From: Thuidium tamariscinum
Lineage: Eukaryota > Streptophyta > Bryopsida > Hypnales > Thuidiaceae
Length of the DNA: 64,000 bases
Reading direction: 5' to 3'
Assembly (NCBI GenBank): GCA_947034885.2
Contig: OX344758.2
Span: forward strand, 312,501-376,500
Shown: positions 1 through 64,000 of the stretch, one piece after another
How positions within the stretch are numbered: the first letter of the stretch is position 1
How the letters are laid out: each line of letters begins with the position of its first letter
Translations under genes and position numbers: made by a program
The notes under the pieces: generated by a model
What the model was told of the DNA's origin: nothing
The model's database searches: none
Seen by the model: only the letters and a program-made list of their open reading frames with translations

Positions 1-123
1 ATTGATAGCCTACAGGGGTGCTAGGAGCCCGGGGCCCGGGGCCCAAGGGCTGGTTCCGGTCTGAGGACTTGGGGGACAAGCGCTCCAGTTGGCCTTGGCG
101 GAAGAAGTAGATGTAGTGTCGGG
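1..123 (+). other. GC-rich leader of left TIFY-GATA gene
   Basis: GC-rich sequence with G/C blocks around 30-50, directly upstream of the ATG at 124. It is probably 5' untranslated or core promoter sequence. I see no convincing TATA element, and the window begins inside it. The same bases occur at 14701-14823. Confidence 0.5.
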
Positions 124-2602
124 ATGTCCACCACCGACTCCGACCACCTCGTGCACGCCCAGTCGCTGCAACTGCACCACAGCCAACTCCACCACCACCC
201 GCACAGCCTGAGCCATGGCCTAGGCCACGCCATGCACGAGATGCACGTGCACGGCCACGGCGACGCCGACGGGCAGGCGGGGGCGGGGGTGGAGCAGCAG
301 CAGCGCGGGCCGGGGCATTTGGAGGGCGAGCACGTGCATGTGCACCACGGCCACCACGGCCACGGCATGCATCACGGCAACGACGAGAACGGCGCCGGCG
401 GCGCCGAGCACGACGAGGACGCGGGCGACGAGGAAGGGCTGGACGAGGCGGACATGCACTCCGACGGCGGCGGCCACCCGGGCGACCAGCCCGTGCCGCT
501 GGCGGTGCGCTCGCAGGGCTCCACGCAGCTGACGCTTTCTTACCAGGGCGAAGTGTATGTGTTCGACACCGTGCCGCCGGAGAAGGTGAACAATCCTGAC
601 CCTCCGTGGAATCATATCGTGCCGGAATGCACTCTCACTGTGGTGTTCGTGTTTGATCAAGCGAATTTGTAATCTGCATATGAACATGGCGTGTTCGAGA
701 AGGACCAGATGGTGCGGTAGAAACAGCACCATCTGCGGCGATTCTTGGCTTCGTGGTTGTCACTGTAGCGGCCCACGTTGGGAGTTGTGTTTGAGAGTTG
801 ATCGCGTGAGTTTGGCGCGTTTGGGTTGCAGGTCCAGGCTGTGCTGCTTCTATTGGGCGGCCGCGAGATCCCTCCAGGCATGTCGGGTGTCAATGTTTCC
901 AGCAACCATCATCACAAGGTACAGCTCTCTTGCTCTCTTTTTTCCACTTGTTGCGACGGCTTTCTGATCACCTTGTATGTATGTGCGGTAGTGTGAACAG
1001 CAGCTCCCCTCTCCAGACGGAACACTGTGTCGCCGTGTTTGAGGGAGTGCCCTTGTGTGAGTACCGGTATGTCCTTTGAGGTTGTGGCTGGGCGTATGCT
1101 GCAGGGAATGACGGAGCTCCCGGCACGCATGAACATGCCGCAAAGGCTGGCCTCTTTGACGCGGTTTCGGGAGAAGCGCAAAGAGCGTTGCTACGACAAG
1201 CGGATTCGGTACACCGTTCGCAAAGAAGTCGCTCAAAGGTAGTTTTTTGGTTGTGTTGACCCACGACACTTTGCTTGCGTTTGCTCTTGAATGGTGCCGT
1301 ATTTGAGTTTCTTTTTCTCCTGGGCGTGTCTTGTCCGTGTCGGATTGGGAATCAGGAAACTCGCTCGTGTTGTTTGTGGCACGTCACTGGTTGCCTGGTA
1401 GTGGACTTTGGTGGGAAGTCTATTTGCGATAAGACCACTAGCGCGGAATCGGATGAATTTCTGACGATGTGAACTTGGGAGTGCGTTCAGGATGCAGCGC
1501 AAGAAGGGTCAGTTCGCCTCTTCGCGTCCCAGTCAGGAAGAGGGCGGCGCTGTTGCGAATTGGGATGGTACCCAAGCCCCTGGACAGCCTTTGGGTCCGG
1601 GAGGAGTTCAACCCGAAGTGACGTACGTCCTTGTTGTGACTTTTTGTGCTGCAAGCGCTCTTGCATCGTTCTCTTCCTAGAATGTGGGTTACGATTTGCG
1701 GCGTCTGGTTCCCGGTTGTTTTTGGAGGGCCTGTTTGTGCACATGTTTTCTGATTTTCCGTTCCCCACTGGGCAGGTGTGTACATTGCGGAATCGGAGAG
1801 CGGTCTACTCCAATGATGCGACGAGGACCATCCGGTCCTCGCACTCTGTGCAATGCCTGTGGCCTGATGTGGGCCAACAAGGTACGCAGCTGCATGATGT
1901 TGGTGTGTGATTTCAGAAGGTGGGTTGAGACCGCGAGAACCTGCACAGGTAGACAGCATGGTTCTGGGATCATTTTGGCGGAGCACGTGCCGCGAGTTGA
2001 TGTGTCTTTTGCGTGGCCTGTTTTTCAGGGTGTGTTGAGGGATCTTTCGAAGAACCTTCCAGTTGCCGCTGGAGGGCAGCAGCAACTGCTGTTGCATCCC
2101 CAGCAAGTAAGCGAGATATTGCGTTCCTGATGTGTGCTGTTTCCGTTCGTGAGTAGGCCAGAAGCTGAGTGTTAAGTTCGTGTGCAGTGTACCTTCGCGA
2201 AGAATCGTTGTTCTGAGTGTCTGAGCTGAGCAACTGTTGTGGTGTGTTATTTGGAGAGTACAGATGCTACAGCAGCAGCAACAGCAGCAGCTCCAGATTC
2301 CGGGCTTGCAGCATAGTGTAGAGAATGCTCCTCCAGTGGGGGTACGTGATCTCCGCTTTGGCCAGGTGTCGGAGCTTTTGTATGGAGTCCTCCCCCGCTT
2401 ATGTGAAAGCATGGATGCAGTGGAGACCAGCAGTAGAATTTCTGGAAGAGTGTACGGATGTGTTTGAGAATTTGGACCTGACCGCGGTGCATTGTTTTTT
2501 GTTCAGGATGTACAGGGCAGCCAACAGAGGGACGTGGATGTACAGAAGAATATGGCCAGCATGGTGGCAGCGGGTGGAGGTCCTGTTCTGGCCGCTGGAT
2601 AG
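124..2602 (+). CDS. ZML: TIFY-CCT-GATA zinc finger transcription factor (ZML class), left copy
   Basis: Nuclear DNA-binding regulator of the ZIM/ZML (class III GATA) family. Exons that join in frame: 124-585, 832-918, 1105-1238, 1491-1622, 1776-1881, 2029-2106, 2264-2341, 2507-2602, giving 390 residues. All introns are GT-AG. Residues 137-142 are the TIFY motif TLSYQG, split from [12 protein letters not shown] by intron 1 as in relatives. A CCT domain spans about 197-238 ([17 protein letters not shown]). The GATA finger has C273, C276, C297 and C300, that is CX2CX20CX2C, the spacing typical of TIFY-GATA proteins, followed by GVLRDLSKN. Residues 1-120 are unusually rich in His (27), Gly and acid. 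The ATG at 124 is the first in frame, and the Q-rich tail ends with [14 protein letters not shown] domains mediate protein-protein contacts in this family and GATA fingers bind WGATAR sites (family knowledge). Nothing in the sequence suggests the copy is broken. Confidence 0.93.
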
Positions 2603-3301
2603 GTGCCCGCGTGTTCGCCACCTGCATCTTGATCTCCAGCGATTGTAATTTTTTTTTTCCGGGGTTTGTTGACGCCCACAGAAGTGTCATGGGTGCTTTT
2701 GCCTACATGGAAAGTCTGGTCGTGCAGTGGCTGCTGCGCTCTCCACCTACAGAAAAGCTTCGTGAGGCTGCCGCCGCCGTTTGCCGATCCCGTCTGTGGG
2801 AAATGCTTTCAAAGACATAGTTCGCCCGGTTCCACTGCAAGCCAAGTGTGGAGCGGAGGGGCAGTATATTTGGGTGGGTTTGGTGCTCGGTCGAGCCCTG
2901 ACTCCAGATTTCGGCTTTTGATTGCCATCCATAAACCTACTTTTTCATGGGCGTGTATTTAATTTTTGGTCAAAGTTCGATTGGGATTATCGCTATCCTT
3001 GGACACTTTCGAGTCCGGGAGCTCTGGGCTTCCCTGTCGTCGGGGTGTGCGTTTGGCTGGTTGGGAGTGCGAGTGGGAGGTTCTTGCTTACTGTGTGTTC
3101 TGTGCACTTCGTCTATCAATGTTTTCGGTGACTCCTGAGGGGATCTTGGGATCCCGAGTGGTTAGTTGGTTTCATTGTGGTCTTTCGCGTTCTAGTCTGT
3201 TAAAGGCCAAGAAGATTCGGGACTGGGTTGTTTTCCTGCGCTTTGATGAGGCAACATTGCCTATCCTGGGAGTGATGAGGAGGCTTGTGAAAGGGTAGCA
3301 G
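2603..3301 (+). other. Probable 3' untranslated region, left copy
   Basis: GC-moderate sequence downstream of the TAG at 2600-2602. It is shared with the right copy to 3141 and unique after that. No further conserved coding exon is apparent. Base composition drops to the AT-rich spacer after about 3300. Confidence 0.5.
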
Positions 3302-6029
3302 TAGTTTACGGAACTGATGAGTTAGCTAGGACTGTTGGATTTTTTATAGAGTTTTCTTGATTCTTTAATTAGCTGTTTGGTACGTTGTGGTATTTGCATT
3401 CAGGTCCGTCTGGTCGTTGTTACCTTTTTTCCTCATTTCCCTAAGTGGAATTGCGTTGAATTCTTGAGTCTTGCTACTTTTTGGTTTAATTCTAGTGAAA
3501 CCGAACGGTTTGTTTATGTCTGAGGACTGATTTGCAATTTCTTAAAGAATTAGTATTGCCATGTAGTGTAGGGCATTGTGGTATGGAAACCGATTTTTAG
3601 CTACTTTTAACCTTCACATCTAAGCTTACTTTCGTGATTTCATGTTCCATGCTTAAGTTAGTGCTTACTGTGATTTTCGTGCAAGCTTGCAAAAGTCCTG
3701 TCAGACAATCTTTGCCAACTTGTACTGTACACATTCACTGTAGAGATAAGACAGTCAACTATTTCTCGTGGGAGATATTTTGCCTTGAATATGCAGCGAA
3801 ATGACTGCGACTGACAATTAAATATTTAGAATCATATGTCGTATATGCCAGCTTGTGCCCGTTGGATTCTTTTTGTCTGCTCATGTTTTTTCCCACTAGC
3901 AAAACTTCGAAAATTCGTAGACTATTTAGTCGATAATCAAATAATGTGTAATTTAATGTAAAATAGTGTGCCATGTGCCCTTGCCACAGCCAAAATATAA
4001 GTGAAAGCAATTTTCTTGATTTTTTTATTTGAAAAAGCTTCAAAATTCCATAGCTTTCAAACCATGGGCTAAAATGTCACAACGAAGTCCATCCCCCCTT
4101 CTTGTCGTGAGCTTTTTGATGTAATGAGGGATGCAATTGGAAGATACACAGGCCATGAGATTTCAACATAGCAAACAAAACTAGTCAAACTAATTGAACT
4201 TTAATCTTTTAATGCCATCCCAAGCCTAAAATGGCCTATAGTTTTCAATACAATACAATGTGCATGGGCTTTAAAGTGTAAAACTAAAAGCCTAATACAA
4301 CAACAAATTTTCACTCTTCAACTTCTAGTTCTATTGCCAATGATTGTTTAGGAAGTATATCAGGATTTTTACATTATAGTAAAAGTCGGACAATTCTAAG
4401 CAAATGGCCTGTTTGCTACAACTTTCTAATTTGCATCTTGTCAAGGCCTTGAGTCCTTTCCATTAAAGTAGGAGGCTCAAACTTCAATAGGGCATTAGAA
4501 GCATATATAACTCACAGGTACATTTTGTTTTCTTCAGTATACCAAATCTCTACATTTCAAGAGGTGGTCACTTTTATGACCACAAATGACGATTTTTTTT
4601 CAACTTCAAAAATTTGTAACTAATTCTACAAAGCTCCAAGAGAATATGAAACAACATGTGTTAGATGCCTATTCGGCTTGTCTTTCAAGGAAAATTTATT
4701 GAAAAATATTTTAAGAAATTTCACCTTCCTAAACTTGAATTGCAGCCCTCAAATGGTCAATTTATGGACCTCCTACCTTAATGCTAACATTATTGGAATG
4801 CAAGGCAAAAATTAAAATAATTTAGGACAACTTTAGATTCAACCCCTAAAGTTCTTTGACTATGTTTCACCAAAAATACTCCAAAATTGCTATATCAAGT
4901 ATAAGTACCAAATTTTAGAATTTTTTTTTGACTCATGTAACCATAGGATATTATAGTACATTGGTTTGAAAAGATGTGAAAAAAATTCTAAAATTTCCGC
5001 CATGCAAATTTCAAAATATTAGCATTTGAAATTCAAAACTCCATTTTTTGGCCTTGCAAAAAACCAAGTAGTAGCACTTTATAAGACCAAATTTGTATGA
5101 AACAATGTTCTTTGGATTCATTCTTCCAGACAAGTTAGCTAAGGGCTTGAAAAATCTCAAAATCATTTGGAATTGTATAATATATAGGAAAAAAATAGTA
5201 AGTAGATAGAAGTAAAGAATGATTCAAAATACTAAATGGTTAAGAATTTATTCATGAAATTGAAAAATGTCAATCCCAATGGTTGTGATGTTGTAATAAA
5301 CAATCTATACCCAATGTTTTTATTTTCTTTCAAAAATATTTGAAATTGAGTACAATAAAAGACTTCCAAGTTTATTTTGGAGTAAAAAAATGATAATTGC
5401 CCCAAAACAAAAATTTGTCATGATTTTCATCTCATTAATGAAAATGGCATAATTCAAAGCTTTCTACATATTTATAAATCTACAATACCAATTTCCAAAT
5501 CTATTTGAATTGCTCAAGTTGAGAAAGAAACAACATATCATGCAATAATTTTCTAACTATGTAGTCAAAAGTTATAAAGTTTTTTGGGCCTTAAAGATAT
5601 TCTTTGTCCACATGTTTTGTGAAAATTTCATAAAAAATAATAAAATCCCTAGTGTCACATGCTTGCCCAAAATTTCTATGCAAAAAAACAAAGTTTGGTC
5701 CTTTAGAGGTTAAAGACAGAGATGAAAAATTTGCACAAAGTACTATAAGAGAGAATTATTGTGAATACAAATATTTGAAAATTGGTAGAAATTTATTGTA
5801 GTGTTAGAATTTCAATTTAACACTTTAAGGCCTAGACATACTATATTGTATTGTAAATTGTAGGATAATTTGTTGGGTGTTTGTCAAGACCCTTGTCACA
5901 ATCTTAAATGGATAAATGCATTGATAGATGAAATGATTGATGATTGTGTGATGATTTTTGTTATGACCTTTGATGGATGATTCATTGATGGATGATCATG
6001 AACTAATTAATGATGGAATGTGCACTAGT
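3302..6029. other. AT-rich palindrome spacer, first part
   Basis: No convincing gene. Around 5235-5330 the minus strand resembles the 53680-53745 part of the repeat at 53214-54145 (a shared block around TTACAACATNACAACCATT), so a decayed copy of that element occupies roughly 4800-5880. The rest is unassigned AT-rich DNA. Confidence 0.45.
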
Positions 6030-6220
6030 CATTAGAAGACTTTTGGGGTCCGGGAGAGGCCCTCCAAGGGTCTTGCGGGTAGACGCAGTTTATTGACATT
6101 TCGAGCGGGCATGATGTCCACGTGTCATTGTCAAAGGGCTTGCTGGAATGCCACAACGGAAGCGGCATCTTGAACATGATGACTTCTTGGAGCACAAAAG
6201 TAATTTTTAATCCTTGCACG
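6030..6220 (+). repeat. Possible truncated CAT...ATG MITE
   Basis: Starts with CATTAGAAGACTTTTGGGG and has a GC-rich body with a CCACGTGTCA block, both like the CAT...ATG MITE family elsewhere in this window. No matching right end was found. Confidence 0.3.
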
Positions 6221-8584
6221 GTTCTTATTTTATTGTTTAACGGGTTGCACCATAGCTATCTCTGCCTAAAATTCTAAAATATTCTGAACCGGAGATTATA
6301 ATATTGAACTTGAAACGGCATGGAGTATATCACTCAAGCGGCACGGTACAAATGTACCACTAATTTTTAGTTTTAAAATGCAAAGTATGGCAATGTACCA
6401 CATCCATGCTTCCAAGTACCAATGAAGAATTATTGGCCACCCCCCCCCCCCCCCAATCCCGACTGGCAGTATGCATGGCACCAATGGTAGTTATTGCCTA
6501 AACCGGCATGTCAGCATGGGCATCCCTCAATGCCTTGCCCGTACAAGGCCTCTCTAAGAGCCCAAAAATGTTCTAATGGAATAAGCAAAGAGTGCTCAGA
6601 GCTAAATATGTCCGATTGTCCAGATGGTGAATTTATACGTTGAAATTAAACAACTCTAGTTGGATGACAAGAGCATAGAAGTGTCTAAAGATGGATATAT
6701 GCAAGCAATGCATTTGTGCATAGGGATTAAGCAACTCCACCTAGATTACTAGTGCATTGGTTAAATACAATTATGTAGTTACATAACTTTAAGTAGAAGA
6801 TGAAGATTTAGATAAGATATGATTTAATAAAATATAATTGAAAAAGGTAACTAGGACTTTTATTTTAGTAGATGGTTCTAAATAGAATCAAAGATAAAAA
6901 GATAAAAATAAAAAGTTATATCTTAAAGATTCATAGTCTTTATTGATAGTCTCCATTATAAAACAAAGCTTGGGGGGAAGAGACTATCTCTTTGGAAATT
7001 GATCTCTCTCTATGGTCGAGTGGTTTAAGCTTTTGTGAAACAATTTTTCTATTGAGTATATTTTGTGTTTGCATTTGGAATATATTGTGATTTGAAGTTA
7101 TAAAGTGTAGGAGGTTTGTAACAGTGTTAACTATTAAATGTTGAGAGTCTTTTCTAGAATTAACAATTTGAAAAAAATTAGTATAAAATAATATTCAAGA
7201 GAACATTTTGGAATTGATATACAAATAAAAGTTGTTGACATTGAGTTCTAGATTCCATGCAACTGGTTGGATTCACCAATGCTATTACCAATATTTTCCA
7301 ATAAATTTTGAAATAAAAAATTTAAGATTCCTTCTAAATTCAATTACAAGAAAAATATTGTTTTTTTGAGTAAAAATTTGTTGGAATAAATTTGAAATGA
7401 GATTTTTTTTCATACGGGAATTTTTGAAATTTTTGCAAATCTATTTTTGAACTAGAGTCAATTCAATTTGGCTTAGTCAACTATTTGACATAGTTCCACA
7501 TTTGTAATTTTAGAAAAATATGTACTTTGATAACACCAAATTTAACCATTAGATAGAACAATAACCTCGTGAAGTATCTCTACAATTTAAGATGATTTTC
7601 ATTTGATCAATAATGAGGATGAAAGGTGATTTTTAATCTATACATTGTTTAAAATTGGAAGTTGGAGTACTTCAAGGTTAAAGGAATGAGGTATGGATCC
7701 CCTCAAAAGTAGACATAAGTTCCACAAAACTACGAAATATTCCAAGATTGTCATTTCTACTACAAAACACTACAATTATTGATAAATCATTTCTATTTTT
7801 GTGCATTATAGTTGTATGAGAATATGTAGAATTTTTTTTTGAATATCAGATGAAACAAAATATATGATATTAGTATTCAAACAAGAATTTTTTTAATTTT
7901 ACATTGCTAGGTATTTAGACTTTGATTCTTCTTGAGTTAAATTTTTTATATTAGACAAGTTTTGAGGTTCAAACCTTTAAGGCTAAGAATTTTGAGTTGA
8001 AAAGAGTTTAAGAATTTTTTCAAGAAAATGAAATGATTTTCACACTTAAAAAAGTTGTTGAATAAAAGTAGATTCAAGATGGAACAAAGAACTAAATCCT
8101 AAAGTAGAATTGAAACATGTCATTGTCTGTGGGCAAGGTTGTTTAAGGATACATATGAAACTTTTAGTTTGGGAGAATTGAGAAAAGTGACTTCAAAAAC
8201 GAATCCTAAATAGAAAACAAGATCCTTCATAACTTTCTCATCACTAATGCAAATGGACTATAACACAAATTTTCAAGTAGACATGAATATGTCCTAAGTG
8301 ATAAAAGAAAATTTAGATTGAATTTCAATTTATTGCATTCCTTTGTGCTTTTGAAGGCACATATCTTTTTTCTAAACACTAGTTGAAATAAAAATAATAT
8401 TTACAAAAAGTTATTACATTCCCTTACTTGCAAATAATATTTTTTAAATCATTGAAAAATTTGAAATTATAAGAAGTTGCTAAAATTCTTGAAAGCCTAT
8501 TCTTTAACTTTAAACTTGTATGGGTTAAAGGTTTTCATTCTTAATTAAGAAACCTCATATTTGCACTTGTTTGCTAATATTAGT
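6221..8584. other. AT-rich palindrome spacer, middle part
   Basis: No gene seen. A run of 15 C lies at 6440-6454. Minus-strand similarity to the piggyBac-like element (a block around TAACTTTCTCAT near 8228) suggests a decayed copy at roughly 7500-8350. Confidence 0.4.
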
Positions 8585-9530
8585 GCAACACTTTCCTTCT
8601 GCCTCTAAAATCCTTCCAATTAGGCAAATTTTTGTTCCACTGAAAAACTTAATTTCTTGATTTTAAACATTGAGTAAGTATTTTTATATTGAATGACTTT
8701 GTAGAGGCTAGTGAAACAATTTAAGAGCATTCATATAGCCTTGCAAGCTTGGCCTCATCTACATGATGCACCTTGTACTAATTGCTTCTTTAAATAGTAA
8801 TATTGATGATGTGTTTAGTAACTACTTCAAAGCTATAAAACTTTTGATCATTAAGGGGGTCAAGTTTCCATATTGTAGGTATTTAGGTTGAGTAATATGC
8901 ATAAGAGGATTTCTGGGCCCCCAGCAGACCGTTTCAGGGGTGTTCCCCGAAATTGTTCCCACTGCTGCAGATCAGCCCCCTGCTGGTCTGAATTTTTGAA
9001 TTTTAAAAAAAAAAAAAAAAAAAAAAAATTTTTCAAAAAACTTCAGAATGTATTTAAGAGAAAAAAAATGATTTAAAAAAAAAAAAAAAATTTCAAATTT
9101 TAAAAAAAAAAAAATTTAATATTTAATTAAAATTAATAAAAAATTATTATTTTCTGACGTGGCAGTCGCTCGACCACATCAGCATCACGTTCTCAGCGTT
9201 CCCAATGCGTTCCCAGCGTTTGAGAACTCGCAATCTCTTACAGGAGCTGAAAATCCTCTTATGTTTTTAACATCCTATTTAAATCATCTAAAATGATAAA
9301 AGCTAGCAACATTTACAAAATGCATTCAAAAATGATAATTTCCACATAAATTTTGGATGCCTAAATGGCAAAGCCTAAGTTCAAGATTTTGCATAGATCT
9401 AAGGAATAGGCTATTTTTTGTCATGTGCCTGTATTGGTGGCACTATGATTGAAAACATAGTTAATTTCTAAAGGGAAAGATTTTTAGAAGTTATCAATAG
9501 GACAAAGACAATACTACTTAACAAAACATA
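8585..9530 (+). repeat. Interspersed repeat R1, copy A (carries a MITE)
   Basis: Aligns with 17225-17806 on both sides of an inserted MITE. Shared blocks include CATTGAGTAAG, AGCCTTGCAAGCTTGGC, GATGCACCTT, GATCATTAAG and TTGCATAGATCTAA. It does not look coding and its family is unknown. True ends were not resolved. Confidence 0.7.
8900..9263. mobile_element. CAT...ATG MITE inserted in repeat R1
   Basis: Terminal inverted repeats CATAAGAGGATTT and AAATCCTCTTATG. GC-richer subterminal parts enclose A/T-rich filler, including long A runs and the block CTGACGTGGCAGTC. The paralogous empty site is at 17521-17540, so this is a datable insertion. It is 364 bp with no coding capacity. Confidence 0.85.
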
Positions 9531-11525
9531 TAAGAATTTCACATAATTTTTATAATTTATCCAAATTCAATTATTTCCACCATTTTTATTAGTGCTAGAT
9601 AATAAGATGACTATTGCAGAAAAATGTTATATGCAAGAAGACATTTCATTCAAATATTTATTGTTTTTCAAAATAAAAAGAAAGCCACATTAGTATAAAA
9701 AAGACAAGATTATTCTTCTATCTATATTCTATGTGTCTTTTCACACCTAAAAAATAATGATTAAAGTATTTAAGGGAATGAAAAATAATCTTTGATTTTT
9801 TATTTTGGAAAAATTATTTTGTAAGTCTAATATGCTGAAATATGTGCAATTACCAAAGGAGCTTCCTACATTAAACCTTGAATGAAGTGGAGAACCAATA
9901 GAATCCCCATAGAAAATCATATTCAATAAAGAAAACAATCATATTGGTTATCAACATGATCTAAGAATAGTCACACCATTTCATATGCAGATTATCCAAC
10001 TTTTGAAGAAAATATCAATTTTGTAAGATGTATTCTATAGCCCACTACATAGGCATATATTTTTTGTTTTGGATCAAATATAATACAATTCATTAAAACA
10101 CATGAGATTATGGATAGAAGTGCATTCAAACACCACTAAGACATGACCGCATACACAAGTCAAGTACTTCCAAAGAATGACCAATGTAACTTGTAGTCAT
10201 TGTACATTTTGTAACTTACTAATCACTTCCATTTCAAAATCAACATTCATTACTTTCATACCAATAAAGAATAAATGTGATTTTTGAAGGTATGAAGTAT
10301 AAATCAAACATAGAGTGAATGTAACATTGGTGAACAAAAGACACATCCAAATGCTTCAAAGTCATTTTTCTCCAAGGCTATCAACATAAGTTTGTCTATC
10401 TATCTATCTATCCATCCAAATCTTCTTTGTATAAACCAACTAATGATTGTATAGTGTTTTCACATCCTATGTAGTATAAATGATTTACAACATTTTTATG
10501 CAATGTTTATTGAAAAAGCAACTACATGGGTGATCTTACAACTAAATACACATTGCAAAATCTATTAGTGATTTGGACCTACCTTTATTCAACAACCTAA
10601 CAAACAACAATATACTCTTTTAGTTCAACTAAAAACCTCTAAGACATTTCATCCAAAGATTACCTATATTTTTAGTGTTCTTGCCATTAATACATGCATT
10701 CAAGAAATTTTAACCAACCCTCAAATCCATGTAAGAATTTCAATTTATGCACTATTGTTTTAGGCATCCAAAATCCATGTAGAAAGTGTTGTATTTGAAC
10801 ATAGTATGTCAATGCTATTGGCTTGTCATTCAAGATGTTTTAAAGGTTTGTGATAAGAGCAAGATTCTAGAAATGTGCACCCCAACCTACAAGAAGGAAA
10901 CCTAACTCACTTCATATATAAATCATTGTCACTTCAATTCTTCAAGCCAAAGCGGTCACCAAATCCATCATCAACACTATTGCCTAAATACACAACTATA
11001 ACATGCTTCATATGGGCAAGGCCCAGCTAACTAGGAAAAGAATGCTTCCAAATAATTTCACTTGCCCCCATAAAATCATTCAGTACAAGCACTTCTTAAA
11101 CAATTGAAACCAATAAACAAAGGTTTCAATGCAATACAGATTGAGCTTGATTTGGAGATTTCTAGGAGGACAAAGGGAATATAAGGAACTGAAACATTTT
11201 CACTAGTTTTGTGAAAACGACACTTCATGAAAAGTGCACATAGTCCAAAACGCCATAGCTTTATGCAACATTTTCGTAGAATTTCTCCTATTCCCACCAG
11301 AATTAATGTCGACTAAGACTATCTTGCATCTTCACTATACACAATAATGCCAATCGATTTCGAAATCCTTTACGGGATATTATGAAACACTACAAAACGA
11401 AGGACTCGAACTATCCAACAAGCAAGGATCGCACAAGTAAACACATATCCAAAAAAGAAGAGTCGAAGACCTCACGTTAGCTCAGCTAATCAAAAAGCAT
11501 CAATCTACTCACTCAAATATACTCA
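9531..11525. other. AT-rich palindrome spacer, last part
   Basis: No gene recognised. There is a short CTAT microsatellite at about 10396-10413. The rest is unassigned AT-rich DNA. Confidence 0.4.
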
Positions 11526-11682
11526 CCAATTCTTTTCGAACACAAGTGCAAGCGACATCTAACACAAACTCACAGAACCTTAATTAAATCCCCGCAAACC
11601 ATAAAATAACTACAGCTCAATCCGTGAAACTCTAAAATTAGCAAGCGTACAAAATGTAGCCCAACCCGCAAATTCAAGGACG
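11526..11682 (-). other. Unique 3' flank of right TIFY-GATA copy
   Basis: Lies just inside the right arm, where the two copies stop matching. It probably contains the end of the right copy's 3' untranslated region, which therefore differs from that of the left copy. Confidence 0.4.
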
Positions 11683-14600
11683 CCCTCAGGAGTCACCGAA
11701 AACAGTGATAGACGAAGTGCACAGAACACACAGTAAGCAAGAACCTCCCACTCGCACTCCCAACCAGCCAAACGCACACCCCGACGACAGGGAAGCCCAG
11801 AGCTCCCGGACTCGAAAGTGTCCAAGGATAGCGATAATCCCAATCGAACTTTGACCAAAAATTAAATACACGCCCATGAAAAAGTAGGTTTATGGATGGC
11901 AATCAAAAGCCGAAATCTGGAGTCACGGCTCGACCCAGCACCAAACCCACCCAAATATACTGCCCCTCCGCTCCACACTTGGCTTGCAGTGGAACCGGGC
12001 GAACTATGTCTTTGAAAGCATTTCCCACAGACGGGATCGGCAAACGGCAGCGGCAGCCTCACGAAGCTTTTCTGTAGGTGGAGAGCGCAGCAGCCACTGC
12101 ACGACCAGACTTTCCATGTAGGCAAAAGCACCCATGACACTTCTGTGGGCGTCAACAAACCCCGGAAAAAAAAAATTACAATCGCTGGAGATCAAGATGC
12201 AGGTGGCGAACACGCGGGCACCTATCCAGCGGCCAGAACAGGACCTCCACCCGCTGCCACCATGCTGGCCATATTCTTCTGTACATCCACGTCCCTCTGT
12301 TGGCTGCCCTGTACATCCTGAACAAAAAACAATGCACCGCGGTCAGGTCCAAATTCTCAAACACATCCGTACACTCTTCCAGAAATTCTACTGCTGGTCT
12401 CCACTGCATCCATGCTTTCACATAAGCGGGGGAGGACTCCATACAAAAGCTCCGACACCTGGCCAAAGCGGAGATCACGTACCCCCACTGGAGGAGCATT
12501 CTCTACACTATGCTGCAAGCCCGGAATCTGGAGCTGCTGCTGTTGCTGCTGCTGTAGCATCTGTACTCTCCAAATAACACACCACAACAGTTGCTCAGCT
12601 CAGACACTCAGAACAACGATTCTTCGCGAAGGTACACTGCACACGAACTTAACACTCAGCTTCTGGCCTACTCACGAACGGAAACAGCACACATCAGGAA
12701 CGCAATATCTCGCTTACTTGCTGGGGATGCAACAGCAGTTGCTGCTGCCCTCCAGCGGCAACTGGAAGGTTCTTCGAAAGATCCCTCAACACACCCTGAA
12801 AAACAGGCCACGCAAAAGACACATCAACTCGCGGCACGTGCTCCGCCAAAATGATCCCAGAACCATGCTGTCTACCTGTGCAGGTTCTCGCGGTCTCAAC
12901 CCACCTTCTGAAATCACACACCAACATCATGCAGCTGCGTACCTTGTTGGCCCACATCAGGCCACAGGCATTGCACAGAGTGCGAGGACCGGATGGTCCT
13001 CGTCGCATCATTGGAGTAGACCGCTCTCCGATTCCGCAATGTACACACCTGCCCAGTGGGGAACGGAAAATCAGAAAACATGTGCACAAACAGGCCCTCC
13101 AAAAACAACCGGGAACCAGACGCCGCAAATCGTAACCCACATTCTAGGAAGAGAACGATGCAAGAGCGCTTGCAGCACAAAAAGTCACAACAAGGACGTA
13201 CGTCACTTCGGGTTGAACTCCTCCCGGACCCAAAGGCTGTCCAGGGGCTTGGGTACCATCCCAATTCGCAACAGCGCCGCCCTCTTCCTGACTGGGACGC
13301 GAAGAGGCGAACTGACCCTTCTTGCGCTGCATCCTGAACGCACTCCCAAGTTCACATCGTCAGAAATTCATCCGATTCCGCGCTAGTGGTCTTATCGCAA
13401 ATAGACTTCCCACCAAAGTCCACTACCAGGCAACCAGTGACGTGCCACAAACAACACGAGCGAGTTTCCTGATTCCCAATCCGACACGGACAAGACACGC
13501 CCAGGAGAAAAAGAAACTCAAATACGGCACCATTCAAGAGCAAACGCAAGCAAAGTGTCGTGGGTCAACACAACCAAAAAACTACCTTTGAGCGACTTCT
13601 TTGCGAACGGTGTACCGAATCCGCTTGTCGTAGCAACGCTCTTTGCGCTTCTCCCGAAACCGCGTCAAAGAGGCCAGCCTTTGCGGCATGTTCATGCGTG
13701 CCGGGAGCTCCGTCATTCCCTGCAGCATACGCCCAGCCACAACCTCAAAGGACATACCGGTACTCACACAAGGGCACTCCCTCAAACACGGCGACACAGT
13801 GTTCCGTCTGGAGAGGGGAGCTGCTGTTCACACTACCGCACATACATACAAGGTGATCAGAAAGCCGTCGCAACAAGTGGAAAAAAGAGAGCAAGAGAGC
13901 TGTACCTTGTGATGATGGTTGCTGGAAACATTGACACCCGACATGCCTGGAGGGATCTCGCGGCCGCCCAATAGAAGCAGCACAGCCTGGACCTGCAACC
14001 CAAACGCGCCAAACTCACGCGATCAACTCTCAAACACAACTCCCAACGTGGGCCGCTACAGTGACAACCACGAAGCCAAGAATCGCCGCAGATGGTGCTG
14101 TTTCTACCGCACCATCTGGTCCTTCTCGAACACGCCATGTTCATATGCAGATTACAAATTCGCTTGATCAAACACGAACACCACAGTGAGAGTGCATTCC
14201 GGCACGATATGATTCCACGGAGGGTCAGGATTGTTCACCTTCTCCGGCGGCACGGTGTCGAACACATACACTTCGCCCTGGTAAGAAAGCGTCAGCTGCG
14301 TGGAGCCCTGCGAGCGCACCGCCAGCGGCACGGGCTGGTCGCCCGGGTGGCCGCCGCCGTCGGAGTGCATGTCCGCCTCGTCCAGCCCTTCCTCGTCGCC
14401 CGCGTCCTCGTCGTGCTCGGCGCCGCCGGCGCCGTTCTCGTCGTTGCCGTGATGCATGCCGTGGCCGTGGTGGCCGTGGTGCACATGCACGTGCTCGCCC
14501 TCCAAATGCCCCGGCCCGCGCTGCTGCTGCTCCACCCCCGCCCCCGCCTGCCCGTCGGCGTCGCCGTGGCCGTGCACGTGCATCTCGTGCATGGCGTGGC

Positions 14601-14823
14601 CTAGGCCATGGCTCAGGCTGTGCGGGTGGTGGTGGAGTTGGCTGTGGTGCAGTTGCAGCGACTGGGCGTGCACGAGGTGGTCGGAGTCGGTGGTGGACAT
14701 CCCGACACTACATCTACTTCTTCCGCCAAGGCCAACTGGAGCGCTTGTCCCCCAAGTCCTCAGACCGGAACCAGCCCTTGGGCCCCGGGCCCCGGGCTCC
14801 TAGCACCCCTGTAGGCTATCAAT
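11683..14823 (-). repeat. Right arm of the giant inverted repeat
   Basis: Exact reverse complement of 1-3141 except substitutions at 11705, 11926, 11936 and 12049. The outer edge at 14823 is set only by the window start on the other arm. Confidence 0.97.
12222..14700 (-). CDS. ZML: TIFY-CCT-GATA zinc finger transcription factor (ZML class), right copy
   Basis: Reverse-strand twin of the gene at 124-2602, transcribed towards it. Exons in order: 14239-14700, 13906-13992, 13586-13719, 13202-13333, 12943-13048, 12718-12795, 12483-12560, 12222-12317. The predicted 390-residue protein is identical to the left copy: TIFY 137-142, CCT about 197-238, GATA finger C273/C276/C297/C300. All splice sites are kept. 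The four substitutions between the arms fall after the stop codon, so they are confined to the 3' region. Upstream sequence beyond 14823 is visible only for this copy (14824-16260) and is GC-moderate. Both copies appear able to encode the same factor. Whether both are expressed cannot be told from sequence. Confidence 0.93.
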
Positions 14824-16260
14824 TAGTGGCGCAGCGTGATTCCTCACCTATTAACTAACGCGGTGCACTATGAGAAACTCCAACTCCCGAAATCCAACTA
14901 GTACCGCCGAGCACAACCAGTGTCATCTCCATGGATCATCATCTCCTCGCGCACGACCCCACACGGCGCCGCATCCTCGGCTGCCGAGTGCTGTACCTCC
15001 ACCTGGGCAAGAAGGAATCCAGACACAACCACGATCACTGGAAGAACCAGAAGCACCAACCACCAGGGATGAACATCGTAAGCCACCTTGAAGAACAAAC
15101 CCCCCGCAATATGTGCCGTGACCGCAATTGACAATACAACGGCAGAGGATGTAATCAGGGATTTTTTGAAGTGGGAAATGATACCAAAGTCGTCACAAAG
15201 CAACAAACGATACGATTAAATGCTTATATGATAATGATGAAATCCCATGCCAGCAGCATACCAGAAAAGATTGGACTCTGGTCTTTCCTCAACCCTAAAT
15301 TGCAGCTCAGAGATTAGCAGGTCCACTGAATTTTTGAATCACAACATCAATTCAACCTAAAATAGACCTAAAGTGGAAAAAGAAATTCTGTTGAAATCCA
15401 AAGCTCACTTTGTATATGCAACGATTAGCGTGCGAACTCCAGGAGAAACATCGGAAACTATCCACCATAATAGCTCCTCACGATGGGTGCTCAATCTCTT
15501 CCTGACGATGCGTATAGTCACCAACACTCCTACACGACGTCATTAAATTTTTCCAAACAACAATCTCCAGGTGTACTCAAATACCCCTCGCCATAATTTC
15601 TACGAAATCATCCCGAAAAAAATATTAGGAACCACCGAGGCTTCGATTGTCGTGTACACCGCCCTGAATCCTCACTGCCAGTCCTGATTTTCGACGACGG
15701 CTTCGTATCTCTATCAGTAGAAACACCCCCCTGGGTCCTGAAATCAACCCACCCGAAACCAGGGATTGCAATCAAATTCGACAAAACCCACAACGCAAAA
15801 TTAAAATTTCCGCACACAGGGGAACTGAAGCGCGCGATACCTGAACGTGGTTACGTCTTGGCCATAGCCGGTGCGAGAGGCGCGGCACCCGTGGAAAGCG
15901 CCAACCATGTCCAAATCATGACAATGCGACGGCTGACCACGAAACGAAGCGAAACCCTAGTTGTGAGAGAGCCAAAAAACGTGGGCAAAGTCGCTCTTCG
16001 ACCGGGAAATGCAACAATATTGCGAGGTGGCAGAGAAGCTTGCGTGACGGATTGCAGACGAAGGGCGCGACGACGGAAGCGAGGGGAGGGCGGGCAGGGA
16101 GAGAGAGACGGCAAGCTTGGCTCCCTCGCGAGAGGCAAGGCGGGCACGGGCATAAGTAAGACTTTATGCCCCCCTTTGAGACCTGTAACTTTTCCGCGGG
16201 TCTCGAGGTGGAGAGCTTTTACTGTGGGCGGTTCGACTTTTTTACCCTCAGGTTAGTGCT
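14824..16260 (-). other. GC-moderate region upstream of right TIFY-GATA copy
   Basis: Distinctly less AT-rich than its surroundings, with a GC- and CpG-rich core at about 15850-16200. It could hold the promoter of the right GATA copy, of the frame at 14898-15206, or of both. Possible first exon on the minus strand at about 15920-15842: an ATG followed by 22 open codons and an AG/GTATCG donor. No acceptor could be matched to it. Confidence 0.4.
14898..15206 (-). CDS. Unidentified reading frame with two hydrophobic segments
   Basis: About 100 codons open on the minus strand, ending some 200 bp upstream of the right GATA start codon. Two stretches look like membrane spans, LITSSAVVLSIAVTAHIAGG and WWLVLLVLPVIVVVSGFLLA, separated by a short loop and followed by a charged tail. 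That pattern is unlikely from random sequence. There is no ATG before the first span, an in-frame stop lies just upstream, and I could not find an in-frame splice acceptor. It may be a terminal exon whose start was lost, a gene remnant, or chance. No family was recognised. Confidence 0.3.
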   Translation of the reverse strand: MLLCDDFGIISHFKKSLITSSAVVLSIAVTAHIAGGLFFKVAYDVHPWWLVLLVLPVIVVVSGFLLAQVEVQHSAAEDAAPCGVVREEMMIHGDDTGCARRY

Positions 16261-16348
16261 TTAGTACTGTTACCCTGGCTGGCCTTCAGTTGAATTCAGT
16301 TGCCTGTTTTCCACGGGCCGGGGTGGATTTTTCAAGGCTGGCCCTGTG
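16261..16348. other. Short unassigned gap
   Basis: No feature seen. Confidence 0.3.
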
Positions 16349-16735
16349 AAGCACCCAAAACCGTCCAAATAAGGAATTCAGCATAGTTGGAGGTAGATTT
16401 TCCTAAAACTGATATTTTTCTACTATTAGCGAGTGAAAATCATGAATATTCCAAAAAAGAAATAGAATTTTCGGACATTCTATGTAATTTCTATGTTTTT
16501 TTGAAGTGATGGCTCCCTAGACCACTGAAAGTGTGCAATAGGTGCACCTAAAATTGAACCTTGCAAAAATCAGCACTCAACCAACCAGATTTTCCTATGT
16601 GTCCTTCAATTGTGTCAACAAATTACAATCACACATGTGGCAAATAAATTAATTGCACTCTAGGGACATATTTGAGTGACTCTACAGTCCATTGCAAGGT
16701 ACATGGACAAGGATGGACATTTCTCCCTTAAGGTA
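16349..16735 (+). mobile_element. Diverged copy of the GTGGAAACACCC (Tc1/mariner-like) repeat
   Basis: Begins GAAGCACCCAAAACCGTCC and matches the left arm of the element at 51585. The shared blocks include AATAAGGAATTCAGCATA, ATTAGCGAGTGAAAAT and the ACATGTGGC block, then a tail containing CTACAGTCCATTGCAAGG. Termini are degraded. Non-coding. Confidence 0.65.
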
Positions 16736-17224
16736 GAAGCACCAAAAATCAACACTTCTGCTATCACGTACTACCTAAGCCTAAACAATGAATTATTTGG
16801 AGAGAATGTTAACCAACTATAAGCAATTGTAACTCCAGCCTTGAATTAAAACCTTAACACATACATAACATTGTATTAGCCAACTGATCGTGTCCCTCTA
16901 AGGTGGAGAGATAATTCCGCCCTAAATAATGGGGGGATTTAGTTATAATTTGTAGATAGGGCTTGGCTACGTTTTTCATTCTACAATGCACATTCATTCC
17001 TATGCCTATCCCCTTCCCCCTTGTGGAATCTATTAGAACTTTCTTAGTTGGAGGGATGCAAGCAAAAAAAACCACCCTAAAGAAGGTGAATAATGTTATG
17101 TAGGTTTTAATGGCAAATGATAAATTAGTATTATAGATGAACAAGTAAGCACCTTTTAAGCAATGGACACTTAGTATGTATGATTTATATTCTAAAAAAT
17201 ACTTAATATCACTAAACTCATTAT
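16736..17224. other. AT-rich gap
   Basis: No supported gene. The open frames here have no recognisable content. Confidence 0.35.
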
Positions 17225-17806
17225 TAATTATTTCCTTTGTCCTACTAAAAATCTCAAAATCAAGCAAATTTCTTGTTCTACTAAAAAGCTCCATTTCTTG
17301 AATTTGAACATTGAGTAAGTCTTTGTTGTATTGAACAACCTTATGGAGGCTAATGGGAGCATTCCTTTAGCCTTGCAAGCTTGGCTTTGCCTATATGATG
17401 CACCTTATACAAATTGCTTCCTCAAAAAATGGTATTGACAATGCATTTGGTGACCACTTCAATGCTATGAAACTTTGATCATTAAGTAAGCTAAGATTCC
17501 ATGTTGTAATTATTTAGGTTGTACATCATGTTTTTAGCATCCTATTGTTGACACCACCTTTTAAATCACATAAAATGATAGAGTTGGTAGCATTTACAAA
17601 ATGTGCTCAAAAATCATACTTTCTATATAGATTTGGAATGCCTAAATGATAGTGGGTATGCTCAGGATTTTGCATAGATCTAAAGATAGATCACTCATTT
17701 TCAAATGCATGTATTAGTGATACTATGATTGAAAATACAATTAATCTCTAGAGGAAAAGGTTTTTGAAACCTATTAGTGGGACATAGGGAGTATGACTTT
17801 AAAAGC
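17225..17806 (+). repeat. Interspersed repeat R1, copy B (MITE-free)
   Basis: Collinear with 8585-9530 but lacks the 364-bp MITE: sequence runs straight through ACATCATG/TTTTTAGCATCC at 17524. A piggyBac-like element begins where the homology ends (17809). Confidence 0.7.
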
Positions 17807-17808
17807 TT

Positions 17809-19031
17809 TTAACCCCTAAAAGATTTGGGACTTTTTTAGACTACAAAAAAACACTAAACACTGCCATTTCTATAGCAAGGAGTTAAATAATTTTGAAAGT
17901 TTTTTTTTCACATTTAATCATAAGATCTCACACCTAACTAGTATGAAAATATATGAAAAAAATTCAAAAATTTTAACCTCAAAGATTGCAAGATATTTGC
18001 ATTTAAAGTCAAAAAAATAAGTTTTTCAACACATTATCAGACTGAATTTATTTGATTTTGAACACTATTAACTTTACTTTTTTGCACTATAGAGTTTCAA
18101 GCTTTAAATATTTATTATATAGAATTGAGTTGAGAGTCTAGAAAAAAAATACAAAAAACTTAATTTTGATTCTTAAAAAAATTGTTATATAGAAGTAGGT
18201 ACAAGATAGAAAGAAAAGTTAATTAATAAATATCTCTAAGATGGAATTAAAATGCACTAATACCAATGGTGAGATTGTTCTAGCAAGAAAAATAAACCAT
18301 GTGCAATTTTTATTTTTTTTATTGTAAAAATTGCATTTAGAAGTGAATTTTAGAAGTTATTTTTTCAAGAAGATGATCAAACTACCATTAGATGAAATTT
18401 GAGGGCAAGAAGAGACTACGAGTTCCCAAACTGTATAAACTCTTGGAACAATGCCACATTGGTAGTTTGGGGTGGCCAAGATTGTGCCATGTCAAATATT
18501 AATTAAATTCATTAACTAATTTATTTATTTATAATTAATTTTTAATAGGTTTCAATTTCCTAATACCTTTTGAAAAAAAATTCTTCACAAAATTTAGAAA
18601 TTCAGGTTCAATTTCTTAATCCTTTTTGAAAAAAAAATTCTTCAAGAATTTAGAAATTTAGGTTACTAGGGCTAATTCACAATTCCTAGAGAGCTCAAGG
18701 GGTTGCTAGGGGAACAACTCTAAAATAGTCTCTTTTTGCCCTCAAATTTCATCTAATGCCAAAAGACAAGATTGTCCGTAACTTTCTCATGATAAATCCA
18801 AATGGAATGAATCAAAACTTTCTACATAAAAAATAATATACTCTACAAGAAAAAAATATTATTTAAAAAAATCATATAATAATTTATTTTTTTGGCTGTC
18901 CCTTCTTCCTTGTTTTAAGTTTACTTGGGCATAACTTTTCTTCTTGGGCTTTGATTGAAAAAAAATTATATTCTTAGAAAGCTAATCAACCCATAGGTAC
19001 CTGCCCAAAATACATTTGTCCCTTAGGTTAA
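17809..19031 (-). mobile_element. piggyBac-like non-autonomous element with a nested MITE
   Basis: Bounded by TTAA at 17809-17812 and 19028-19031, with ends CCCCTAAAAG and CCCTTAGG. Internally it matches the element at 36207-37130 in reverse orientation. It is interrupted by the CAT...ATG MITE at 18386-18758, leaving about 850 bp of its own. TTAA target sites and C-rich termini are hallmarks of piggyBac elements. No transposase is visible. Confidence 0.65.
18386..18758. mobile_element. CAT...ATG MITE nested in a piggyBac-like element
   Basis: Ends CATTAGATGAAATTTGAGG and CCTCAAATTTCATCTAATG, extended inward as GGCAAGAAGAGAC and GTCTCTTTTTGCC. 373 bp, non-coding. The empty paralogous site (reverse complement near 36560-36570) shows no obvious target duplication. 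Confidence 0.9.
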
Positions 19032-21808
19032 CTAACCAATCAATTGATAGGATTTTTGGAATCAAAATCAAAACCTAACCTAATTCTTCTTTTAAATCTT
19101 ATTTTTAACTCTCTATAATGATAAAGCAAGTGAAAATTAGAATTCCCTAGCACAAATTATCATGTGATGAAATTTTTAAGCTAACTAGTATAGAAAACTT
19201 CATCTATTTATTTCTAAAAACAAAAAAAATCAACTAAGTTTAAACTTTGATTCTAACTTCTTCTTAGTTCTAATTAGTTCTTACTACTATCCCTAAATTA
19301 TCTTCTATTCTTAGTTAAAATTGGAGACATTGATCCAAATTGCTTCCAAGTTTCATCCACCTTTATCCTATTCAAAATTAAATGGTTTTGAAAGTGTGAA
19401 TTTTTTTTGGATTATTCTTTGGATACTCTAAAAGATTCTAAAATAGAATATCCCTTAGGTACATCCAAAAGATTTATATTAATTATCAATCAATCTTCTC
19501 TAATATGGATTTTTTTTTTTTTAAAATAATATTTTTAGAATTTTTTCTATTTTTTAAATGAAAATTAGAAAATTAAAAATTAAAAAAAAAGACACTTAAA
19601 CAATAAATCTTTAATTACAAAGTTATTAATGGATGAAATTTTTGTATAAATTAGTAAATTTAAACTTCATCCTTCAATTACTTTTAGATTGAATAAGCGA
19701 TTAGACTTTTGTTTTGACCTAAAAATTCCAATTTCTAACTAGATTTTATATTCCCTTTGAAATTCTTTTGAATAAAAATTATTGATTTTTCATCCAAATT
19801 TTCATCCAAAGTTCATCTACTTATGACTTCTTTAATTTTTGGTTATTTTTAAATGTAATATATTTTTAAAAACTTCTAATGGCTACCTACAAGATTCTAT
19901 ATTCTAATTCTAAATCCAAGACCTTGGCTTACATGCCAATTTTTAATTGACTTTGTAACGTATGAAAATCAAAAGGAATAAAAAACAAATATTAATTTAA
20001 GATACTTGGCTTTTAAAAGATTCCATTACATCATCTTCTAGAACCACCAATTAAATTGCTTCATAATGCCTTGCTCCCTCCATGTTGATAAGGCCATCGC
20101 AAAATTCAAATATTAATCTATTTTTGTGTTCAATTCATCCTAATGTTTAATTTCATTGTACTTTGTGTAGGAATTTATTAAACTGAAGTATTTTGAATAG
20201 TTCCTATGATTTTTGGAATTATTTAAATGTCCAAAAATTCTTGATAATCCTAAATCAAATCAAATCAAATTTTATTTGTTTGGTAATTTTCCTATTAATC
20301 TTTGAGATATTTTTTAAAGTTTTGTTTGTTTCCATTTGGATTATTAGGCCTAATAAAACAAAATCCAAACAAAAATCCAAAATCCCTAATTCTTTTAAGA
20401 ATCTTAATTAATAACTACCAAACAATGAATTAAAGAATAAAGAATTTGAACTCGATAATAAGATTTTCACCTTAATAATTTTTTATTGTTATATTTTGTC
20501 ATGTGATTTTATTCCTTGCTTTTATTCTTCTTTGTTTCTATCATTTTTTCATTTGTGTTTTGAAGTTTGGAGAGAGGGTTATTTTGGAGACTTGATGGAA
20601 GGACTAGTTTAAGGGAGATTGCTATTGGTTTAAATAGCAAGTTTTTAAACCAAAAGTTGGTATGGCATGGCTCTAATTGCCTAGTCTTAACTATTCAATA
20701 TTTTCAAATTTAACCCCTAAATGACGCTAAAGTTGTTTTTTGTAATATAGGACAAAATTACAAGGTTAGCATTCATTCTCGGAATCAAGGTTGGAAAAGA
20801 AAAATCTTCTATAGTACTTTAACTTCAAATGTACACTTTTGAAATTTCTAATACCAATGATTCCCTCGGTTTTAGAAAAGATGGTTTTTAGGGTGACCTT
20901 GCATCATTTCAGGGTTAATTAGAATTTTTGTTCAAATTGTAAAATTGTTCAACACTCACCAACTTTTCAACCTAATCAAACTCTCATTGTCTATACTATT
21001 GTGAGTTGATTGCTATAGGTTGTGAGCTGACTAATTGTATGTTGTAGGTTGCTACATGTTGCTCTGTCATTGGCCAAATCTTTGGAGCTCCCCATCATTC
21101 CTGCAATTGGTTTCCAACTCATTTAATTGGTTGCCTTATTTGTACTACCGGTTCAAAATTGGCAAGTCTAGAATTTGGATTTTGGGAGGGAAAGGCGGAA
21201 ATTGATATAGATAATTCAAAATTAAAGGCACTAAGGACTAAATAAGCATAAAGAAAAGAAAACTAAGGCTATACTAATTTTTATAGAAAATTTAGAAAAT
21301 TTTCTCACTTTCTAGTTTTAATACTTTTGGAATTTTTTTCTCTAAATCTACGGTTTTACAATTTTTTTCAAACAACACCAACCTAACTAAAGGAATACAA
21401 AAAATAAGGAAATAAGTTAAAAGGAAAGGAGAAGAAATTCTCACAAATGTAGTTATTTAGCAAAAGGGACCATCAAAGTTAATTTTTGCACTTTAAATAC
21501 CCAAGGCTATAAGTGAAGATTCTTAATTCAAAAAGTCTACGGTCAAAGTTTTGTTGTGCAAGAACAACCAAATTCTAAGTTTGTTTAAATCATAATATGA
21601 TTATTTCTAGAGAATATTAATTTCTAAAGAAGATGCTTATAATAGTGTTTAATTGAACATTAAAGATAGTATTTTAATTTTTGTTATATAACAAAATTGG
21701 ATGCTATTTGTTTAATAAACTTTTGGCAAAATCAAACTTTGCCGCCTCAAGCTTATTAATACCAAATTCTATTGCAATGAGCCCAAATTGTTAGTACTAT
21801 ATGATATC
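19032..21808. other. AT-rich stretch with repeat debris
   Basis: No supported gene. Around 20712 a TTTAACCCCTAAATG end resembles the piggyBac-like termini, but no partner end was found. The rest is low-complexity A/T-rich sequence. Confidence 0.35.
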
Positions 21809-22310
21809 TTAATTATCCCTTAAAGATCATCAAGGCCATTTTTCTATAAAAAAAAACTCTCAAAACTACCATTTTTGTTGCATTCATCTAAGAAAACAAA
21901 AAACAAAACATGTCTTTAAGAATATAACCATAGGATTCTATACTTAACTTGATTGAAATCATGTGGTAAAAATTTCATGAAGTTTGATTGTATAGATTGG
22001 AAGATATGAGCTTTAAAAGTTGAAAAAATGAGTTTTTTGAATTGTGGTCTACAATTTAAGATGACTTTGACTACCATTTGTTAAAAAATTTGCACTAATG
22101 AATTTAGATTTATAGTTTTTGTGTTAAAGAATTGAGTTGAGAGTCTAGGAAAAAATTCATAAAAATAACACTTGACTACCATTCTTTAAGAAATTATTAA
22201 TTAGAAATACTTGCAAGATTGAAATCTTGAAAAACTAAATGGTTTATAGCTCTAAGATGGGATTGAAATACAATAAACCCAATAGTGAGATTATTTTAGC
22301 TAGTAAACGT
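21809..22310 (-). mobile_element. Truncated piggyBac-like element
   Basis: Starts at TTAATTATCCCTTAAAG, then follows the 36207-37130 element in reverse. It includes the block around AATAGTGAGATTATTTTAGC and stops abruptly near 22310. Confidence 0.5.
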
Positions 22311-22784
22311 ATCCTTGTCTTACCTCCTACTACCCACATTATATAAAGAGTTCATCCTCTCATCTCCATACAATTAAAGGTAAGTGGCTTTCAAAGTAGA
22401 ACATGGTATATTTTGTATGATATGTTATATTGAACATTATATTTGCACTAGATATGCAATTAGCTTGTATGTAGCATCACATGTAACATTGTGATGTTGT
22501 AAAAAACATCTTCATGAATGCATGGCATAAAATACATAGACAAAAGACATCAAATTGCCGACATCACACTAAACAACAAGCTATTTTAATTTTTGTACAT
22601 TGTAGACATCTACCCATCTATGTAGATGTTGAATAATTTAATGCATCCCTATAGTAAAGTAATGTTCGTAGGGACATCATTCTATCTACTACAATAATAA
22701 AGTACATTCCATGATTTGTAGAAAAAGGTACACAATTGCTTTGAAGATCACAATTATAAATGAATGTCTTGAAAACCAATGATG
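22311..22784. other. AT-rich gap
   Basis: Nothing recognised. Confidence 0.3.
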
Positions 22785-23006
22785 CTAGTATATGAGCATA
22801 AAAATGTGAGCCTATGAGTCGTGAGCCTAAGTATAAATAAGTAACCTACACTCATTGAAAGTATTTATAACATAAATATGTATAATATAAGTGTTTACAA
22901 CATAAATACACTATAACCATAGAGGTGTCTATAATATAGATACCTATACTATAGGTGTATAGAGTTTTAGGCTCATAGGCTCACACTTTCTATGCTCACA
23001 TACTAG
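22785..23006. mobile_element. GCTAG-family MITE
   Basis: Ends CTAGTATATGAGC and GCTCACATACTAG, with a middle of ACCTATA/TATAGGT palindromes. Flanking octamers CAATGATG and CAACCATG are similar but not identical, so a target duplication is uncertain. Related to 48414-48638 and 63357-63580. Confidence 0.75.
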
Positions 23007-24065
23007 CAACCATGTCTTAAAAACATCCCCAAATGCATCATATCAACTAGTATATCCATGATCTAGTCTTTTATCCCAAGGTAGACATCTAAAATTACAA
23101 TCTATGTTCAAAAGACACATCTAAATACATGTCACATGTATAGAAGTAACTACCACGAAAAACACAAAGTTGTCCTCAAGGATGTCTATTATGACATTAA
23201 CATCTCTACACTAATGTCTTTGTAAATATCCCTAATTTTTATAGATATGAAAAATGTTGATCCCAAAAATTGCTATGTTAGCATTTATAGATGCCAAGTT
23301 AGCCAATTTTTTTCACCAACAAGTAGCATGACATGTTAACTACTACATCAAGTGCCACATCAAGTGCCATATCATGGACATGCAATGAATGAAAAGTCAT
23401 GTACTTTGGTTTTCCTACACTTAGGTGGAAACCACATTACAACCTTTGAAGACCTTGTTGACCATTTTTTTTATGTCATGTACTAAACATTTAATGTTTT
23501 GCCTTAATGTATCTAGAATGTTTTTAGCACATTTGCCATGAGCAAATTCTTTTATGTCTATGCAAATGTAGGAGGACATCGTGCATGACATTCCAACGCA
23601 AAAATCCTAATATAAGAAAAGAACACGCGTTTCTTCTAGTAATCCTTCTTTTTCTTCTCTTATTCCTTCACTCTTTTCCTTGACTTTCCTTTTACACCTT
23701 TGACAAAACTAAATTGTTACTTGACTTTTCTTACACCACAAATTCCACTAGAAGAAACTTGCATTTTTTGTGGTATTTTCAAAGATGTAAAAATATGTCT
23801 TTCCCAAATGAAGGCACGTCAACTCTAATGTCATCTAAAATTCGTTGTATGTGGCATTCCTATAGATGGCTAAAATCTATAATAATGCAGTGTGATGTTT
23901 ACATATTTTACAAAAATTACTATTCATACCTCGTGTTTGCATTCTATATAATTTTTGTAAGAAACTTACATAAAATCCAGCCAATCAACAATTGACATGT
24001 ATTGATTGTCATGTCATTGAAAAAGTCACCACCTAAGTAGGCAACTACCACCTATATATCAAAGT
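23007..24065. other. Unassigned stretch
   Basis: No supported gene. Two CACTAGAAGAAAC/TTTCTTCTAGT end-like motifs (about 23630 and 23745) hint at decayed CACTA-type MITEs. Confidence 0.3.
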
Positions 24066-24136
24066 GTTGCTAGGGAGGTTTGAACCTCCCACCTCTTCAT
24101 TGGAGTACAAGGCTTATGCCAATGCATCCACTAGCA
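24066..24136 (-). repeat. tRNA-like sequence, probably SINE-derived
   Basis: On the minus strand a 5-bp GCTAG end pairs with CTAGC at the 3' side, and GGGAGGTTCAAACCTCCC has the form of a T arm with an internal B box. The D and anticodon arms are not clean, so I do not call a functional tRNA. Confidence 0.3.
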
Positions 24137-25129
24137 TGTGCATGTATGGGTTTAGTTTCTATTTACTTAGTTTTTGTTTTTGTTTTCCATATGGTTGTAA
24201 AGTGTAAATTTAATAGACTTCAAAACCCATTTAGGCATCGTAAAACATCTTTTTTTTTTAAACTTTGAACTAACAAAATGTGGAAAATAAAGTTAATTTT
24301 GACTTTCAAAATTTTTGTCGTAATTTTGAGTTTTCAATCAAAAGTTATAGACAAAATTTAAAGAGGATGCTAAAAAATGTCCAATAAAATGTTCATTTCA
24401 AACCCTCTCTAAATTTTGTCTCTTAATTTTGAATGGAAAATTTAAATTACAAAAAAAATTTAGAGTTGAAAATTAACTTCATTTCCCAACTTTTGTTGGT
24501 CAAGGTTTTTTAAAAGAAGATATTTTACTATGCCTAAATGGCCTCTAAAGTCTACTATATAAGCTTAAAATATACTAAATTCTAAATGATTAAGTTTAAA
24601 AAAAAATCCTATATACATATGTAGAATTCCAACCATGATGATTTAACTCCTAAATGCCCAAGCCTTTTGAAGTGTGCTTTACTATGGAAAAAAAACATGG
24701 GCTTATAATTCTCTCCAATGAAGCAATTTTTTCTTGTAAAATCTAACCATATAGATATTTGAAGGGCTTGCTTGTTAGTGCGTAATCTAATTTTGAGTTT
24801 GGAATTTCTATAGGAGTTGTCAGATTAAAACAAAAGAAATGTAATTATTCTATTTTTAGTATGTTGCCTCCTCGGAACCCCTAGTCAACGTGGTACTTCC
24901 ATGTTTTTTGGTGTGTTCTAATAAACATGACCATGTTTTATTTGATGTCCAAAAAAACATACATGTCTCATATGTCATCCACTTATTTTTGCTCTAACAT
25001 CCTTACATCTTTTCTAATATCTAGCAAAAATCTACTTTTCATAGGCTCAAAAACTTGTGGGACATTGATGTCAATGAAAATATAACCCATTTCTTCGTAA
25101 CACCACATGAAACACATGTTTCTTTTAGT
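24137..25129. other. AT-rich gap
   Basis: No supported feature. Confidence 0.3.
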
Positions 25130-25625
25130 GTAAAGTAGAATTAGGAGAGAAGGTTAGAATAGAATAAGATTAAGAAATTTTTAAAAATTAAATAGAATTA
25201 GGAAGACAAATCAAAGTAGTCCAAGAGAAAAATATTAAAATTGAATTAAAATTAGAGTAGTGAAATAAAATAGAAATTAGACAGAAAATTAAAGTAGAGT
25301 ACAAAATCAAACTAGAAATAGGATAGAAAATAAAAGTAGAGTAGAAAATAAAAATAAATATTGAGGAAGAGAATTGGCATAGAATAGAAAATATATATAG
25401 GGAAAGAAAATTGAGGTAAAAAGAAAATAACAAATTAGAATTGGAATAGAAAATTAAAAGAAGAAATAAAAAATAAAAAATTAGAATATGAAAAGAGTTG
25501 AGAAGTAAATGAAAAGGCAAAATAGTGAAGAAATTAGGAGGTTGAAGTAGAATCAAAATATACTTTGAAACTAAAGATGTCAAATAGAAAAGTAATTAGA
25601 GAATGATAAAATTATAGGAAAGCAC
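25130..25625 (+). repeat. Purine-rich low-complexity tract
   Basis: About 500 bp almost free of C, made of imperfect repeats like AAATTAGAGTAGAAAATAG. The hydrophobic open frame on the opposite strand is a by-product of this composition. Confidence 0.7.
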
Positions 25626-25633
25626 TTCGAAAA

Positions 25634-25803
25634 TTAACCCATTAAGGACCAAATCAATGACTAGTCAATGACTTTGGCTGAAAATGACAAGTTCTTATTA
25701 ATAATCACTTCAGCTATTGATGAAAACATATCATTTCCAGCTAGATATTCATTTCCAGCCAAATATTCATTTGTAGTCATTGACTTGGTCCTTAATGAAT
25801 TAA
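25634..25803. mobile_element. Small TTAA-flanked MITE
   Basis: TTAA on both sides, with ends CCCATTAAGGACCAA and TTGGTCCTTAATG extended by TCAATGACTA/TAGTCATTGA. About 160 bp. Termini resemble the piggyBac-like family. Confidence 0.75.
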
Positions 25804-25974
25804 GTAGTAGAAAATCAAAGGAAATTGAAAATAGGGTAGGATAAACTTGCTCAAACTTTGGAATATGATTTATATTAAAGTTTTATTGCTTGGAAGGCAC
25901 TCTTGGATTTGATGTATAGACACCTATAAACTAAAACAAATTTAGAATCCAATTGTATCTCTTCAATTTTAACA

Positions 25975-27985
25975 ATGGGAATCAAGTTCCCACAAACCTT
26001 TTCTATCTCCAAATTCCACTTTGCCAAATGGTGGCAATGTTGATGGTGAGGCCAACCTTCTTTTGTTACTTTGTATTGCTTAAGTAAGAGTTTGCAAAGG
26101 GATATTGATATGGAGCAATAGTTTTTTAAGTCACTACTACTAACAAAGCTAAAGAGAGCTCAAAGTTTACAAAGGAAGAGAATGATTGAGAAGTGGGATC
26201 TATTGTGGAAAAAAAAGAATGACATCTTCAACACCTACATAGAATCCATGCTTAATCTCAAGTTTTTTAAAACTTGAAGTTCTACATTTGTGATGGTAAT
26301 CACCACTTCATCTTGTAAATGAAGCACATTACCATGCAACATTGCAAAGAATAAGGTTTACATTGTATTGTTAATTGACTCTATTGTGTTGGATATAAAA
26401 AGGAAGAAAAATTGGTCATGCATGTTATGCATGACATAAACAAGTAAGTGAACTTATAGAGCTTAGTAGATTTGGCTTTTAGGTATTTTTTTCATTTGAA
26501 AATGTTGCATATGATATGCACAACAATAGCATAGTGTCATTTCATAAAATGCAAGTTCACAAAAGACTCTCGTGTAAAGAGAAGTCTAGTCCATACCTTA
26601 TATAGAGTTCAAAAGCATTAGATGAAATTTGAATCTTTAAAGGGTTGTTTTTTGCTAGTTCCCCTTACTGTTTTTACATCAATGAGGGAACAATTGATAG
26701 CAGTCAACCAATATAAATACAAAAAATTAAACAAATAAAATTGGGCCACTAAAATTGAAAAAAAAAGTCGATTTCTTTTTACAAAACAAAACAAAAAATC
26801 TAAAATGATCATAGCCCAACTACATCAACTTTTTGTTAATCTACAATTCTCGTAGTTCTACACTGCATAGGAACTTGCAATCTTCTCTTCACTAAAATCT
26901 CCTCCAATGTATAAACTTCTTTCTATCAAAATGTTCAATGAGATGTTGAGGCCTTTAGAGCTCAATAATATAAGGCATTGAGAACCAAAAAGACTTGGTA
27001 TTTTATGCCATTGGAGGTCTTTACATCTTTTGTTTTTTGGATGAGTAATTATTTCAATGTTTTTATCTTTTTATCTACTCTATTTTATTTTGGCTTTTAC
27101 TTTATACATTGTGTTTACATTTATTTATCATCGGACTTGTATAGCAAGAGTTTACTTTTCTATATATGTAGTAATTTGAAGATACAATGAGATCATGGCA
27201 AAGAAGGAGAAGACTCCCAAGGGACTTAAGCATGCCATAAGACATGGAGCAGAATAAAAGACAAGGAAACTCAATGTCAAGATGATGAAGTTGGTCACGA
27301 TAACCAATCCAACAAATAAGCTAAGGTTTTCAAAAGAGGTATATTTAGTGTACACACTTTGATTGTATAATAATGGTCTAGCTTGGAGTTGAAATTGTAA
27401 TTTACATTGCTTGTATTTTTTAAGCAAGTGAAAAAACATTGAAGGACAAATGAAGTCCGTTAGAAAAACTGCAAGTAGTTTTCATTTGCAATACAAGGCC
27501 TACTCACAAGATCAAGTTCTTCAAGTAGTGGAACTCCTCCATGCCATCATTTGAAGCTAGACATTTTCCACCAAGGCCTATATTTAAGACATTTTTTGGC
27601 CCTTTCTTGAATTGATGTATCTAGGATATTAGGATAAGTAATTGCTTTTGAATTTTTTTTCTCATTTTTTCAAAATCAAAATTTGTATTTATAAGAATTT
27701 TGAATTTTTCAAATTTTTGCAATGCACTATGTATTAATTTTAATGCTCATAGATGTATTTTTTTTACAAATTGAAGATGCAACTATTGAATACTCTAAGG
27801 ATGTCTTGAGGCAAGACAACAACATCATCAATATGAACTGTCCACAACAACAACAGACCTTACCAAATTATTTGAAACAATGGAGGAGAAAGATCTGGGA
27901 TCAAGGTTTATTAGTTCATCTAAGAAGAATGAATTACTTCAAAAAAAATAATGATTTTAAACGTAAGTTCTTCTTCACATAATAG
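25975..27985 (+). pseudogene. Decayed ParB-like gene, copy 1 (multi-exon, broken)
   Basis: Runs parallel to 33040-34770 block by block: 26040-26130 with 33115-33225, 26160-26450 with 33240-33530, 26910-27080 with 33720-33850, 27180-27345 with 34000-34135, 27430-27610 with 34205-34440, 27770-27985 with 34556-34770. Recognisable pieces are FYICDGNH (compare VCDGN in copy 2; DGNHR is the hallmark of ParB/sulfiredoxin-fold domains), VMHDINK, and RRKIWDQGLLVHL...NYFKK. The blocks are separated by intron-like gaps. No methyltransferase half follows within the window. The copy is old, clearly broken, and interrupted by a MITE at 26616-26909. Identification as ParB-like is inference from a short motif plus the linked methyltransferase-like region of copy 2. 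Confidence 0.55.
26616..26909. mobile_element. CAT...ATG MITE inside ParB-like copy 1
   Basis: Left end CATTAGATGAAATTTGAATC. The right part, GGAACTTGCAATCTTCTC then AAAATCTCCTCCAATG, matches the right part of the MITE at 8900-9263. Copy 2 has the uninterrupted site at about 33690. Confidence 0.6.
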
Positions 27986-28400
27986 TAGCTTCCTTTTTCT
28001 GTACAACTACTTTGGCATTTAGTATCCCATCCCCTTCCAAAACTGCCAACATGATAAGTGTGGCTAATGAAGCATCAAAATCTTCAATTATACATCTCAC
28101 TCAAGGGAATTGAAATTTGGTGCACCTAAATCTCCAAGGACAAATTTGCAGCCTTCTATAAATCCTTGAGGAGAAAGCTTCTATAAAAAATAGGACAAGA
28201 AATTATATTTTATTTTATTTGCAAATTGATGGAGCATCCATAAATCCGTCATGAGTCATGAGCTGCCTACCATAGAAAATGTAGAGGCAAACCTCGAATT
28301 TAGGACTGTAGGCATGTCTCAAGCAAGCCCACAAGTGCTATAACTTGAACCTCTTTCACTTAGAACTCATTCTCTTTTCTACTTAGACATTATGCTATAG
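27986..28400. other. Unassigned gap
   Basis: No feature supported. Confidence 0.3.
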
Positions 28401-28990
28401 ATGCTCCCAAAAGTCTTTTCCATATTCTCTCCACTCCTTATGCTTATCTATGATCACAATTCCTTCTTTGAAACTCCAATGAGTAGTAGAAAGAGGAAGA
28501 GGCATAGTTTATTTTTCTATTATCCATCTAAGTCATTGAGGAGATCTCGGATGACAAGGGGAAAGAAAGTAGTTTCAAAAACAAGTCAATCTACAGTTGG
28601 TGACCTTCGAAAAGTATTTTAGTTTGAAGGAGGACATAAATTTGGAAAGGAGATTCAAAGTCAGATTGCAGATTCAACACATGAGAGAAGTGAAAGTGCA
28701 TTCGACAGCTACATAATTCAAGGAAGAGCTGGCGCTTATAATATAAGCCAGTCTAATTTCATTTTTTCAGTTAACACAATTTCTACATAGGAAAAAGCTG
28801 AAATTAGTGTTGGACGTGAAACATTTATTCTTCCAAGATTGCTAGAGAGAATAGGTCGTTCACATCAAAATTCTTGAATCGGTATGCAAGGACAAGCAGA
28901 AATGGTGAGAACCTTGCACAACCAAAGGCAACAGGGAGGAGCAAAGAACTCTGCAACTAGGAATGACCAATACATCTCTACGGTTGCAGT
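28401..28990 (+). other. Coding-like stretch of unknown identity
   Basis: Two short frames read like protein rather than noise: a basic segment (SSRKRKRHSLFF, RRSRMTRGKKVVSKTSQST) and, at 28800-28880, a segment with GRETFILPRLLERIG. They may be old exons upstream of the ParB-methyltransferase-like copy 2, or part of something else. No start, end or family can be given. Confidence 0.25.
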
Positions 28991-29039
28991 GAGACATTTA
29001 AAAAAAAATTTGAATCTAATTACTAGAACTAAAAAAAGA

Positions 29040-29160
29040 ATTGTGTACGCCTGTGCAACTGGGTATGCCCCAATTGCCTAGGTGCACGCTATGCCACGCC
29101 TACATGAGGCGTCGCGGGCTTGTGAAGCTAGGGTGAACCCAGTTGCATGGGGCATCGACT
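29040..29160. other. Small GC-rich island with an 11-bp inverted repeat
   Basis: TGCAACTGGGT near 29056 pairs with ACCCAGTTGCA near 29136 in otherwise AT-rich DNA. Nature unknown. Confidence 0.35.
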
Positions 29161-29258
29161 GATCTCCGAGTGGTAATTCATGCTACCTTGGAATGAAGTT
29201 CCCTTGAAAAAGAAATTTAAATGATGATCTTGTTGGTTCAACAATCAATATGAAGAAT

Positions 29259-29567
29259 CACTAGAAGAAAAGTGTGTTAAAAGCCCCCAAAATGTGTTAA
29301 AAACTGTGTTGGAAGCTACACAACACATCATGTGGATTGTGTTGAGCTCCCCGTTTTCAACGTAGCATTTTGTGAACATCTATGTTGAACTGCATTTCTA
29401 TGTTAGAATGCTACAGAATTCTAACGTAGAATGCAGTCCAACGTAAATGTTCACAAAATGTTGCGTTGAAAACAAAGAACTCAACACAATCCATATGATG
29501 TGTTGTGTAGCTTCCAACGCAATTTTAAACACGTTTTGGGGGCTTTTAACACATTTTTCTTCTAGTA
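29259..29567. mobile_element. CACTA-type MITE (long hairpin)
   Basis: Nearly the whole 309 bp folds back on itself. Left end CACTAGAAGAAAAGTGTG, right end CACATTTTTCTTCTAGTA; the inner arms share AAGCTACACAACACATCAT. The CACTA terminus suggests a CACTA-superfamily derivative. Confidence 0.8.
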
Positions 29568-29640
29568 ATTAGTAAGTCGAGGTGCACCTTAGATGCTAAC
29601 TGCAACATCTACCATTTTTGTTTTTAAAAAAAATTAGACT

Positions 29641-30380
29641 GTAGGGTGAATGCAAGAAACACCTGTACTATTTGTTGTGTTTTACTACAGTACTCATGAC
29701 TTTTTCTGGAGTACTTTAAAATTAGACAATTAATTTGAAAAAAATTTGAAAAATATGAACAATGTATAGACCTCTAAGATGAAGGTTTTCACCGAAGGAA
29801 ATTGATAGAAAAATTCTCTAAGTAGGAGAATTTAAAAAGCGCCAAACCTCAAGAAAATACATACCTTCATGTTTTAATTCGGGAAAAATAGTAAAAATAA
29901 GTAAATACCAAAAATAAAAAGTGGCCATTTGCAACAACTCTATGGAGATGGTCATTCACCAAAAAACATACCAAAATAATATTTTATATGTTTCAAAATT
30001 CAAGCAGAAAGAAGCTCACTTTGTAGACTTCCACACCACATAAAAATAACTTTTTTCAAAATCCCTCATGTGGAGAGATGTAAATCTACTAGAAGACCAT
30101 CTCATCCAAATTTCATTTTAAAATCATTAAAAAAAGGTACTCCTTAGTACTAAAAACCTCCAAATTCTCATTTGTGACATTTAATCACTAGTACTATTTT
30201 AGTATTAAACTATTTTTGAAAATTATGAAAACATTATGTAAGGTGTATGATAGACATGAGTACCTTCTCTAGAAATCTTGAGTCATTTCGAGCTAAGATG
30301 CAAAAGTTATGGCAAAAAAACAGATCAGTAATTAGCTTGTGACGGAAAATAGTACAAGTGTTTCTTGCATTCACCCTGTA
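29641..30380. mobile_element. TIR element with GGGTGAATGC ends
   Basis: Ends GGGTGAATGCAAGAAACAC and GTGTTTCTTGCATTCACCC, over 30 bp of near-perfect inverted repeat reaching to ACTATTT/AAATAGT. The ~740 bp body is A-rich and non-coding. A diverged copy lies at 42670-43405. Confidence 0.75.
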
Positions 30381-30920
30381 CCTTGATCTTTGGATAACAT
30401 TGATCTTAAATTTGAATTTGATGAAGTTCAAATGATCCAAAGATCAGGTTTTTTTAATCATTTTTTGCAGCAAAAGTTTGAAACTTCAATATATTGTCCT
30501 TAAAAGAACGGGAGAATTCACTGGAATTTATTGAAATTAAAAAAATTGAAGGAAAGCATGATCAACATGCACCGTGCCTTCCAGCAAAACCAATCCACAC
30601 AATTTGTTTGCAGTATTCAACCTCGAATGCCTATCTCTGTGAAAATATTTTGAGAAATAATTTTAAGAGGGACCTGATCTTAGGATAGCTCGAGCTACCC
30701 TAAGAACAAGTTCCTTTCAAAACAATTTCAAGAAAAAAATATTTGCATGCCATTATTTTAGTATATTTATTTGTGATCCGTAGCTTTGAGTTGAGTTCAA
30801 AATTACGATCTTTTCATATGTGCTTTGGAATTTGAAAGGAATCTTCATGATGGACAATCTAATGTTTATTACTTAAAGGTTGAAATTTGTTTTAATTCTT
30901 TTTTAAATTTGCTTATGCAG

Positions 30921-30974
30921 ATACCAGTGTTAGAGCCAATCAATGATAGTGGAGATTTTGCAAGCTTGCCACAG
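30921..30974 (+). other. Exon-like 18-codon block
   Basis: TTATGCAG precedes and GTACAG follows an open phase-0 block ending NDSGDFASLPQ. It looks like a small internal exon, perhaps an upstream exon of the ParB-methyltransferase-like copy 2. Inference only. Confidence 0.3.
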
Positions 30975-31372
30975 GTACAGACAAGATCTTTTATTTAGGA
31001 ATGTATTGTCATTTTCTAAAAACTTTCCACAATTGACTAGTTTCAAATTAATGTGGTCACTTTTTAACTTTAATTTTTTTAAAGTTATGGGTGGCTTATT
31101 AGTCTTTATTGATGCTAACTAGTACAAAATGATTCATTTTGACATTTCTTACGTCTTGAAAATATCCTTTGATCCATGAACTTAGTGTTTCTTAATTCAA
31201 TTTATAAAATTCAAAATTTAATTTGAGGGCTTATGCCATTTATAATTATTCAGTGAGAAACATCAAGAATTCGTGAAAGCTTGTTTATCTCTTAAAATTT
31301 TTGAAAAAAAAGTCTCTTGGATTTGTTTTTTGCAATTTTATAATGATTAATTTGAAATTTTATTCAACAATT
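30975..31372. other. AT-rich gap
   Basis: Nothing recognised. Confidence 0.3.
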
Positions 31373-31464
31373 ACCATATTTGAGAGTAACATGAGGTGAC
31401 ACTTGGAGGGTAGTTGGATCTGACTGACCTCTAAGTGTCACTTCACGTTACTCTCAAATATGGT
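31373..31464. repeat. Hairpin repeat
   Basis: ACCATATTTGAGAGTAAC pairs with GTTACTCTCAAATATGGT, and the arms continue inward to about 35 bp each (GTGACACTT/AAGTGTCAC). Probably a miniature MITE. Confidence 0.75.
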
Positions 31465-31488
31465 ACCTATTAAATAGAGTTTTAAATC

Positions 31489-31910
31489 AATTATGTATTT
31501 ATTAAATTTATAATCCTTCTTTGTGAAGTCTAAGACAATGTCTAGGAATGAATAAACTCAAATAGGATGAAAAATATTTTGAATAAAATAATAAATATTT
31601 AGTCATTTTTGCAATAGCCCTAGATGTTTTATAATATTTTCTTGTATTTTTCTTTATATATTGAATATAGTAGAAAATTGTAGTTTTTTAATATTTGGCA
31701 ATTATGTATTTATTAAATTTATAATCCTTCTTTGTGAAGTCTAAGACAATGTCTAGGAATGAATAAACTCAAATAGGATGAAGAATATTTTGAATAAAAT
31801 AATAAATATTTAGTCATTTTTGCAATAGCCCTAGATGTTTTATAATATTTTCTTGTATTTTTCTTTATATATTGAATATAGTAGAAAATTGTAGTTTTTT
31901 AATATTTGGC
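31489..31910 (+). repeat. Recent 211-bp tandem duplication
   Basis: 31489-31699 is repeated at 31700-31910 with one difference seen (GATGAAAAATA versus GATGAAGAATA). It begins at AATTATGTATTTATT. Confidence 0.95.
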
Positions 31911-32210
31911 AATATATAAAGTTTTTTTTATTTGTCTCAATTTATCATTAGAAAGTTCTCTAGATATCATTGAAATGTCTCTATATTAATATTGAAGACC
32001 AACTTCAAAAGGGGCTTCAGGTTCTTCCTACACATCTGTTAGGGTTGTCTGAGGTGTAAGGTGTACCCAAAGTCCCTTTGAAAACTAATCCTCAAGTTTT
32101 CAATATGATGCTAAACCCTAAAGCCAAGAATTCAATTTTGTTGTGTCATCGTGAACCTTATTAACTTTAATTCAATTGAGTTGTAGACGGAGCATTGTAA
32201 GGGTAAGTAC

Positions 32211-32588
32211 ATGAAGGCTTCATCTTCAAAGAATGAAGATACAAATCCTTCAATCGATATGACTTTTTCTGCCCTTGACATTGATAGGCCTTTTAAGCCA
32301 AAAAAATGGACACAGCCAAATGTTCCTATCTCTAGCGACTCTAGTGATGGGAAAGAAGAGTTGGTAAGTTTTGCTGACATTATGGATGCAGCTAAGCATG
32401 CCGTAGATGCCTTGAAACATGATAGACTTAGTTACACACAAAGGCGTAGAAAACTAGTGTTTTTACTTGAGAACTTTGAGACAAAATCTTCTTTTGTTGA
32501 TGTGCTTTCCATATCTAATTCTAGTCCTCAATATGAGGAGATTTGTAATTGTACTTGTAGCGGTAGTTTGGGACCACTCAAAGTATGA
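32211..32588 (+). CDS. Unidentified acidic/Ser-rich exon or small gene
   Basis: 125 codons open from an ATG, with protein-like composition: a Ser/Lys start (MKASSSKNED), a PFKPKKWTQPN segment, then an Ala/Lys helix-like stretch DIMDAAKHAVDALKHDRL. A coding-like charged block follows at 32850-33024. Position and strand fit the N-terminal part of the ParB-methyltransferase-like copy 2, which starts about 450 bp further on. I do not recognise the family, and it may itself be part of a broken gene. Confidence 0.35.
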   Translation: MKASSSKNEDTNPSIDMTFSALDIDRPFKPKKWTQPNVPISSDSSDGKEELVSFADIMDAAKHAVDALKHDRLSYTQRRRKLVFLLENFETKSSFVDVLSISNSSPQYEEICNCTCSGSLGPLKV

Positions 32589-32849
32589 AGTAATCATTTT
32601 AAGCTCTGACTCAGATGAGAATGAAGATGTTGACATACTTTGAGGGAGTTTTGAATTGAAGCGCTTCTTTTTTATATTTATCGTGTTCAATTTTTTTATA
32701 AAGTCCAATTTTGAATAATTGATGCAATTAGTTGTTCGAAAAAATGACAACTTTTATTTTATCATTCGGAATTGCTTTTACATGAGACTTCATAGAGAAA
32801 AATCATTTTTTCTCATTAGTCAATCATTTCACTTTTTTGAAATTTTTGG

Positions 32850-33024
32850 TGTAGATGGAAGAGTCTCTTCTAAGAGAAACACAAGAGGAAAAAAAATCTT
32901 GAAGACTCCTAAAATCGACGACACAATGCAGCTTAGCATTGAAAAAGGAGAGGAGAGAAAATTCATCGAGGAAGATGTTGTTGATGATGAAGAGAAAGAT
33001 TTGATGGAAGACGAACTTCGGTGA
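32850..33024 (+). other. Charged coding-like block
   Basis: Encodes basic then strongly acidic sequence (SSKRNTRGKKILKTPK, then EEDVVDDEEKDLMEDELR). It is probably an exon of the same gene as its neighbours, a linker-type region. Confidence 0.3.
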
Positions 33025-34755
33025 TATAGAAGGGGTATTCGGTAAAGACAATTTCCAACTTGAGAATGAAGCCCAACGATCTTTTCCAACTCCATATTTG
33101 GCTTTGCAGGCTAGTCACAATGCCCATGGTTAGGCCTATATTCTCTTGTGATATTAAAAAGTTAGAGCAAGAATTTGTTGGAGGGTATTGAGATGGCGTA
33201 GTCATCTTCTATATATGTTTTTATGACTAATGAAAATAGAGAGAACTTATAGTTCACAAAGGTGGAGATGAATGAGTAGGAAGCATTATGGAAATAAAAG
33301 AATGATGTCTTCAACAACTAAGAAGAATCAAAAGCGGAACTCAAGCTTCTCAAGAACTTGAAGTTCTTTGTTTGTGATGGCAATCGAATTGCCTAGATGA
33401 ACCTTATTAATAGGTTATATCCATTGGTTCCAAAATGACACTATGCGGTTAATTGTATAGTACTAAATACAAAGGGAAGAATTGAAGTTGTCATGCAAGC
33501 AATGCATGATATCAACAAATAAGTTTTCAAAAGAGCTTATGTTTTTGGTCCTTAAAATACAAGGCCCTTTGTTTTGTCAATTATTTATTACTTCACTATG
33601 AAATACAATATTATCTAAGAAATTGACTCATTTGTAGATCAACGGAAGACTCCTATGTAAAGACGAATTTAGTTCATATTTTGTACCAAGTTCAGCGGTA
33701 TGGACTTCTACCTTTGGAGTGGTTCAATGAACTTCTAAGGCCATCAAAGAAGAAAAAGTGTATTGAGAAAACTGAATGAAAAAAATTATATTCTATACCT
33801 ATAGAGGTCTTCACCTCATTCATGTTTTGGGTAAGATAGCTGTTCATTGTCTATGAAACACCTTCACATTCTTAGCCATATCATGATTGTAATTCTTTTT
33901 TGTTCATTAAATTGAAAATTGATGTGCTTCTCCAACAAGAGATTTCTCAAGCTGCGGATGCTATAGTGCGAAAGTACATAGAGGCAATTCTGGTCAATGA
34001 AAGAAGGGAGGATGAACTTGTTCATGCCATGAAGGTGGGAACAAAAGAGAAAACTACAAATGTGTATATCAAAATGTTTAAATTGTTGACGGTGGCCAAT
34101 CTAGCAAATGGACCTGCCTTTATAAAAGAAGTAAGTACAAGAATATACAACATGACTGTTCATTTGCTTTTGTTTTTAAAAAGAATTTGGCTTTGTTGTT
34201 GATGTAGGTAGAGAAACATTGGAATGTAAATGAGGTTTCAAAAATAACATTGGAAAAGTTTCAAATGGTGGCAACATGCAATACGACTCCCGCCTACAAA
34301 ATTAAGATCTTGCAGTACTGGAACTCTTCTCTTCCATCTTCGGAAGCTAGGAAATTCTCGACAAAATCTGTTTCCAAGAATTACCTTGGGCCCTTTCTTG
34401 CTAAATGTGTTTGGTATACGGTGGTAAGTTTATGACTTTTTGTATTTGCTTAATAGTAATACATGATATTTATTATTAGATATTTAATTTGAGAGGTTGG
34501 AGTGATAAACTATATATCAACAATTATAGATTCTAATTATGAAATTTTTTACAGATCAAAGATTCAACCATCGAGCACTTTGATTCAGTGGTGAAGCAAA
34601 ACAACCTCAATGCAAATTACAATGTTCCATTGCAACCTAAGTACTTACTAGAGTACATTGAGGGATAGAGGCGCAAGATTTGGGATAAAAGCTTTGATAC
34701 ATATTTCAAGAGGACAAATTACTTCAAAAAAAGGGACTCATTTACGAGAAATGAT

Positions 34756-35920
34756 GCTAGAATATGAGCGAGGAGCAATGAGTGTTGAGCAACAAGTAAT
34801 GAAACTTGAATGTTCATTGCAAAAATAGTTTTAAAAATAGACATGTTACAACAATAAATAGTATTGTCAAATCCAAAAATAATAATGTCAAAAAAAAAAT
34901 TTCATTTCATTTCAAAAATTTACAAAATTTACAAAAAAATTATATAAAATAGTTGATATTATAATGAAAGATTGCATGAATGAATATCCATTCATTCATG
35001 TGTAAATGAACTTCATCCATATCATCCATCCATCATCCATTATTCATCATTCAATTTTCAAATTGTTAAAATTTTTGCAACTCATTATAAACTTCTTTGA
35101 AACCAAGGAAGTTTTGAACCATCCGTGCTCTTTAATATTGTCTCCCTAAAAGCCTCTTTGGAATCCAAAAAAGTTTTTTCAATTCAAAGAGTCTTTCTTT
35201 GGAGCCAAAGGGCTCTCCTAGTATAGGCTTTTTAAAACCTAAAAAAGGCTTCGCAGATTCGAGGAGCTTTTCCTTAGTGCCAAAAGACTTTTAATTTGGG
35301 CTTTTTAATTCATGAAAGGCTCCTTGAATCCAAGGAGCATTTTTTGGTGCCAAAAGGTCTTTCATTGTAACCACTTTGGAATTAAAAGAAGAGTACTTCA
35401 AATCAATGAGCCCTTCATTTGTACCAAAAAGATCATTAAGAGCGTCCTTGAATTGAAGAGGTCTTAAAACCATTATTGCTTTTAAGTATTGTCTCCCTAC
35501 AAGTCTCCTTGGAATTCCTAAGAGCCTCTTTGAAATCTAAGGAAGGCTCCTCAGATTCGAGGAACCATTTTTTGATACCAAAAACTTCTTGCACCAAAGG
35601 CTCTTTTAAACCCAAAGAAGAGTCTTTGGATCCAAGAAGCCTTTTGTTGATGCCAAAAAGTTCTTTCAATTAAGGCTTTTTAAAGCCCAAAGAATAATGT
35701 ACATCCATCGTTCTATATCTTTTCATCCACATTTTTCATCTACATTCATCTAGTATTATTTTCATCCATCTAAAGTAATGAATGAAATAAGGCATTTACA
35801 TCTAAAGATTTATTTTTTATAAAATTAATCTTTAAATGTTCATTTTTAAATTTAGAAAAAAAATTCTTAACACTCAAATCTTCCTACTCAACGCTCAACG
35901 TTCAATGCTCATATTTTAGC
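34756..35920. mobile_element. 1.16-kb GCTAG-ended element with internal repeats
   Basis: Ends GCTAGAATATGAGC and GCTCATATTTTAGC, with further pairing inward (TGAGTGTTGAGC against GCTCAACGTTCA). It is inserted just after a coding-like block of ParB-methyltransferase copy 2. The interior (35095-35690) is built from degenerate 75-bp units. Confidence 0.65.
35095..35690 (-). repeat. Degenerate 75-bp tandem repeat inside the element
   Basis: Read on the minus strand, consecutive 25-codon units align, for example ELFGINKRLLGSKDSSLGLK followed by EVFGIKKWFLESEEPSLDFK. A higher-order period is also visible: AGGGAGACAATA recurs about 360 bp apart. Confidence 0.7.
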
Positions 35921-36206
35921 AACCTTGATTTACAAGTCATGAAGGTTCCAACTCAGCAATGTACAAAGTTCTCTTCCAGTATGTTAGTTCAATGAAATAT
36001 TAACATATGTAGGTTTTTATAAAGTATTATATGAATTTGTGATTTAAATCAAACCTCTAAGTATTGTTGTATTCATCTATTTAGTTGTACTACGGGACTG
36101 ATGTGTGGGAGCAAAAGGAGAGCTGGAAAAACTACAACTTCAATTAGATCAATTACAGGTTGAAGAGGTGTTGATTGTTGAATGAAAACATTCATTGTTG
36201 GTTTTT

Positions 36207-37130
36207 TTAACCCCTAAAGGACCATTGTCCCCTCGGGGGACAATTTGGAGTTTGGGTAGGTTCCGTAGACCTCAATTTTTAATGAATCTTTTTGAAACTT
36301 TCTCATAAGATAGGAAAACTGATTAGCTTCATGGGAATGTAATTTTTATTTCAATTGGTGACCGGGAGCAAAAGTTATACCACAAAAAGCCCAAATTTTC
36401 ATTCGGCGGGCAGAATTTTCTTTTTGCAAGAAGTCAAAATTTAATTTTAAATTTTTTTTTTCTAAAATAATATATTTTTGCCTACATGTGAAGCTTTGAT
36501 TCACTCTATTTGGACTTATAATGAGAAAGTTATGGACAATCTTGTTTTTCGGACAATCTAAACAATTTCTTGAAAAAATAACTTATAGGATTCATTTTTT
36601 AATGCAATTTTCACAATTTTTCAAAAAAAATTGTTGGACGAGGTTATGTTTACTTTTTAGAACAATCTCACCATTGGGATTATTGTATTTCAATCCCATC
36701 TTAGAGTTATTAACCATTTAGTTTTTCTTTCAATCTTGGACCTACATCTACTTAACAATTTTTTAAAGGATGAAAATCAAGTGTTTTTTGTGTGAAATTT
36801 TTTTTCTAGACTCTCAACTCAATTTATTAACACAAAAAATTATAAATTCAAAGTCTATAGTGCAATTTTTTAATACAAATTCCAGTCAAAGTCATCTGAA
36901 ATTGCAAACCACAGTTCAAAAAAACTTGTATTTCCAACTTTGAATGCTCATATCTTCCAATCTGTACGGTCAAACTTCATGAAATTTTTACCACTTGATC
37001 TCAATCAAGTTAAGTACAAGATCCTACGGTTAGATTCTTAAAAAAAATTGTTTTCTTGGATGAATGCAACAGAACTGGCAGTTTTGAGAGGTTTTTGACA
37101 AAAAAAAGGCCTTGGTCCTTTAGGGGTTAA
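36207..37130 (+). mobile_element. piggyBac-like non-autonomous element (best-preserved copy)
   Basis: TTAA at 36207-36210 and 37127-37130, with perfect termini CCCCTAAAGGACCA and TGGTCCTTTAGGGG. The 916-bp interior has no open frame of note. Related copies in the window: 17809, 21809, 45097, 63019. Superfamily inferred from TTAA targets and CCC ends. Confidence 0.8.
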
Positions 37131-38850
37131 ATTAGTTTGGATAAATTGTTATACCATATCTTCTTATTTAGTTGTTTTTTCTTTCTAAATTTGCATTGCT
37201 TTAATTATTCTCAAGAGTTCTTGAATTCTAAAAATGGATTTCATTTTATTTTTTATTTTTTAATTCCATCTTGACCATTTGCCTTCTATTTCCATCATGA
37301 ATATTGTTTTTAATGATTGATTGTTATTGTATTGCAACTACTTCAAATTTGAGTTAGAAGTCAAAGGAGTCATCTTACAATTTAATTTGGCATCTTCAAC
37401 TATAGATTAGGGTTTACAAATGTAGAGCAAATTTCAAAGCGGAGTGAAGGAGAAAGTCACCCTCTCATAGATCATTGAAGATGTTATCACTCATGTGAGA
37501 ATGTTATCATTCATGTGACACAAGCAATGGTCCTCACAGAAGATGATTTGGCCAAGATTGAGGATTTAATCCTCAACATCTCTATTAAAGACCTTGCATA
37601 TGATATAGACGTTGAAAATCCAACTTGGTTCAACAAGGTTTTTTTTTTAAAGAAGGTAATAAGGTTTAATTTTCAAATGAAAGTTCATTTATTATTTCTT
37701 GATTAGATGAATGATGTCTATCTTTATAGTCGATGTTCTAATACATTTAATGTTTGCAGATGTTGGCTGGAAAGACTTGCATGTTTTATGGTGTGCCAAA
37801 TGCTAGACCAAGGGTCGATGTCATTTTCTTTGACTACCCAGACAATTTGCCCGTGCTAGGACTATCTTCTTCAAAAAATGATATTCCAAAGTGGAACATT
37901 GATGTGGCAGATGATGGTCTGCAATCAGTCTTTTGTTTTGCAGATCCACATTTGTAAGACTATAGTTGCATCATTGTGTTTCATTCTTAAAGCATTGAAG
38001 CAAAATCAAACATTGCAGAGGTGTGTGAGACGTACCAGATGGTAGTGAAGAAGGACTAGATGGGAATAAACCACATGCATTTGACCTCAGCTATAGATAA
38101 AACGAAGACGGTAAATCTCAATAATTTTTTTGGAGTTTTTATGCAAAATTCATAATGCACATTGTTTCATGCATTTTAATCTACATTTTCTTTGAATAAT
38201 TTAGACATAGAAATTTGGAATTACCCTTATCGTAAAGGACTCTAGAGATAAAGGGAAATCCAATTTTTCTTTCAAGCCCACTACCACAACGAAGAAGGCT
38301 GGTGTAGACATTGCATACAATGACATGTTGATGAACTACACTCATTTAGATGACATGGCAATGAATGTGAAAAAGCTATGGCAGGCAGAGCACAAAAAAG
38401 ACCCAAGATTCTTCACTATTCTCTTTGAAGCAACTAATGTTGAAGGAGACTTGATTTTAGATTGCACATCATCTACAAGTGAATGTTCAATTCAATTATT
38501 CTACATTTGAATTGTAGTTTATAGCTAAAATCATTGAACCTATATATTTTATTTTCTTGCCTTCAGGTGCATGCATTATTTCTTTTTGTGGCAATAGCCG
38601 TTATATTGTGGCTTTAGAGGGATACAAGGACATTTACAATGCCATTCTCAAGCCAATGAAGAAGTCAGTAGCAATTGTGGTGTCAACACCAACTCCAACA
38701 CTAGTAGTTCAAGTTTCACAAGACCTGGACAATATGCCCGTGGTGCCTCGAAAGTTTGCTCGTAAGGGAAATTCAGTAAATAAGTTGGCATTTTTAAAAT
38801 TCTTTCTTTGCATTGTATTTTGCACATTCTAAAAGCCTAACATCATATCT

Positions 38851-39699
38851 TATTTTTTGGAAGGGGGCGATGATTGATGCCATTAGATTCATTCTTGAAG
38901 AATTACATTACTTCGGAGAAGATTTTTGAACTTCCAATCTATGCTAAGCAAATCGCAAGTGCCTTTGTGGATTTTGGTTGCTCTAAACCAAAACACCATA
39001 AAGACACTTATATTCTAAATGTCTTGTAGTATATAGATGTATTTGCATCAAAGGGTAGAGAATCTTTTAGAGTCATCTATGGGTTCTGATTCTACAACCA
39101 AATCCACGGCGACTTAGATTCATGAGATTGATAAATCTCTTGGATCAAAAAATTGTATGTTGATTTTCATTTTGATTGGATTTGTGTGTTTTATGGCTAC
39201 TTGTTGATTGTCTTTCTTTTCCTCTCACATTTTTCAATTGCTTCATTTCTTTAAAAATTAACAATATTTGATGCTTGCCAAAAAAGAAAGGATCAAAAAC
39301 ACAATTTGACACCCCACTTCTCATAGACAAAACCTTACATTCTCTCTACTACACAAGATACTAAATCCACAGTCATAGGTCCCCATTGAAAAAAATTCAA
39401 ATTATTTTTTTCCCGCTCACAGGCTCACATGCTCACAAGCTTGCCAAAGAGCAACCTCGCAACTTAGGCTCATGATATTGATGTATCTTATGAGTCAAAC
39501 AACTATCTTTTCATTTTCATTATGATTAGATTTGTGTATTTTATAGCTACATATTGTGTGATTTCTTTTCCTTGGCATTTTTACATTCCAAGTTTTATAT
39601 TGAAATTGAATATCAATCATACTGTCTTAAATCCTAGAAAAGGATTTGGAGAAGTCAAATAAATGTACACCATTTGAAGTGTTTAAAAAAATATAGTTT
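38851..39699. other. Repeat debris
   Basis: Around 39415-39480 lie fragments of a GCTCAC-rich MITE end (GCTCACATGCTCACAAGC). Otherwise nothing is supported. Confidence 0.35.
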
Positions 39700-40560
39700 G
39701 AAGAATGAAAATATATTGTCACCAACCAAAATATACTAATGGAAAAAAGGGTGTAAAATAAAAACTCATAATAAGCAAAGTGTCTTACCTCAAAAATTAA
39801 CAGTGAAGAAATTTACACCAACTAAATTGGTTAAACTCAAAAAAATATGGGAAGAATAAAAAATTAAATCACAAAAAAAACATCTTACCTAAAAAATAGG
39901 TTTGCAAAATAAAAATAAATTTAAACCAACCAAAGAGTTAAGTTATCAAAAACGGCATTAGAGTGTGAAAGAGAATTAACTCCTTACAACAATCAAAGTG
40001 GCAAAGCCAGTAAGCCACAAGAAGCAAGGTGAGAAAAAATATATATTTTTACTAACCAAAGAGTTTTAATGAGAAATAATAGGGTGTGGGAAAAAAAACT
40101 ATATACGCACACCATGCAAAGACTCTTTATGGAAAAAAAATTAGGATGTGAAAAATATATTATTATATTACACTAGTAAAAGAATTGTCATGAAAAAAAT
40201 GGGGTGTCAATAGGATAAATCATTTAAAAAAAAGAAAAGTCTCCTATCCAAAAATAGAATATGAAAAATAAATATAAACCCACATCTACCCACATCTACC
40301 TATGTATCTAAAGCAACATATATTGGTTGTCATAGAAAAAATCTTATTCACCATACAAGGACTCTTTACAAAAAAAAGGCGTGAAAACATAAATATATTC
40401 ACACAAACCAAAGATTTTTTATGGAATCAATTAGGGTGTCCCTCAAAAAGGATATTTCAACAACCAAAGTATCTTACTAAAAAAATATGGTGCAAAAAAG
40501 TGTTGCATGGGCAAGTATAAAATATATAAACAATAAATATAAATATTGAAGCACATTTTT
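39700..40560 (+). repeat. Degenerate minisatellite, ~55-62 bp units
   Basis: Blocks of the form ACCAA(C/A)CAAAG...TCTTTA(C/T)...(G)GGTGTGAAAAA recur at about 39720, 39871, 39926, 39989, 40050, 40110, 40172, 40350, 40402 and 40459. Diverged, old array. Confidence 0.65.
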
Positions 40561-40734
40561 TTCCTTACACTTCTAAGTCACTCAAACTTTGGAAAAAAAT
40601 GAACTAAGAATTTTAGAATATTAATATTTAGTATAATCATTGTCCACGGCCATGTTACCTCACCCCTTTTTTTCCAATTTATTTCTTTAGCACCCAAGCT
40701 TGCACTGTACTAGCACTCCTAGAAGGAAACGGGT

Positions 40735-40802
40735 CCTTTTTAACCTTCTTCAAGGCTTCTCTTTTTGTTTTAACCTTCTTCAAGGCTTTCTCTTTTTGTT
40801 CT
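40735..40802 (+). repeat. Short tandem duplication
   Basis: TTTAACCTTCTTCAAGGC with its following pyrimidine tract occurs twice in a row, period about 31 bp. Confidence 0.85.
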
Positions 40803-41689
40803 AATTATCATTTCTTACAAAATAAAAGTCAAATTTTTGAAACAATCATAGATTTGTATTTTTTAGAGATTTTCCATTGAAATTGTCAAATTAAATTTTT
40901 AAAAAATTTGGTCAAGCCTATCATTGGACCCTTCATAACTTTCAAGGAAAAGCTCCAAGTGACAAATGCACTAAACTATAAGCTCTAAAAACACTATATT
41001 TGTCAATTGATCCTTCCATCCCTATTGCCAAAATATTTGGTCTTAGAAAAGCAAATACATTATAAATACAAGGAAATGCAAATAATTCAAATGATGAAAG
41101 TAAACTACAATTTTCAAAGATTTTGACTTGCCTAGAGTATTTGGATGGGTTGTGAAAAGACATAAAGGTGAATTTCTTTTTTACCTAATTTAGATGTTGC
41201 AAGTTCCTAATACATCACTTAATACATCAAACTTATTTAAATTCTTCCTAAAATTAAGATTTCTATGCATTCAAGTACTTGTAAATGTCAAATTAAATGA
41301 CTTAAAATTTGTTGGGGTGAAATAATATTATTAAAATTTTTATCCTCATTTTTAGTAGAATTTCATTATAACTTGAATAGTTTTTAGCAACCTTCCATTA
41401 TTCCATTAAGAAACTACCTTTTCATACAACCATCTTATACATCCAAAACAATAAAAAATAAAAATTTAATTATATATTTCACTAAATAAAAGAAAAAAGA
41501 AAGAAATTTTTCCAAGACCAAAATAACAACTCAAGGACTTTCATTGTCATACTTTGATTTGGATTGTATCTTGCTAGATGAATATCTACAAAGGTAGGAA
41601 AGCATCAACATCCTATAGATAAAGGTGATCATCATTCTAGGCAAATATTTACAATGGTAGGTTAACATTAACTTTCTACAACTCAGAGT
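40803..41689. other. AT-rich gap
   Basis: No supported gene or repeat. Confidence 0.3.
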
Positions 41690-41760
41690 GAATTCATTGA
41701 AGTTTATTAATATGATCTATGAATGATTCATAGATCATATTAATAAACTTCAATGAATTC
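41690..41760. repeat. Perfect palindrome, 35-bp arms
   Basis: GAATTCATTGAAGTTTATTA at the start is mirrored exactly at the end; the arms are 35 bp with a single G between them. It would form a perfect hairpin. Confidence 0.97.
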
Positions 41761-42162
41761 TTTTTGAAATTGTTTCTATTGTACAATAGATTGAATTTAT
41801 GTAATTTTCTTCAATTTAAAAAAAACTCAAATAAAATTTCTAATTAAAGTTTTATAGTTTCTTAGTTTATTATTTATTCTAGTCAAATTTTGAAGGATCA
41901 TTTTTAACTTGAACAAGTTTTTTTTTATGTTGATGTGCTTGAACTTGTTGAGCTATAGAATATTTACTATAAAAAGTTCTACAAATCCACACCATTAAAT
42001 TATAGGTTAGAGAATTCATGCCAATCCTCAAATATTTAGATGGATTAAAAAAATGAGATTTTGTATACTTAAGGTATATTTGCATTCATCTAAAATTATG
42101 AAATTTAAATGCATAGTCCTTTTAGGATTAATAGAAACGGCCCTATATTTTTCTTGATCAAT
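41761..42162. other. AT-rich gap
   Basis: Nothing recognised. Confidence 0.3.
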
Positions 42163-42457
42163 CATTAGATGTTTTTTGAGGGGTCAAGAAGACTGCGAGT
42201 TATCACAGCAGGGAACAGGTTCGGCGAGGTTCGGCAAGGCGGTCTGACGTGGCCGAGAGACTGCCACGTCATCGACCAAAAAAAAAAAAAAAAAAAAAAA
42301 AAAATTGTATTTGAAGACTAAAAAATTTATTTTTTTATTTATTTATTTTTTTTGAAAAAAAAAAATCTGACAGCAGGCCGCTCCCCTCGCTGCGAGGAAC
42401 AGCTGCGGGGGAACAGCACTGGAACAGTCTTCTGCAGGGGTCAAAAAACATCTAATG
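42163..42457. mobile_element. CAT...ATG MITE
   Basis: Ends CATTAGATGTTTTTTGAGG and TCAAAAAACATCTAATG, with inner inverted pieces AGAAGACTG/CAGTCTTCT. Contains TGACGTGGCCGAG and a 30-base A run in its middle. Confidence 0.88.
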
Positions 42458-42669
42458 AAAATAAAGATGTTGCTTATTAAATAATATTATCATATTTATT
42501 ACATAATGCGCTTAAAATTGATCAAAAATATTTAATTCAGACTTTAATTGATATTTCTTTAAATTGATGATTTTTGAATGTTTGAGATTCTAAAATAACA
42601 AAATAACCCTAAGAAATATACTCACACCTATATGAATGCATGTTAGGAAATATTTGTTGAACCCCAAGT

Positions 42670-43405
42670 GTGTATATATGGGAGAAAATGTGAAACACTA
42701 TGCATTTTTTGTACCATTTGCTACAATATTCATGATTTTTTTCGAAGTATTGTTTTATAAATTAAAAATAAATAAATAAATAAAATATATATATATATAT
42801 GCACCCCTTTAAGAAGAAGGTACTCTAGGAAGGAAAAGCATAGAAAAAATCTTTGAGTAGGTGAACTAGAAAAGTGCAAAATTTTATGAAAATATGTACT
42901 TTGAAGTTTTAATTTTTTTTTAAATAGGGAAAATAATTTTTTATAATACTAAAATTTAGAAACTTGGGAGAGCCTTATGATGAAGAGATTTTACAAAAGA
43001 ATGATCTCAAAACCATCTTGTATGTTCAAAAGTGCATGCACAAGGAAGGCCTATTAGTACATATGTATAGGAAAGAAAATAATGATTTTTTAAATTCCTT
43101 TTGGTAGAAACCTACCTAGTATGGAAATAGATTACAAAAATTTCAGCTTTAGATCATTAATTCTAGATACTCCCATATACTAAAAACCCTTGAATTGCAA
43201 AGTGTGACAAATGAGCTAAATTAAAATTTAATTATAAAATGATTTTGAATTTTTTGGAAAAATAAAAAATTTGATTGCTCTCATAATAGACATCTCCAAT
43301 CAAAATTTCAAGTTGATCTAGTTCATACTTTAAAGGTTATAGTCAATGACAACTCCGTCATTTTGAGTGTGACGCAAAATAGTACTAGTCTTTCATGCTT
43401 TCACC
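42670..43405. mobile_element. Diverged copy of the GGGTGAATGC-ended element
   Basis: Collinear with 29641-30380: the end-like GGAGAAAATGTGAAACAC, the AGAAGAAGGTACTCTAGG block and the right end AAATAGTACTAGTCTTTCAT. Contains an (AT)n microsatellite near 42787-42800. Confidence 0.55.
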
Positions 43406-45096
43406 TATATATTCAATATGAGTTGGTAATGAATAATTTTTTTATTAAGTGTATCTCATTTAGTACAATATTATTTCCAACTAGACTCTACAACAAGTAT
43501 TTTTTGCAATTTTCCAACATTGATAAGAGGAGAGAAGGAACTATTTATGGTGGCATAATAAGGATAGTTCTATACAATTTTTTAATTTCTTCATGCCATT
43601 ATCAAAATAATAGGGCTTGCTAAAATACATTAGAGAATTTTGAAATCTTCAAGAAATCATAAAGAAGGTCCCCTAGGTGTTGTTAAGTTGGTCAAAGAAC
43701 ATGGTTGTTGAGTTGGTCAAAATACTTCCAAATATAATGTCACTAAAGACTTTGATACTTCCAAGTCTAATTGCCACATAAATCCTTCACCAAATTGGAC
43801 AAGAGTGGTGTATCAATACCAATATAAACAAACTATTGCTTGAAAAGTCAAATGTTCTTTTTGCATAAATCAATGACTTTTTAAATGACCATTTATAGGG
43901 ATTCATTTCATTTAAAAGTCTCATTTTTTTGTATTATTCACAATTGCAATGTCTAAAATAATGTTGCTATTGTTACCAAGTAATAAACAAATCTTTTAAA
44001 TATTCTTATTAGTCACAATTCTTGATGTGTCTAAGAATGATTTCATTTGAACATGTCTTATTATCAATTTGTTCAAGAATATTAATTTGTTCATAATATT
44101 GACTTGATATATGTTGTAAATATTTAATTTGAATGAAAATGATATTATGTGAAGTTGATTGACTTTGATGTATTTTCATTGCCTTTACTTACTTCTCAAC
44201 AATTTATGACATTATTACCTTTATGAATAAAAATGAGTTTTCACCCATAACCAAATAAAATCTTGAATTTTGAAATAAGAATTTATTTTCAATGTAATCA
44301 ATGTTTCTAACAATAAATTTTAAATTATTCTATTTTATTTTTTTGTAATGGCTGTAATGTTATAATTTGCTCACTTAGAAAAGAAGTACTTATTGAGGAT
44401 ACAATTGATCCAAATAAATGAAGGAAATATGGACATCTAAAAAACATGTTTTATAGTATTGTTGTAGAGAATGACAAATTGAAAAGTGCAAAATGTTGCC
44501 TAAGGTTATCAAAGACAAAGATGTTGGTTTTTTCATGTTAATTTAGTTATAAACTAATTATTTTAGACATTGGATATTGAATTAGAGAGCTTTAGATGTA
44601 TTTTAAAATTTCATATTGTTTGTATTGAAAGGGTTTTGAATCAAATTCAAGACCAATTCACAATCATTTCATTCATTTTTCATTTTTATTTTCAAACAAT
44701 CAATACGTCAAAAGATTAATTTGAAGAAAGGCTATATGAAGATTATATAAGTAACTTCAATATCAAAAGTCAATTATAAAATAACCTTCTAAGATGAAAT
44801 TCTAATACAAATTTTTAAAGTTTTATACCAGTGATATTTATAATTTTAGAAAATAAATTAGTTGATAAATTTAATATATCATTTTGTAGATTTTATGATG
44901 GATTTAAATCATTTGCCTAGAAAATATTTTGAAAATATTAAACCTAGAAATCACCAAAAAATATTGATGATATACTTCAATACTTGCTAAATTTCAAACT
45001 AGACAATAATTACAAATTTATTGAATTTTAGAAGTGTTAATCATTGATAAAATAAAAAATACGTTATTTATTACATTTGATACTACTATTTTGTAA
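43406..45096. other. AT-rich gap downstream of dynein gene
   Basis: No supported gene. Confidence 0.3.
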
Positions 45097-45860
45097 TTAC
45101 CCTCAAAAGTCTAAGAGTCCAAGAAGTTTCTACGATCTCAATATTTGGCATGATTTTTTGAAACTATTTTTGAAGATAAAAAAATCTCATTAGCTTCTTT
45201 AGAATATGATTTCTATTTCAGTAAATTCTTGGAGCAAAAACTCAAAACTAAGGTTGTTGGGCAAAACCTTAAAAATCACAAAACTCAAAATATAATTTTT
45301 AGAATCTTGTTAGTCATAAAAAAAAATTTGTCAATATAGAAAGTCTTGATTCATCTTATATGAACTAATGATGAAAAAGTGGTAAGAAAATCAAGTAGAA
45401 GGCCTTGTTTGGGTGGCAATCAAAAGCATCTTCTTCAATAAATAATTTGTAAGATCCATTTCCGAATTCAATTTGATAAGTAAAGTTGTCTTCAAAATGG
45501 AAATAATTTTTTTCTTAAACATTTTTACTCGGGACTGAACTCAATTCTTTAAGACATAAGATTTTCAATTTAAAACTCTATGTTGCAAAAGAAATTATAT
45601 TAAAAAGATTCAAAGTCTACAAATCTTATTACATAAGGTTTAAGGAAGAATGCTTTTTTCACTTAAATACAAATGTCATGCAATCTACGTGTTGAAAGTT
45701 TTGAAATTTCTTCCATATAATCTCATAGGAATTACATGCAAGATCCCATGGTTAAATATGCAAAGAATGAAAAATGAAAAATAAAAATTCACTTTGCAAT
45801 AGAAATGGCAATTTTGAATGTTTTTAACAAAATAAAGGCCTTTGTCATTTAGGAGTTTAA
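45097..45860 (+). mobile_element. Diverged piggyBac-like element next to the dynein stop codon
   Basis: Follows the 36207 element in order (TTTTTTGAAAC, GATTTCTATTTCAGT, then a final CTTTGTCATTTAGGAG and TTAA at 45857-45860). Its end lies 26 bp past the dynein gene's stop codon, so the 3' untranslated region must enter it. Confidence 0.55.
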
Positions 45861-45885
45861 TAATTGTATAATAATGCAAAATTCT

Positions 45886-48800
45886 TTATTTTGGAGAGGT
45901 TGAAGTAGGAGAGGTAGGAGGACTAGATTCTATTGATGACATATTATGTTCTCCATTACGAAACTTTTGCCTGCATTCTTCTTCAAATTTGAGATAATTT
46001 GTCTCCGCTTCTTCATTCCAAGTATAAATCTTGTACAATTCTTCTTCTCTTTCCTAACAATTAATACGGAGAAAAAACATTGAAGTCAACATTATTATTT
46101 AGTTTTGTTGATTTAAATCATTCATATTAAACTAAATCATTTTGAATTGAAGATCATGGTAGGTAATTGAAAATACAAAATATTACATGTTAAGATGAAA
46201 ATTAAATTTTGTCAACCATTAATTTTACTAAAATCTTGAAATTGAATTGATATAATTTTTCAAATGAGAGTTTTAAAAACATTGTTCATTGTCATCATGA
46301 AAAATGTCGAATGTTGAATGCTAAATTTGACTTTATATAGTTTAGCTACTAATTTATAAGAAAAATATATATATTTATTGCAGTTAAATTTAGATAATTA
46401 TATAAATTTTATTACATTTTTGATACATTTCTACAATAACTTTAAAAAAATTTAGAAAAAATTTATAATTTAAAAAAATAAAAAATAAAAAAATTATATT
46501 CAATAAATTATATTTTGTTGAATAGAATAATATCTGCATAGAAATCATTCATTTGTTTGAATATTTTGGAGGAAGTGAAATATATAAAAACTTTTACATT
46601 GTAGACACATTAGAAGAAATATGAGGGCATTACAGGGTTGTTTTGGGTCTGTTCCCAAAACGGCTCCCAATGCCACTGGCCACTGTCAAGCCGACTTTAA
46701 TCCAAAAAAAAAATTTGGGTCCTGAAATATGAAAATAATTCCAAGAAAAAAATTTGAAAAAAAAAATTTATTACGTGGCAGGGGCACGACCACATAGGAT
46801 TCGAGTTCATAGGGCAGAAACTACGTTCCCGCAGTCTGGGAATCCATAGTCTCCTAATGCCCTCAAATTTCATCTAATGATTGGAGTACATTATGGAGCT
46901 CAACTATTTATATTCAAAAGCAAGACGCAAAAAAAATTATTTTACTAATGACTCAAAATTTAACAAATAAATCTTTTTAGTTAAAACAAACTTGAGTTTT
47001 TTAGGAAATAAAAATTTAGATTAGGTGTGAATGGGAATTATAAAATCTACAACACTAACATAAGGAATGCCAATGATTTCATCTAAGTTGTATTAACAAA
47101 ATAAATCACTAGCCATAATGGCTTTCTAAAACACCTATCTCTCATTGCTCAATAAGTATCATTGATGGATAAATAAAAAATTCAAAGCTCATTTCTTGAG
47201 CTCAATCCTTACAACATTTGAAAATTAAAATTTGTGTCAAATTAAAGGAATGCCATTCAAATAATTTTAACATTGCAATAGACAAATTTTAATCCTATAA
47301 TAAGTTATTAGAAATTTATTTTCTTACTTATCAACTAACTTATTATATTAAAAGAAATCTAAAATTGTCTTATCTTTTTTTGGCTTCTCAACTTTTGCAT
47401 TTAGACCTCTAATATGTTTAACATCACTCGGAAATAATTTGGTAGGTTTTGACCGTCATACAACAATTTAATTTGAAATTCGAAGTCAACTATTGTAGTC
47501 TAGCAAGACATCAAATATAACTTGTATTTCGACTTCAAACATCTAATCAATGCAATCAAGTTGTTTAAATTTTTCAAGCTCATACACAAATGTGAGCTAA
47601 CAGCAACAAAAACCTTGATCTACATAGAGTATGTAAATCAAATCCAAAATAAATCCAACTCTTTATGTGGATCTTCTTGTGGCTCATAATCTTTAAGTTA
47701 GACTATATTTATTGTATAGAAGTATGTAAAATTTTTGTGGAAAAAATAAATAAAAACAACCTTAAAGATTAAGATTAATATAATGAATTCTAAAAAAAAA
47801 TTCTATACATTTGATAGTAGATTTTGCATACAATGCATCTTGGAAATATCAATTTTTTAAATGAAGGTGAGAACTGTTTGAAATCTTTATATAAAAATGA
47901 TTTTCATCCAAATTGAATTTTTTCCAATATAATATTGTTTTGAATACCCTCTGAGCTGCTAGTATAGCATTTTGTTTTGCAATCTCAGCATCACGTCCTG
48001 CAGCTCTTTTTTCTACATCCTCTATCCAAGCTTGTTGTCTCATCATAAAGTTTTTGAAAGCAGGCTTCTGTGAAATCAACCATTTTAAGATTATCAAAAG
48101 CTTACAAATAATAATAAATTTAATTTAATTCATTCCTAAAAGGTTTTTTTTAAAATGAAAATTTCATATTAAATTAAATTAAATTCTAAAATATTTTTTA
48201 ATTAAATTTGTTATTAAATTCTCACAAAATACAATGTGAAAATATATGATGTATTAATATGGAGTATCTATTTTAGATTTTGAATTTTGAATGGTATATA
48301 TAAATATTTAAATATAAGTTTTTTATTTCTTTAATTTAACATTCAATTTTTGAATAATTTGATCTATTTTGATCTTGAATATAAAACAAAAATGTTGATA
48401 AAATTTCATGCTTGCTAGTATATGAGTATAGAAGTGTGAGCTTATGAGCCTCAAAGATGATACACCTATAGTATAGGTGCTTATACTATAGAAACTTTCT
48501 ATAACAAGAATATATTTATACTATAGGTACCTATATTATAGGTATTTTAACTATAAATACCTTCAAAGGTGGTTGTATATCTACTTATATATATTATTAG
48601 AAGCTCACATGCTCACATATTCATGCTCACACACTAGCATTGCTGGATAAAATTTTATTGAACATTATTGGCATTGAATGGAAGTCAATTGATTTTATGA
48701 TAGTAAAGTTTTGAAAATCATTTATTGCTTAAATATACAAAATTTCATTTTTTTTGTTGCTAATATTAAATTTTTTCAATGCAATCAATATTTTAAATAT

Positions 48801-51800
48801 TTCTATAGTAACAATTTTATTTATTTTTACACAAATGTAACGAAATTTCATTGAGAGAATAATAAGTTATAAACTACTAGCCACAAGTAGCCTAGCAGAG
48901 ATATTTTAACAATTCTTTAGTATTAATTCAATTAATGTCAACTTTCACTAATGCATAGCATATAAATTTTATTAAAATGCTTCCAAAAAGAAAATTATAC
49001 ACCAAAATGCTTTTGACAATCAATGACAATTTTCTTGAATATCCATCAATCCAAAACCAATTAATGACACATCTATGGAAGGTTGAGAGTATCTTTTTAA
49101 ATGTTATGTTTACAAAGTTGTTTAGTCATTCAATATGTCAATTATTAAATAATATATAAAACCTCTTTGTGAGTAGGACGACGAAGGCTCCTAGGAATTT
49201 CCATGATATGTACATTACCCAATATGTCACCAACAGCAAGAAATTGGGGTGCTACCACATTATACCAAAATAAAATTTAGAATTATAAAAAATCATATAT
49301 GAAGTATTAAAATGCTTTTGGTGCTACTATAATAGAATATTAATTGATCAATACAAAAAAAATTGCATATAAGATATGAATAATATCATCAATAGTGGTT
49401 TTATAATATTTATATTAATTAAATTTATGCAAGACATAATAATTTTTTTGCTTTTTATTTTATTACTTGAATAAAATTTACTTCCAAAATTTCATTGATG
49501 TTAAGAAAAAGATGTTAATCAAGTTTTTGTCACTTAATATAGTTTTTTAATAAAAACATAAAATATATCTTTGACAACCAAAATTAAATGATATCCTATA
49601 AACAATTAAATGTATTAGTTACTAAATCTTCATTTAAAATTGTAGTAATACAAAAATATGATATGAATACTTTTAAGTTTCCAAAATTCCATAGCTGTCA
49701 CTTGGCATGAAGTAGCATGGACTATTATAGATGGTTGATGAGTGCAATCAAGCAGATCCCATATTTCAATAGTTCCATCAATGAGCCCTATATATATAAC
49801 TGCAGGTCGAGATGGACTCCAACATCCAGTAGTAAGATAACTCTCAGATGATCTTGAAACATACATTGGTTTCTATAGTCAACAATAAAATAAGATATTG
49901 TTTATATATTAGTAGTCAATTACTATTAACCTTAGAATGTAATAACATTCTAGTTAATTTTATACAAGGAAATTGGATATAAATGAAATAATTTAATTTA
50001 ATTTAATTTGAATAGGAGTTTGTGACTCAACAATCTTTTTGGAATAATAGAAGGGAATTTGAAACAATAAAAAAAAATATTCATTCAAAATATCTTTATA
50101 ATATTATGAGGAATTTTAGACTATGATGTGAGTGCATTTTTTTGCACACATGATTCTATATTTACATATTTATATTTACATATTTACGTTTCTTGCTTAA
50201 AAAATGATTGACGAGCATTATAAAAGTTCTATTTAAAAAAATAGATTGAATTTTTTTTAAATTGGTAAATGAAAATTACAATATATATACCTCAATGGTA
50301 TCCCTCCATAAGGCAAATGTCCATATCCCAACAGACAATAACTCATTATCAAAAAAAGGGGATCGAACAAGGACCCTCACAGGTCCTTCGTGAACTTCTG
50401 TTTTTTTTGAAATATTAGGATTGCCTGTAGGAATATTTAAATCTACTTCTACTACTTCTCCAAACTGCACAAAAATTCAAGATAATCATTTAATATTGAA
50501 TAGTATTGAAAGTAACCATAGTATAAAAATAAATAAATGTTTACACAAATGGTAAATTTTGTTAAAATGACGGTATTCCATTAATTTGACACTTCTGAAG
50601 GTTCGAACCGCGTGATCTGAAATCTACACCTGTCATAAATTTTTGAAATCTATAAGCGTTGTGGATTTCTGAAATCCATACCTGTCCAGGATGTTTCAGA
50701 CCGTGCAATCTGAACTCTAAATCTGTCATAGATTCTGGAAATCTATATATGTCATAGACGTCTGAAAATCTACACTTGTTTTAGACATCAATTTTCAGTT
50801 CAGACTACACGGTGTGAAAAATGGCATTTGGAATACCGCCATTTTAACAAAGTTGGCCATACACGTTTATCAATTGATTTTTTTCAATAATTTAGTTTAA
50901 AATGAAGACAAATGAACCTCTGTACTGCAAAAATACAAAGTGCCCCCGAAGCCACAAGACATTTTTAAAGGTCCCACTTGTTGGCTTCCAAATTTCAACT
51001 CTAATCTATATAGGGGAGTCCACATATATTTTTGTTGTTGATATGCCGCCCACTTTCGTTCATCCGACCAATTTGGATCTAATTCAGGTTCTTTTGAAGT
51101 TGTGATGTCCCAAAATATAATCTATCAATGAATCAATGTTATTGTCTATGAGTTTGAAATTAAAATTACATATAATTAAAAACATTCATAATTACAAAAT
51201 AAGCCTATTATGAAAAAAACTGTAAGACATACCATTCCGTCTGGAGAAACAGAGGCAATGAGATTTGTTTCATTGTTGTTTGCAACCCCATCAACACTTA
51301 ACTATGAAAAAAAGATTTCGTGAAAAAAAAATCACTAGTTATTAACCACAGAAGGAATCATCTCATTGAAAAGCAATCTCAAATAATGATACAATTGCTA
51401 TAAATGAATGATAGAAGATCAATACAATGCTCAAATATTTATTTTAATAATAGGATATTCAATATCCAAATATGATCAAAGGATAATGTATTAAATAATT
51501 ATAATTTGTGTATTTTTTTTAATTTTATGTACTAATACTAATGAATATAATATATGCATGGCACTATTGAAATCAAAATATATAGTGGAAACACCCAAAA
51601 CTGTCCAAATAAGGAATTCAGCATACTTGGAGGCAACATTTTCTTAAAATGATATTTTTCTAGTATTAGCGAGTGAAAATCTTGAATATTAAAAAAAAAA
51701 AATTTCGGATACAGTATGTAATTTCTACAAATTTTTAAAGTGTTGGCTCCCTAGACTTGTGGAACCATCCTGTAGGTGCCCCCAAAACTGAATCCAACAA

Positions 51801-54800
51801 AAATCAGCATTCAGCCAACCAAATTTTCCTATGTATCCTTCAATTGTGTTAGCAAACTACAATCATACATGTGGCGAACACATTAAGGGCAAAACACCCA
51901 TTCCCGCACCTCTTCCCTTAATGTATTCGCCACATGTATGATTGTAATTTGCTGACACAACTGAAGGACACATAAGAAAATTTGGTTGGCTCAGTGCTGA
52001 TTTTCACAGGGTTTAGTTTTGGGGGCACCTACAGGACAGTTCCACAAGTCTAGGGAGACAACACTTTGAAAATTTGTAGAAATTACATACTGTATCCGAA
52101 AAATCTTTTCTTTTTTAATATTAATGATTTTCACTCGCTAATACTAGAAAAATATCATTTTTAGAAAATGTTGCCTCCAACTATGTTGGATTTTTTATTT
52201 GGACGGTTTTGGGTGTTTCCACTGTAAGGGAAGTCTACTGACACATTTAAGGTAGGTACACCCAAAAGCGCTATCTACAGTGCACATACTTTTCCGAAAT
52301 CAGTCATGTTCACAGACTGTAGATGGCGCTTTCAGAAACAAACTTTGACCGTTAATAACTTTTGCATACGGTATCCAAATCCTGTGTTCTTTGGTGCGTT
52401 GGAACATGCTTTCACTTGCCAACAAGACTACATAAAAATTTGAACTAATTAATAGCAGGAACTAGGCTCAGTATGAATAAGTGGTGCTTTTGAGTGTACT
52501 TACCTTATGTGCATCTACAGTCCACTGCAAGGAACAGGTGCGGGAATGGGTGTTTCCACTGTACGTTGCAAATCTTTGCATTTTCAATGAATGCAATGAA
52601 AGTGATGCAAGAAAAAATTTGAATTACCTGAAAGTCTCTTGGAAGCCAATGTATGTCTGAAACAATAGACCTGTGAGAAGTCGATGTAGTGCTAAGTAAA
52701 TGAAATAAAACCTCCGGAGGTTCTACCACTTTCTTCTCCCCTTTGTTTTCGGTAGCCAAGTAATTTGGTGGCTCCTCAGGCTCTTTTCTATCTCTCCTAT
52801 CTTGGTGTTCTTGGGCCTTACTAATGTCCCAAACTATGACCTATATATGATATTAATTTCTTTAATAAAAGGAATTGCAAGTTTTTCTTTACTTTATATT
52901 TTGTATAAATCTTTGTTTATTATTGTAGTTTTGGAAAAAATTAATTATAATTGTCACTCTGTCACTAAGAATGTATTTTCTATTTAGACACTATTTATAT
53001 TATATTTTAATAAGCCGATATGATTAAAATAATAGATAAACATTCATTCATACCTGACCACTAAAACAACCACCAGCTATAATAGTTGGTTTCACTGGAT
53101 TAAAGCGAATACTAAATACATCAGATGGACTTTCAAGTACAGCCTGCATATTTTCATTAGGTATTAGATTGGAATCTTAACAATTATAATACACTTTTAT
53201 TATCTTTTACATTAACCCTAAAGCCCTAAATTGTATTTTTTTTTTGGCAATATAGCAATTTTAGACAACTCACCACGAATGGAATATTTTTAGTTTCTTT
53301 CTTAAAAAATTTCACACAATATATGTCCAAGGAATAAATTTCAGGCCCAACAAATTCTTAACTTTGAACTTCATAGTTAAGAAGATATTGTATGACAAAT
53401 AGTTTTCATTACTTGGTAGGTAGTTTGAGAAGATAAAAATACTTATTTGAAAATCATTGTTTTAAGAAATGAAAATTTTTAATTGAATTATTAGATTTGT
53501 ATACATGAAAACCTTTTCATCATTCCATTTTGGTTGATAAGATGAAAGTTATGAGGATTTTTTTTGGTTTTTAGGTAGTTTTTAGGTAATTATGGAATCT
53601 CTACCCTAATACTAGCTTTGAAGTCCTTTATTTTACTCAATTTTTTAGAATTTTGAAAAAATAAAAACTATTAGGTGTAGGTTGTTTATTACAACATTAC
53701 AACCATTGGGATTGGCATTTTTCAATTCAATAAATAGCTTGTTAATAATGTTTCTACTTCTTTCAACTTACTATTTTTTTCTATATGTTGTAGAATTTTC
53801 AAGAATCTAGCCAACTTGCCTCGAAGAACAAATTCAAAAAGTCCCCATTACAGACATTTTTTCATACCAATGTGACCATCTTAGGGTCAAGACCACCAAT
53901 TTTTTGCAAGGTTAAGAAAATGATACTCCGTAGTTGTCAGTTCAAATATTCATATATTGCAATTGATACAACAGAAATTTCTAAAGTTTTTCCAAAACTT
54001 CTCAAACCAATTTACTACAAGATCCTATAATTACATGAGTCTAAAGTTTTTTTTTCCTTCTAAAAGTTGGTATTTGTGCTAAAAATGGCACTCTTGAAAT
54101 GTTTTTGGTAAAAATACGGTCAAGAACCTTGAAGAGTTAAGTATGTAATGTTACCACCTTTGAAACAAAATCCGTCATATATATACATTTTCATCCAAGA
54201 GAAATCTCATCGAATTATTTATTTCATCTAATATTCATGAATATTAAAGTAGAAACTACCATTTTCATCCTTGTACCCATTCATGAATCCTAGAGTATTA
54301 CTGAATCTGTCTATAAGCATTCATTAAAGTATCCTACAAATGCATAATTCTAATTTGCTAATGCAATTGTAAGACACATGCATAATTTTCATTCACTAAC
54401 AGTTGATTTCAAGAGAGTTTAGGTCAGGGTACACCTATAGGACGGTTTCAATGGTCTAGGGAGCCAACACTTTGAAAATTTATAGAAATTACATACGGCA
54501 TCCGAAAATTTAATTTTTTTTTTAATATTCATGATTTTCTTTTATATATATACTTCCTACAGTAGGTATGATTGATTTTCGATTTTAAAAATGAATAAAG
54601 AATTAAGTACCCATGGATGAACTGGATCTGCAAAAGTCCACAATAACACATATGAATATGCAGGTCTGCCCGCCACTTGGATTCTTTCTTCATATGAGTA
54701 TGATGCTGTAAGTGCAACTGCAATAATGCCTCTTTTCCCAGGCATCCAATCAATAGCTGACACCATTTTGTTTTTCCCATAATGGAGACTCATAAAAGAT

Positions 54801-57800
54801 TGGTATTCCTGTATTACGAAAACAAATTTAACCCTTGAACGACGGACTGGTGACCGTGGAAATCATGCATTTTGATTCCGTGTGACATCATCTACTTTGG
54901 AAAAGCCAAATATATTCATTGGAAGTCAAAGCCCTATAGAAGATTTCCCCTTTCCACCCATAAAACCGAGGACCAATAGTTGCACTTTCATTCTACAAGA
55001 GAAGATTCTCTCTCATTCTGCGGACGCAAAACGTCCTCTTCGACGTTTAAGGGTTAAGATTGAATAGAAGAAAATGAATTTCTATACTCTCGTACAATAG
55101 GAACACATTCTAATATAAGAGGGTTTTTGGGGTATTGAGAGACTGTTTCAGCCTCGTTCCCCATTCTGTGAACCAGCCACTGCTGGTCAGAAAAAAAAAT
55201 ATTTTAAAAATATTTTAAAAATGAAAAAAATGAAAAAAAATTTAATTTTTTTAAAAATAAAAACATATTTTTTTAATTTAATAAAACATTATTATCTGAT
55301 GTGGCAGTCTCTGTGCCATATCAGATCTGTTGCTGGGACTGTTTCCAGCGAGTTCCTACAGTCTAGGAACTCGCAGTCTCCCAACATGGTGAGAAAACCT
55401 CTTATGCATTAGATGGAATTTGAGGTCTTGGGAGGGCTATTTTAGGTGTGTTCCCAAAACAGTTCCCAAATTGTTGGCCGCTGTCAAGTCAGAATTTATT
55501 AAAATAAAAAATAAATAAAAAAATAAAAAATTTAGTACCTGAAATGTGAAAAAAAAATTTAATTTTAAAATTTAAATTTAAATCAATGACGTGGCATGGT
55601 CTTGGCCATGTCGGATTCGTATGATTTTGGGTTCCTGTAGCAAATTATACATTCTTATGGAAATTTTTGTATTCCCACAATTTGGCCTTCCCGAGGCCTC
55701 AAATTTCATCTAATGAGCACTTTGATCATGTCTAATTGACTATGGTCAATAATTTATTTAAAATTCAAATGTATACAAAGATTCATACTATTGCTTTCTA
55801 TATTTGAAGTCATCTTACTCTTTAATACAAAAATACATCTTCACTTTCTAAAGCCCATATGTGTAGGTCAAATTTGACAAAGAAATGCCAATATGGTATT
55901 TCTATGTTAGATTTGAAGTCCTTCATTTAATTCCATTTTTTAATATCTTTGAAAAAGAATAAAAACATTGGATGACAAGGCTACCTTTTACCAATCAAGA
56001 GATGCCATGTAGAGCTTTTTTAATAAAAACAACTTAATCTATGAGCACCCAACTCATATTCACCAAAATCTTCACCTTCTTGCACTCATTCCAATCAAAC
56101 TATCATTAAAAACAAGATTTTACCAAAACTAACACTATTGATTGGTAGTAAAGACAACCTTAGAGCAACAAAGAAATGGAGAAACAATTTGACCATACTA
56201 TGAAAAAGATTATAAGAGTCAACACAAGACAACCATTCAAATTAGAGAGGCCAAATTTGAAGTACTTAGGCACTCAAGGGTTAATTTATGTCAAATCTAA
56301 CATCAAGTAGGGTACTAATACAAAATAATAACGTACAGATATAGAAGTGACTGCTCGATCTCCATGTTCATACTCTTCATCAATAAAGTGGGCAAACTCA
56401 TCTTCAAACAAGTCAAATACTTCATTTTGTTGTAGGGCATCTACATATCTAATTGATTCAAATAGAACAAATATCCAAAATTAAGAATTTGTTTATTTTA
56501 AATATTATTTATAATTGCAACTTTTGTTCTATAGAATCATGATACAAATTATGACATTAGAATTGCATTTTTTTAAATGGAATATTTGAGAGCCAACTTG
56601 AAATTTTATCTTATGAACAATTATAAAATATTCTATACCTATATTTTGCTTTTGAAAGAAAGTCACCTACTTCTTTACTACTCAAGACTTCTCTTGCTTC
56701 AAGAGCTTCTTTGGTAATAGGTTCATATTGCATTTGGTTGTTTCTATGAACTTTTCTGATGAATTGGAACTTATAAATGTAAATGAGATTTGTTTACTTG
56801 TAGAAAAAATAAACAATAAAATTATGATTTGAAGAAATGAAAGCTAAAAACATACTATAAGAATATAAATGTATATACATATGCAGAAATATTTATTTAT
56901 TGAAATGAAATCAATATTTAAATATCATTTAAAAAATGATCTGAACTGATTTGTTTGGACAGTGGAGTCTTTTAGAACTGGTATTGCTTGTGTTCCAATG
57001 TCTTGTTCAATCATAAACTTGTCAAAAGAAGGGTCTTTGAAAGGTCGACATTCCATACTACTACTGGTCCAAGTTTCCTATTTGATCATATTTAGATTTT
57101 CTATTAAATAAATACAGTAATCATTTTAATATTATTCAAAACATGTTTCAATTTGTGTCACCAAACACCTTTTGAGCATTAAAAACCATTTAATATTAGT
57201 TTTGGATAAGTAAAAATCACAATTAAAACTCATGAGATAAAACAATAAGTTTTTTTGTTGTCATAATTTCATAAATCATTCTATAAATATTTAGATGTTT
57301 TTGAAATAATTACAAATAATCTACATTACTTTGAAACAATTTTTAATTAGCAAAGACCAAATACGCACATACATAAGCTTCTCTATCACCAAATGATTCT
57401 TTTTTATAATATTCTTTGAACTTTTTGGTTGCTAATATAACAACCTACAATATTTTACAAACAGTAAATATAAAGAACAATTAGTATTACTTTAAAACCT
57501 CCAAATGGGATTATATATATATAATTTAATATGAAAATGGAATTGATTCTATAGAATGAAAAAGAAAAAAAGATCAAAGAGATTAATGAAATAAAAGACA
57601 TAGATTTATATTGTATTGAAGTTTATACAAGGAAATGAATTGCACAGGATCTTGCGTAGCTTTTATAATCTCAGCATCGACTTCCATATCACTCCCCAAA
57701 TTGGTCCAAAATCTTGGTCCTTCTGTTGCTTTTACAGCATCAATTTTATCTTGTAAGGCCTTAAAATTTTTTAATTGGATGTTAAAAATCTCATATCAAT

Positions 57801-59060
57801 TCTATCAAGAATATATATTGAGAATTCTTATATATTGACAATAATATTTTTAAGCATCAAATGAAAATATTTATGTGGATAAAATCTTATATTCCGTCCA
57901 TGTCCCAAAATGATCTTCTTTGATCTTCTTGTACCTCTTGTTCTCTCTAATGCAATGGTTCTTCCATTTGTTAAAAAAAGAAAAACAATGATCTTCTTGT
58001 AACCTTTAATCTTGTTGCAATAAGCTCAATACTACACTTTGAAAAGGGCTTTAAAACTCAAAGTTTCATCACAATAGGAATGTACAAAATTCTACTTACA
58101 ATTCAAAATAGGCTAAAATTATGTCATTTTGAGCAAAGAATTCCAAATATGTTATCCAATGGGAAGATCATTTTAAGATGGAGGGACTACTATTTTACAT
58201 AATTTCCTTACCTTTTCTATGGCATCTCGAACTTCCGATACCACAATCAGCTCAAAGTTGTGATTACACACATATCGATCATCAGTAATGTAACGAAGAA
58301 GAAAATAATCTTCATGATAATTCTGCAAGTAAATTCAAAATTCATTTTACAATACATTATTGTTACTCATTTTGATTAACATGATATCAAATCAAGTATA
58401 TTTTAGTTAAACCCAATAGTTGAATGTTGTAGAATAATAATAAAATATATATATCAATAATAATAATAAATTTTATAATTGAACAATATATAAAGTTAAT
58501 TAAATGGCTAGAAATCACCATCAATGAGTCTTTGACAAGATAAAAATCAGATGTAGCTTCTAATTCTTTAATATCTTTTTTGACAGCTTTAGTATCAACT
58601 TTGAAATGTACATTGTTTTGGGTGTCTATTTCTTTTTCAATATTCATCTTTTCACAAGTAGTATCAGAGATGTACAATGACACCACTCCAAAAGGATGTT
58701 CTTCAGGCACTGTAAATTAATAAAAATTTAAATACTTTGAATCAACAACTCTTGTAATTTCAATTCCATTTGATATACCAAACATCGAGATGGTAATAAC
58801 ACTATTTAAATAAATCATTAGTATTATGTAAAAAGCATTCAAGTTTCAGTTCATTATAATATTTTTCTTATCATTTCAAGTTTTTGAATCCAACTCAAAT
58901 GTTCAGTTTAAATAATATTTCAAAGAATATATATATACTTAAATCTGATATTAATTTTTTTTTTCTTAAAACCTCGTGGTGGAGGTGTAGGAGGTTTTTC
59001 TTCGACTTTCTTCCTTCCTGTTAGAATTTCCATCTTCTCTGCTATTGACATTTCCGCCAT
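45886..59060 (-). CDS. DNAI3: Axonemal inner-arm dynein intermediate chain (WDR63/DNAI3, algal IC140 type)
   Basis: WD-repeat subunit of inner-arm dynein I1/f, acting in the flagellar axoneme and therefore needed in motile sperm. Exons 5' to 3': 58973-59060, 58519-58709, 58212-58322, 57646-57759, 57373-57444, 56947-57077, 56639-56755, 56337-56448, 54611-54808, 53054-53143, 52628-52840, 51233-51301, 50918-51121, 50291-50464, 49671-49872, 49163-49251, 47948-48067, 45886-46053. All introns are GT-AG; joined length is 820 codons (human protein about 890). Diagnostic stretches: EYQSFMSLHYGKNKMVSAID, IIAGGCFSGQVIVWDIS, VSDIHWLPRDFQ, LIASVSPDGM, VYIGLIDGTIEIWDLL-like exon 15, QFLAVGDILGNVHIMEIPR. 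The N-terminal region (about 1-310) matches the family's pre-WD part; residues about 315-720 are WD repeats; 726-790 is a charged, probably coiled tail. For exon 7 the AG at 56756-56757 was chosen because it keeps the conserved VQT segment in frame. No disabling change was seen. Confidence 0.95.
46608..46879. mobile_element. CAT...ATG MITE in dynein intron 17
   Basis: Left end CATTAGAAGAAATATGAGG, right end CCTCAAATTTCATCTAATG, core TTACGTGGCAGGGG. 272 bp. Confidence 0.85.
48414..48638. mobile_element. GCTAG-family MITE in dynein intron 16
   Basis: Ends GCTAGTATATGAGTATAG and GCTCACACACTAGC. The middle has CACCTATAGTATAGGTG and further ACCTATA/TATAGGT palindromes. 225 bp, almost the same as the copy at 63357-63580. 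Confidence 0.88.
50551..50858. mobile_element. TIR MITE in dynein intron 13
   Basis: About 30-bp inverted ends, GGTAAATTTTGTTAAAATGA and the complementary TTTTAACAAAGTTGGCC, meeting at CGGTATTCCA/TGGAATACCG. The interior consists of repeats resembling TCTGAAATCTACACCTGTC. Confidence 0.8.
51585..52561. mobile_element. Fold-back Tc1/mariner-like MITE complex in dynein intron 11
   Basis: Ends AGTGGAAACACCC and GGGTGTTTCCACTG followed by TA, suggesting a TA target. 51585-51890 is repeated in inverse orientation at about 51905-52226, where an internal GGGTGTTTCCACTG occurs. The family's normal tail (CTACAGTCCACTGCAAGG) follows at 52514. A second small element (52251-52504) sits in that tail. A single-orientation copy is at 16349-16735 and a fragment at 54320-54540. 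Confidence 0.8.
52251..52504. mobile_element. Nested element with GGTAGGTACACCC ends
   Basis: Ends GGTAGGTACACCCAAAAGC and GCTTTTGAGTGTACTTACC. Flanked by TTAA on the left and TTAT on the right. Contains an internal hairpin AGCGCTATCTACAGT/ACTGTAGATGGCGCT at 52267-52330. Confidence 0.7.
53214..54145 (+). mobile_element. TTAA-flanked piggyBac-like relative in dynein intron 9
   Basis: Begins at TTAACCCTAAAGCCC and ends near CCTTGAAGAGTTAA. Collinear with 60359-61590 (blocks CATTGGGATTGGCATTTTTC, AGAAGGACAAA-like and CTACAAGATCCTAT). Confidence 0.55.
54320..54540 (-). mobile_element. Fragment of the GTGGAAACACCC repeat in dynein intron 9
   Basis: Matches the inverse arm of the 51585 complex (CTAGGGAGCCAACACTTTGA, AATTTATAGAAATTACATAC). 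It lies about 70 bp downstream of dynein exon 9. Confidence 0.65.
54829..55047. mobile_element. TTAA MITE in dynein intron 8
   Basis: TTAACCCTTGAACGACGGA at one end and TCGACGTTTAAGGGTTAA at the other. About 215 bp and less AT-rich than its surroundings. Same TTAA/CCC signature as the larger piggyBac-like elements. Confidence 0.8.
55114..55406. mobile_element. CAT...ATG MITE, first of an abutting pair (dynein intron 8)
   Basis: Ends TATAAGAGGGTTTTT and AAAACCTCTTATG, core CTGATGTGGCAGTC. It is closest to the element at 8900-9263. Its last base touches the first base of the next MITE. Confidence 0.85.
55407..55715. mobile_element. CAT...ATG MITE, second of an abutting pair (dynein intron 8)
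   Basis: Ends CATTAGATGGAATTTGAGG and CCTCAAATTTCATCTAATG, core ATGACGTGGCATGG. 309 bp. Confidence 0.88.
57889..58192. mobile_element. Stowaway-like MITE in dynein intron 3
   Basis: TATTCCGTCCATGTCCCAAA then ATGATCTTC at one end, GAAGATCATTTTAAGATGGA then GGGACTACTA at the other. The CTCCGTCCCAAAA-type end is typical of plant Stowaway (Tc1/mariner) MITEs. Confidence 0.75.
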
Positions 59061-60049
59061 AGTTGAAAATGTAGCCTTAATAAGCAAATTTAGCTATGAA
59101 AATTTAAACCTTTGAATGTACATTTGGCCTTCACAATTGGTGTTTTAATTATTTTGGTACATTATAAATGCTTTTTGAAACCTACAATTAGAATCAGAAC
59201 TAATGAAATACTCTTAAGAAATGAAATTGCATCAAATTAAAATAGAATTTTGATAGTTGTATAGGTCAAATTTCATACTATATAACTATTTATCATTTTA
59301 TTTTGTCTTCATTCAAAATGGGAACAAATTGGAAATATCACTCATGGTTTTAGCATAAAGGAATTTTTGTATGTACTTGTACATTTCATGTTAATTATAT
59401 TAGACCTCCATTTGATTTTCAAGAAAATTCTTTGAATTTTAAAGAAAATGATACCAAACTGAGTAGAACCAATATTGATAAAATTGATAAAAACACGTGA
59501 AAATGAACAACATATCTTGATTTATTCATCATAAAAAAAATGAAAAATTCAAAAATTCAAAAATACCAATGTTTTTGAAATACTCAAGCCTCATATTTAT
59601 TTTGGTCTTTCATTTTTTCCCCAAAACATGCTATTAAGGTTCTTCATTTTGATGAAGCCTTTTAAAATATGCTTTTGAATTCTAAGCTCAAAGCATGCAT
59701 TTTTAGATCATTCATTTCCATGAAGTCTTTAGATGCAAAAAGAATATTGATTTTATTGGCTTATTCATCTTCACCAAAAGTTTAAGGTGTAAGTGGCAAA
59801 CATATATTTTCATAAGTTTTTATCTAAACCAACGTCCTTTAATAATAGACCTAATTTCACATAGGCAACTATGAAGTTGTTCTATTCAATAGCGCTATAA
59901 ATATTTTCACCATCATTATAAGCCTATCTTTTCATCAGTCATTTGTTGCAAGTTGTAATTACAATTTAAATATTGCAATGCATTGATGTTATTAAATTTA
60001 TTTATTTATCAAAATGCAAGTAGAAATCTCATATTAAGCTTATAGAAAA
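59061..60049. other. Region upstream of dynein gene
   Basis: Should contain the promoter and 5' untranslated region of the dynein gene, but no specific element can be pointed to. Confidence 0.3.
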
Positions 60050-60205
60050 TGAGCCTAGGATCTTGAATCCATGAATTTAAGAGCCTAAACACCTATGTTA
60101 TAGGTACATATATTATAGGCATTTTTGATGGTTGCAAGGATACCTTCTTACACCTAGGCTCAAGGCTTGCAGGTTTGCATTTCTAGACTTATATATTAGC
60201 ATTGG
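60050..60205. mobile_element. Degraded GCTAG-family MITE
   Basis: Shares the ACCTATGTTATAGGT palindrome and a right-end-like ATATATTAGCATTGG. Left end lost. Confidence 0.5.
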
Positions 60206-60358
60206 TGGAACTCATGTCCAAAAGGCTAGTGTGATTAAAGGATATGTTAAGCAAATTGTTGTAAACTTGGCTACTAAAACTATGATGTTGTATGATTACA
60301 AAGCTTTGTAAATAATCTTCTATTACTCCAATATTTGTGAAAATTGGCATGCATGTGT

Positions 60359-61594
60359 TTAACCCTAAAGGACCAAGTTGCATATATTAGCTACATAGAA
60401 ATTTTAGGCTACTCACTACAAATAGAGTTTCTATTTTTCTTTTTGAAAGTTTCCTACAAACATTGGATGTAGAATATCTTGAAGGTACAACAATTTTTAT
60501 AATTTTTGATTCCGTGGTTTAAAATTATTGTATGATATGTAGTTTTTCTTTAGATTTGCAATCTAGGATGATAAAAGAATACTCACTTTTTTCATAAAGA
60601 AAAATTTGGAATTAGTTTTATGGATTTATATATGTATAGAACACTTTGAATCATTCCATTGTCAATTCATCAATGAGATGAAGACTATGAAGAGTTTTAA
60701 TTTGTATGCATTTAGAAAATTTTAATTCTAAAATAAACTTTAAATATTTTAATTTAATTCAATTTTCAATATTTTTTCTTAAGATTAAATTTTAGAATTT
60801 AGAGTGTTCATTATAATATTATAATTACTGAGATTGACATTTTTCAATTCTACAACTAAATTATGAACAAATTAGTATTTTGAATCATTATCTGGTTTTG
60901 TCTACTTCCTATTTTTTTCCTATATATATAATTCCAAATGATCTAAACTTTTTCAAGCATATAGCCAACTTGCTTTGAAGGATGATCCCTCAAAAGTATC
61001 AACAATGTAGACATATTTTTATGCAAATGTGACCTTGTAAACTGCAATTGCTATTAGATGTTTTTGAAGGCCTTCAAAATTTGTGAGTTCTTAGACTATA
61101 AGAGTGCTATAGAAATGATAAGAATGTTGCCATATAAGCAAATTAATGTGGCTTAGAGATTGCCATATTAAACAATATTGAATAATTAGTTTTCAATTAA
61201 TTATTAAATTTTCTTCTTAAAAAAATTTAAAATCAGTCTTTATTTTTTTAATACTTCTTGAGAATTTTGAATTAAAAAAAATGTTATTAAAAACTTCAGT
61301 CTAGAAGTGGCTTGTTTATCACATAGGCACATAGGAAATACTTTTAGGGATCAACCTCAAAACAATCTTCTAGAGGCTTGAAAAACAAGTGATGCCAATA
61401 TTTTGGGAGGCCTAAATCTTTTTTGGTTAATTCAAATGTTAATATCTTGCAATCTACATTTTCAAAATTTATAGGTTTTTTTTACATCTTTTTAAACTAG
61501 TGTACTACAAGATCCTATGGTCACACTTGTCTAAAGATTATTTATTTAATTCAAAATCAAGCTTTTGTAGCAATAGAGTTTTCTAATGAAGAAA
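60359..61594 (+). mobile_element. piggyBac-like relative with nested MITE
   Basis: TTAACCCTAAAGGACCAAG at the left, then collinear with 53214-54145. Interrupted by a CAT...ATG MITE (61052-61394). The right end is not clear. Confidence 0.5.
61052..61394. mobile_element. Diverged CAT...ATG MITE nested in piggyBac-like relative
   Basis: TATTAGATGTTTTTGAAGG and CTTGAAAAACAAGTGATG correspond to the ends of 42163-42457, with inner ATCTTCT. The paralogous uninterrupted site is near 53910. Confidence 0.55.
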
Positions 61595-63018
61595 ATTTTA
61601 GGAATGATAGTTGATTTTTTTATAAACAATAGTATATGTACATAAAACATCATCAACATACAAAAATATTGATAGGTAGTTTTATATGAATTCAATACAT
61701 TTCATCACCATCTTTCTAAAAGCTCTTGTTACAATAGATGAAAAGTGAATATAATGGAAATGAATGCTTTTTGTAAGCAAGACATGGCATTAAGGACTAA
61801 TCTAGAAATATTCTATAGTTTGTTTTTGGAAGATTCAATTTTTTTTAAATTTTAATATTATTTGTAGAAATAATATTTTTTGAATTTGAGCCTACTTAAT
61901 AAATTGAAGATCATCAAATTCAATTCCTTCTATAATTTGTAATTTTAGAGTTTTTTCACTTAATAATGATATTTATTGGAATTTGAACTTCTATTTTTAA
62001 ACTTGGTCTATTAGTTTTTAGTATGGTACAATATAATAATTACACTATAATGTTCTATAGAATTGTAAATGCATATAGAGAAAACTGTAGATTTTCTTAG
62101 TGTATTTTATATTAGATGAGTCAATTATCTTCGATTCTTTACAAAAGATTTACAAAAAAATTCAAAAAATTTCCAAAATATCTATATTTTATAGCTTCTT
62201 TAAGACATGCAATTTCACCTTTGAAAAGTGCATATAAATAATTCATAATAAAAATTGGGATTGAGAATACTAATCTCTAAATACACTAGGGTATAGATCA
62301 AAACACAAATGGATGACAATGTATAAATTTCAACATTTTTTTGAAGTTTGTATCTAAGGCAATAATATTAAGCATCAAAAATAGAAAGAATGTAAATCAT
62401 CAAATTTTGAAATTATATATAGAGAGATTTGCTTCAAATGAATTTTGAAAGTTGAAAATTTGAAAAGTTTTTCAAAAGTATGATTTCTATATTTATAATT
62501 CGTATTTTTTAAAAATTGGTCAAAATTACAATTTCAATTTATTTTAGCAATGAGAACACTAACTATTGTCTCTAAAAACAGTAGTAAATATTGCAACACT
62601 TGGCAAATACTAAACACTTTGTATGTGTATTTTGCCCTTTGCTTCATATTTTGTTTACTATAGTTATTTTAATTTTGAGTATATAATTAGAATGAAACTT
62701 AACTTAGTTTCTACAAAATAAACAAATGGATAATTTTTGAAAAGAAAATTTTATTCCCTCCCCAAATACTCTCTAAAGCCAAGCATGGACCAAAAATTGG
62801 TTGACTGTTTATAGCAATCAAAATTATAGTCATGGGCTTGTCTTTATAGAATTGAGCTATCTAGTGATTATTAAATGATTAGGATTGTAGACTTTTTTTG
62901 GTGAATTCTTGCTTAGGAGGAATCCTAATTTGATTTGAGATAATATTTAGTCATGTATTCCTTTCTTTTTGGACTATACTATACAAATTGTTAAAATGCC
63001 ATCCATTCATCTCTAGAG
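61595..63018. other. AT-rich gap
   Basis: No gene or repeat supported. Confidence 0.3.
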
Positions 63019-63356
63019 TCCCAATAGTTCCTTTGGGATACTTTTGAAGGTTTGAATATGTACAAGTCTATGTCAATTTTTGACAAATTTTTTGGAAAAT
63101 TTGTTTTGAAGATAAGAATATTGGTTAGTTTTTTGGGAATATAATATTGTTTTAATTGGTAGATGGAAAAAAATGCCATAGTAAATTCAAAATAGGCAAG
63201 GATAGGCAACAAAAAAGTAAAAAATAAAATATTTTATTATATTTTAAAATTTTCTTATAGATTGTATTTTGGTCTGTGTTTAATGATTTGATTCATTCTA
63301 TTTGGATACATAATGTGAAAGTTATGAAGCTCCTTGTTTTATGGATAATCATGGTT
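63019..63356 (+). mobile_element. Partial piggyBac-like element
   Basis: Follows the first 340 bp of the 36207 element (TTCATTCTATTTGGA, GTGAAAGTTATGAAG) and is cut off where the GCTAG MITE starts at 63357. Confidence 0.5.
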
Positions 63357-63580
63357 GCTAGTATGTGAGTATAGAAGTGTGAGCTTATGAGCCCCAAGGA
63401 TGATGCACCTATAGTATAGGTGCTTATACTATAGAAACCTTTTATAATAAGAGTATATTTATATTATAGATACCTATATTATAGGTATTTTTACTATAAA
63501 CACCTTCAAAGGTGGTAGTATATCTACTTATATACATATTAGAAGCTCACATACTCGCATGTTCATGCTCACGCACTAGC
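63357..63580. mobile_element. GCTAG-family MITE
   Basis: Near-identical in layout to 48414-48638: ends GCTAGTATGTGAGTATAG and GCTCACGCACTAGC, middle CACCTATAGTATAGGTG. 224 bp. Confidence 0.88.
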
Positions 63581-64000
63581 ATTGTTGTATGTATAATCTT
63601 AGCAAAATTTTGAAATCTTAACTTTTGATATAGGTTTGTTTAGAAGATACAAACACTGTACAGAAGTAAGAGGTAAATACAATGAATAAAAATTTCTATC
63701 CAATGTGTTATAGAAGGCCTCTTTTTTTGGTAAACATAAAATTTGGGGAGATGATCAATTTTTTGAAAATTTCAAATTACTTGGAGGTGTAGTAATATGT
63801 CAATTAATTTATGGTATAAATATGATAGTTGAAATAGCCAAACAATTATAGAGGTATAACAAAGTTGACCAAGTGTGGTGGCTAAAACCTTATTGCTCTT
63901 CTACAAGCTTGTATGAGTGTTTTGCATGCTAGGCAAGGTGTATTGTGTTGTAAGAGTGATGCTCATCCAATTTTTTGGTCATTGATAAAGTGTTGCACTA
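63581..64000. other. AT-rich window end
   Basis: Nothing supported. Confidence 0.3.

Follow-up and report, generated by a model that had tools for sequence, protein, structure and literature searches.

The 64,000-nucleotide window of the Thuidium tamariscinum genome analysed here (contig OX344758.2, positions 312,501 to 376,500) carries broken protein-coding blocks that recall a ParB-like segment followed by a methyltransferase, which raises the question of what kind of gene left them and what its protein does. The initial annotation placed them at 33040-38850, as a defunct plant gene. The 11 exons of an intact relative from the same genome, when translated, are colinear with 32199-39065 of the window (best exon pieces, E 7e-43 to 5e-15), and the blocks stand where they had been reported: CDGN..R in exon 2, motif IV in exon 8 and LILDCTSST in exon 9, with the helical part of the gene corresponding to exons 3-7. 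The interval itself was drawn too short: the relic starts with the palindrome at about 31343 and extends to the 3' terminus at 39462. The copy is indeed broken, its decayed exons being interrupted by stops in exons 2, 8 and 11. The features, with tblastn values against exons of the intact copy L060, are:

25989..27958, + strand, second relic of the same gene (exons 2, 3, 5 and 6; exon 2 E 1.7e-21, exon 5 E 1.3e-14, exon 6 E 1.1e-16)
31343..31494, no strand, decayed element palindrome (inverted repeat, 72-nt arms, 81% complementary)
32199..32640, + strand, exon 1 remnant (129 aa, 45%, E 1.6e-26; second piece E 0.006)
32863..33516, + strand, exon 2 remnant, ParB-like segment with FFVCDGN..R (228 aa, 39%, E 6e-39; 13 stops)
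33636..33827, + strand, exon 3 remnant (64 aa, 70%, E 3.6e-28)
33936..34130, + strand, exon 4 remnant (65 aa, 49%, E 5e-15)
34208..34417, + strand, exon 5 remnant (70 aa, 64%, E 7.5e-29)
34555..34755, + strand, exon 6 remnant (67 aa, 54%, E 3.7e-21)
36211..37126, no strand, unrelated nested insert (terminal inverted repeats CCCCTAAAGGACCA..., TTAA on each side)
37393..37655, + strand, exon 7 remnant, exon end only (60-61%, E 8e-17)
37760..38110, + strand, exon 8 remnant, methyltransferase motif IV region DVIFFDYPDNLPV (117 aa, 62%, E 7e-43; 3 stops)
38211..38477, + strand, exon 9 remnant, first half of motif I, GDLILDCTSST (89 aa, 65%, E 2e-35)
38566..38775, + strand, exon 10 remnant, second half of motif I, GACIISFCGNSRYIVALEGYKDIYNAILKP (70 aa, 61%, E 9e-23)
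38862..39065, + strand, exon 11 remnant (71 aa, 61%, E 2e-23; 2 stops)
39400..39462, + strand, decayed 3' terminus of the element, CCCGCTCACAGGCTCACATGCTCACAAGCTTGCCAAAGAGCAACC (intact form ...GCTCGCC..CTAGCAACCCTG)

The copy in the window is a dead and decayed member of a transposon family. Its 3' terminus is 95% identical, over 39400-39441, to positions 15606-15646 of the 15,678-bp element A described below, the last bases having been compared by eye. The centre of its palindrome, GTTGGATCTGAC at 31413-31424, corresponds to GTCGGATCCGAC in intact elements, from which it differs by two C-to-T changes, each in a CpG; upstream of the corresponding exon, L060 likewise carries an inverted repeat with 72-nt arms at 81%. 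No exon match was found in the gap between exons 6 and 7 (about 34760-37390), which includes the TTAA-flanked insert. This insert has a copy with 90% identity at L059 718-1643, and by general criteria we take it to be a piggyBac-like non-autonomous element.

The gene is not extinct: one copy elsewhere in the genome reads open across 10 exons (1,102 aa) with GT-AG introns. Searches of the genome with pieces of exon 8 and of exon 9 gave 526 and 565 first-look candidates, respectively; in each case 150 places were scored and all 150 match at E <= 1e-12, so these blocks are not products of chance. These matches, the GT-AG introns and 49 chlorophyll a/b-binding matches in the genome agree with the earlier view of a multicopy, intron-bearing gene in a green plant. 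Between subfamilies, dN/dS is 0.10-0.13 for the whole gene and 0.14-0.17 for exons 8-10, which by this measure are under purifying selection; the ratio of about 0.1 is similar to those of the other genes of the element, tnpA (0.13-0.16) and tnpB (0.08-0.10). Residues ~286-738 of the 1,102-aa protein have no credible family match. A DUF7869 open frame in L047 was considered as a part of the element and rejected; it was seen in one of the 58 loci plus the window searched and occupies the place of exons 10-11 (exon 10 cut, exon 11 absent), and is thus an insert in one copy.

The methyltransferase-motif gene belongs to an abundant DNA transposon, 15.6-15.7 kb long, autonomous-looking and Mutator/IS256-like, of which it is the second gene. 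Two copies of the element, A (15,678 bp) and B (15,667 bp), are more than 99% alike, have sharp ends and are flanked on both sides by the 10-bp duplications TAATGAGAAA and GATGTTGCAT; a third copy, from another subfamily (15,561 bp), has CTGTACCAAC on both flanks. A 10-bp target duplication is therefore present in all three copies with both ends read, and the target duplications of Mutator-like and IS256 transposons measure 9-11 bp. Terminal inverted repeats are weak (84% over 50 bp between the 5' end of A and an inverted 3' end). Divergently from the methyltransferase-fold gene run tnpA, which is transposase-like, and tnpB, an open frame with a SWIM-like end. Among the top 150 matches of each gene, an opposite-strand transposase lies 1-40 kb upstream of 91 of the 150 gene matches, and at 10.0-13.4 kb in 73 of these 91, compared with 3/150 on the mirrored side and 10/150 on the same strand within 40 kb. 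The remaining 59 have no top-150 transposase within 40 kb upstream, which may reflect cut elements or the limit of the list to 150 matches. The transposase matches NCBIfam IS256 weakly (E 0.005), the SWIM match of tnpB has E 0.26, and no Pfam family, including MULE, is matched by tnpA. The element thus resembles IS256/Mutator-like elements (MULEs) in its 10-bp duplication, its weak IS256 transposase match and the SWIM-like end of tnpB, and is unlike them in a tnpA lacking a Pfam match, in weak and unequal inverted repeats and in a second conserved gene.

These findings bear on the origin first proposed for the gene, namely capture of a bacterial or phage fusion that then became a naturalised host gene, multiplied, and could have served DNA base modification. 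ParB-N6_N4_Mtase fusions are known from, and enriched in, phages and prophages (in the excerpted text of PMC12704722), and like them the moss protein joins a ParB-type motif and an amino-methyltransferase domain. Phage methylases are also the nearest to the methyltransferase part within the searches made, so the domain may be of remote prokaryotic or phage ancestry. Unlike these fusions, however, the moss gene belongs to a plant transposon, has at least 10 exons and a long unmatched middle, and lacks DPPY. Every copy read at both ends proved to be a unit of a single transposon that has a transposase and bears target duplications, so that a captured host gene is rejected for the copies examined; the gene belongs instead to a DNA transposon whose copies include very young ones. 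Searches that reach fairly close relatives only, with A1 and A2 against viral contigs (IMG/VR), A2 against GTDB genomes and one ParB-segment sequence against plasmids, returned no close relative, and matches in phages were limited to the surroundings of motif I in two methylases (tblastn E 0.2 and 0.6). A prokaryotic or viral source was rejected on this basis, and we regard the capture scenario as highly improbable.

What fold the second gene encodes can be judged from several comparisons. N6_N4_Mtase (PF01555) is the sole Pfam match of the methyltransferase part, found in 7/7 members (best E 6.5e-4), with a score of 18.3 bits in member 1 against a curated cut-off of 26.7 and an E-value of 1.5 in the whole 1,102-aa protein. 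PHROG methyltransferases are matched in up to 7/7 members (best E 7.8e-6). With hhalign, two phage methylases align over 63 columns around motif I with probability 95 and E 3.9e-8, an E-value that is flattering because the two were chosen as best tblastn matches; the score is 59, and the decoy maximum 18.8. Motif IV precedes motif I, and both regions are colinear with 5hfj, an adenine methyltransferase of solved structure (18-97 to 22-103 and 188-235 to 180-227; E 0.014 for the whole sequence, with neither stretch significant by itself). A beta-class amino-methyltransferase fold is thereby supported, as first proposed from the motif order, and the motifs do align to methyltransferase profiles.

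Importantly, the catalytic signature [DNS]PP[YFW] (DPPY) of motif IV is missing from all 39 distinct copies in which the stretch was aligned. The motif reads DCPEN in 20 of them, and the Tyr position is taken by Glu, Asp, Lys or Asn, substitutes that should not stack on the flipped base in this enzyme class; the S-T of motif I is retained in 36 of 38 copies. The suggested role in DNA base modification is therefore doubtful. Because DPPY has become DCPE, catalysis is less likely than binding, and the fold probably serves to bind DNA or SAM.

The ParB-like segment stands differently. DGNHRR, of the GxxR type, is present in 5/5 aligned members (L079 has DGNHRL, and decayed copies vary), and GxxR is the P motif of the ParB-CTPase fold (excerpted text of PMC12704722). 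By profile, a ParB-like PHROG (E 0.0086) and DUF1015 (E 0.093) are each matched in one of five members, and hhalign against ParB gives 15.4 versus 15.3 for decoys with five sequences and 17.2 versus 17.3 with nine. An exon-by-exon profile search of the genome gave no match to PF02195 (ParB_N); full and trimmed segments gave no significant ParB match against PDB, NCBIfam, Pfam and PHROGs or with hhalign, and the PDB matches of the trimmed segment are phycobiliproteins and similar (E 0.23 or worse). The segment is thus putatively ParB-like by motifs only: the motif in the initial annotation holds, while profile-profile scores are no higher than those of decoys.

The element further carries perfect palindromes of its own. 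GTCGGATCCGAC occurs 655 times in the genome and its reversed control once, with several sites per element in non-coding parts. All 50 listed sites, which are all on C1, have a known copy no more than 20 kb away, such surroundings making up about 3% of C1; independent fold-back elements were accordingly rejected as a source of this main type. Thirty-two of the 50 are situated 4.2-6.7 kb upstream of an exon 8-9 match, between the divergent genes, and A and B each have one palindrome between the tnpA and tnpB frames. Among three otherwise unalignable central regions, the palindrome is the sole common 11-mer (shuffles, mean 0.045, maximum 2).

Subfamilies use different, internally uniform palindromes, and the sites switch together within an element. 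A 9-kb stretch of an element of another subfamily has five CTCGGATCCGAG and no GTCGGATCCGAC; the C-type locus with CTCGGATCCGAG is covered as far as exon 7, the methyltransferase part lying beyond. CTCGGATCCGAG occurs 292 times in the genome versus four in the control, but its confinement to the elements is imperfect, as only 15 of 23 C-type sites on C1 and 16 of 27 on C2 are inside listed elements. Of 11 scored transposase matches on C1 below 34.74 Mb, eight have the G-type only, two the C-type only and one has one of each. TTCGGATCCGAA is found three times in one element, and listed A/T-type sites are mostly scattered singles (control 38). The arms of 23 listed palindromes are self-complementary over 45-82 nt in 10 and short (8-16 nt) in 13; long arms vary in sequence from site to site, the central core being the only constant part. 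A plain protein site would not need long self-complementary arms, which counts against the self-recognition view taken below.

Plant transposons counter silencing, and VANC is, to our knowledge, the known self-recognising anti-silencer. We lean towards the view that the second gene encodes a putative self-recognition protein which, VANC-like, acts on the element's own palindromes against silencing and/or in regulation of its own gene. The (ParB-like)-methyltransferase-fold protein would recognise the palindromes of its own element; by occupying them or spreading from them it might prevent the host from silencing the element with its divergent promoters, and/or it may regulate its own gene. A more tentative extension is a parS-like self-marking, in which a ParB-type clamp with a catalytically altered methyltransferase would load at palindromes almost confined to its own subfamily, spread and shield the element from silencing, protein and palindrome changing together with the rise of each new subfamily.

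Other uses of the same parts have to be weighed. The protein could be an active DNA amino-methyltransferase that marks element DNA at the GATC adenine, or a neighbouring base, of the palindrome, either to protect it from silencing or to time its transposition. The beta-class fold, the apparent purifying selection on exons 8-10 and the retained S-T of motif I would suit such an enzyme, as would the GATC contained in the palindrome core TCGGATCCGA, on which all three palindrome patterns searched were built. The loss of DPPY from every copy examined, with Tyr replaced, speaks against it, and two sites on C61, one mismatch off (GTCGAATCCGAC), are without GATC, so that we consider this reading unlikely.

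The palindromes might instead be sites of the transposase or tnpB, with the methyltransferase-fold protein acting otherwise, for example in RNA modification or a general interference with host methylation. Transposase and palindromes do share the same elements, and the palindrome between the tnpA and tnpB frames of A and B would fit; however, transposases of the Mutator/IS256 kind act at element ends, and the position of most listed sites between the divergent genes makes this reading rather doubtful. Alternatively, the palindromes could form DNA cruciforms or RNA hairpins, serving as promoter, in splicing or replication or as a small-RNA source, with gene conversion rather than a cognate protein keeping them uniform within an element. 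Long arms that stay self-complementary despite differing sequences speak for such structures, but the short arms at 13 of 23 sites and a constancy confined to the core better fit a protein site, and we hold this explanation, too, to be improbable.

The self-recognition reading finds its closest parallel in VANDAL elements, which are of MuDR type (excerpted text of PMC12730594) and whose VANC proteins bind short subfamily-specific motifs in non-coding regions of their own elements in Arabidopsis (excerpted text of PMC5735166). Both systems, as far as the excerpted text describes VANDAL, are DNA transposons combining an accessory protein with short non-coding motifs of their own that differ by subfamily. 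In contrast to VANC, the moss protein combines a ParB-like segment with a methyltransferase fold, and its 1,102 aa give three Pfam matches at E up to 5, DUF1985 (VANC homology) not among them. The sites are palindromes here and same-strand arrays for VANC, and anti-silencing is proposed for the moss element by analogy. Certain fungal DNA transposons carry TET/JBP genes, a DNA-modification-type gene thought to serve the element (excerpted text of PMC12730594); the moss element likewise bears a gene for a DNA-modification-type protein, but fold and kingdom differ, and here palindromes are tied to the element. In the open-access PMC literature, no report of such a system was found. By this comparison, the element system is apparently independent of VANC, following the same logic on a prokaryote-type methyltransferase fold; if the ParB assignment is true, it would bring ParB-type logic into a eukaryotic mobile element. 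The tie of GTCGGATCCGAC to the element (655 versus 1) and the clean switch between subfamilies make binding and specificity directly testable.

The initial annotation had described motif blocks of a ParB-methyltransferase gene family, and these blocks exist: across the 363 Mb genome (19 contigs), a first look gave 526 candidates for the exon-8 piece and 565 for the exon-9 piece, and all scored places (150/150 for each) match at E 1e-12 or better. Stops are absent from the span of the 65-aa query in 135 of the 150 matches to exon 8 (our count). The genome comes from a green eukaryote, as shown by 49 chlorophyll a/b-binding protein matches and by GT-AG introns. The intact reference copy, L060 (C1:22812670-22822669), carries a 1,102-aa ORF in ten exons with GT-AG introns, and an additional exon (exon 1) likely lies upstream. 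Where these ten exons align at further loci, stops number zero in L062 and L063, one in L059 and two in L061. The window spans C10:312501-376500. Its copy is a relic: exon 2 contains 13 stops and exon 8 another 3, so that the earlier description of the gene as broken here is true of this copy; a search of the window for remnants of the transposase gave none at E < 0.01. The features referred to here and below are as follows.

Window 25989-27958: second relic of the gene.
Window 31343-31494: decayed palindrome of the window relic, its centre with two C-to-T changes, both in CpG.
Window 32199-39065: window copy of the gene, aligned to the L060 exons.
Full elements, upstream of the gene, opposite strand: transposase frames, open for 750 and 469 codons.
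C7:5423055, opposite strand: transposase of L079, a locus of another subfamily; the L079 stretch lies downstream of it.

Directly beyond the 3' terminus, window 39463-39560 resembles, by eye, post-exon-11 sequence again, as though an older second copy terminated there.

Two full element copies, A (15,678 bp) and B (15,667 bp), are >99% identical over their shared 15.7 kb, and the identity stops abruptly at both ends, where 10-bp target duplications are found (TAATGAGAAA on both sides of A, GATGTTGCAT on both sides of B). A third copy from another subfamily (66-81% alike in long aligned stretches) has similar ends and the duplication CTGTACCAAC; in a fourth (C61), the 5' end was looked for and not found. 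Exact copies of the motif at the 3' end, CAGGGTTGCTAKYWKGCGAGC, number 135, against 0 for its reversed control. The 750-codon frame matches IS256 transposases weakly (E 0.005) and no Pfam family, and the 469-codon frame gives a weak SWIM match (E 0.26). When the best 150 gene matches were set against the best 150 transposase matches, 91 of the former had an opposite-strand transposase 1-40 kb upstream, 73 of the 91 at 10.0-13.4 kb; the controls, again with the best 150 of each, gave 3 for the mirrored side and 10 for the same strand. Because of the target duplications, the sharp ends, the weak IS256 match and this opposite-strand linkage, we assign the gene to a Mutator/IS256-like DNA transposon. 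A good number of the listed copies lie on a small contig (C11, 17.5 Mb), an impression not scaled to length; this contig may be a sex chromosome or an otherwise repeat-rich chromosome.

Judged by profile matches, the C-terminal part of the encoded protein has the fold of a beta-class amino-methyltransferase. The sole Pfam family matched is N6_N4_Mtase, in 7/7 members (below the curated cut-off in the tabulated member), and PHROG methyltransferase families match in up to 7/7 members (best E 7.8e-6). When profiles were compared with those of two DNA methylases from phages, 63 columns around motif I aligned at E 3.9e-8, a flattering value because both methylases had been preselected as best matches of a sequence search; the score was 59, against a decoy maximum of 18.8. 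The best solved-structure match is an adenine methyltransferase, with both motif regions in order (E 0.014) and single stretches not significant. Motif IV resembles DCPE; DPPY is missing in 39/39 copies. In the N-terminal part, DGNHRR is invariant in 5/5 aligned members and is of the GxxR kind, a motif described as marking the ParB-CTPase fold (PMC12704722); statistical support for this part as ParB is weak. Between subfamilies, the whole gene has a dN/dS of 0.10-0.13 and the pair of transposase frames 0.08-0.16; these ratios are rough, since several comparisons approach saturation of dS and for some segments dS could not be calculated. As the gene's values are low and comparable to those of the transposase frames, the element seems to need the methyltransferase-fold protein.

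Elements hold, at several places, the perfect palindrome GTCGGATCCGAC. At 23 exact or one-mismatch sites in five copies, the arms measure 45-82 nt in 10 and 8-16 nt in 13; the long arms have the site at their centre, and their sequence varies from site to site. Genome-wide, the 12-mer GTCGGATCCGAC has 655 occurrences, its reversed pattern one. Among the first 50 distinct sites listed, all on C1, 50/50 lie <20 kb from a known copy of the gene or of the transposase (within 20 kb, 49 have a gene copy and 40 a transposase); the zone so defined covers about 3% of C1. By our count, 32 of these 50 lie 4.2-6.7 kb upstream of an exon 8-9 match, between the two divergent genes and close to where the methyltransferase-fold gene begins; others are near the transposase, or about 0.4-1 kb before or about 1 kb after the exon 8-9 match. 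In their central regions, three subfamilies cannot be aligned with one another, and the sole 11-mer that these regions share is the palindrome core (block shuffles: mean 0.045, maximum 2).

The palindrome itself differs between subfamilies. L079 (C7:5427500-5436499), a 9-kb stretch, contains exons 1-7 of the gene (exons 2-7 at 51-78% identity) and ends in exon 7, before the point where methyltransferase exons would begin; it has five CTCGGATCCGAG palindromes and zero GTCGGATCCGAC. Genome-wide, CTCGGATCCGAG occurs 292 times versus 4 for its control. On C1 below 34.74 Mb, the reach of both listings, all 11 scored transposase matches were compared: eight have only the G-type GTCGGATCCGAC (2-7 sites each), two only the C-type CTCGGATCCGAG (1 and 7 sites), and one has one of each. 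Listed C-type sites fall inside elements of our list in 15/23 cases on C1 and 16/27 on C2, the remainder elsewhere. The element with its transposase at C2:6273849 has a third, A/T-type variant, TTCGGATCCGAA, three times at the corresponding place; other listed A/T-type sites are mostly scattered singles (268 occurrences, control 38). Such a two-sided change, uniform across an element's sites, would be expected from a changed cognate binding protein.

Most likely, an element's palindromes are recognised by the (ParB-like)-methyltransferase-fold protein that the same element encodes, which would bind to them and may spread from them. VANC proteins are described as binding short motifs that lie in the non-coding DNA of their own VANDAL subfamily, where they remove silencing, with motif types varying by subfamily (PMC5735166). 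The element layout here is alike in logic; the protein has no VANC domain match. By this analogy, the purpose of self-recognition could be anti-silencing of the element. Autoregulation through the sites upstream of its own gene would be equally compatible with the data. Fusions of ParB and N6_N4 methyltransferase are known in phages (PMC12704722), and TET/JBP genes are known to be carried by fungal DNA transposons (PMC12730594); open-access PMC literature on ParB-methyltransferase with Mutator-like transposase, on moss transposons and on moss genomes yielded no report of the present system.

Other elements were seen in the window and at the copies. Window 1-3152 and 11672-14823 form two inverted, G+C-rich arms of 3,152 bp, 100% complementary and 8.5 kb apart, which carry CAGGGGTGCTAGGAGCCC near their outer ends, touch the window's first base and may extend past it; the pair resembles a large inverted-repeat element, or a duplication, of very recent origin. 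A 916-bp insert at window 36211-37126, with inverted ends CCCCTAAAGGACCA between TTAA duplications (piggyBac-like, non-autonomous), has a 90% identical copy immediately upstream of exon 1 in L059. At another gene copy, L047, the place of exons 10-11 is taken by an open frame of 392 aa (32-1207) that matches DUF7869 (E 1e-23) and looks transposase-like by eye. Downstream of the 3' end of the intact copy (L060, 9147-9998), open frames resemble, by eye, a hAT-type transposase, and upstream of copy B (L066, 1455-2546) lies a tandem array whose unit recurs about every 63 bp.
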